Both the position numbers and the translations under genes were made by a program. Below the pieces are notes generated by a model that was given only the letters and a program-made list of their open reading frames with translations, searched no databases and had not been told where the DNA came from. From Acidobacteriaceae bacterium (GTDB taxonomy: Bacteria > Acidobacteriota > Terriglobia > Terriglobales > Acidobacteriaceae), in assembly GCA_025355385.1 (NCBI GenBank), contig JANXZS010000145.1, positions 1 to 39,494 on the forward strand: a DNA stretch of 39,494 nucleotides, written 5' to 3'. Each line of letters opens with the position of its first letter. Position 1 is the first letter of the stretch. Below, piece after piece: positions 1 through 39,494 of the stretch.

Positions 1-2
1 AC

Positions 3-312
3 TTACTAATTCCCCTTGTAGGAGTCATGGGTCGCGAGTTAGTCGGTGGCAGTTATATTCAGGCGGACGACCGGGCCCCCGCGGACAGGTCTTCGTCCGT
101 GGGTTGGTGAAACACCAGTGGATGTGCAAACACGCGACGGCCGTCAGGCAAATCACCACGCCTACTTGTGGCAATACGGAACGCCGGGAGGCGCGGCAAT
201 CTTCGAGTTTCGCATGGGCCGCGGACGCGATGGGTCACTGCGTTTTCTGGGCGACTTCGAAGGCATTCTACAGACCGAGTCCCCGGCGAAATTGCTCAAA
301 GTGCTCGATTGA
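3..312 (+). pseudogene. IS66-family transposase remnant (DDE core fragment)
   Basis: Two reading frames together give the core of an IS66-type transposase. The first frame, open to the window edge, reads up to GSYIQAD at about 51-68. The second begins with ETPVDVQTRDG at 109 and continues through AYLWQYGTPGG, FRMGRGRDG and FEGILQTE at about 279. In intact IS66 proteins QAD and ETPV are contiguous and contain a catalytic Asp. Here 40 bases (69-108) separate them, shifting the frame and adding a TGA. After FEGILQTE the match is lost and a stop follows at 310-312. The N-terminal half lies outside the window or is gone, and the C-terminal half is missing. This is read as a decayed insertion sequence. 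Family membership is recognised from memory of the conserved motifs. Confidence 0.8.
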
Positions 313-795
313 TTCCGCGAGAAATCGCTGGCCTAATTTTCTGAGTTCTTGTCATTACAAAGGGGTGACAAGAGTATCGTTAGGCGCAAAATAAACCCCC
401 GGAAAGTATCCTCTTCCGGGGGTTATAGCGTGATGCAAGAAACGAACAGCCTCACAATAGTCGATGCCGGAGGTCGGTAGCTTCTGGCTACTGCAAGTCA
501 CTGCGGATCAACGAAGAGAGTTTTGGCTTCCCCTTTCCAAAACCATCCTCTGTCAGTCGCGCACGAAACTCTTATTCGGCTTCGTGAGCGACTTGACAAC
601 TAGAGTCTCGCCTACTTCATAAATTCCACCAGTGACCGCTGTCACAGCCCTGCGTGAGCAATGAAACGCCTACCGACCTCTCCCATTATCAAGAAATATT
701 CAGTTCATCTCCTCACGCGGCAGTTTCATCTTGACAAGCTCGCAGCCAACGTGGCAAGCCATGATCCTGCATCGCGAGTTGCAAAATACTGCGCG
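313..795. other. Non-coding stretch between IS66 remnant and purC promoter
   Basis: No convincing gene is visible here. Besides the 394-424 hairpin there are shorter inverted repeats: CTTGTCA/TGACAAG at 348-354 and 366-372, GTTTTGG/CCAAAAC at 520-526 and 537-543, and GTGAC/GTCAC at 632-645. A TTGACA at 593-598 lacks a good -10 partner. A long open frame running from here into purC is a shadow, because purC occupies the other frame. Confidence 0.5.
394..424. terminator. GC-rich perfect hairpin, possible terminator
   Basis: An 11-bp perfect inverted repeat (AACCCCCGGAA at 394-404, TTCCGGGGGTT at 414-424) encloses a 9-base loop. There is no long T run on either side, so rho-independent termination is only a possibility. 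It sits just beyond the IS66 remnant and could also be an element-derived structure. Confidence 0.35.
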
Positions 796-824
796 TTGAC
801 AAAGAGCGCCTGTGACCAGACAAT
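796..824 (+). promoter_or_regulatory. Sigma70-like promoter for purC
   Basis: A perfect -35 TTGACA (796-801) is followed by a 17-base spacer and a -10 GACAAT (819-824, four of six consensus positions). Transcription would start near 831, leaving a leader of about 30 bases with the ribosome site GGAAGG (846-851) before the TTG start of purC. No purine riboswitch core is recognisable. Confidence 0.5.
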
Positions 825-860
825 CGGGGATCAGTTGCATCTCACGGAAGGCCTCACCCG

Positions 861-1754
861 TTGCCAACGCTACTTCAAACTGCATTCTCCGATCTGCCGC
901 TTTTCGCGCGCGGAAAAGTCCGCGACATTTACTCCATCGGCGAATGCCTGCTGTTTGTTGCCACCGACCGCATCTCGGCTTTTGATCATGTGCTGGGGTC
1001 GGGGATTCCCGGCAAGGGAAAGGTCCTCACCCAGATCTCCCTTTATTGGTTCGACCTCCTCAGCAGCATTGTTCCCAACCATCTCATCACTGCCAATATC
1101 GATCAATATCCCGCCGAGCTTCAGCGATATGCGGACGCGTTGCAGGGCAGGTCGATGCTTGTCTCTCGCGCGCAGATGTTCCCTGTCGAATGCGTGGTGC
1201 GCGGTTACCTCTCAGGATCCGCGTGGAAAGATTACCAGCAGACCAGTCACGTTTGCGGTATTCGATTGCCCTCCGGACTGCGCGAATCCGAGCGCCTGCC
1301 AGAGCCGATTTTTACCCCCGCCAGCAAGAGTCCCGGCGGCGAACACGACGAGAACATCTCCTTCGATCAGATGGTCGGACACATCGGAGCGCAGGCCGCC
1401 GAAACTCTGAGAACTCTCAGCCTCGCAATCTACCGCAAGGCATCCGAGCACGCTGAAAAGAGCGACCTGATACTTGCCGACACAAAGTTTGAATTCGGAC
1501 AGACTGCCAAGGGCATTATCCTTGCCGACGAGGTGCTCACGCCCGACTCTTCGCGGTTCTGGCCGCGCGAAGGCTATAACCCGGGGGGCGCGCAGCCCTC
1601 GTTCGACAAGCAGTTCGTCAGGGATTATTTGGAAAGCATTCACTGGAACAAAAAGGCTCCCGCACCAGGGCTGCCGGAAGACGTCATCCGGCGCACACAG
1701 GAAAAGTATCTCGAAGCGTTTCGCCTTCTTACCGGCAAAACGCTGGCATTGTAG
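861..1754 (+). CDS. purC: Phosphoribosylaminoimidazole-succinocarboxamide synthase (SAICAR synthetase)
   Basis: PurC joins CAIR and aspartate using ATP to make SAICAR in purine synthesis, in the cytosol. The 297-residue protein has the family's N-terminal GKVRDIY, then ATDRISAFD (about 34-42), VVRGYLSGSAWKDY (about 112-125), and the C-terminal block LADTKFEFG with DEVLTPDSSRFWP. Its length matches the longer, yeast Ade1-like branch that many non-enteric bacteria carry. The start is TTG at 861. It has GGAAGG nine bases upstream, and family conservation begins about 15 residues in, so no earlier start is needed. The next gene, cvpA-like, begins ten bases after the stop, so the two are probably co-transcribed from the promoter at 796-824. 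Confidence 0.96.
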   Translation: MPTLLQTAFSDLPLFARGKVRDIYSIGECLLFVATDRISAFDHVLGSGIPGKGKVLTQISLYWFDLLSSIVPNHLITANIDQYPAELQRYADALQGRSMLVSRAQMFPVECVVRGYLSGSAWKDYQQTSHVCGIRLPSGLRESERLPEPIFTPASKSPGGEHDENISFDQMVGHIGAQAAETLRTLSLAIYRKASEHAEKSDLILADTKFEFGQTAKGIILADEVLTPDSSRFWPREGYNPGGAQPSFDKQFVRDYLESIHWNKKAPAPGLPEDVIRRTQEKYLEAFRLLTGKTLAL

Positions 1755-1764
1755 CGAGATCAGG

Positions 1765-2301
1765 ATGACAGCAGCAGACTGGGTTATAGTCGCAGTTCTG
1801 GCGATATCGGTCTTCACGGCATTCCGCACGGGTTTTTTCGTGGCATCGTTCTCGCTCGCGGGAGTGCTGCTGGGTTTGATTCTGGCCAGTTGGAACTATC
1901 AGCGCCTGATGCCGACCGTGGGAGGCCTGGTACATTCAAAAGCAACCGGCGAAGCAATAAGCTTTGTCCTGATCGCGCTGAGCATCATGGTTATTTGCGG
2001 CATCGTTGGGAGGCTTCTGAGATCGCTCTTGCACGTGATTGGATTGGGATGGGCGGACAGGCTGATGGGTGCTGCGTTCGGATTTGTGCGGGGGGGAATT
2101 TTGATCACGTTGGGAGTGATGGCCTTGGCGGCCTTCCTTCCAAGTCTCGGCTGGCTGGATGATTCGCGACTGGCTCACTACTTTTTGAATGCCGCTCATC
2201 AAACGGCTGCAGTAACACCAACGGTATTTGCTGAACGTATTCGTGCTGGAGTGAAATCGATTCAGGATGCGCAACCAGACTGGTTACGGCCGCACGCTTG
2301 A
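1765..2301 (+). CDS. cvpA: CvpA family membrane protein
   Basis: A 178-residue inner-membrane protein with about four hydrophobic segments: near the N-terminus (WVIVAVLAISVFTAF), at about residues 25-45, at 70-90 (FVLIALSIMVICGIVG), and at 110-130. A conserved glycine-rich stretch (GLGWADRLMGAAFGFVRGG) lies before the last one. This layout is that of the CvpA/colicin V production family, linked in Enterobacteria to purF and envelope homeostasis. Here it follows purC by ten bases, again a purine-gene neighbourhood. The start is ATG at 1765. The same frame is open far upstream inside purC, but that extension has no CvpA character. The molecular function of the family is not settled. Confidence 0.88.
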   Translation: MTAADWVIVAVLAISVFTAFRTGFFVASFSLAGVLLGLILASWNYQRLMPTVGGLVHSKATGEAISFVLIALSIMVICGIVGRLLRSLLHVIGLGWADRLMGAAFGFVRGGILITLGVMALAAFLPSLGWLDDSRLAHYFLNAAHQTAAVTPTVFAERIRAGVKSIQDAQPDWLRPHA

Positions 2302-2393
2302 ATCGCCTGTGCTGACGCTGCTGTTTTTTTTGGGATAGTTCGGCTCGCAATACAAACATCTCCAGTAAATTTGCAGGAGGGAAAGAGGTTTCG

Positions 2394-2675
2394 GTGAAAC
2401 GCGAACTGGAGAGTCTTGTGACCCAGATGCACGCAGGCGGCATCACGTATTCTGAGGCCGTCAGGGAATTCAAAAAGCGCTATCTGCTGGAAGTGCTGGC
2501 AAGTCACAGGGGAAACCAGTGCAAGGCTGCCAAGGAACTTGGCATGCACCGAAACACTCTCAGTCGCACGATTGCGGAGCTCGATATTGATCCCCTGCAA
2601 ATTCGTGCCGGGCTCAAGCGTCCGCCACGCAGCGTGCGTCCTGTATCTGAGAGAACACATCTGCGACAGTTCTGA
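2394..2675 (+). CDS. Fis-type helix-turn-helix protein
   Basis: A 93-residue protein whose residues 25-65 form a Fis-type DNA-binding domain: FKKRYLLEVLASHRGN, then KAAKELGMHRNTLSRTI, the typical helix-turn-helix at the C-terminus of NtrC and Fis. The N-terminus resembles a short dimerisation helix and the C-terminal 25 residues are basic and probably disordered. It starts at GTG 2394, preceded by AGGAGG and GAAAGAGG (2375-2388). There is no AAA+ or receiver domain, so it is a stand-alone small nucleoid or regulatory protein rather than a broken NtrC. Its targets cannot be inferred. Confidence 0.82.
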   Translation: MKRELESLVTQMHAGGITYSEAVREFKKRYLLEVLASHRGNQCKAAKELGMHRNTLSRTIAELDIDPLQIRAGLKRPPRSVRPVSERTHLRQF

Positions 2676-2687
2676 GATACTGATCGC

Positions 2688-3491
2688 ATGACCATGGAGA
2701 GTGATTCGCAGATGAGCCAGGCAGTCGCAGGCGCCCAGGGACAGGAGCAGGAGAGTCCCAAGTCGCCGGAACGGGTCTTTATACGCGAGGGTTTCGCCTG
2801 GGACCGGCAAAAAGCCTACCTCTTCGACATCGATGGCACTCTCCTGCGTAGCCGGGATCGCGTCCACTTCGACTGCTTCGCGCACAGCGTGAAGCATGTG
2901 ATGGGACACGAACTTAATTTCGAGGGCGTCAGCGTGCACGGCAGCACCGACACCGCCATTCTTCGCGACGCCTTTCGCGCCTCCAACATAGACGATGCGG
3001 AATGGAAGCCGCAGCTTGAGCCCATCCTGGCGCTCATGCGCCAGACCGTAACCGAACAGCGCGACTCGCTGCAGCCCTTCCTCATGCCCGGCGTTGAGGC
3101 TGTCCTGCGCCATCTCAAGGACGCTGGTGCGTTACTTGGCCTGGCCACCGGCAATCTTGAGGTCATCGGCTGGTTGAAGATTGAGGCAGTTGGATTGAAG
3201 CAGTGGTTCCGCTTCGGCGGCTTCAGCGATCAATTCGATATTCGCGCCGAGATGATCGCCCATGCGGCCAAGCTCGCCAGGCGCATTGCAGGTCACGATG
3301 CCACGGTCTGCGTCGTGGGTGACACCCCTGCGGACATCTCCGCCGCCAAAGCTAATTCCCTGCCGACGATTGCGGTTGCCACCGGGCACTCTTCCTTTGA
3401 CGAACTGACGGAGCACTCACCAGAGGTTTGCACTACTACTCTCGCAGAGCTGTTGCGCGTGACCCCCTCTCCGGCGAAGTCAGAGACATGA
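2688..3491 (+). CDS. HAD-superfamily phosphatase
   Basis: A 267-residue haloacid-dehalogenase-type hydrolase. Motif I is LFDIDGTLL, with the nucleophile Asp47 and acid/base Asp49. An alpha-helical cap follows (about 60-130), then motif II in LATGN, a Lys further on, and motif IV in GDTPADISAAKAN (about 220). The layout resembles phosphoglycolate phosphatase or beta-phosphoglucomutase relatives. The substrate cannot be read from sequence. The first 35 residues are a Gln/Ser/Glu-rich extension and the true start may be the ATG at 2694 or 2712 instead of 2688. Its stop overlaps the ATG of the next gene (ATGA at 3488-3491), which suggests translational coupling to the secretin. Confidence 0.88.
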   Translation: MTMESDSQMSQAVAGAQGQEQESPKSPERVFIREGFAWDRQKAYLFDIDGTLLRSRDRVHFDCFAHSVKHVMGHELNFEGVSVHGSTDTAILRDAFRASNIDDAEWKPQLEPILALMRQTVTEQRDSLQPFLMPGVEAVLRHLKDAGALLGLATGNLEVIGWLKIEAVGLKQWFRFGGFSDQFDIRAEMIAHAAKLARRIAGHDATVCVVGDTPADISAAKANSLPTIAVATGHSSFDELTEHSPEVCTTTLAELLRVTPSPAKSET

Positions 3492-5440
3492 TGTCCTGCT
3501 TTCATATTGTTCAGGCTCCCGCCAGACTTCTTCTCTCTGTCGTATTGCAAGCCGCGATTGTCGTATGCCCACTCGCTGCGCAACAGGCACCGCCGGTACC
3601 CGCCTCCAGTGATCCAAGTGCTGCACAGGGTGCCGTGGCTATAGCGCCACAGCATGCTTCCCCTGGCAAGGCGTTCCCCGCCGCATCCAACCGCGACAAA
3701 AACAGGGCCGCGAAGCTTTATCTTCAGGGCGCCAAAGCTATGGAGGACGCCAACCCTCGCGAGGCGGAAAAAGACTTTACCCGCGCAGCCGGGATTGACC
3801 CCTCTAACCACGACTATCAAAACGCCGCCGAGATCGCCCGCCAGCATCTTCTTACTCAGCTTGTGCAGGAAGCAGCCAAGGCAAGACTGCTGGGCAACGA
3901 GGAGATTACCCGCGCTAAGCTCGAAGAGGCCCTGAAGATCGATCCAAAAAATCTTGTAGTCACGCAACATATCTCCGAGTTGGCTGACTTCGCTTCCACT
4001 GAACGACAGCTGTCGCCCTATGCCTCCGCCGAGTACGCCTCCATCAGGCTCGCACCCAAGGTCATCCAACACGATTTTCATCTGCGCAACACCGCCAGCG
4101 AAATGCTGCGCCAGGTCTTCGCCACCTACGGCATCACGGCATTCATGGACGAATCCGTCAGGCCGCAATCCATCCGCATGGATGCGGATGGGGTGGGCTT
4201 CGACAAGGCAGCGGAGATCGCCAGCCTCCTAACCCGGACCTTCTTCGTGCCGCTCGACCCAGGTCGCGTTCTGGTCGCCATGGACAATCGCGAAAACCGC
4301 CAGAAATTTCAACGCGAGTTTGAAGAAACGGTCTACCTGCCAGGCATGACCGCGGCGGAGATGAGTGATTTTGGCAATGTCGTGCGCAATATCTTTGACG
4401 CCCAGCAGTCGGTCGTAAGGCCCCAGGCGGGAACCCTGACAATGCGGGCCCCTGAGGCCACTTTACAGGCCGTAAATGCCACTCTGGCGGACTTGGTCGA
4501 GGGCCGGGGGCAGGTGCTCCTCGAAGTGCGGATGTATGAGATTGGCAGCACTCGCTCCCGCAATATCGGCGTACAGCTTCCGCAGCAGTTCACTCTGTTC
4601 AACGTTCCCACCGAGGTAAACAAAATAGTAGATGCCAACCAGGCCCTGGTCGATCAGATCATCTCCAGCGGATTGGCAAAAGCCGGCGACTTCGCTGCCA
4701 TCGCGGCCATCCTCATCGCCTCCGGCGCAGTGAGCGGAGGAATTCTTAGCCAGCCGTTTGCCGTCTTCGGTGGCGGACTGACCCAGGAAGGCATCACATT
4801 GGGGAGCGTCGCCGTCAATTTCAGCCTGAATACCGCCGATTCACGCGCGCTCGACCACATTCAACTTCGCGCCAATGACACAGAGGCAGCCACGCTGCGC
4901 AGTGGCACACGCTATCCCATCGTTACCTCGGTCTATTCCACCTCCGCCATCGGCGGCAGTATCCCCGGACTGAACAGTCCCGGCCTCTCCAGCACCCTGC
5001 AGAACCTCGGCATCAACCTTGCCAATGCGTCTTCCGCGCAAGTCACTCCGCAGGTGCAATATGAGGATCTCGGCCTCACGCTAAAAGCAACGCCGCGGAT
5101 TCAGCGGTCTCGCGACATTAGCCTTGGTCTGGATATGAAACTGGTGGCGTTGGGTGGTACCGTGCTGAACGGCAATCCCGTTCTGAATAACCGCCAATAC
5201 GCCGGCACTATCACAGTGCATGATGGAGACACTGCAGTGCTGGTCAGTAACTTGAACCGCCAGGAATCGAGAGCCGTCAGCGGCATCCCGGGGATGAGCG
5301 AACTCCCTGGGTTTCAATCGACGAGTGACTCCTCGAAACAATCGGATGTATCCAACCTGATGATCATGATTACACCTCACGTGGTCCGCAGCCGATCCAA
5401 CCAGTCCGCCGACCCCATGATCGTGCTTCCCCGGCACTAA
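3488..5440 (+). CDS. Secretin-domain outer-membrane protein with TPR-like N-terminus
   Basis: About 650 residues. A signal peptide (LLLSVVLQAAIVVCPLAAQ) is followed by a Pro/Ala/Ser linker, TPR-like helices (about 75-160), secretin short domains, then a C-terminal secretin beta domain. The beta domain is recognised from VQYEDLGLTLKATPRI, the GDTAVLVSNL stretch, and VSGIPGMSELPGF, followed by LMIMITPHVV. These are type II/III secretion and type IV pilus secretin features. The start is ATG at 3488, overlapping the upstream HAD stop. An upstream in-frame start at 3428 would overlap the HAD gene by 64 bases and spoil the signal peptide. No other secretion or pilus gene is nearby, so the partner machinery is unknown. 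A convergent hairpin closes the transcript. Confidence 0.87.
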   Translation: MMSCFHIVQAPARLLLSVVLQAAIVVCPLAAQQAPPVPASSDPSAAQGAVAIAPQHASPGKAFPAASNRDKNRAAKLYLQGAKAMEDANPREAEKDFTRAAGIDPSNHDYQNAAEIARQHLLTQLVQEAAKARLLGNEEITRAKLEEALKIDPKNLVVTQHISELADFASTERQLSPYASAEYASIRLAPKVIQHDFHLRNTASEMLRQVFATYGITAFMDESVRPQSIRMDADGVGFDKAAEIASLLTRTFFVPLDPGRVLVAMDNRENRQKFQREFEETVYLPGMTAAEMSDFGNVVRNIFDAQQSVVRPQAGTLTMRAPEATLQAVNATLADLVEGRGQVLLEVRMYEIGSTRSRNIGVQLPQQFTLFNVPTEVNKIVDANQALVDQIISSGLAKAGDFAAIAAILIASGAVSGGILSQPFAVFGGGLTQEGITLGSVAVNFSLNTADSRALDHIQLRANDTEAATLRSGTRYPIVTSVYSTSAIGGSIPGLNSPGLSSTLQNLGINLANASSAQVTPQVQYEDLGLTLKATPRIQRSRDISLGLDMKLVALGGTVLNGNPVLNNRQYAGTITVHDGDTAVLVSNLNRQESRAVSGIPGMSELPGFQSTSDSSKQSDVSNLMIMITPHVVRSRSNQSADPMIVLPRH

Positions 5441-5474
5441 AAGTAATTCAGCGCATTCCCGGCACAAACAAATA

Positions 5475-5500
5475 GAGCGCCCTCGCGGACGCTCAATTTT
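5475..5500. terminator. Bidirectional terminator between secretin and DsbA-like genes
   Basis: An eight-base-pair stem with one mismatch (5475-5482 with 5487-5494, loop TCGC) is followed by AATTTT. It lies in the 79-base gap between two convergent genes, so it can serve both. The T run is short. Confidence 0.55.
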
Positions 5501-5519
5501 GTATCTTTGCAAAAGAGTA

Positions 5520-6656
5520 CTACTTCTTCTGCGCTGGGACTGCAGTCGCTCCCACAGCCGCAGCAACTCCGTCTTCAGCCGACTGGAACGTGATCAGCTG
5601 TGTAAGAGCCTCGATGGGGAGCGAGGAGAGTGGAATCGACCGGCCATTGACCACCAGCGTCGGCGTCTGGTTGATGTTGATATCCTGCGCCAGCTTTATC
5701 GAGGCATCCACCCCACTCTTGGCTTCGGCAGTCGTAGAGCACGCGGCGATTTTCGCCGGATCGAGCCCCGCCTTGGACACAGCATCCTTCAGAGCCTGGT
5801 CGGAGCCAGCAGGGGTCAAGCTGGCTTGGGCTTCATAGGCGGCTGCGGAGTACTTGAAGAAGGCCGGATCGCCGCCCGCCTTTGCAACGCACACGCCATA
5901 CGCCGCTGCCTTGTATGCCTCGGAGTGAATCTGTACCAGGGGATAGTTCTCATAAACAAAGCGCGCATTAGGAAACTGTTGCAGAAGTTTCTCAATCGTC
6001 GGCTGCACGTCCTTGCAATGCGGGCATTGGAAATCGGCGAATTCAACCAACAGCAGATCCTTCGACGCCGACCCCCGGGCCGGGCCGTCCGCACGTTGCT
6101 GCATCAACTTGCGCGTGTCCGCAAAAGGCGCGGGACCGAAAGGTAACACATCGTCCGCAATCAGGTGCTTGCCATCGGGCAAAGTAAAGAACTGCAGCGA
6201 CGCTACCTGGGGCTTGGCCGCCTTCTGCGTTACCAGGACCACAACTTTGCTGACTCCCTGCACGGCAGTCTTCTGGATTGCCTGAACCTGCCAGATGCGC
6301 TGCGGATCGTAGCCCCAGGATTGGTGGAGAAATGCGTTCACCGTCTCTGCTGTGGGACTGTCGGCGGAAAAATTCCGCGGGTCGGGCTTGGGGAAAGGAT
6401 TAACTGCCTCGCCTGATGGCGCCACTTCCAAGGTAGAGATTGGCGAGGAGACGCTCCTCTTGGGTGCCGAGGTTGGCGGGGTCGAGGTTTGTGGTGTTGC
6501 TGCCTGGGGTGTCGGCGCTTGGGGTGTTGCTGCCTGGGGCGCCACGGCTTGCGGTTTTGCGTTTCCAGCTGCCTGCGCCAGCGCGAACGGCGCAGCGATC
6601 GGCGTCAGAACTGCAAAGGCAAGAGCCGCGGTACGGAGGGATGAACGGAGTTGCAT
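5520..6656 (-). CDS. DsbA-like thioredoxin-fold protein with Ala/Pro/Gln linker
   Basis: 378 residues, exported. A signal peptide ends near ALAQ (residue 28). Next is a low-complexity linker (about 33-65) built on PQAATPQ-like units. A middle domain (about 75-185) of the kind found ahead of DsbA in soil bacteria is followed by a DsbA/thioredoxin-4 domain from about 198. The redox motif is CPHC (Cys211, Cys214) in FADFQCPHCKD, and a cis-proline loop (NQTPTLVVNG) is present. It probably oxidises or isomerises disulfides in the periplasm. The start at 6656 is chosen because GAAAGGAA lies just upstream; an in-frame start at 6719 would overlap nadE and precede the signal peptide. It follows nadE by 40 bases on the same strand. 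Confidence 0.88.
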   Translation of the reverse strand: MQLRSSLRTAALAFAVLTPIAAPFALAQAAGNAKPQAVAPQAATPQAPTPQAATPQTSTPPTSAPKRSVSSPISTLEVAPSGEAVNPFPKPDPRNFSADSPTAETVNAFLHQSWGYDPQRIWQVQAIQKTAVQGVSKVVVLVTQKAAKPQVASLQFFTLPDGKHLIADDVLPFGPAPFADTRKLMQQRADGPARGSASKDLLLVEFADFQCPHCKDVQPTIEKLLQQFPNARFVYENYPLVQIHSEAYKAAAYGVCVAKAGGDPAFFKYSAAAYEAQASLTPAGSDQALKDAVSKAGLDPAKIAACSTTAEAKSGVDASIKLAQDININQTPTLVVNGRSIPLSSLPIEALTQLITFQSAEDGVAAAVGATAVPAQKK

Positions 6657-6696
6657 CGAATTCCTTTCTTCGTGGGCAATGTTGCGTCTGTGATGC

Positions 6697-8364
6697 TTAC
6701 ACCTGAACCTTGACGGCAATGGGAAAACGGCGGCCCATTCCGAACGACTTCTGCGTCACCTTTAAAACCGGCGCAGCCTGCTGGCGTTTATATTCGCTTC
6801 GCTCCACAAGCTTAACAACCCACCGCACCAGATCCAGACTGAAGTGATGTGCAGAGGCAATCTCTTCCGGCGTTTCGTAGCGCTCCACGTACCCCTCCAG
6901 TATGGGATCGAGCACATTGTAGGGAGGAAGTGAGTCGGTATCCTTCTGGTCAGGTCGCAGTTCAGCCGAGGGCTGCTTCTCAATGATCGTGCGCGGAATG
7001 CGCTCCCCATTGCGATTGACATAGCGGCACAACTCATAAACGTGCGTCTTCATAACATCGCCAATCACCGCCAGCGCACCCACCATGTCGCCATAGAGGG
7101 TACAGTAGCCCACCGACATCTCCGATTTGTTTCCAGTAGTGAGCACCAGTGCGGAAAATTTGTTGGATAGCGCCATCATCAGGCTTCCACGAATACGCGA
7201 CTGGATATTCTCTTCCGTGATGTCCGGCTTATACCCGGTAAAGAGCGGCTCAAGGGCCTGATTGAAATCGACAAATAGCTGGCTGATCCCGATGACTTCG
7301 AAGCGTATTCCAAGATTCGCGGCCAGCGCACGGCTATCGTCGACCGAACCCTCCGAGGAATACGGGCTCGGCATGCCTACGCCAACGACATTTTCCGCCC
7401 CCAGCGCATCTACCGCGATTGCCGCAACCAGCGCGGAATCGATGCCGCCACTCAGCGCTACCAGTGCCTTGGAAAAGCTGCATTTGCGAATGTAGTCGCG
7501 CGTTCCCAGCACCAGGGCTGCATAAACCGCCGCCTCTTCCGCCTCGCCTGGGGCGGAGACCTCAGCTACCCTCACCGCCGTATCCACCACGATCAGGTCT
7601 TCATCAAAGGACTTCGCCTGGGCGATGAGAGTGCCATCCGCGGCGATGGCCAGGCTGGTACCGTCGAAAATAAGGCTGTCGTTGCCGCCCACCTGGTTCA
7701 CCATCAAAACCGGCCGGCTGTGACGCCGGGCAATGGCGGATAGCATCTCCAGGCGCACTTGACGCTTCCCTCTCCAGTAAGGCGACGCAGAGATATTGAG
7801 GATCACCGATCCCCCAGCTTGCATCAACTCTTCCACCGGATCGCGCTCATACAGCCTGTTCTGCCAGAAGCTCTTATCGTTCCAGGCGTCTTCGCAAATA
7901 GTAACGGCCAGCTTCTCGCCCTCGAACTGGCACAGTCGCCGGGTGTCTGCAGAAGCGAAGTAGCGCTGCTCATCAAAGACATCGTAGAAAGGCAGAAGCG
8001 TCTTCGATTGCATGAACTCAACTCGCCCACCGCGAACCATGACGGCGGAATTGAGAACGTGCTTTCCCGTTTGCGCAGGCGCGGGCGTCACCGAACCACA
8101 AACTACAGCGATTTCTTGCTTCGCTGTTGCCGCAGCGATCTCCTCTACCGCCTCTTGCGCGCGCGCTACAAACGAAGTCTTCTCCAACAGGTCCGCCGGG
8201 GGATAGCCGCAGACGCAAAGCTCGGGAAACACTACCAGTTGCGCCCCGCCATCGAGAGCGCGCTGCGTAAAGGCGAGAATCTTCGCCGTATTGCCTTCGA
8301 AATCACCAACGGTGGGGTTAATCTGGGCGAGCGCAATCTTCACATTACCAGTGTAAACAACCAT
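6697..8364 (-). CDS. nadE: Glutamine-dependent NAD(+) synthetase
   Basis: This enzyme amidates nicotinic acid adenine dinucleotide to NAD+ using glutamine and ATP. The N-terminal nitrilase-type glutaminase domain keeps the Glu-Lys-Cys triad: Glu48 in FPEL, Lys121 in SKTLLPFYDVFDE, and Cys157 in TICEDAW. The C-terminal synthetase domain has the ATP pyrophosphatase loop LSGGIDSALV and the TTGNKSEMSVGYCTLYGDM block. About 555 residues matches the two-domain bacterial form. The start is uncertain. ATG 8364 is used, but GTG 8343 gives the common N-terminus KIALAQINPTVGDF, and ATG 8400 is also in frame. No clear ribosome site distinguishes them. The DsbA-like gene lies 40 bases downstream. Confidence 0.95.
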   Translation of the reverse strand: MVVYTGNVKIALAQINPTVGDFEGNTAKILAFTQRALDGGAQLVVFPELCVCGYPPADLLEKTSFVARAQEAVEEIAAATAKQEIAVVCGSVTPAPAQTGKHVLNSAVMVRGGRVEFMQSKTLLPFYDVFDEQRYFASADTRRLCQFEGEKLAVTICEDAWNDKSFWQNRLYERDPVEELMQAGGSVILNISASPYWRGKRQVRLEMLSAIARRHSRPVLMVNQVGGNDSLIFDGTSLAIAADGTLIAQAKSFDEDLIVVDTAVRVAEVSAPGEAEEAAVYAALVLGTRDYIRKCSFSKALVALSGGIDSALVAAIAVDALGAENVVGVGMPSPYSSEGSVDDSRALAANLGIRFEVIGISQLFVDFNQALEPLFTGYKPDITEENIQSRIRGSLMMALSNKFSALVLTTGNKSEMSVGYCTLYGDMVGALAVIGDVMKTHVYELCRYVNRNGERIPRTIIEKQPSAELRPDQKDTDSLPPYNVLDPILEGYVERYETPEEIASAHHFSLDLVRWVVKLVERSEYKRQQAAPVLKVTQKSFGMGRRFPIAVKVQV

Positions 8365-8453
8365 GGGGTCGAATGCAGGCCAAGAGCGGGCTGCACTCAT
8401 CAATACAAATTCGAAGGAGAGGCGCTCAACCTAACACGTCCCACGAGAAATGC

Positions 8454-9980
8454 TTAAGAACCAGTCCCGCGAACCACTACCGCTACCGTTCGTATCAGGA
8501 TCTTGATGTCGAGCCACAAGCTCCAATTTTCGATATATGCGGTGTCCAGCGAAATGTAACTGTCAAACGAGGGGTCCTGTCGTGCTTGCACTTGCCATAG
8601 CCCAGTAATGCCCGGGGTCACATCCAGCCGCCGCAAGTGGCTTAACTCATATTGTTTCACTTCGCTGGCCAGCGGAGGGCGCGGCCCGACAATGCTCATA
8701 TCGCCCCGGAGCACGTTAAAAAACTGGGGTAGCTCGTCCAAGGAGTATTTCCGCAGCAGATGACCAAGGCCCGTAATCCGGGGGTCGTTGGTGATTTTGA
8801 ACAGGACTGAGTCCCGCTCGTTCATGTGCAGGATGTCGGCGCGACGCCGTTCAGCATCGAGCACCATGGTGCGAAACTTCACGCATTTAAAGACGCGGCC
8901 TTTCTTGCCGATACGGTCAGAGCGATAGAAAATCGGCCCGGGAGAATCCAGCTTGATGGCAACCGCAATCCCGATCAGGAGAGGGGAGACTGCAAGCGTC
9001 GACATCCCCGATAGAACAATGTCCAGCGCCCGCTTTAAAAAGTGACCCAGCTCGTGTGCCTCCTCGCGGTGGAGCGGGATCGTGGGAAATTGACCTACAT
9101 ACTCAACAGAGCTGTTCCAGGCGAGGCCGTCATATAAGTCGGGAACGACGCGTATGTCAACCCCCGCATTCCGCGCCTGCGCCACAATATGCTTTACCAG
9201 CCCTCGTTCACAGGGGCTGGCGACAAAAATCTCATCGACAAAGTGTTCTCGTGCCAGATCGAAGACGTGGTCAACTCCACCCAGCACCTCTCCGCTCATG
9301 GAAGGCATGTCGAGGTCGACGCCGGGTACGTGGATATATCCCTTGAACGTGTAGCCAAGATGGCGAACGCTGTCGATATGGTTCCGCAGTGCTTGACCGA
9401 TACGGCCTGTTCCAATAATTAAAATGTTGCGTGTTTCCAGGCCTCGCTCGAAACGACGATAGATGATAGCCCGCCACCCTAAACGGCGCGCACAGAGCAT
9501 CGCCGTGGTGATCAGGATCGTCAACAGCACCAAGGCGCGGGAGATGACCTCGCCGTGCACCAGGTACAGTCCACCCGTCAGCAGCAAACCTGCCGTGAAG
9601 CACGCCTGCATTGTCATCCGCTGTTCATGAAAGGTGCTGGTAATGCGCAGCGGCTCATAAAGATGATAGCGCCGGCTCACCACGACAATGGCCGCGATAA
9701 ACCAGATGAGATATCCCAGGAGCAGCGCACCAGGGTGACGGAAGACGGGCAAATTCGAGGCCGAGAGATGGACCGCCCGCAAACCCTGCACTATGCCGCC
9801 AAAGGTCAGTTTAAAGGAGACCAGTAAGGCGAGCACTACAGTCGCTGCGTCGGCTAAGATCCATAAAACCACCGTCGCACGGGTCGACCGTGCCGAAGAC
9901 ACAGTTCTTCCGCGATTCTTCGAAACGTTGTTCTCCGGGGCTTTCACCGTCAGACGTTGTAAAAACTCTGAAGTAGCCAT
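8454..9980 (-). CDS. Polyprenyl-phosphate sugar-1-phosphate transferase (exopolysaccharide initiation)
   Basis: 508 residues of the WbaP/WcaJ/Gum-type family, which load the first sugar phosphate of an exopolysaccharide or O-antigen onto undecaprenyl phosphate at the inner membrane. Four hydrophobic segments occupy about 35-170. A CoA-binding-like domain (NILIIGTGRIGQALRNH, about 186-310) follows, then a fifth membrane segment near 325-345. The catalytic bacterial sugar transferase domain runs to the end, with KFRTM, LRKYSLDELPQFFNVLRGDMSIVGPRPPL in part, and the terminal GITGLWQV block. The ATG at 9980 has no obvious ribosome site. No polymerase or flippase is adjacent, but UDP-glucose dehydrogenase and UDP-xylose synthase lie 10 kb away. 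Confidence 0.93.
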   Translation of the reverse strand: MATSEFLQRLTVKAPENNVSKNRGRTVSSARSTRATVVLWILADAATVVLALLVSFKLTFGGIVQGLRAVHLSASNLPVFRHPGALLLGYLIWFIAAIVVVSRRYHLYEPLRITSTFHEQRMTMQACFTAGLLLTGGLYLVHGEVISRALVLLTILITTAMLCARRLGWRAIIYRRFERGLETRNILIIGTGRIGQALRNHIDSVRHLGYTFKGYIHVPGVDLDMPSMSGEVLGGVDHVFDLAREHFVDEIFVASPCERGLVKHIVAQARNAGVDIRVVPDLYDGLAWNSSVEYVGQFPTIPLHREEAHELGHFLKRALDIVLSGMSTLAVSPLLIGIAVAIKLDSPGPIFYRSDRIGKKGRVFKCVKFRTMVLDAERRRADILHMNERDSVLFKITNDPRITGLGHLLRKYSLDELPQFFNVLRGDMSIVGPRPPLASEVKQYELSHLRRLDVTPGITGLWQVQARQDPSFDSYISLDTAYIENWSLWLDIKILIRTVAVVVRGTGS

Positions 9981-10545
9981 GTGTCGAGTTTGGACCTATG
10001 TTCCGCTCTCAATACGGACCGCGTGCAAACTGCAGGTCGCGAGACCGCCGGAGCGTCGAAAACATCAGTAGATAGTGCGCTAGAGTTCCTTACGGAGATT
10101 GCGCTTTGCAGATTAGAAGAAGTGCAGTTCCGAAGAAATCTCGCTTCAATCCGCAGCGGGAAGATCATGGTCCCGTTAGGCTCAGCTCAGCTATGGGAAG
10201 CTCCCTGGTCCCTCGCATAGTGATCTGCGAAGAGACTTGGCAGAAAGCCCTGTCGCACTGTCAACGAGGCGAGCCTGATGAGCACCCTATTCCGCTCCGC
10301 TGCTATCGATCCCTGTTCCCAATCAGAAGTGTTTGCACCAACCCTCCGCACTACTGATCCGGACCCATCGATAGCTGACCTATATTGTAACAGCGCCAGT
10401 CCCGCCGCCTCAGGATTTGTACCTGCCTTGCGTAATGAGAGACAGTTGCGCTGCGATTCTTTTTTCTGCTCCTAGAATCCACTGCCGGGAGACATACGGC
10501 AAGCAAAAATTCCGTGAAGATCCTCAAGTTCTGCTTGCTGGATTC
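9981..10545. other. Intergenic region without recognised gene
   Basis: About 565 bases separate the sugar transferase and the ABC ATPase, both on the minus strand. Several short open frames exist but none has a ribosome site or recognisable product. The region should contain the promoter of the sugar transferase and the end of the ABC transcript. No clear hairpin with a T run was seen. Confidence 0.4.
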
Positions 10546-11442
10546 CTATCCTTCAGGGACCACGAGGGCGTCCAGTTCGAGGAATTGCCGAATCACAGGG
10601 TCCTCACTCTCATGAAATTCAGCCAGCGTTCCGAACCACGCCTTTGCCTGGTTGAGAAACAAAACCCGGTCGGCTAATCTCTCTGCGAACCGCATGTCAT
10701 GCGTAACCACGATACTCGTCAACCTTAGCTGATGCTTCAACTTCTGGATTAGGTTGCCGAGCAGGCGGGCCATCAGTGGATCGACCATCGTAGTGGGCTC
10801 GTCGTACAAAATAGCCTCAGGTTGCGCCGCCAGTGCCCGCGCAATTGCAACAGAGCGCTTCATGCCGGTCGACAAATCGGAGGGAAGCAGGTTAGCCATC
10901 CCCGAAACCCCCGCCATATCCAGCAAGCCGTTCACTACCTGCAGAATCTGGTCCTCCGCAAGTTCGTGGCGCTCGCGAAGGGGAAATGCGACATTCTCAC
11001 CCACAGAAAGCGAATCAAACAGTGCTCCATTCTGGAACACCATAGTGACTTTCTTGCGGATAATCTGCATCTGCCTTTCGTCGAACTGGGTGATGTCTTC
11101 TCCGGCGACAAATATGTGACCGGAATCCGGCTTCAGGAAACCCATGATCTGCTGTAAAGACACGGACTTGCCCACACCACTGCGCCCCAGAATGCAAAGC
11201 GTTTCACCGGGGCGCACAAAGAAGCTCACGTCATCCAGTACTTTAAGCTCGCCAAACGATTTGTAAATGTGATCGAAGGCAATATAAGGGGAATCCTTGG
11301 GGACATCCGTTGACTCGGGCCGCGTCTCCAGCAACAGTTCCGGAACGTCGGCAACCTCCGCCGCGTTGCTAATCGACGCATCGTCCCGCGGCTGGTCGGC
11401 TTGCGGTATCGAACTCAGGGGCGTTTCCTCATAGATCAGCAT
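10546..11442 (-). CDS. ABC transporter ATP-binding protein, MlaF-like
   Basis: A 298-residue ABC ATPase. Walker A is GRSGVGKS (86-93), the Q-loop lies in VFQNGALFDSLSV, the signature is LSTGM (190-194), and Walker B is ILYDE (211-215) followed by PTTMVDPL. The switch His is in VVTHDM. FDSLSV and the MVDPL stretch are typical of MlaF/Ttg2A-type ATPases, which drive phospholipid or organic-solvent-linked transport across the envelope. The first 50 residues are an acidic extension not needed for the fold. The signature has Thr where most members have Gly. No permease (MlaE) or substrate-binding (MlaD) gene is adjacent, so its partners must be elsewhere. It starts 37 bases downstream of mobA on the same strand. 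Confidence 0.9.
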   Translation of the reverse strand: MLIYEETPLSSIPQADQPRDDASISNAAEVADVPELLLETRPESTDVPKDSPYIAFDHIYKSFGELKVLDDVSFFVRPGETLCILGRSGVGKSVSLQQIMGFLKPDSGHIFVAGEDITQFDERQMQIIRKKVTMVFQNGALFDSLSVGENVAFPLRERHELAEDQILQVVNGLLDMAGVSGMANLLPSDLSTGMKRSVAIARALAAQPEAILYDEPTTMVDPLMARLLGNLIQKLKHQLRLTSIVVTHDMRFAERLADRVLFLNQAKAWFGTLAEFHESEDPVIRQFLELDALVVPEG

Positions 11443-11479
11443 ATTGGATGTCGTGCTGCAGCGACAGAGTTTGCAAATA

Positions 11480-12133
11480 TCACGATGCCGTGGAGAAATC
11501 CAGATCCAGGCGGCTGTTCACGTTCTCAAACCATCTGCGGACTGGCACCGCCGTCTCAATCGCGGAAAAGTGACCTGCGGCGGCCAGGGTTTCCACGCAG
11601 AAGAAGTCGGTGCGCGGCCCGAGCCACTCTAAGCTCTCGGCTGCCCCTATGATGGCGCGAATGGTCTTGGTTTCTCCGGCTTTTAACCTTCGTTCCAGTT
11701 CCGGCAGCAGAGCCCGGCCATACACAGCTGCCAGTGGCTGCGGCAGGCCTGCAAGCAGGGGAACCGTCGCCAGCACACCGGTCTGCGACACCCTGCCCAC
11801 CATCCAACGCAGAAACCCAGGAGGCAGGAGCGGAAGGTCCACGGGTAAAAAGACGTTCCATTCGCTGGCCGTGGCCCTGAGCGCTGCGACGATGCCACCC
11901 AACGGCCCACAGTTCGCCTTTGAATCCATCACCACCGGCGCAAAATGGGCCAGATCCGGACGGTCGCCCACAATGCGTCGCTGATCGGTCACCTCAGCTA
12001 GATTCCTGAGTGCCAGTTCCACCAGCGGGATACCCTCGAAATTCAGCAGCGCCTTGTCCTGACCCATCCGGATACTGCGGCCACCAGCAAGAACAAAACC
12101 CTCCCCCACCAGCCGGCGTGCATCCCGCGTCAC
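11480..12133 (-). CDS. mobA: Molybdenum cofactor guanylyltransferase
   Basis: MobA attaches GMP from GTP to molybdopterin to give the guanine dinucleotide cofactor. The 217-residue protein has the nucleotidyltransferase signature FVLAGGRSIRMGQDKALL (13-30), a CGPLGGIVAAL stretch (75-85), and the metal-binding Asp99 in VDLPLL. It starts with GTG at 12133, whose GTGA overlaps the stop of the upstream M20 peptidase, implying translational coupling. No other cofactor-biosynthesis gene is adjacent. A relative such as MocA is less likely, because the length and motif order fit MobA. Confidence 0.88.
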   Translation of the reverse strand: MTRDARRLVGEGFVLAGGRSIRMGQDKALLNFEGIPLVELALRNLAEVTDQRRIVGDRPDLAHFAPVVMDSKANCGPLGGIVAALRATASEWNVFLPVDLPLLPPGFLRWMVGRVSQTGVLATVPLLAGLPQPLAAVYGRALLPELERRLKAGETKTIRAIIGAAESLEWLGPRTDFFCVETLAAAGHFSAIETAVPVRRWFENVNSRLDLDFSTAS

Positions 12134-13500
12134 TTCCCCACTTCCTCCAGAAAGACGATCAACGAATCAATACCGCGATAGAAGTTCGCGATGTGGAACT
12201 TCTCGTTGGGAGCATGAAGGTTGTCATCGGGCAGACCGAATCCCATCATAACGCTGGGTATGTGCAGATTGCGCTCAAAATCCCCAACGATCGGAATTGA
12301 ACCCCCGGAGCGAATAAACACCGTGTCCTTACCCCACACCTGGTGCAGGGCATTCTGCGCCGCTTTGACGTAGGGATTGTTCGTGCCTATAACAATCGGG
12401 TCGCCCGAATGAATCAATCGCACGTCCAGTTCAATGCCCTTCGGTCGCAGGGACTCGACGTACTGCTTGTAGAGCGCGAACGTCTCTTTGGGAGTCATGT
12501 CGGGCACAAGCCGCATTGAGATCTTGGCCACTGCCTTGGCGGGAATCACCGTCTTCGCGCCTGCCCCGATGAACCCACCCGGCATCCCGTGAACGTCCAG
12601 AGTGGGCCGTGCCCAGGTCCGCTCCAGCACCCCGTATCCCGCCTCACCCGTCAGCACGCTGGAACCGACTTCGCTCTTCCGGTATTGCTCTTCGTCAAAG
12701 GGAAGGCTCTCCCAAGCCCTCAACTCATCCGAACTCGGCTTTACCACCTTGTCGTAAAAACCAGGGATCAGGATCCTGCCCCCCGCATCCTTCAACTGAG
12801 CGATAATCTGCGCCAGCGCGACAAAAGGATTCGGCGCCGCACCCCCATACATGCCCGAGTGCAGGTCGGTCTTCGCTCCCCGCGCTTCAATCTCGGTGTA
12901 GATCATCCCTCTCAGCCCAACGCAAAGAGTCGGTAGCTCGGGTGCGAACATCTCCGTGTCCGAAATCAAGGCAAAATCCGCCGTCAATTCTTCTGGATGC
13001 TCTGCGACAAACCTGGCAATCGCTTCGCCGCCAACTTCTTCTTCGCCCTCAAGAATGACGCGAATATTCAAGGGTAGTCTGCCGTGGGCCTGCAGCAGAG
13101 ATTCCAGAGCCTTCACGTGCATGTACATCTGGCCCTTGTCGTCCACTGCTCCGCGCGCATACACGTTGCCATCACGTATCGTCGGCTCAAAGGGAGGAGT
13201 GTGCCATTCCTCCACGGGCTCCACCGGCTGAACATCGTAGTGCCCATAGCAAAGACACGTGGGCTTCTCGTCCGCATGCAGCCAATCCGCGTAGACAAGC
13301 GGATGGCCCGCGGTCTGGATCAATCTCACATTCTCCATTCCGATGCGTTTAAGCTCTGCGACGAGTATTTCTGCAGCGTGGCGAACGTCTCCGGCATGTT
13401 CCGGCAAAGTGGAGATTGAGGGCACGCGTAACAACGCAAACAGCTCTTCCAAAAAACGATCGTGCTGGGAATGAGCGTAATCAACTGCTTTTGATGGCAT
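12130..13500 (-). CDS. M20 family dipeptidase/metallopeptidase
   Basis: A 456-residue zinc peptidase of the M20A/ArgE-DapE-carnosinase group. Metal-ligand motifs are in order: GHYDVQP (His87, catalytic Asp89), ARGAVDDKG (Asp120), and EGEEEVGG (general base Glu154 and metal Glu155). A Bac_Dimer lid with LHSGMYGG lies at about 215-225, and the final metal His is in LHAPNEKF. It probably hydrolyses small peptides or N-acyl amino acids in the cytosol; no signal peptide is seen. The start at 13500 has GAGAGGAAG eight bases upstream, which is preferred over an in-frame start at 13533. It overlaps mobA by four bases, an unusual functional pairing that may be simple operon packing. Confidence 0.93.
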   Translation of the reverse strand: MPSKAVDYAHSQHDRFLEELFALLRVPSISTLPEHAGDVRHAAEILVAELKRIGMENVRLIQTAGHPLVYADWLHADEKPTCLCYGHYDVQPVEPVEEWHTPPFEPTIRDGNVYARGAVDDKGQMYMHVKALESLLQAHGRLPLNIRVILEGEEEVGGEAIARFVAEHPEELTADFALISDTEMFAPELPTLCVGLRGMIYTEIEARGAKTDLHSGMYGGAAPNPFVALAQIIAQLKDAGGRILIPGFYDKVVKPSSDELRAWESLPFDEEQYRKSEVGSSVLTGEAGYGVLERTWARPTLDVHGMPGGFIGAGAKTVIPAKAVAKISMRLVPDMTPKETFALYKQYVESLRPKGIELDVRLIHSGDPIVIGTNNPYVKAAQNALHQVWGKDTVFIRSGGSIPIVGDFERNLHIPSVMMGFGLPDDNLHAPNEKFHIANFYRGIDSLIVFLEEVGK

Positions 13501-13688
13501 CGGCAATACTTCCTCTCGGCAAAAGGCGGGCAAGAATCAGCTCACGGCAAGACCAGTCCGCAGCCGAACTAAGAAGTGTAAGGGCTACCGCTTGGAAAAA
13601 CTTCCTCAGCTGGCGGGCTGACCACTCGCGTGGCTCGGGTGTAATGGGCGGCCATGCCTCAGCTTGAGACATCGACCGCAAAGCGCAT

Positions 13689-14042
13689 TCAGTACCGGGG
13701 CACCTTAGGGTCCACCAGCCGCGACCACGCATCAATACCACCCTGTAACGACTGCGTCTGATCGAACCCCTGATTCCTCAACCACACCGCCACATTCATC
13801 GACCGCACTCCCGTGTGGCATACGGTGACAATATGGCTTTCGGGATCGAGTTCCTGAAAGGCCCGGCTGGGAATCTCTCCCATCGGCATTAGCACGGTAC
13901 CCTCAATATGAGCGGTTGCATATTCCCAAGGCTCACGCACATCCAGAAGGACAAATTTCGGCGAGCCGGTACGATCTTCGGCCACAGTGTTCCCTTTCAG
14001 CAGCGTTTCCGAGGCTGGCGCGTCAATTTCATAAGGCAGCAT
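13689..14042 (-). CDS. Rhodanese-like sulfurtransferase
   Basis: A 117-residue single-domain rhodanese. It has the CH2A-type motif VLLDVREPWEYATAHI (31-46) and the active-site loop CHTGVRS with Cys75 and Arg80. It ends with GGIDAWSRLVDP, the usual C-terminus. It is probably a cytosolic sulfur-transfer protein of the GlpE/PspE size class, with unknown acceptor. The start is ATG 14042; an in-frame GTG at 14057 is possible. Neither has a strong ribosome site. It is divergent from the NtrC-like regulator, with 115 bases between them for both promoters. Confidence 0.9.
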   Translation of the reverse strand: MLPYEIDAPASETLLKGNTVAEDRTGSPKFVLLDVREPWEYATAHIEGTVLMPMGEIPSRAFQELDPESHIVTVCHTGVRSMNVAVWLRNQGFDQTQSLQGGIDAWSRLVDPKVPRY

Positions 14043-14157
14043 TGTTGCAGAATACACGCGGACTGCCGACCGAAACCTGCAAGCCTAGCGTCCTTATAGG
14101 ATGCTTCACCGCCTTGACGTGATACAAAAGGGGTTAGCAGGTACATAACAGGGTCTC

Positions 14158-15561
14158 ATGGCGACACAAGAGAAAGTCCTGATCGTTGAGGACGAAATGC
14201 ACGCCCTAGTGGGTCTCGCCGAGCTTGTTTCCGGATGGGGCTACCGCACGGAAACTGCCCGGGACGGGCTCGAAGCGCTCGATCAGGTCGCCGCATGGGC
14301 GCCAGGCATCGTCGTCACCGACCTCAAAATGCCGCGCATGGACGGCATTCAACTGCTCCAGCGGCTCAATGAGCTGAACCAGAACTTTGTCGTCATCGTG
14401 CTCACCGCCCAGGGCAGCATCGAGCGTGCCGTTGAGGCCATGAAGATGGGCGCCTACGACTTCATTCAGAAGCCTGTAGATCCGACCCGCCTGCGCACCA
14501 TCCTGGCCAACGCCAGCCGCCAGCGAGACACCGAGCGGGAGTTGGAAGTTACTCGCCGCAAGCTGCGCGACACCGGCATCCTTGGCCCGCTCGTAGGCTC
14601 CTCCCGCAAGATGCAGGAGGCATATGCCCTCATCGAGCGCGTGGCTCCGAGCAACGTCTCGGTACTCATTACCGGCGAGAGCGGCACGGGTAAAGAGCTG
14701 GTTGCTCGAACCCTGCACGAACTCAGCCCCCGCAAACTCAAGCCCTTCGTTGCGGTAAATTGCGCCGCCATCCCTGAAACACTCATCGAGAGCGAGATCT
14801 TTGGCCATGAGAAAGGCGCCTTCACCGGAGCCATGGAACGACGCGCAGGTTGCTTTGAGCTCGCCGAGGAAGGCACCCTCCTGCTGGACGAGATCGGCGA
14901 AATGCCCGTCGGAACCCAGGCCAAGCTGCTGCGCGTCCTAGAGGAGAAAAAACTACGCCGCCTCGGCAGCAAGATGGAAACGTCGATGGATGTGCGTGTT
15001 CTGGCGGCGACCAACAAGAATCCCGAAGAAGCCGTGGCATCGGGCGAATTGAGAGGCGACCTCTACTATCGCCTGAATGTTTTCAACATTCATATGCCCC
15101 CCCTACGCGAGCACAAGGAAGATATACCCGCGCTGGCCGAGGCTATGCTCAACGATATGAACAAGAAGCATGACCGTAACGTTAGCGGGGTAGATGGCGA
15201 AATGCTGGCGCGCCTGATGCAGTACGATTGGCCCGGCAACGTACGCGAACTGCGGAATACAATCGAGCGTGCCGTCATCCTTTGCAATGAGGGCTACCTG
15301 ACCCCGCACCACCTGCCGCCAAGCTTTGGCAAGGGAGTGCGGATGCCCAGCCGGGAAACGGGTCCTCTCAATAGCGTTTCGCTCGAAGTTGGCACCACCG
15401 TGGACGAAGCGGAGAGACGCCTGATCCTCAAGACGCTGGAATCGACCCACAACAATAAAACCAAAGCCGCCGAGATTCTCGATATCAGTCTGAAGACCCT
15501 GCACAACAAGCTCAAGGAATACGGCAGTTCCCCCGCAGGCAGTGACACGGTCGAAGGGTAG
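14158..15561 (+). CDS. NtrC-family sigma54-dependent response regulator
   Basis: 467 residues in three domains. The receiver (1-120) has phosphoacceptor Asp55 in VVTDLKMP, Thr83 and Lys105. The AAA+ domain (about 145-380) has Walker A GESGTGKE (173-180), the sigma54-contacting loop GAFTGA (220-225), Walker B LLLDE (241-245), and an arginine-finger region near WPGNVREL. A Fis-type helix-turn-helix (about 425-455) includes NKTKAAEILDISLKTLHNKL. All catalytic residues are present, so it should activate sigma54 promoters when phosphorylated. The cognate kinase gene follows 12 bases downstream. Targets are unknown. Confidence 0.95.
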   Translation: MATQEKVLIVEDEMHALVGLAELVSGWGYRTETARDGLEALDQVAAWAPGIVVTDLKMPRMDGIQLLQRLNELNQNFVVIVLTAQGSIERAVEAMKMGAYDFIQKPVDPTRLRTILANASRQRDTERELEVTRRKLRDTGILGPLVGSSRKMQEAYALIERVAPSNVSVLITGESGTGKELVARTLHELSPRKLKPFVAVNCAAIPETLIESEIFGHEKGAFTGAMERRAGCFELAEEGTLLLDEIGEMPVGTQAKLLRVLEEKKLRRLGSKMETSMDVRVLAATNKNPEEAVASGELRGDLYYRLNVFNIHMPPLREHKEDIPALAEAMLNDMNKKHDRNVSGVDGEMLARLMQYDWPGNVRELRNTIERAVILCNEGYLTPHHLPPSFGKGVRMPSRETGPLNSVSLEVGTTVDEAERRLILKTLESTHNNKTKAAEILDISLKTLHNKLKEYGSSPAGSDTVEG

Positions 15562-15573
15562 CGGAAACCTGCT

Positions 15574-17484
15574 ATGCGCCTCAAGACAAAGCTCGTCGTC
15601 GCCATTACCGGCCTTGTTTTTCTAGTGGCCGCGGTGCTCTCGGTGCTTTATCTCACTGAGCTGCTGCGCCAGCAGATCGCGCAGTCGTATCAGAGCACTG
15701 ACCTGGTAGCCCACCAGATTTTCTTTGCCACCCGCCATGCGCTTGAAACGGGGATGACCAACCCTCCCCCGAACCCCCATGATCCTGCGTCCCTCCGCAT
15801 AGCCGTCGCCGATACCCTGCGACGCGACGAGGGACTCAGCTCGTTGTTGACCTCGGTCATCCGCTACTCCCCCACGGTCTTTGACATCTCTGTTGCAGAC
15901 AGCGAGGGTCGCGCCCTCACCAGTACCGACCTCGGCGCGACCGACAAGATCCTTCCGCGTCGCCCCCTCTACATCGAATTGCGCGACGGCAGCGTGGTCC
16001 AGCTTCTGTTGATGGTCTTTGGACCGCCTCGCGTCTATGACGTGGTGCTGCCACTGATACGCGACGGGCAGCCTTTCGCCACGGTACACGTGGGGATTCG
16101 GACCACCTTCCTGCGAAATGTCTTCCAGCCATGGATGACTGCGGCCCTCGCCTTCACCGGCTTCGCCATCCTGATATCGCTCCTCGTTTCAGCCCTGGTT
16201 GCCAACCTGGCACTGCAGCCCCTGGCGGACATTGGTGAGAGGCTCGACGCAATCACCCGCGCCGAGGCGGAGACCGCCGGCGAGTTGGAGTCTCCGCGCT
16301 CGGGTGACGCCGTGGTGCTGGTCTCTAACAAAATCGAAAAGCTAGGCCGGCGCATGCGCAACGTTGAAGAGGTATTCTCCGCTCTCAAAGAAAACCTCGA
16401 CCAGATCCTGACCAATCTGCAGGACGGCATCATGCTGTTCACGCGCGCGGGACGTGCCGTTCTGGTCAGTGCTTCGGTAGAGCGATTCCTGCTCAAGGAT
16501 CGGCACGGCATTCTGGGTGCCGAGGTTCGGGAGATTTTCGATCGCGAGAGCCTGCTGGGACGCACCGTTCGCGACGCCTTCGATGGTGGCATTGCCCTGG
16601 TCCAGGAGGGAATTACCACCGAGACAGGCAGACACATCGAGGTTTCTCTGGACTTTATCCATGACGAGCACGCCTCCGCGAATGCTTTAGGCGCATTGTT
16701 GACGCTGCACGATCTTGAATCGGTCCAGGAAATAGAGAGTGAGTTGGAACTCTCGCGGCGTATGGCCGCCATTGGACGTCTCACTTCCGGCGTTGGTCAC
16801 GAGGTCAAGAATCCTATCAATGCGATCGTCGTCCATCTGGAACTGCTAAGGAATAAGCTGGATAGCTCCGATGCGCGGGCGCTGCGTCATCTCGAGATTA
16901 TTGAGAGCGAGATCCAGAGGCTCGACCGTGTGGTGCAAACGCTGGTGGATTTCTCTCGGCCGGTCGAGTTGCGCCTCCAGGAGAACGACCTCCGGTCTGT
17001 TGTTACCTCCGTACTGATGCTGGCCTCTGCCGATCTTGAAACCCGCAGTGTCCAGGTCGTCAGCCGCCTGCCGGCGCACCCCGTCATCGTCAAGGTAGAT
17101 ACCGATCTGCTGCGCCAGGCGCTACTGAACGTCATCCTCAACGGTGCCCAGGCAATGTCCCAGGGCGGAGTCATCGAGGTCCGCCTGATCGAAGACGGAC
17201 GCAACGCCATGTTAAGCGTCCGCGACGAGGGCGAAGGAATTCCCGAAGATCTCCGGGAAAAAATTTTCGACCTCTACTTCACAACGAAAAAAGATGGAAG
17301 TGGTATCGGTCTTGCCATGACCTACCGCATAATGCAGTTGCATAATGGTAGTGTGGATGTAGAATCCGTGCCCGGAGAAGGCACAACGTTTACATTTCGA
17401 ATTCCGCTGAGCAATGCCGGCGAAGCGAGGCTGCGCGGACACCTTGTGACTACGACATCCCCGCACTCGGAGACCAAGGGATGA
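15574..17484 (+). CDS. NtrB-like sensor histidine kinase
   Basis: 636 residues, inner membrane. A first TM segment (8-30) and a second (about 187-212) flank a periplasmic sensor domain of roughly 155 residues. A HAMP-like linker and a PAS-like domain (about 275-390) follow. The HisKA H-box is GRLTSGVGHEVKNPINAI, with the phosphorylated His409, and the HATPase carries N-box NVILNGAQAM, G1 DEGEGIP and G2 GSGIGLAM. The arrangement and H-box suit an NtrB-type partner for the preceding sigma54 regulator. Its last four bases overlap the ATG of the lipoprotein gene. The signal sensed is unknown. Confidence 0.93.
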   Translation: MRLKTKLVVAITGLVFLVAAVLSVLYLTELLRQQIAQSYQSTDLVAHQIFFATRHALETGMTNPPPNPHDPASLRIAVADTLRRDEGLSSLLTSVIRYSPTVFDISVADSEGRALTSTDLGATDKILPRRPLYIELRDGSVVQLLLMVFGPPRVYDVVLPLIRDGQPFATVHVGIRTTFLRNVFQPWMTAALAFTGFAILISLLVSALVANLALQPLADIGERLDAITRAEAETAGELESPRSGDAVVLVSNKIEKLGRRMRNVEEVFSALKENLDQILTNLQDGIMLFTRAGRAVLVSASVERFLLKDRHGILGAEVREIFDRESLLGRTVRDAFDGGIALVQEGITTETGRHIEVSLDFIHDEHASANALGALLTLHDLESVQEIESELELSRRMAAIGRLTSGVGHEVKNPINAIVVHLELLRNKLDSSDARALRHLEIIESEIQRLDRVVQTLVDFSRPVELRLQENDLRSVVTSVLMLASADLETRSVQVVSRLPAHPVIVKVDTDLLRQALLNVILNGAQAMSQGGVIEVRLIEDGRNAMLSVRDEGEGIPEDLREKIFDLYFTTKKDGSGIGLAMTYRIMQLHNGSVDVESVPGEGTTFTFRIPLSNAGEARLRGHLVTTTSPHSETKG

Positions 17485-18149
17485 CGCACGCAGGCAAGAT
17501 CGTCCTCGTCGCTTTCTTTATTGCATTGTTGCCGGGCTGCGCCTCCAAAAAGACTAAGGTCAAGCCTCCCGCCATAGCTCAGGCCCCGACTACAAATGAC
17601 CAGGCAGGCGTCATGTACCCGACGCCGTTTCCTCCCACAACCGAGGCCCCGCCGCTGCCTGCTCCCGCGCTGACTCAGCCCAAAGAGGCTGCGCCCCCTT
17701 CTCCTCCCCCGGAACATCAGCCAAGCAAGCGGAAGAAGAATGCTGGCACTCTCACCAAGCCCAAGCCGTCAGCAGCGAAACCCGCTACCCAGGCGCCTGG
17801 CACCAGCGAGTCAGCCGCACCCGCGACTCCATCGGTAACGACCGCAACACCAGGACAGCAAGCAGCGAACGTCGAGCCTTCCGGCGTGTCTCCCATTGGT
17901 CAGCTGTCCAGTGGAGAAGGTGCTTCAGGATCTCAAAAACGTCACGACACCTCTGACTTGATCAACACCACCGAGCAGGGTCTCAATGGAATCAAACGCA
18001 CGCTGGACAGGCAGGAGTCGGAGACGGCCAACCAGATTCGCACCTACCTCAAACAGGCAAAGAACGCTCTTAGCGTCGATGACATCGACGGTGCCTCCAC
18101 CCTAGCTACCAAGGCGAAAGTCCTGCTTGAAGAACTGACCAAGCCTTAG
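17481..18149 (+). CDS. Proline-rich lipoprotein coupled to a two-component system
   Basis: 222 residues. A short signal sequence ends in the lipobox LLPGC, so Cys20 would be lipidated. A long Pro/Ala/Thr/Lys-rich segment (about 25-150) looks disordered and wall-spanning. The last 70 residues (from about DLINTTEQGLNGIKRTL) are helical and charged, without a family I recognise. ATGA at 17481-17484 overlaps the kinase stop, so it is translated with the two-component pair. An accessory role in signal sensing is an inference from position only. Confidence 0.78.
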   Translation: MTHAGKIVLVAFFIALLPGCASKKTKVKPPAIAQAPTTNDQAGVMYPTPFPPTTEAPPLPAPALTQPKEAAPPSPPPEHQPSKRKKNAGTLTKPKPSAAKPATQAPGTSESAAPATPSVTTATPGQQAANVEPSGVSPIGQLSSGEGASGSQKRHDTSDLINTTEQGLNGIKRTLDRQESETANQIRTYLKQAKNALSVDDIDGASTLATKAKVLLEELTKP

Positions 18150-18189
18150 ATACAAAACGCCTGCCCCTCGCGATTTGCCCTCAGAGCAA

Positions 18190-19149
18190 CTATGCCTTCG
18201 AACTGGTGGCGGGATCACGCAGTTCCACATGCTCTCGGAACCACGGCAGCGTTAGTGCCAGTCCTTCCCGTAGATCGATCTTAGGCGACCAGCCCAGCAA
18301 TTCTGTTGCCCGCGTTATATCAGGCTTGCGCTGCTTGGGATCATCCTGCGGCAAGGCCTGAAAGGTAATCTTGCTGGAAGACCCAGTCAGGTTGAGAATT
18401 TCCTGCGCACAAGCGACCATCGTGAACTCTTGCGGATTCCCGATATTTACCGGCAGATGCTCGTTGCTTCGAGAGAGTCTCATGATGCCGTCGACCTGGT
18501 CTGAAACGTAACAGAAGCTGCGCGTCTGACTGCCGTCCCCGTAGATGGTGATGTCTTCGCCGCGCAGTGCCTGCGACAGGAAGTTCGAGATCACACGACC
18601 GTCGCGGATCTGCAGTCGGGGCCCGTAGGTATTGAAGATACGCACCATGTGAGTGTCCGCCCCGTAGTAGCGGTGGTAGGCCATGATGAGCGCCTCGGAG
18701 AATCTCTTCGCTTCGTCATATACCGATCTTGGACCGATCGGATTGACATTGCCCCAGTAAGTCTCTGGCTGTGGATGCACCAGAGGATCGCCGTAGCACT
18801 CTGATGTGGAAGTGTGAAGGAAACCGGCGTTATAGCGCTTAGCGATCTCCAGCGCCTCGCGCGTCCCGTATGACCCCACCATCAGCGTCTCTACCCCGTG
18901 GACCATGTAGTCCACAGGACTCGCGGGGCTCGCAAGATTGAATACGTAATCCACTTTGCCCACGTCGAACGGAGTGGTTATGTCCTTCTCGACAAACTCG
19001 AACTTCGCAGAGGATGCAAGATGAGCAAGATTCGCTTTCGTCCCGGTCAGCAGGTTGTCGACACCCACTACGTGGTGGCCTTCGGCAAGAAGCGCATCCA
19101 CCAGGTGAGATCCAAGAAAACCGGCCGCTCCCGTTACCATTGCCCGCAT
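18190..19149 (-). CDS. uxs: UDP-glucuronate decarboxylase (UDP-xylose synthase)
   Basis: Makes UDP-xylose from UDP-glucuronate with NAD+ recycled in the active site. The 319-residue short-chain dehydrogenase has the Rossmann motif GAAGFLGS (7-14), [10 protein letters not shown] (113-122) and the catalytic pair Tyr144/Lys148 in YDEAKRF. NPIGPRS and the [16 protein letters not shown] stretches are typical of UXS rather than of UDP-galactose 4-epimerase. It has no N-terminal membrane anchor, as usual for bacterial forms. Its ATG immediately follows the TAG of the upstream UDP-glucose dehydrogenase, so the two form one metabolic unit from UDP-glucose to UDP-xylose. Confidence 0.93.
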
Positions 19150-20607
19150 CTAGCGCACCGCCCTGTCGATCAGATTCGATGTGGGCTGAGGCGCATGCGT
19201 CGGTCTGCCGACACTCATGTATGTGAAACCAAGACCCGCCATTTGCCGCGGATCCAGCAAATTTCTGCCGTCGAGAAGGATGGGATACTTCAGCCGTTGC
19301 TTAATGTCGCTGAAGTCGAGTTGGGTGAACTCCTGCCAGTCCGACAAAATAATAAGCGCATCCGCCTGGTTGGCGACGGCGACAGCCTCGTCGGCAAACG
19401 TCACGTCCTGGTCCACGAAAAGTTTTCTGGCATTGGGCATAGCAGCCGGATCGTAGGCCGCGATAGAACAGCCTTCGACCAGGAAGGCCTGCACCATCCG
19501 TATGGCCGGCGACTCGCGAATATCGTCCGTGCCGCCCTTAAATGAAAGGCCGAGTACGCCCAGCCGCTTACCGCGTAGTGTCCACAGAGCCGAGCGGACC
19601 TTCTGCAGGAACCGTCTTTGCTGATTGTTGTTAATGCTCTCAACGTTCTCCAGCAGTGCCAGATCGAGCCCCATCTGTGCACCCACCGCACGGAAGGCTT
19701 TCACATCCTTGGGAAAGCACGAACCGCCATATCCCAAACCGGCTCTGAGGAAGCTGCCCCCGATTCTTTTATCGGTCCCCATCCCGTTTGCGACCTCGCC
19801 AATGTCTGCGTTCGCCGCTTCGCACATATTCGCCACACAATTGATGAAACTGATCTTCATAGCCAGAAATGCGTTAGAGGCGTGCTTGATTAACTCCGCG
19901 CTCTCTGCGCCTGTGCGGATCAGCAGCGCCGGGGAGGCCTGGCTGCACACGCCCGGAACGCTGGCTTCCTGGTCGTAGTACTCGCCCGAGGTCAGCGGCC
20001 GATAAATACGCTGCATGATCGCGAAGGCGCGGTCGCTGTGTGTCCCCACGACGATTCTGTCGGGATGCAGAAAGTCCTGCACCGCGGTACCCTCTCGAAG
20101 AAACTCGGGGTTGGACACGACATCGAAATGGTTCTCGGGAACTTGGTTGCGACTCATGATCCGGGCTATCCATCCGCTGGTGTAGACCGGAACCGTGCTC
20201 TTCTCCACAATCACTTTGTAGTCGGTCATCGTGCGCGAGATTTCGCATGCGACCGACTCTACATAGGAAAGATCCGCATCGCCGTTTTCCGTCGAAGGCG
20301 TTCCAACGGCGATAAAAATAGCGTCGGAGTTCTCGACCGCCGTTATCAGGTCTGTCGTAAAGTTCAGGCCCTTTCCATTATGCCGGGCCAGCAACTCAGG
20401 CAGCAGATCCTCGTGAATGGGGATATGCCCCTGCTGCAGTGAAGCAACTCGCGCCTGGTCGATGTCCACGCACATAACCTGATGTCCCAGCTCAGCGAAA
20501 CACGCGGCTGCGACAAGCCCAACGTAACCGGAACCGACGATTGCAATTCTGACGGGCTCCTCCGCCTGCGACTCAGAAGGCGCAGAGAAGTCATGAATCA
20601 TAGACAT
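19150..20607 (-). CDS. ugd: UDP-glucose 6-dehydrogenase
   Basis: Oxidises UDP-glucose to UDP-glucuronate with two NAD+. Length is 485 residues. NAD-binding GSGYVGLVAA (25-34), EKSTVP (135-140), NPEFLREG (166-173), the central helix with ESAELIKHASNAFLAMKISF (in part), and catalytic Cys297 in GYGGSCFPKD are all intact, as is the UDP-binding C-terminal domain. A stretch at about 207-230 is longer than in most relatives and holds a Cys. The start at 20607 has GAGGGA seven bases upstream. The product is used directly by the abutting uxs gene. Precursors of this type feed exopolysaccharide, matching the sugar transferase at 8454-9980. Confidence 0.95.
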   Translation of the reverse strand: MSMIHDFSAPSESQAEEPVRIAIVGSGYVGLVAAACFAELGHQVMCVDIDQARVASLQQGHIPIHEDLLPELLARHNGKGLNFTTDLITAVENSDAIFIAVGTPSTENGDADLSYVESVACEISRTMTDYKVIVEKSTVPVYTSGWIARIMSRNQVPENHFDVVSNPEFLREGTAVQDFLHPDRIVVGTHSDRAFAIMQRIYRPLTSGEYYDQEASVPGVCSQASPALLIRTGAESAELIKHASNAFLAMKISFINCVANMCEAANADIGEVANGMGTDKRIGGSFLRAGLGYGGSCFPKDVKAFRAVGAQMGLDLALLENVESINNNQQRRFLQKVRSALWTLRGKRLGVLGLSFKGGTDDIRESPAIRMVQAFLVEGCSIAAYDPAAMPNARKLFVDQDVTFADEAVAVANQADALIILSDWQEFTQLDFSDIKQRLKYPILLDGRNLLDPRQMAGLGFTYMSVGRPTHAPQPTSNLIDRAVR

Positions 20608-20976
20608 GCGTAATCCCTCAATCGAATTCTTCTATGACAGCTAAGAGAGCAGAGCGCTACCTCTAGGTTGCCTCCGCCCTGAGCATCTCGCAGCCCGCGC
20701 GCGGGGGAGCGAGGTCGGCCAAGATCGGATGATAAAAATGAACCCTCAATCAGTCTATGGAAGCGAGGCGGCGAAGTCATCGAATAAGTTGCGATCAGCC
20801 CCCCGTTATCTATGAAGCTGGCTCGAGAGGCTGTTAGTCAAATATCTTTCGTGGGAGTTTCTTCCGGTTATTCAACTGCAATAATGCCGTCTAGTTTCCT
20901 CGCGTCGTTGGGCAAACGAGTCAATATCCAGGCTGACTAACACCACGAAACATCACCACGTACATCGAGTCCACGG
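20608..20976. other. Divergent promoter region between ugd and LuxR-type regulator
   Basis: 369 bases between divergent genes with no plausible coding frame. It should hold the promoters for ugd-uxs and for the regulator. No consensus sigma70 pair stood out strongly enough to place. Confidence 0.4.
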
Positions 20977-21663
20977 ATGGGCAATAGTCCTACCAGAATA
21001 TTGATCGCAGATATCAGCCAGACGAGTTGTGACGGTCTGGGGCGCGCCTTGGCGCGGTTCCCTGATTTCCGCCTGGTAGGTTATGCTTTTAATTGCTCCG
21101 AACTGATCAGGCTCGCTACCGATCACGATGCCCACATCGCCATCGTTCGGGAGGCCTTGAACGATGGTCCCCGCTCCGGTCTCACCGCCATCCAGCGATT
21201 GGCACGCTTTCACCCTGACACCCGTTCCCTGCTTCTGGCTGAGCATCTTGAACGCGAGGATGTAGTCAGCGCCTTCCAGTCGGGAGCGCGCGGAATCATG
21301 GCCTATCCGGCGTCTGATTTTGAGATGCTGGCGAAAGCCGTCATGCAGATCCATAATGGGCAGATCTGGGCAAACAGTCTGCAGTTGCAATACCTCGTCG
21401 AAACCCTCTCGCAAATCAAGCGCTCACCCATTGTCACGGCCGATGCCGAGGCATTATTAAGCAAGCGCGAGCAGGAGGTTCTCATGCTGCTCGCCGAGGG
21501 CTTCTCCAATAAGGAAATTGCCGCCTCTCTCCACGTCAGCGAACATACGGTAAAGAATCACCTCTTTCGCATGTTTGACAAGCTCGGCGTGTCCAGCCGC
21601 ATGGAAGCCGTGCTGGCCGCCTTCGGCTCCGCTTCTTCCCTGCCCCGGCCCACCATTCAATAG
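20977..21663 (+). CDS. LuxR/NarL-type regulator with degenerate receiver
   Basis: 228 residues. The N-terminal 125 residues have the size and secondary-structure rhythm of a receiver domain. However, the acidic pocket is replaced (ADISQTS instead of an Asp pair), and the expected phosphoacceptor segment reads IAIVREALNDG, without the usual Asp-hydrophobic-x-hydrophobic-Pro pattern. The C-terminal LuxR domain is intact: LSKREQEVLMLLAEGFSNKEIA, then HVSEHTVKNHLFRMFDKLGVSSR (in parts). It therefore binds DNA but is probably not controlled by Asp phosphorylation. It lies divergent to ugd-uxs, so control of UDP-sugar or polysaccharide genes is a reasonable guess. The ATG at 20977 has only a weak ribosome site. 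Confidence 0.88.
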   Translation: MGNSPTRILIADISQTSCDGLGRALARFPDFRLVGYAFNCSELIRLATDHDAHIAIVREALNDGPRSGLTAIQRLARFHPDTRSLLLAEHLEREDVVSAFQSGARGIMAYPASDFEMLAKAVMQIHNGQIWANSLQLQYLVETLSQIKRSPIVTADAEALLSKREQEVLMLLAEGFSNKEIAASLHVSEHTVKNHLFRMFDKLGVSSRMEAVLAAFGSASSLPRPTIQ

Positions 21664-21901
21664 CACCTTGAAGTACTGCTGAGAGTCGCGAAGTGCGGCA
21701 CCACCACGTCAGATTCCGCCCCTCGCCCGCCAGCGCTTCACTGAACGCACCGGCTTCGCATCGGTACCACAATCTTTTTTAACGATGTACGCCGCATCAG
21801 AGCCTGCAGATATAAATATTTAACCCCGTCACAACCCTCCCCTGTCGCCGCCCATCGCAAGACAATGCCCCTAATCTCTGGCAAAATATCTATGGGAGTA
21901 C

Positions 21902-22876
21902 ATGAGCATGGAGAGACGCGATTTTCTGAAGCAGAGTGCATTCGCCGCAGCGGCCGCTGCGGCATCCAGCAATGTTCCGGACGCGCTGGCCGAATCAAGC
22001 AACACCCATTCCATCCCGCGGCGGAAACTCGGCAAAACCGGCGAAAGCCTCTCCATCATCGGCATGGGCGGCATCGTCGTCATGAACGCCGAGCCCGGCC
22101 AGGCGAAGAACGTCGTCGCCGAGTCTGTCGATCGCGGCATCAACTACTTCGATGTCGCCCCCAGCTACGGCAATGCACAGGAGCGCCTCGGTCCCGCTCT
22201 TGAGCCCTACCGCAGCAAGAGTTTTCTCGCCTGCAAAACAGATGCCCGCGACAAAGACGGTGCGCGCAAGGAACTCGAGACGTCGTTGAAGTTGCTAAAG
22301 ACCGATCACCTCGACCTCTACCAGTTCCACGCCCTCACCAAGATGAAGGAGCTGGACCAGGTGCTTGGCTCCGGCGGTGCGATGGAAACATTCGAGGCCG
22401 CACGCAAGGAAGGCAAGATCCGCTTTATAGGCTTTTCCGCTCATTCGGTTGAGACGGCCCTTTCCGCACTGGATCGCTACAACTTCGATACCATTCTTTT
22501 CCCGGTGAATTGGGTGCTTTACTCCCGCGCCAATTTCGGGCCTCAGGTGCTGCAGCGTGCGCAGGAAAAAGGCGTCGGCATTCTCGCACTCAAAGGAATG
22601 GCGAAAACTACCTGGAGCGTTGACCAGCAGAAGAATCATCCCCAGCCGAAGTGCTGGTATCAACCAGCAGGCTATCCGCAGGAGGCCTCTCTCGGCCTGC
22701 GCTGGACGTTGGGCCACCCTGTCACTGCAGCGCTACCTCCCGGCGACGAAACTTATTTCCGCCTGGCCATGGACGTGGCTCAGGGCTATAAGCCTCTCGA
22801 TCACGCAGAGGAGCAGGCCCTACTGGGTCGCGCACCCGACGTCGCGCCACTCTTCCACCTGGGAAATTCAGTGTGA
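21902..22876 (+). CDS. Tat-exported aldo/keto reductase
   Basis: 324 residues. A twin-arginine signal (RRDFLK at 5-10, then an alanine-rich hydrophobic stretch) is followed by an aldo/keto reductase barrel. The tetrad is complete: Asp84 and Tyr89 in YFDVAPSYG, Lys112 in CKTDA, and His143 in YQFHAL. Substrate is unknown; Tat export implies the cofactor is bound before export. GGGAG five bases before the ATG at 21902 supports this start. It is followed by tRNA-Leu and secG. A second, only distantly similar Tat-exported aldo/keto reductase lies at 24101-24973. Confidence 0.9.
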   Translation: MSMERRDFLKQSAFAAAAAAASSNVPDALAESSNTHSIPRRKLGKTGESLSIIGMGGIVVMNAEPGQAKNVVAESVDRGINYFDVAPSYGNAQERLGPALEPYRSKSFLACKTDARDKDGARKELETSLKLLKTDHLDLYQFHALTKMKELDQVLGSGGAMETFEAARKEGKIRFIGFSAHSVETALSALDRYNFDTILFPVNWVLYSRANFGPQVLQRAQEKGVGILALKGMAKTTWSVDQQKNHPQPKCWYQPAGYPQEASLGLRWTLGHPVTAALPPGDETYFRLAMDVAQGYKPLDHAEEQALLGRAPDVAPLFHLGNSV

Positions 22877-22943
22877 GCACTTGCTTTAACGGCGGCCGCA
22901 ACAGACACGCGTAAAGAGCTTTTAGTTCTTCGAGTTGCTTTGT

Positions 22944-22949
22944 TATACT
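22944..22949 (+). promoter_or_regulatory. -10 element upstream of tRNA-Leu
   Basis: TATACT lies 24 bases before the mature 5' end of the tRNA. The expected -35 position holds only TTTAGT (22921-22926, three of six consensus bases) at 17 bases. A stable-RNA promoter here is plausible but not certain. Confidence 0.4.
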
Positions 22950-22972
22950 CGGTAGGGCTGATTCTACGAAAT

Positions 22973-23057
22973 GCGGAAGTGGCGAAATTGGCAGACGCAC
23001 CGTCTTGAGGGGGCGGCGCCGCGAGGCATAGGGGTTCAAGTCCCCTCTTCCGCACCA
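22973..23057 (+). tRNA. tRNA-Leu (anticodon GAG)
   Basis: An 85-base class II tRNA with encoded CCA. Acceptor GCGGAAG pairs with CTTCCGC. The D-arm is GCGAAATTGGCAGACGC. The anticodon stem CCGTC/GGCGG (23000-23004, 23012-23016) encloses TTGAGGG, with anticodon GAG at 23007-23009. A variable arm follows, then the T-arm GGGGTTCAAGTCCCC. It reads CUU/CUC codons. secG begins 62 bases downstream. Confidence 0.97.
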
Positions 23058-23119
23058 ACGAACAACCCACACATTTCCCGGGCAACTGGCCCGGCTGAGG
23101 TCCTTCAAGAAATATCAGA

Positions 23120-23422
23120 ATGAGCTATCTACTCGATTTCGTCATTGTGGTTCACATCATTGTCTCGCTCTTTTTGATTGGTGTTGTCCTGCTGCAGCAG
23201 GGTAAGAGCGCAGACCTCGCCGGGGCTTTCGGCGGCCAAGGATCGCAGACGGCCTTTGGGCCGCGCGGCGCAGCCAACCTGCTCACTCGGTTAACCGCCT
23301 GGTCGGCAATTCTATTCACCTGCACCTCCATCAGCCTAACTATCTTGATGGCTCGCACCCATGGATCGCACTCCGTGCTCGAAGGAACAACCACCTCAGC
23401 GCCGGCAAAATCCGGCAAGTAG
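23120..23422 (+). CDS. secG: Preprotein translocase subunit SecG
   Basis: A 100-residue inner-membrane protein. The first TM segment includes VVHIIVSLFLIGVVLLQ. The conserved cytosolic loop QQGKSADLAGAFGGQGSQTAFG (in part) follows, then the second TM segment (WSAILFTCTSISLTILM) and a short hydrophilic tail. This is the canonical SecG layout; SecG assists SecYE in protein export. The gene follows tRNA-Leu(GAG) and ends in a strong terminator. Confidence 0.95.
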   Translation: MSYLLDFVIVVHIIVSLFLIGVVLLQQGKSADLAGAFGGQGSQTAFGPRGAANLLTRLTAWSAILFTCTSISLTILMARTHGSHSVLEGTTTSAPAKSGK

Positions 23423-23446
23423 CGACCACTATCGAGCGCGGCACCC

Positions 23447-23473
23447 AAGGCAGGCCACGAGCCTGCCTTTTTT
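23447..23473 (+). terminator. Rho-independent terminator after secG
   Basis: A perfect nine-base stem AAGGCAGGC (23447-23455) / GCCTGCCTT (23461-23469) with loop CACGA is followed by a run of six T overlapping the stem end. It is 25 bases past the secG stop. Confidence 0.9.
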
Positions 23474-23590
23474 ATTGCCCCCTTCCTTATCAAGAAAGTG
23501 CGCCACCAATGACTTTAGTGCTGTCATAACTTGTCCCGACTGCACTATGGTGGGCAGGCTCCCCTCTAGGCAAACTGCTGCTTTCCACAA

Positions 23591-24046
23591 TTGAGTCAAC
23601 GCGCTTCGAGGCCAGGACTGTCTTTTCGTTCGATCTTTGTCGCCGTGGTCATTGCATTCGCGCTCATTCTCTCTGCCTTCCCCATGAATCGTCAGCGCCC
23701 TAAGGCCGAGATCCAGCGGCCCACTGCCGACTTCGTCCGTGCCTCGGGCAAGTGCGCCGAATGCGATGCCTGCATGCAGCACTCAGTGGTGCATGAATAC
23801 GAGATGAGCGCCCACGCCAAAAAGGGCATCAATTGCCTTGACTGCCATCAGCCAAGGGATACGCCCGCCAGCGGAGCGAAGGCTACTCGACCGCTTCCTG
23901 TCCGGGGATTGCAGCCACCCCCTACCTCGATGCGCCAGCGCCTCAAGAAGGTCGCCGGAGAGGCTGCATACCGGCCACCTTCGGCATGTAATGTCGTCCG
24001 CCGCCGCTTGGTAATCGACCCAATACTGGTCTACTTGACGCAGTAG
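23591..24046 (+). pseudogene. Decayed multihaem cytochrome c fragment
   Basis: A 151-codon frame from TTG 23591. An N-terminal membrane anchor (IFVAVVIAFALILSAFP) precedes a segment recalling hydroxylamine-oxidoreductase-like multihaem cytochromes: KCAECDAC, SVVHEYEMSAHAKKG, then NCLDCHQP. The first haem site reads CAECD instead of CxxCH, a change one base could make. The second, CLDCH, is intact. After HQP the expected further CxxCH sites are absent and the sequence is Pro/Arg-rich in all forward frames. It is most likely the 5' remnant of a longer gene. No good ribosome site precedes the TTG. A small functional monohaem protein is possible but less likely. Confidence 0.6.
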
Positions 24047-24100
24047 AACAGCATTGTTTACCGTCTTCTCAACGTAAGTCCATTGATGGAGGGAGCGTCC

Positions 24101-24973
24101 ATGCTTCGGAGAGACTTTTTACGTCGCGCCACTATTGGGTTAGGTGCCGCCTGGATCAGCAGCAAGGCCGGCAGAGCCGCTATCGTCGACATTCCGCCGC
24201 TAGCTCAGAAATATCACGCCCACGACGACGTAATGCTCGGCAAGACGGGCATCCGGACCAGCCGCCTCGCGATGGGTACCGGCACCATGGGTGGCGGAGG
24301 TAGATCCAATCAAACACACCTTGGAACGGACTACTTTACCTCGCTCCTCCTGAACGGCTATCACGAAAACGGCCTGCGCTTCTTCGATTCAGCCGACTCC
24401 TACGGGAGCCATCCCTATGTCGCCAAAGCACTCAAGCAACTCCCTCGCGACAAGGTCACTGTCCTGACCAAAACGGACACGCGCGATGCAGCGGGCGTTC
24501 ATGCTGACCTCGATCGATTTCGCCGCGAGCTTGGTACGGACTATATCGATGTTGTCCTTATCCACTGCGTCACGGAGGCGGACTGGACCACGCGCTACCG
24601 TGGCGTAATGGACGTCCTCTCCGAGGCAAAGCAGAAGGGGATTATCCGTGCCCACGGAGTTTCCTGCCACAGTATTCAGGCATTAAGGGCTGCCGCGGTC
24701 TCTCCCTGGGTAGAGATCGACCTGGTTCGCCTCAACCCGATCGGCTCACATATGGACGCCGATCCCGAAACTGTCATAGGAGTTATCAAAGAAATGCGCG
24801 CCGCTGGCAAGGGTATCGTCGGAATGAAGATTCTCGGCCAGGGTGACATGCGTGACCGTCCGTCGGAGGCAATCCGCTACGCGCTCAGTACCGGCCTACT
24901 GGACGCCTTTACGATTGGCGCCGAGTCACAGAAAGAACAGCATGATCTCACGCGCCGCATCGACGCTGCCTGA
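24101..24973 (+). CDS. Tat-exported aldo/keto reductase
   Basis: 290 residues from ATG 24101, chosen because GGAGGGAG lies just upstream; earlier in-frame TTG/ATG codons at 24083/24086 lack this. A twin-arginine signal (LRRDFLRRATIGLG) leads to an aldo/keto reductase barrel with tetrad Asp96, Tyr101 (FFDSADSYG), Lys124 (LTKTD) and His155 (LIHCV). The C-terminal cofactor-binding part is shorter than usual, ending soon after FTIGAESQKEQ. Its neighbours are a cytochrome remnant upstream and the TPR-CHAT cassette downstream. The substrate is unknown. Confidence 0.9.
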   Translation: MLRRDFLRRATIGLGAAWISSKAGRAAIVDIPPLAQKYHAHDDVMLGKTGIRTSRLAMGTGTMGGGGRSNQTHLGTDYFTSLLLNGYHENGLRFFDSADSYGSHPYVAKALKQLPRDKVTVLTKTDTRDAAGVHADLDRFRRELGTDYIDVVLIHCVTEADWTTRYRGVMDVLSEAKQKGIIRAHGVSCHSIQALRAAAVSPWVEIDLVRLNPIGSHMDADPETVIGVIKEMRAAGKGIVGMKILGQGDMRDRPSEAIRYALSTGLLDAFTIGAESQKEQHDLTRRIDAA

Positions 24974-25083
24974 TTGACGTTTATCCAGACTGCCGAAGCG
25001 ATTCCAATGATCGCGTCCTGCTATTGAGCGGAAGTCAATCATAAGGATTCCGCCTCTCGCCGCGGATAAGCAACTTTGCTCGA

Positions 25084-25347
25084 ATGGAAAGAGACGCCGT
25101 GAAGGCTGACGACGAGAATGCGGGGTCAGCATTCGGTGGTAGGAAGGTCCCCTGGCGCACAGGAATATGGATTCTTCTGCTCACTTTAGCGGTGTGGTCT
25201 TTCTTTTACGTCAAGCAGGCGCAACTCGACGCTGCTTCCACCGGTGTTGTTGCGCTGGCAGTAATCATCTTTGTATTCGCGGCGCAGTGGCTCTGGTCAC
25301 TCATTCGGCGAAGTAAGAAGATAGGAGCGGAAAAGAGCAATGAGTAA
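25084..25347 (+). CDS. Small two-TM membrane protein
   Basis: 87 residues with two hydrophobic segments (IWILLLTLAVWSFFYV, about 28-43, and GVVALAVIIFVFAAQWLW, about 54-71) and a basic C-terminal tail. I recognise no family. ATG 25084 is given, but GTG 25099 has a better ribosome site (GGAAAGAG) and would give 82 residues. Its end overlaps the next gene by eight bases, so it belongs to the TPR-CHAT cassette. Confidence 0.65.
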   Translation: MERDAVKADDENAGSAFGGRKVPWRTGIWILLLTLAVWSFFYVKQAQLDAASTGVVALAVIIFVFAAQWLWSLIRRSKKIGAEKSNE

Positions 25348-26380
25348 TTTCGATCCTCACGGCACCAAGGCATCTATAGTGCTGCTGATCTTGTGGGTTG
25401 CACATGGATGCCTGGCTGAGGGCCTGCCCGCCGACCAGCCTCATGGCAGCGGCCTGCAGGTCGTCTGCAGCCTTGAGCAGCCGGTTGTTTGGGCACAGGG
25501 ACAAGTCTCGGCGGCGGTATTGGTCGCCGCGCCAAAAGGGTCGCGTGTGCGTTATCTGTGGACGGCGACCGCGGGCGGTTTTGTAGCGAAGCCGGGCTCT
25601 CAGGCCAGACTCAACAAGCAGGGCGACGAAGCCAACGTGCAGTGGAGCCCCAACGGGGCTGCCCCAGGCGTCTACACTGTTACGGTGCAGGTCACGGATG
25701 CGACGGGGGCTTCGGGCTCCTGTTCGCTCGACGCTCTAGTCAAGGAAAAGAAGCAACGCCGAGATGCCTCCGATGGCGGCGAGTTAGGCAGCGAAGCGGC
25801 GCGCGCGCTGCTCGTCAAGGGGCGCACAGAGCGCAAGGGTTACGGGCTCTACAGCTACATTCTGTTCGCAGCAAGACCGGATGCAAACAACAGCGATCGA
25901 TTTCACGCGGTGCTGAAGAGCTATCTAAACCTCGAAAACGTGAACCTGGAAGCAAATTTCAGACTCGCACAGCTCAATGTCACGTATGTACCGGTTACCG
26001 CTGCGCCCCAGGAGGATCCTCCGACCCTAATCTCGTTTCTCGCGCAGTATGATTACTCCCGCGCGCGCTTCTTGCTGGCAAGCCTGCCCAGGGAGGAAGG
26101 AGACGGTCCCTTCATCGTCTCGTCAATTTTGCCGCTGCAAGGGCCCGGGACCGAGACGGGACCATATATTATCCAAAATCTTTCGACTGTACCCGTCAGC
26201 GTCATTCCCCTTTGGATGAAGCAGTTCCGAAGCCAGACGACGCAGCAACGAGTCTGGGAGCGGAAAACGATAGGCAATATGGCGCTCGAGCTGCGCACCG
26301 CCATCGCAATTGCTGCGGAAGGTCTTCCCATGGTGCAGAAGGCGGTAAGCTCGTTGATCGTCATCACGCCAACGCCTTGA
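25340..26380 (+). CDS. Secreted PKD-like protein of the TPR-CHAT cassette
   Basis: 346 residues. A hydrophobic N-terminus (ASIVLLILWVAHGCLA) is probably a signal peptide. Residues of about 35-135 look like a PKD/Ig-type beta domain (RYLWTATAGGF, APGVYTVTVQVTDATG). The C-terminal 200 residues (from about YGLYSYILFAARP) are of no family I know. They include a hydrophobic, partly helical end. The start overlaps the previous gene by eight bases, and the stop TGA overlaps the TTG start of the TPR-CHAT gene. A partner role with the CHAT protein is inferred from this coupling. Confidence 0.75.
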   Translation: MSNFDPHGTKASIVLLILWVAHGCLAEGLPADQPHGSGLQVVCSLEQPVVWAQGQVSAAVLVAAPKGSRVRYLWTATAGGFVAKPGSQARLNKQGDEANVQWSPNGAAPGVYTVTVQVTDATGASGSCSLDALVKEKKQRRDASDGGELGSEAARALLVKGRTERKGYGLYSYILFAARPDANNSDRFHAVLKSYLNLENVNLEANFRLAQLNVTYVPVTAAPQEDPPTLISFLAQYDYSRARFLLASLPREEGDGPFIVSSILPLQGPGTETGPYIIQNLSTVPVSVIPLWMKQFRSQTTQQRVWERKTIGNMALELRTAIAIAAEGLPMVQKAVSSLIVITPTP

Positions 26381-29300
26381 AAGCTAACAGAGCAGTATTC
26401 GTGGCTGCATGCCTGCTGGCGACGGTATTGGCAGCGAAGCCACAAACCGGAGCTCCCGCTGGGACCGCCGACGAGGGCGCTCGCGCGGCCAGCCTGATGG
26501 CCGATGGAGCACGATTGGCAGACCAGCGGACCCCGGAAGCATTGCAATCCGCCGTGGCCGCTTTTCAGCAAGCATTGTCACTCTGGCAAAGAGTCGGAGA
26601 CCAAGGCCAGCAAGTGCAAGCATTACTTTCCGCCGCTACAGCACAGTACTTTCTCCACCGAACGGATGAGGCGTTCACTCTCGTGGCTAAAGCCGGAGAG
26701 GTGGCCCGGACGGCTGGCAACCTCGGTTATCAGGCCTCGGCACTCACCAGTGCGGCATTTTTCTACGACGGACTTGGCCAGGAGCAGAAGGCGCTCGAAG
26801 CGGCGGCTCACGGCCAGGATATCTTCCATTCCCTGGGTGATAACGCCAGCGAAGCCCAAATCCTTGCTATGCAAGCGCTCATCTACAGGAAGTTGAAAGA
26901 CACAGCGAAGGCAATCGCCTGCTACGAGCAAAGTCTCCCCCTGTTCCGGGTGAGCAACAACCGCCAAGGGGAAGCCCAGACCTACCTAGGTCTGGCGCAA
27001 TTGAACAGCATCCTGGATCAGCCAGAGGCGTTCGAAAAAGCTATCGGCTACTATACCCAGGCGCTGCCGCTGTTCCAGGCGGGCTCCGACCGGCTGAATG
27101 AGGCATATTCCTGGTGGGGCCTGGGCACCTCGAATGATCGCCTCGGGCGTACTCAACAGGCACGGGACGCTTACCTCAAATCAATTCCGATCTTTACCGA
27201 AAGGAAGGATGACCGCGCACTCGGGCGGGTTTTGCTCAGCCTGGCGGAGGATGAAGACGCCCTGGGGAATTTGCAGAGGGCGATCGATTCCTATCAGCAG
27301 GCCGCGCGGCTCCTGGCCTCGCAGGGTGATGGGCTAAGCCAGGGATTGGCGCTCGTACGCTTGGGTAAGGCGCGCCAGAAACTGGGAAATTCAGCGCAGG
27401 CAATTGAAGCGTTCAAGGCGGCGATAATCGCTTGGCACTCTACGAACGACAAGGCCGGCGAAGCCGCCGCCTCTCTCATAGTCGGCACGGCATACTTCGG
27501 GCTGCATGACTGGAAAGACGCACTGGAAGCAGACGCAGGGGCGCTTAAGCTTTCTGAGAGAATTGGCGATTTTTCAGGCCAGGCCGCGGCGCTCATCGGA
27601 TTGGCCGGTGTCTACTCCAACGTCGGCGACTACGCGAAGGCCCGGGACCTGTCTCTTCGGTCGATATCTTTATTACAAGGGAATCCGGTAGTGGTGCGCA
27701 AGGCAACGGCTCTCATCGTGGCAGGAGAGAGCTACAACGCACTTCACGATAGCGGCAGAGCTCTCGAGTACTTGAACCAGGCACTCCTGCTGGACCAAAA
27801 CAATCCCTCGGCCAAGGCTGGGGTTCTAGCCTCAATGGGCGAAGTCTACAGCGGCATGGGCGACCAGAAAAAGGCGCTGGCGCTGGAGCAAGAGGCCATC
27901 GACATTCTGCGCCCGCTCAACGACCCAGCACCAATCAACAAAGTTTTGAATGACCTTGGACTGATTTATTCCGCTATGGGCAACAAATCGCAGGCTCTGA
28001 CATCCTTCGAGACATCTCTTGCGAGCGCACGGTCGAGAAACGATCTTCAGCAGCAATCGGCAACCCTGAACAATCTGGCACAGACCCATCATGGCTTCGG
28101 CGATACCAAGCAGGCCGAAGCGCTCTACATGGAATCGTTGGCCTTGATTCGTCAGGTCGGAGACCGCTATCAAGAGGCTTCAACGCTTGCAAACCTCGGC
28201 ATGGTGTACCACTCGCTGGGAGACGAGCAAAGGGCCGAGGCTACCCTAAAAGAGTCGCTGTCAATCCACCGCGAGCTAGCCGACCGCCACGGGGAGGCGA
28301 TCGCGTTGAGCAACCTTGCCCTGTTCTACAGCGAAACGGGAGAGCTGCAGAAGGCGCTCGAATCCTACGACCAGGTGCTGGCAATCTTCAAGGATGTTGG
28401 TGATGCCCCCGACCAAGGCACCACTTTGAACAATCTGGGGACTACGTATCGCGCCCTTGGCATGAATGAGCGAGCCCAACTGTACTTCCAGCAGGCGCTC
28501 CGGATCCGTGAGCAAACCAACGATGAGGACGGACGAGCAGTAACTCTCAATAACATGGCGGTCCTTGCACAATCCGGCGGCAAGCCCGACGAGGCGCGGG
28601 AGTATTACCGCCAAGCGCTGCATCTAGCCGAAAAACTGGGGAACCGCGTATTGCAGGCGCGACTGCTCTCCGGCCTTGGCGTTCTCGATAGCGACCTGGG
28701 TGACCAGCACCGGGCGCTCGATCAACTGCAAACTTCTTTAGAGATTGCCCGCCAGACGGGTGACCTCGACAGCGAAGCTTTGGCCCTGCATAACCTCGGC
28801 ACCGTCTACGAAAAGCTTGGCGATATGCCACAGGCACTCGACAAATTTCACCAGGCCATGGCTCTTTGGCACCGGATCAACAGCGTCGAGGGGGAGGCCA
28901 AAACCCTGTACACGATCGCGAAAGTCGAGCGCAAGCAGGGCGATCTGAAGGCAGCTTTGGGTCACGTGGAAGATTCGATCCGCCTGAGCGAGACCTTACG
29001 CAGCCGTCTAGGTAGCGAGGACCTGCGGGCCTCCTTGCTGGCAACGACGGGCAATTCCTACGAGTTGGACGTAGCTATCCTGATGCAATTGGATCAGCTG
29101 CATAAGGGCCAGGGTTTCGATACCAGGGCATTCGAAGCCAGCGAGCGCGCGCGTGCCCGCAGTCTTCTAGACCTGCTCACCGAGTCGCGTGCCAACATTC
29201 GTCAAGGCGTCGATCCGCAACTGCTTGCCCAGGAGCAATCCATCAAGCGGTCGCTCAACGCCAAGGCTCTGCAGCTGCGAAAGTTCCCATCGTCTGAGCA

Positions 29301-30621
29301 AGACAGCGTTGATCGCGAGCGCCAGAATCACGAGATCGAAGAACTGGCCTCTGCTTACGAGGGCGTGGAGGCCCAGATCCGCATCAAGAGTCCCGCCTAC
29401 GCGGCGCTGACTCAACCTCAGCCGCTCACGTTGCGCGAGATTCAGCGCGAACTAGACTCCGATACTCTCCTCCTGGATTACTCGCTAGGCCCGGAGCAAA
29501 GCTACCTCTGGGCCGTTACGCCCACTTCGTTCTTGTCGTATGAGCTGCCGAAACGGGAGATCATAGAAAATGCCGCCCACGAATTTCATGAGCGGCTTCC
29601 CGAGATTGCAAACCCGGAGGGCTTGGAGCAAGCCGCGGCGACGCTTAGTACCATCTTGCTCGGGCCGGTTGCTTCCCACCTCAAAAAGAAGCGCATGATC
29701 ATAGTTAGTGACGGACTGGTGCAGGCACTCGTGCCGTTTTCGGCGCTTCCGGTGCCGTCCGCTCCGAGCGCTAATGCAACGGGAACTCCGCATGTGCTGC
29801 TGATAGCGGACCATGAGATCGTCACCGAAGCATCCGTGTCAGCCATCGCCGCGCTGCGCCGTGAGGTGTCCGGACGCAAGCTGCCGTCGAAAGCAGTGGC
29901 CGTAATAGCCGACCCGGTTTTCGATCTGAATGATGAGCGGCTGATGAATCTTTCTGCTCGGTCGGGCAGGGGTAGTGCAGGTAAAAATCAGCCCGGCGTT
30001 CTGTCTGCGGTGGTGGAGTCTGTGACGCAGGTAACCAGCCTCCAACGTCTGCTGAAGACCCGCGAAGAAGCAAAGAATATCCTTGGGCTCACAACGCCTG
30101 CTCAATCGCTAGCCAGACTGGACTTCGATGCCAGCAAGACCAACGCGGAAAGTCCTGAACTGGGGAGTTACCGCATTGTGCACTTCGCAACCCATGGCGT
30201 TCTTGACCAGGCCCATCCGGAGTTGTCTGGAATAGTGTTTTCACTCTACGATCAGAGGGGTCAAAGCATAGACGGCTTCCTCAGACTGAATGAGATCTTC
30301 AACTTGAAACTGCCGGTACAGCTAGTGGTGCTAAGTGCATGCGAGTCCGGACAGGGCAAACTGGTCGGCAGCGAGGGGCTGGTCGGACTGACGCGAGGCT
30401 TCATGTACGCCGGCGCGGCCACCATGGTGGTTAGCCTTTGGAAGGTCGATGATGCAGCCACCGCCGAGTTGATGACCCGGTTCTATCAGAAGATGCTTGG
30501 CAACGAAACACTGCGTCCCGCCGCAGCGTTGAGAGCATCGCAGCTTTCGATGAGTAACGATACCAAGTGGAAGGACCCATGGTTTTGGGCACCTTTCATC
30601 GTTGAGGGCGAGTGGAGGTGA
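26377..30621 (+). CDS. Secreted TPR-CHAT protein (caspase-like protease predicted)
   Basis: 1,414 residues from TTG 26377, whose TTGA overlaps the previous stop. A signal peptide (VFVAACLLATVLAA) follows this start. About twenty tetratricopeptide repeats fill roughly residues 40-900, recognisable from recurring ALxxLGxxYxxLGxxxxA units. A helical linker follows, with the C-terminal CHAT domain from about 1030. The His-Cys dyad is intact: His1273 in HFATHG and Cys1322 in LSACESG. CHAT domains are caspase-family cysteine proteases, and TPR-CHAT proteins are known in both CRISPR-linked and other contexts. No cas gene or repeat array is present here. An in-frame start further upstream (26212) lies inside the previous gene and lacks the signal. 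Targets are unknown. Confidence 0.93.
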   Translation: MKANRAVFVAACLLATVLAAKPQTGAPAGTADEGARAASLMADGARLADQRTPEALQSAVAAFQQALSLWQRVGDQGQQVQALLSAATAQYFLHRTDEAFTLVAKAGEVARTAGNLGYQASALTSAAFFYDGLGQEQKALEAAAHGQDIFHSLGDNASEAQILAMQALIYRKLKDTAKAIACYEQSLPLFRVSNNRQGEAQTYLGLAQLNSILDQPEAFEKAIGYYTQALPLFQAGSDRLNEAYSWWGLGTSNDRLGRTQQARDAYLKSIPIFTERKDDRALGRVLLSLAEDEDALGNLQRAIDSYQQAARLLASQGDGLSQGLALVRLGKARQKLGNSAQAIEAFKAAIIAWHSTNDKAGEAAASLIVGTAYFGLHDWKDALEADAGALKLSERIGDFSGQAAALIGLAGVYSNVGDYAKARDLSLRSISLLQGNPVVVRKATALIVAGESYNALHDSGRALEYLNQALLLDQNNPSAKAGVLASMGEVYSGMGDQKKALALEQEAIDILRPLNDPAPINKVLNDLGLIYSAMGNKSQALTSFETSLASARSRNDLQQQSATLNNLAQTHHGFGDTKQAEALYMESLALIRQVGDRYQEASTLANLGMVYHSLGDEQRAEATLKESLSIHRELADRHGEAIALSNLALFYSETGELQKALESYDQVLAIFKDVGDAPDQGTTLNNLGTTYRALGMNERAQLYFQQALRIREQTNDEDGRAVTLNNMAVLAQSGGKPDEAREYYRQALHLAEKLGNRVLQARLLSGLGVLDSDLGDQHRALDQLQTSLEIARQTGDLDSEALALHNLGTVYEKLGDMPQALDKFHQAMALWHRINSVEGEAKTLYTIAKVERKQGDLKAALGHVEDSIRLSETLRSRLGSEDLRASLLATTGNSYELDVAILMQLDQLHKGQGFDTRAFEASERARARSLLDLLTESRANIRQGVDPQLLAQEQSIKRSLNAKALQLRKFPSSEQDSVDRERQNHEIEELASAYEGVEAQIRIKSPAYAALTQPQPLTLREIQRELDSDTLLLDYSLGPEQSYLWAVTPTSFLSYELPKREIIENAAHEFHERLPEIANPEGLEQAAATLSTILLGPVASHLKKKRMIIVSDGLVQALVPFSALPVPSAPSANATGTPHVLLIADHEIVTEASVSAIAALRREVSGRKLPSKAVAVIADPVFDLNDERLMNLSARSGRGSAGKNQPGVLSAVVESVTQVTSLQRLLKTREEAKNILGLTTPAQSLARLDFDASKTNAESPELGSYRIVHFATHGVLDQAHPELSGIVFSLYDQRGQSIDGFLRLNEIFNLKLPVQLVVLSACESGQGKLVGSEGLVGLTRGFMYAGAATMVVSLWKVDDAATAELMTRFYQKMLGNETLRPAAALRASQLSMSNDTKWKDPWFWAPFIVEGEWR

Positions 30622-31129
30622 CAGCGCGATCACTCCAGACAAACGGGGCGGCGTCCTTCTTCCTGATGTGAGGGGACTTACGACCTCGTACGCCGGGCTC
30701 ATGCGATCGAGGCTAAAAGAGCGTAGCTATGCCAAAGCTTTTCTTTTCCTTTGCCCTCTAACCGGCAATGCACGCGTGCATTCGCCTCGATCAGATTTGC
30801 CATGCATCGCTGAGCGCGGCATCTACTGTAATCACAACGTCGGTGAAGGTGCCATAGCCATGGTTGTGGTAGAGATAGTTACATTCACCGTCCTTGGCTA
30901 GAAAAAGACCGAGGGCTATTTCAGCCGTTCAGCAGGCCTGGAATCAAACTCAAATTTTGTAAACGAAGAATGCTCTTGAGAGAGGGCATCCGTTTGCATC
31001 AAAATGATAGCGGCCCTTGCGTTCAAAATTGCGAATCGCAAGGTCATTGAATTCGTTCCGTCGCATATGCTGTAGTTATTTAACATTCGGAGCGCGTCAG
31101 ATCTCGTCGATGAGTACCTTGGAGAGCCA
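30622..31129. other. Intergenic region after the TPR-CHAT gene
   Basis: 508 bases without a convincing gene. Open frames are short, lack ribosome sites and have no recognisable product. The only marked structure is the 16-base palindrome at 30767-30782. The DUF1905 promoter should lie near the right end, in a relatively AT-rich stretch around 31010-31090. Confidence 0.4.
30767..30782. repeat. 16-base perfect palindrome
   Basis: AATGCACGCGTGCATT reads the same on both strands. It could be an operator for a dimeric regulator or chance. It lies 146 bases past the TPR-CHAT stop and no gene begins nearby. Confidence 0.3.
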
Positions 31130-31399
31130 ATGGAAAAACAGTTTACCGCCCAGCTTCAAACGTCTCCTGCAAAAGGCGGGTGGGCTTACGTTGTGATGTC
31201 AGACTCGGTAGAATTCTTCAGGACCGGAGGACTTGTGAAGGTTAAGGGTACAATCAACGTCCACCCATTTCAAAGTTCATTCCTGGCGCTCGGCAATGGA
31301 ACACATAAGCTTCCGGTTAGAGCTGTCATCCGTAAGCTGATCGGCAAGAGTGCAGGCGACATGGTGACCGTCCGCCTGGAAGAGAGGCTATCCAAGTAG
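31130..31399 (+). CDS. DUF1905 domain protein
   Basis: 89 residues matching the small DUF1905 beta-rich fold: FTAQL near the start, [23 protein letters not shown], a [15 protein letters not shown]-type stretch and [11 protein letters not shown] at the end. In many bacteria this domain is fused to or next to a YdeI-like domain; none is seen here. Function is unknown. GGAGAG lies just before the ATG. Confidence 0.82.
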
Positions 31400-31541
31400 A
31401 GCGCACCGCATCGAGCTCTTACTTGATAGCTCATCTTGCTGGGATACTGAGGATGTCGCGATGTGGGCTGTATCAAGGAGAGGGCATTCTTCGCACCCCT
31501 TCATCATCAACCTAAGAAAAACTGAAAAGAGGAACCATCCA

Positions 31542-31772
31542 ATGTCCGAGCACCACGACGCTCCCAAAGCCCACGAACCCCACGCTCTCCACGAAGAAGA
31601 CGCAAAAGGCCCCCACGACCCCAAAGACATCAACCCCAAGATGGCGTCTGACATCGCCTACTGGTCGAAGGAGTTCGGCGTCACCGGCGATCAGCTCCAC
31701 GAAGCCATCCGCGCGCATGGAACCCACGTCGAAAAAGTCCGCGCCGCCCTCCACCCATCCAAAGCCACCTAA
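31542..31772 (+). CDS. DUF3606 family small protein
   Basis: 76 residues. A His/Glu/Asp-rich N-terminus (about 1-32) precedes a DUF3606-like helical domain: INPKMASDIAYWSKEFGV, then QLHEAIRAHGTHVEKVRAAL. Start ATG 31542 has AAAAGAGGAA eight bases upstream. A longer in-frame reading from 31461 adds unrelated residues. Such proteins are small, soluble and often plasmid- or stress-associated; the role is unknown. Confidence 0.75.
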   Translation: MSEHHDAPKAHEPHALHEEDAKGPHDPKDINPKMASDIAYWSKEFGVTGDQLHEAIRAHGTHVEKVRAALHPSKAT

Positions 31773-32271
31773 AGGCGCACTTTCCGGGAGGCGGGAGCAG
31801 CTTGGTTTCAGAATCTCAGGGAGCGCAACACCTGACAACTACTAGCCAATCGCGCATGCCAACGCACCCGGCAACCCGCTCGCGCCTTTTACGGTATGCC
31901 AACGATTTGGATTCGTAGTGCCCGCCCTGGGTAGCCAAGGCACCCAAGAGTTCCCGCAACATATCGTACTGGAGCGTCATGCTTCCGCACTTGCCGGCGT
32001 TATCCGGACACAGTTGCGATCGCGTGGACGCTAAGTCTGCTTCCTGGCAGGAAATGATTGGGTGCCGCCGAGCGACAGGGAGCAAAAGGCCGGAATAAAC
32101 TCTGAGAGAATCTCGCCGAACGGAACCTGCGCGACGAGGGAGGATCAATCAGCGGTCCCCTTATCCTAGGGTGTTACTAGGCCGGAATCGCCTCGATGAT
32201 TGTGAGTTCGGCCTTAGTACTCCGTCTAGTAAATGACCTTTGTCTCTTGGATCGTTAAAAAGGAAAGCCAT
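31773..32271. other. Intergenic region before the MFS remnant
   Basis: About 500 bases. A 110-codon minus-strand frame (32148-31816) exists but I recognise nothing in it and it has no clear ribosome site, so it is not called. The region is probably decayed accessory sequence. Confidence 0.35.
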
Positions 32272-32785
32272 TCATACGGGCAGCGAAAGCAGCACGGCGC
32301 TACCGAAAGTGGCGTAAGCGGTGCGCCAGTGGAATTTCATTATGAGTTGGTGTGCGATCAGAGAAAAGGTGATCGCGCCCACGCCTAAGCCAATCATCAT
32401 GAGCCCAGAGCCATGCCTCTACGCTCGTCGAACCATCGCGAGACTACGACCCCGTAGGGTACCGGGGATGTGCCACCAGAAACTAGACCAAGCGCGGCAA
32501 AGAAGAGATACAAATATGCGATGCGCGTGCTGATCAATGCGCTCGAGAGCAAGGTAGACGCAAAAATCAGGTTTCCAATGAGAATGACCCTACGGCCTCC
32601 AAAGCGATGAATCAGTCGACCGAAGAATGGGACGCAAGCGGCGCGACCGGCGTGGAAATACTGGCCAAGAGGTTTGACAAGACACCAAAAGATAAGGCGA
32701 CAATCGGGCCAGTGCTGAAGCACAGCCCGAGTGAAGCGGTAGCTACGATCCACCAGCCGAGAAAGACTCTGGGGCGACGGCTCAT
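32272..32785 (-). pseudogene. MFS transporter remnant with two frameshifts
   Basis: Joining frames on the minus strand gives the N-terminal part of a major facilitator transporter. It starts at 32785 (MSRRPRVFLGWWIVATASLG), followed by ALSFGVLSNLLA. After a frame change near 32620-32640 it reads FFGRLIHRFGGRRVILIG and GVVVSRWFDERRGMALG. After a second change near 32400 it reads LMMIGLGVGAITFSLIAHQL and FHWRTAYATFG, to a stop at 32272. That is about 170 residues of the 400 expected. The RFGGRR and WFDERRG loops are typical of the monocarboxylate-type MFS branch. It is inactive. Confidence 0.75.
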
Positions 32786-32968
32786 CGGATCTCACTCCGC
32801 AAACTTTTATTTCAAGGGCGCGCGCACCGATGAAGTTTAACTACCACGATGCTTACCATCGAGTGCGTTGCGGATCGGAGCCCAGGGGCACCGGACGTAT
32901 GGTCGACGAACCGGAAGTAATCCCGATCCGGTTCGAGCAGATTTGTAAAGGTCTTAGCAAATCATCGA

Positions 32969-32997
32969 TTGCTTCTTCACTATTGCAATGCTATAGT
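32969..32997 (+). promoter_or_regulatory. Promoter candidate for the membrane-pair/DNase II cassette
   Basis: TTGCTT (32969-32974) and TATAGT (32992-32997) are separated by 17 bases. The -10 matches five of six consensus bases, the -35 three. Transcription would begin near 33004, about 20 bases before the first start codon at 33024. Confidence 0.45.
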
Positions 32998-33023
32998 CCT
33001 GCTCCAAACCCCCGGGACAATTT

Positions 33024-33344
33024 ATGGATCCCATCTTTCTCCTCCAACTCGAATTGCATGGCTTTCTTATCTTATTGGCCGCCATCCTGGCCTTCAAGAT
33101 TCTGACGAGACGAATTCGATTGAGTGGATTATTGGCTCGGAAGCAAGATGGCGGACAAATAAGTCCGGAACGACTCCAGTTACTTTTGGTAACAATGGCG
33201 ATGGGCGCGAAGTACCTGAGTTCAGTACTGCACGCGAGCAACGGGGCTATGCCCGACGTGAGCCCAGACTGGTTGTACGTTGTTGGTGGAAGTAGCGGAA
33301 TCTATGCCTCAGTAAAGGCGATCACGACGATAACCAAGAACTAA
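33024..33344 (+). CDS. Small membrane protein, first of a paralogous pair
   Basis: 106 residues. A strongly hydrophobic N-terminal segment (FLILLAAILAFKIL) is followed by a basic patch, a polar loop with GGQISPERLQLLLVT, a second hydrophobic stretch, and a C-terminal Gly/Ser-rich segment ending in YASVKAI. The last 75 residues align with those of the next gene (Q-S-RLQLL-T, then P-PD-L, G-S-YA-KAI). No family is known to me. The ribosome site before ATG 33024 is weak. The next gene begins 18 bases after its stop. Confidence 0.72.
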   Translation: MDPIFLLQLELHGFLILLAAILAFKILTRRIRLSGLLARKQDGGQISPERLQLLLVTMAMGAKYLSSVLHASNGAMPDVSPDWLYVVGGSSGIYASVKAITTITKN

Positions 33345-33362
33345 TTCATGGTGGAGAGATCA

Positions 33363-33809
33363 ATGACTATGATGCAAACAATTTGTGGTTATGGGGTGTG
33401 CCTTTTCATGGGGCTGCTCTGCGCGACCCTATTGTGGATGATCTGGACAGGTAAGATTGACCTCTCCACTTTGCTCACGGAGGCGAACGGACAGGCGAGC
33501 ATGTCACGGCTTCAACTGCTCATCTTCACGCTGGTGGTCGCGATAAGCCTGTTTATCCTGGTTGAGCGCGGTACATCCTTCCCTACGATCCCGGATGGAG
33601 TGCTGACACTGCTCGGCATAAGCGCCAGCACATACGCGGTTGGCAAAGCAATCTCTTACAGCCGCGACGAAGGTGTAACGACTCCGGTTGAACGGGCAAG
33701 CGTAAGAGCGACGGCGCAGGCGCTTTCGGCTACGGGAGCAGCGTCTGTTGTTACCCCTGGAGGCACGGCGTCAACAGGTGCGACTGATACGGGACATCAG
33801 GGCAGCTAA
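33363..33809 (+). CDS. Small membrane protein, second of a paralogous pair
   Basis: 148 residues from ATG 33363, preferred over 33348 because GGTGGAGAG precedes it. Hydrophobic segments lie at VCLFMGLLCATLLWMIW, LLIFTLVVAISLFILV and GVLTLLGISASTYAVGKAI. Between them is QASMSRLQLL, matching the first protein. After the last segment comes a 45-residue Thr/Ala/Gly/Ser-rich tail that the first paralogue lacks. Function is unknown. The DNase II-like gene starts 60 bases downstream on the same strand. Confidence 0.74.
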   Translation: MTMMQTICGYGVCLFMGLLCATLLWMIWTGKIDLSTLLTEANGQASMSRLQLLIFTLVVAISLFILVERGTSFPTIPDGVLTLLGISASTYAVGKAISYSRDEGVTTPVERASVRATAQALSATGAASVVTPGGTASTGATDTGHQGS

Positions 33810-33869
33810 TCATGCGGCTGATCCTCGCGCTTTGATCCTGCGCTCGAGATTGGTTGAAGGGGGAGTGTG

Positions 33870-35282
33870 ATGGCTCCAACTGGGACAGCATCGAAACCAG
33901 GTATCGTCGGTCTCTCGCCAATGACGGCGATCCGGACAATGGGCCCGGCGATTCCCCTTGCAATAGCTCTGCTCCATGGCGCTCTGACCGGCACCACGGC
34001 CAAACCACCGGTTCCTGTGATGCAGCAGAGCGCCACTTCACAGGGCGTTTCTAACGTGAAGTGTGGTGGTGGCACCGTGGACTCGCCCCCATGCACGGCC
34101 CCGTATCCGATGCTGCAGAAGGGGCATCCAGTCGACTGGTGGTTTGTCTTCAAGCTCAATTCAGGTCAGTTTCCAAAGTGCGGCGGGACGGACACGCGAA
34201 CATGCCCATTCGGCGGCTCCGTGCAGACAACTCCTAACTACCTAAATTTTGGGCAACAGTATGTGTATGCGAGCAGCGATGCTGCCACGCTGAAGGATGG
34301 GAGCATGGATTGTCTGGGTACGACGACCGGTGATCCCGTGGGTGCTAGCTTCGACGAGGTATATAACGGCAGTTACCACTATGTTGTGTGGAATGATCAG
34401 CCGTATGGGGATCCTGCAGGCGAATGCAGTGGAAATGGATGCGGTGGGCCTTGGGGTCATTCAAAAGGGATGCTCACGTGGAACGATGCGGGGGAAGGAT
34501 TTGTAATGCAGGTTTCAACGCCTTCGTGGCCACTTTCGGGCTCCGTGAAATTCCCTCGCAAGACAGATGGAAACACGCTGGGATGCGTGAAAGATAACGA
34601 TGTTGAGGTGAGCCAGCACTTCTTCGCCATTCGGTTGAATAAGGGCGATCTTATCCTAGTGCTCGAAGGACTAAATAATGCCAGTGTAGTCACCGATCCC
34701 AAGAATCCACAGCTGGTCAATAACGGAGGGCCGCCGGATGTACAGCAGATTGTGAACGACCTCGGTGTGAAATCTCCTAGTACAACTGTGCTGACGGGAA
34801 TGCTTTCTACGGGCGCAGAGCTTATTTCCAAGCCCTCCAAGCTGGCTGTACCGCCGTGGCAAATGGTTTCTGCTGTGCTGGGAGGTGTTTCGCTGCGTAC
34901 CGCAAACTGGTGGACGAATCCCGATTCTTTGCCGTCCACGACGGCGGATACAAAGATGGGATGCTGGGATGATTCACTCATCAACCCCGGAGCGGTCGAG
35001 ATCGCTACGAGTGGGCACTGGAAAGGGATAGGCTTTGGCCTCAAGGGAGGAGTCAACCCCAATGGCAACCACGCGAAGATCGGCGTGTCTACTTCGGGTA
35101 ATAGCACCTATTCGATTTTTGGAGATATGAACCAGGAAGGCTCGATCAGCGGGACGAACTGCGCGGCGAGCCAGAATGGCCGGGGAGGAATGTTTTTCGT
35201 ACTGAACAACCCTCAGCTTGCGGCGAGCGTCACTGACCTGATCGCGGGAGAGAGCGCGCCGCTGGCGCCTGCTGGGAAATGA
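33870..35282 (+). CDS. DNase II-like endonuclease
   Basis: 470 residues. The DNase II family hallmarks appear in order: PVDWWFVFKL (87-96; animal enzymes have PVDWFVVYKL), NDQP (175-178), the first HxK motif GHSKG (His197, Lys199), a TLGCV stretch, the second HxK motif NHAKIGVS (His401, Lys403), and GDMN (418-421) before a Gly-rich segment. In animal DNase II these motifs form a phospholipase-D-like active site that cuts DNA without metal at acid pH; bacterial homologues are known but uncommon. The N-terminal 60 residues are Pro/Thr-rich with one weak hydrophobic stretch, so export is uncertain. Many Cys residues favour an extracytoplasmic site. GAAGGGGGAG precedes the start (GTG 33867 or ATG 33870). 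Family assignment is from motif recall. Confidence 0.85.
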   Translation: MAPTGTASKPGIVGLSPMTAIRTMGPAIPLAIALLHGALTGTTAKPPVPVMQQSATSQGVSNVKCGGGTVDSPPCTAPYPMLQKGHPVDWWFVFKLNSGQFPKCGGTDTRTCPFGGSVQTTPNYLNFGQQYVYASSDAATLKDGSMDCLGTTTGDPVGASFDEVYNGSYHYVVWNDQPYGDPAGECSGNGCGGPWGHSKGMLTWNDAGEGFVMQVSTPSWPLSGSVKFPRKTDGNTLGCVKDNDVEVSQHFFAIRLNKGDLILVLEGLNNASVVTDPKNPQLVNNGGPPDVQQIVNDLGVKSPSTTVLTGMLSTGAELISKPSKLAVPPWQMVSAVLGGVSLRTANWWTNPDSLPSTTADTKMGCWDDSLINPGAVEIATSGHWKGIGFGLKGGVNPNGNHAKIGVSTSGNSTYSIFGDMNQEGSISGTNCAASQNGRGGMFFVLNNPQLAASVTDLIAGESAPLAPAGK

Positions 35283-36361
35283 CAATAATCTTTTGAGGTA
35301 GACAGATCGAATCGAGGCCACCTCAATTAAAAGTATCCACCTTGAGACCACAATTATGTTGGAAATACGATTTAGGCAGTGTTGATTTACAGATAGGTCT
35401 AGGGAACCCGGCTATGGTTGATGAAAGCTGCGCCGTCCAAACCAAAAATTGCATGGCAACTATTAGTCTCGTAGACGGCACAGTGTCCGTCGGACGACCA
35501 ATGTGGCGGATCAGTCGCAAGCTTTATAACCCCGTAGCTTGCTCCCACCAGCTGTAAATGAGGATTGGCTCCGCTGCGGGGTAGGTCGGTGATTTCAAGC
35601 GGCGAGCCGGAGGCGTTCCGGACTGTGAGGTTTTCCACCAACGCCGGTCCCTCGCTCCCGCATCGCCAATAGCCCGCCCGAGAAGATCGGGCTGCGGACA
35701 ATGCTCAAAGTGTTGCAAAACTCTCAGCTGGGTGTGTACCTCGCACGGCGGAAGCAATGCCTGAGAGCCCGAAAGTGAACCCGGGTCGAAAGAAGATCGG
35801 GGCCAGGTAACAGCGCTCGGGGCGCTAGGGTGTTCCAAAAGGCTGTCTCAGGGTTTAGAACTCTCGGAACGTGCACGAGCAAGCCTCTTGGGAATGCTCT
35901 TCTTGGAGATGCATCTTGGCTCGCAGTCTGCGCTGAACTGCATGACATGTGCAAGCAGGCGTCGAACGTCTACGCGAAGCGAGATTTTAATGGACTGAGC
36001 TAGTACTTGACAGGGCGCGACGCCGACGGGTCAACGCAGACACAGTATCACTGATCAGGCAGCATCTGGCCGCCAGTCTGGCACTGATGCCGTTTACTGA
36101 ATATGGCCCACGGTCGACGGTGAGCATGAGAAAGTTATCAGGGGTTATTGGGAACGAATCTCAGTGAATTCCCCGATTGTGGACTGTGCGTTGCAGTTTG
36201 ATCCTGATAGGTAGAAATGTTGCACGGTGTGCGCGCTAGTAATCACGCACCGCCAGGGATCGACCCCTGTTGACGAAATCATTTCCGCTGAACCATCACT
36301 CTCAGGGGTGGCAATGCGTCCGGTCTCACAAGGGCGGTCTGGTGAGAAAAAGACAATCTGT
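35283..36361. other. Long region without intact gene after the DNase II-like gene
   Basis: About 1.1 kb. A loose inverted repeat TTGAGGT/ACCTCAA (35293-35299, 35320-35326) may end the cassette transcript. On the minus strand, 35701-35399 reads ENLTVRNASGSPLEITDL and GAN further on. This recalls one Ig-like repeat of acidobacterial surface proteins but is fragmentary, with broken frames on both sides. Nothing else is recognisable, and the stretch looks like decayed accessory DNA. Confidence 0.4.
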
Positions 36362-36634
36362 ATGACCGTAGTACGTATGCCAGATCACAGTGATCTGGTC
36401 GCTCGTATAGAGAGCGTCACCGGGAAAAAGCCGTTCAACATCCTAGTGGAGCTCGCATCTGTAAGAGGACTCATGACGGTTGAGGAGGTAGCTCTACTCC
36501 TTCGCAAGTCGGAGTCCACGATCTACCGCATGGCTCAGAAGCGACGTATGCCGTCTCTCATGATCAGCGGTTGACGGATGTTCGATCCTTCGGCTCTCGC
36601 CTTGTAGCTAGTAAAGAAGGCTCCAACCGGCCTG
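36362..36634 (+). pseudogene. Excisionase/HTH_17-type DNA-binding protein with stop codons
   Basis: From ATG 36362, 70 codons are open and include LMTVEEVALLLRKSESTIYR and KRRMPSLMI, the standard helix-turn-helix of excisionase-like proteins. A TGA at 36572-36574 interrupts the wing. The same frame continues with RMFDPSALAL, which is the expected FDP-ALA-W ending. It meets a TAG (36605-36607) where a Trp codon is expected, then LVKK. It is therefore read as a gene with two nonsense changes. It converges on the integrase fragment. Confidence 0.65.
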
Positions 36635-36874
36635 CAGCCGCCAGGTGTCGAGCGCCTCGCGCGGGGAGGAGCCTACCGGACACGTCACTCGCTTCCCGTC
36701 TTCCCGCCAGCAGAGGTAGTACGTTCCGGTCTTTGACCGCTCGGGTTTACTGTGGATCAGGACGAGTTCCGGATTCGGCTTTCCCTTGACTTTCACGACC
36801 GGGAAGGATTGCCATTTTCCGTCCAGCGCGAGATACTTCAGCAGGTTCACTTTTGAACCGAGCTTACGAGCCAT
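36608..36874 (-). pseudogene. Truncated integrase (tyrosine recombinase N-terminus)
   Basis: 88 residues from ATG 36874: MARKLGSKVNLLKYLALDG, a VVKVKGKPNP stretch, GTYYLCWREDGKRV and GSSPREALDTWRLQ. This is the arm-binding N-terminus of phage-type integrases as seen in acidobacterial genomes. The core-binding and catalytic domains (Arg-His-Arg-Tyr) are missing, because the frame ends where it meets the convergent HTH remnant. It has lost recombinase activity. Family identity is recalled from the pattern and is less certain than for full-length genes. Confidence 0.6.
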
Positions 36875-37019
36875 TTCTACCAGTTGCGCCCTCCGCTCTG
36901 GATCTCATGCGCCTTCACTGCGGACAGAAATTGGGACTTTCACCACTGCAGACATAGCAAAATGGCTAGTAAAACAATTAGTAAGGTCAGATCAATTCTG
37001 TAAGTAATTGGTTATAATG

Positions 37020-37052
37020 GCGGGAGTAGTTCAGTGGTAGAACGCCAGCTTC
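37020..37052 (+). pseudogene. tRNA-Gly 5' half (possible attachment-site scar)
   Basis: GCGGGAG, TA, the D-arm GTTCAGTGGTAGAAC, G, the anticodon stem CCAGC and the loop start TTC match bacterial tRNA-Gly base for base. After this the 3' half is absent: no GCTGG partner, T-arm or CTCCCGC acceptor strand follows. A TATAAT sits directly upstream (37013-37018) but too close for a normal promoter. The break inside the anticodon loop is typical of integrase attachment sites. Confidence 0.7.
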
Positions 37053-37150
37053 GCCCTAGGAAGAAAAGCCAGTTTCAACGTAAGCCCTTCAGAATCAACT
37101 AAACATCCTCAAATACAACAAGTTATGCGCCATGTAGCTCGCTTGCATCC

Positions 37151-37223
37151 TTAGGCAGATTTAGGCAAATATGGCAGTTTTAGGCACTTTTTGAGTGCGT
37201 GGACAGTAAATTTGGACAGTAAA
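37151..37223. repeat. Short direct repeats near tRNA-Gly fragment
   Basis: TTAGGCA occurs at 37151-37157, 37161-37167 and 37180-37186; GGACAGTAAA occurs at 37201-37210 and 37214-37223. Such clustered repeats beside a broken tRNA and an integrase remnant could be arm-type recombinase or excisionase binding sites. This is an inference. Confidence 0.5.
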
Positions 37224-37707
37224 GCAGGGTGTCGATTCAGGGCCCGCGATCGGTCAACATCGTTCTCAGGTACGCACCAAGATTTACGTCCATGATGTGT
37301 CTCTAGAGAGGTCGCTTCGGGTCGGTGATTGAGGCTCGCGGTCTGACTTCGCGGGCCGGGCGGAACCCGATGACGCCTTCATGTGAATGCATTGCATAAA
37401 GGCGGGGCGGCATGAGGGATTCCTGGCGGCTGTTCTTGGAAGAACCGTGCTGGCGCACAACCCATGGAGCGGTACTATCCAACTTGCTCGATCCCGCAAT
37501 TGTAACGAGCGTCACAGACGAGCTTTCAATCAAGAGTTAACCTACGCTCTGCCCAGCGCAGCGTAGGCCGGGACTATCTTGATCTTTCGACATGATGACA
37601 TCGGCGTATTGAAGGGCAGTATAGGATTCCGCAAGGATTTATGTTTACCACGAATTTATCGCCGAGTGAGCCTCTGCTCAACGGTCCACATGCAAGGAGC
37701 ACCATCA
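37224..37707. other. Intergenic region before the Kelch gene
   Basis: About 480 bases. Minus-strand open frames at 37303-37533 have no recognisable domain or ribosome site. A perfect eight-base stem CCTACGCT/AGCGTAGG (37541-37548, 37560-37567) with an 11-base loop stands upstream of the Kelch gene. It has no T run and may be structural or regulatory. Confidence 0.4.
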
Positions 37708-39494
37708 TTGAATTCTCTCGATAATAGGCTCTCACTACTTGGGGTATGTCTCTCGGCGTTTGTCGTGTGCCTCATTTGCCCGGTTGCGCCGGCGCAGACA
37801 AACGAATGGGTTTGGATGGGCGGGAGCAATACCATTTCAAACAGTGCTAGCGGTGGGCAACTGGGAGTCTACGGCACATTTCGAGTGCCGGCACGTTCAA
37901 ATACTCCTGGTGGTAGGCAACAGGCATCGAGTTGGACGGACAACAATGGCAACTTCTGGCTGTTTGGAGGGTTTGGATTCGCTTCAAATGGTTCCGGCGA
38001 TCTAAACGATCTTTGGGAGCGCAATGCATTCACAGGAGAATGGGCGTGGATGAGTGGAAGCAGTGACTTTTCCAATGGTAATTACGGCAGTCCCGGCGTC
38101 TACGGCTCATTAGGCGTCCCCAACGTTAGGAATGTACCTGGGGGTCGAAGGGGTGCAAGCGGGGCAGTAGACCACAACGGGAAGATCTGGCTTTTTGGAG
38201 GCCTCGGCTATGGTGATGTGGTCTACGAACCGGCGGACTACAATCAGAATGATCTTTGGGAATTCGACCCTTCAACCAATCAATGGACTTGGCTGTCGGG
38301 GGGCGAAATCCGGAGGTAGTCGGGGTGTATGTGGCTCCCTGGGTGTCGCGGCTCCCGGAAATGTTCCTGGGGCCCGATCCGGCGCCAGCAGTTGGATCGA
38401 CGGCAGCGGCAACTTTTGGCTCTTTGGCGGCAAAGGCATCGATTGCGGCGGGACAATTGGATATCTCAATGACCTCTGGGAGTTCAGCTCATCAACTAGT
38501 AACTGGACATGGATGGGCGGTCTAAGCGATATCTCGAGGCACTGTGACTCGCACATTGGTCCTGTCTGTGGTGCACCGGGGATTTATGGCACTCTGGGTG
38601 TTCCGTCGTCGGCGAATATACCAGGAGGACGCTTGAGCGCAAGCGCATCGATCGACCGAGATGGGAATTTTTGGCTATTCGGAGGAAATGGCTTTGATGC
38701 GAATGGCGCGATGGACCGTGGGCAGAACACGACTTCGTGTTCTCAACTAGGAGGCACGTGCCTTCTCAATGACCTCTGGGAGTTCAATCCTCTGACGCAC
38801 GAATGGGTTTGGATGGGTGGGACGGACGTCGTCCGATCGAACTATCCCGGCCAAACTGGAGTCTACGGTACCTTGGGAAGTTCTGCACCCAAGAACATTC
38901 CCGGGGGACGATCAGAGGCCATCTGTTGGGCAGATCATGGCAATCTCTGGTTATACGGCGGATCAGGTTACGATTCCACTTCCGCCGAAGGAGCAAAGAG
39001 GCTCAATGACCTCTGGAAATACCAGATTTCTTCAGCCGAATGGGCGTGGATGGGCGGCACCAACACCGTTGGGCTCACGGGATTGGTTCCGACGGTATAT
39101 GGATCTTTAGGTGTTGCTGATGTGGCGAATACGCCAGGAAGCCGCGTCAACTCGAGCGCTTGGTTCGATATTAGTGGCAATCTCTGGCTCTTCGGGGGAT
39201 ATGCACTAGACTCGACAGGCTATCGAGGAAATCTTAACGACCTATGGGAGTATCGGCTGTCTACAGTGTTACCTGGAACAGCTGCTCCGATCTGTAATCC
39301 TGCGGCAGGCGATTATAGTGCACCGCAGGTAGTTTCGATCTTGGACCAAACTCCAGGCGCTATCATCTACTACACGACTGATGGCTCTACGCCGACCTCC
39401 AATTCAACGCTGTACAGCGGCCCGGTCACGGTGTCCTCGACACAGACCATCCAGGCAATAGCCACTGCGCAGGGGTACTCAACCAGCGCAGTGG
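37708..39494 (+). pseudogene. Secreted Kelch-repeat protein, frame-interrupted, running off the window
   Basis: Start TTG 37708 has AAGGAG eight bases upstream and leads straight into a signal peptide (LSLLGVCLSAFVVCLICP, cleavage near APAQ). About 70-residue repeats follow, each with a W-W-M/L-GG strand, GVYG-LGV, N-PGGR, GN-WLFGG and LNDLWE, the acidobacterial Kelch pattern. The frame stops at 38317-38319. The plus-one frame then continues the same repeats without a stop to the window end, with GSLGVAAPGNVPGARSGASS and four or more further repeats. It ends in a chitobiase/hexosaminidase-type C-terminal domain (IIYYTTDGSTPT, YSGPVTV). The shift falls at six G (38298-38303); five G would restore the frame. 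It is thus one gene with a single slip, by mutation, phase variation or read error. Confidence 0.82.

Follow-up and report, generated by a model that had tools for sequence, protein, structure and literature searches.

The window, a contiguous stretch of 39,494 nucleotides, carries the gene of a 470-residue DNase II-like protein close behind the genes of two small membrane proteins. The question raised by this locus is what such a membrane pair does for a nuclease and where the nuclease works. To our knowledge, bacterial DNase II enzymes are little studied. We consider it somewhat probable (about 0.55) that the pair belongs to one operon with an exported acid DNase II and holds it at the cytoplasmic membrane through an N-terminal element of the nuclease, with an exchangeable cargo and a role in nutrition.

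The three open reading frames were found where the sequence-only reading had placed them (Table 1), and the locus would be a three-gene operon in the order TM1, TM2, and cargo. The start of TM2 was placed at 33363, which is probably correct because GGTGGAGAG stands before the ATG there (read by eye). A GTG start at 33867 lies one codon before the ATG of the nuclease. The promoter candidate proposed earlier at 32969-32997 was not recovered; the sigma-70 scan was silent there and gave its sole match at 35342-35371, and the counts of predicted sigma-70 promoters and terminators were no higher than chance.

Table 1. Positions of the cassette features in the window and of c1 family proteins in other contigs (contig given before the colon).
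Feature	Position	Strand	Description
TM1, membrane protein	33024..33344	+	106 aa; first of the two paralogues; a single SxxRxQ...T...P...GxS..Y..K repeat
TM2, second paralogue	33363..33809	+	ORF opens at 33348 (33348-33809, 153 aa); same repeat and a charged C-terminal tail
DNase II-family nuclease, cargo gene	33870..35282	+	470 aa from the ATG; PF03265 match; predicted fold matches 5I3E
N-terminal element TAIRTMGPAIPLAIALLHGALTG	33924..33992	+	residues 19-41; common to other pair-linked cargoes
DNase_II domain	34116..35243	+	Pfam profile match
HxK motif 1, His197-Ser-Lys199	34458..34466	+	His and Lys invariant in 32 relatives; aligns to HCK of L046
HxK motif 2, His401-Ala-Lys403	35070..35078	+	invariant in 32 relatives; aligns to HAK of L046
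c1 family proteins	L080:7540-8394, L079:7885-8802, L111:5854-6753, L140:3110-4057		conserved DxH...E.P...G.LF.D..H...E.HPV

Just upstream of the cassette, on the minus strand, a 132-residue ORF (32397-32795) looked by eye like the N-terminal portion of an MFS transporter and is possibly a gene remnant. Further upstream, a large TPR-CHAT protein (26212-30621) was recognized by its TPR_12 and CHAT Pfam matches; a CHAT protein is likewise encoded near a gene of the TM1/TM2 family on a Sinorhizobium plasmid (L126). Just downstream of the cassette, the protein at 36227-36574 had an excisionase-type HTH_17 domain at its end, and on the opposite strand an ORF of 88 residues (36608-36874) resembled an integrase N-terminal fragment by eye; these resemblances suggest mobile-element remnants. 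A Kelch-repeat protein (37579-39494) was split between two frames that overlap (37579-38319 and from 38195 on), which looks like a frameshift within one gene.

The assignment of the 470-residue protein to DNase II was confirmed by the Pfam profile. PF03265 matched residues 84-459 (numbered from the GTG start) with 68.5 bits against a curated cut-off of 23 and an E-value of 7.7e-19. The two HxK motifs, His197/Lys199 and His401/Lys403 (numbered from the ATG), were exactly as first described, one in each half of the protein, and the PVDW, NDQP, and GDMN motifs were all present. In an alignment of 32 sequences, with relatives 52-64% identical, both HxK motifs were invariant and about six cysteines were near-invariant, which suggests an oxidising compartment.

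Searches of the PDB sequences with the nuclease, by phmmer and by profile, gave no match, and its kinship to the known structures was visible by fold only. The AlphaFold2 model had a mean pLDDT of 77, with residues 1-62 below 50, and its best PDB match was the DNase II of Burkholderia thailandensis (PDB code 5I3E), with a Foldseek E-value of 3e-13. When the model was superposed on 5I3E with VIA-align, 298 residues were aligned with a Z of 28.9 and an rmsd of 3.1, and the runner-up structures were the lysosomal PLD3 and PLD4 with a Z of 11. Both HxK motifs were located inside one predicted DNase II/phospholipase D-type fold, and, judging from the match to 5I3E, they would meet in one active site. 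Since the sequence profile and the predicted fold agree, membership in the DNase II family is solid, and catalytic activity is putative. The nuclease is an additional member of an already known family, whose occurrence in eubacteria has been published (PMC5982838).

The family, as described for the porcine enzyme (PMC11430429), has an acid pH optimum and 3'-phosphate products, and of its two HxK histidines one is the nucleophile on the DNA phosphate and the other the acid/base; porcine His132 is reported as crucial, together with His115 and His297. A typical DNase II of the same phylum (G286, Acidobacteriota; L046:1486-2526) was far nearer to the Pfam profile than the window protein, with an E-value of 1.5e-77. 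In a profile comparison of the two, the HxK motifs aligned as listed in Table 1, and GDMN aligned with ADIN. The histidine of this protein in LLHSTP, just before the STP motif, was placed at V215 of the window protein, beside the invariant Q214, in one alignment, and may be the counterpart of porcine His132.

The two membrane proteins were paralogous, as had been claimed; profiles seeded from TM1 or TM2 each retrieved the other and converged on one family. Pfam gave no match for either protein, and the family is without a Pfam model. Residues Q56, T61, P79, G90, S92, Y96, and K100 (TM2 numbering) were invariant in the family, and about three hydrophobic segments were seen in each protein by hydropathy and inspection. 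A fused form of about 250-285 residues, with both repeats in one chain, was found in Burkholderiales and Phenylobacterium, and TM1 and TM2 would be a split version of such a two-repeat membrane protein. Larger members of the wider family (380-800 aa) had additional extracytoplasmic-looking domains. The neighbours of the wider family included phosphoesterase, subtilase, haloperoxidase, chitosanase, CHAT, and SpoIIE-like genes, and therefore the function of the family itself may differ from cargo holding. A fold assignment for the fused membrane protein was dropped, its model having a pLDDT of 69.9 and no PDB match at an E-value of 0.001.

The small size of TM1 and TM2, their hydrophobic segments, and their tandem position before a secreted-type hydrolase would also fit holin-like channels through which the nuclease leaves the cell, but this is very improbable, given the specific invariant polar residues and the large multidomain members of the wider family. 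In addition, neither TM1 and TM2 nor their fused version had a convincing PHROG match, and the searches found no phage or viral relatives. The viral and plasmid searches returned no relative of the DNase and one distant membrane relative, which was located on the Sinorhizobium plasmid.

The arrangement of TM1, TM2, and DNase II recurred in other genomes. Among 44 DNase II loci in genome contigs, a gene of the membrane family was immediately adjacent in nine. The pair was upstream of DNase II in L002, L010, L020, and L023, including other Acidobacteriota, and the fused two-repeat protein was downstream in L031, L036, L038, and L044 and upstream in L037. By lineage, the fused protein was downstream of DNase II in Burkholderiales and upstream in Phenylobacterium. 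Further loci with the pair and DNase II were found in G249, G724, and G632. The gene order had changed while adjacency was retained, which argues for a functional link between the pair and DNase II. The remaining 35 of the 44 loci had no adjacent membrane gene. Thus the nuclease can do without it, and the idea that the membrane pair is a required immunity protein was set aside.

DNase II had been called sparse in bacteria. This held for the host phylum, where four of 396 genomes had PF03265 and the congener sampled did not, but DNase II was also met in Pseudomonadota, Desulfuromonadales, Syntrophobacterales, and a Candidatus Scalindua bin. The membrane family was present in 19 of the 396 genomes, including all four with DNase II (p = 8e-5 with the window's own genome left out, a value that ignores kinship). 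It was also present in 17 of the 41 genomes reached via DNase II loci.

DNase II is not the only cargo of the membrane pair, which precedes a second protein, termed c1, as well. In G075 and G084 the pair was followed by c1 instead of DNase II, and G420 supplied a third pair-c1 cassette (L111:4993-6753). A search of 379 genomes of the class with TM2 only gave four further pair loci, in which the cargo was DNase II in G724 and G632 and c1 in G564. The cargo of G593, with 263 residues and the pattern DxH...E.P...G.xxFD..H...ExHPV, was judged by eye to be a probable distant relative of c1. In G418 (L112) the pair was present with no recognised cargo. The 14 pair loci were thus divided into eight with DNase II, four with c1, one with the probable c1 relative, and one without recognised cargo. 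The tree of the pair had two clades (support 100) with both cargo types in each, and the pair-linked DNases fell in two separate clades of the DNase tree. In the 396 genomes, c1 was present in 20, seven of which shared it with the membrane family (p = 9e-6, likewise ignoring kinship). No Pfam family was found for c1, and a PDB profile search was empty.

Most of the pair-linked cargoes, of either type, shared an N-terminal element of about 20 residues with the consensus R-T/R/K-x-G/A-P-x-x-P-L/V/I-A-x-A/G-L. A profile built solely from the N-termini of six pair-linked DNases was used to search the N-termini of 3,924 ORFs. Below its own six seeds, it ranked the c1 proteins linked to the pair in G084 (1.2e-9) and G420 (0.0027), followed by the next ORF at 0.45. 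It retrieved no DNase II without the pair among these ORFs, and it missed the c1 cargo of G075. At the four later pair loci, three of the four cargoes matched (6.7e-9, 1.3e-4, and 0.0039), and at an E-value of 0.05 the profile hit none of the other ORFs with 80 aa or more. The c1 protein of L095, located beside a fused membrane protein, had an ordinary signal peptide by eye, as did most DNases without the pair. Because the profile matches were pair-linked and the trees mixed the cargo types, the element travels with the pair rather than with the enzyme. As far as our searches show, a cassette of a split membrane pair, an exchangeable cargo, and a common N-terminal element is undescribed; the family libraries searched gave no name for the membrane family, the element, or the c1 domain.

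The pair-linked cargoes had no obvious cleavable signal peptide, which counts against a held, exported cargo. A simpler account, in which the protein is an ordinary secreted acid DNase with a signal peptide at its N-terminus and the neighbouring membrane pair serves some unrelated purpose, is rather unlikely. It agrees with most DNase II relatives, in which ordinary signal peptides of the Sec or lipoprotein kind were seen by eye and a membrane partner was absent. However, the element tracked the pair and not the DNase tree: L010 and L023 carried it, whereas their close relatives L011, L026, and L028 had ordinary signal peptides. The recurrence of the pair or the fused form beside DNase II in several lineages, in either gene order, also argues against an unrelated neighbour.

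The neighbours of other DNase II genes were informative about the role. An RNase T2-DNase II fusion was encoded in a Desulfuromonadales bin (L009:4437-6503), and an RNase T2 gene was adjacent to DNase II in L032. An S1/P1 nuclease gene was nearby on the opposite strand in L031, L033, and L041, and a histidine acid phosphatase gene adjoined DNase II in L029. These neighbours favour the digestion of nucleic acid outside the cytoplasm. The genera of the closest named relatives, Acidicapsa and Granulicella, are commonly regarded as acid-soil bacteria, and so an acid nuclease fits. Tle1-like phospholipase genes (L004, L006, and L011), a TIR gene (L011), and a patatin gene (L013) were also located near DNase II. 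Together with the CHAT protein near the membrane-family member of Sinorhizobium, they would suit a conflict or self-killing module, with the nuclease or c1 acting as a toxic effector and the pair serving as its delivery route, a pore, or an immunity factor. The phospholipase-effector-like genes beside the three DNase II relatives are ambiguous in themselves, and such a module is unlikely, because PADLOC at an E-value of 0.1 gave no match for TM1, TM2, the DNase, the fused membrane protein, or c1, and the nuclease and phosphatase neighbours indicate catabolism. Of the functions first suggested, a nuclease used at or outside the membrane is still the likeliest reading, and defence or competition found little support, with PADLOC silent and no viral relative found.

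In the preferred reading of a membrane-held nuclease, the cargo is a DNase II-family nuclease of phospholipase D fold, and TM1 and TM2 would recognise the short hydrophobic N-terminal element, so that the cargo is held or assembled at the cytoplasmic membrane with its catalytic domain facing the periplasm. The pair would be a general holder, whose cargo slot has been swapped between DNase II and the unrelated c1 domain, and the likeliest role here would be to gain nutrients in an acidic habitat by digesting nucleic acid outside the cell or in the periplasm. A wider and more tentative possibility is that TM1/TM2 and the fused proteins related to them are an undescribed bacterial module, which would use a short N-terminal docking element to capture exported enzymes and would display interchangeable cargo, acid nuclease or c1, at the cytoplasmic membrane across phyla. 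The work defined the membrane protein family together with the N-terminal element and the cargo domain c1, and a conserved membrane partner whose cargo can be exchanged offers a concrete starting point for learning where bacterial DNase II enzymes work. Should the element prove to be a docking tag, bacteria would have a new means of placing enzymes at the membrane.

When compared with the DNase II family (PF03265; PDB codes 5I3E and 5UNB), the window protein shared the profile match, both HxK motifs, and the fold over 298 residues. However, it was only 17% identical to 5I3E, its N-terminal element and linker took up about 80 residues, and in one alignment the pre-STP histidine of the typical L046 enzyme was replaced by V215. 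The RNase T2-DNase II fusion of L009 and the gene pair of L032 combine a DNase II of the same subfamily with a second secreted nuclease, but the membrane pair is absent from them. The two-repeat membrane proteins of Acidobacteriota, Burkholderiales, and rhizobia (250-480 aa) have two TM1/TM2 repeats in one chain, whereas in the window the repeats are separate genes and their order relative to the nuclease differs from that in Burkholderiales.
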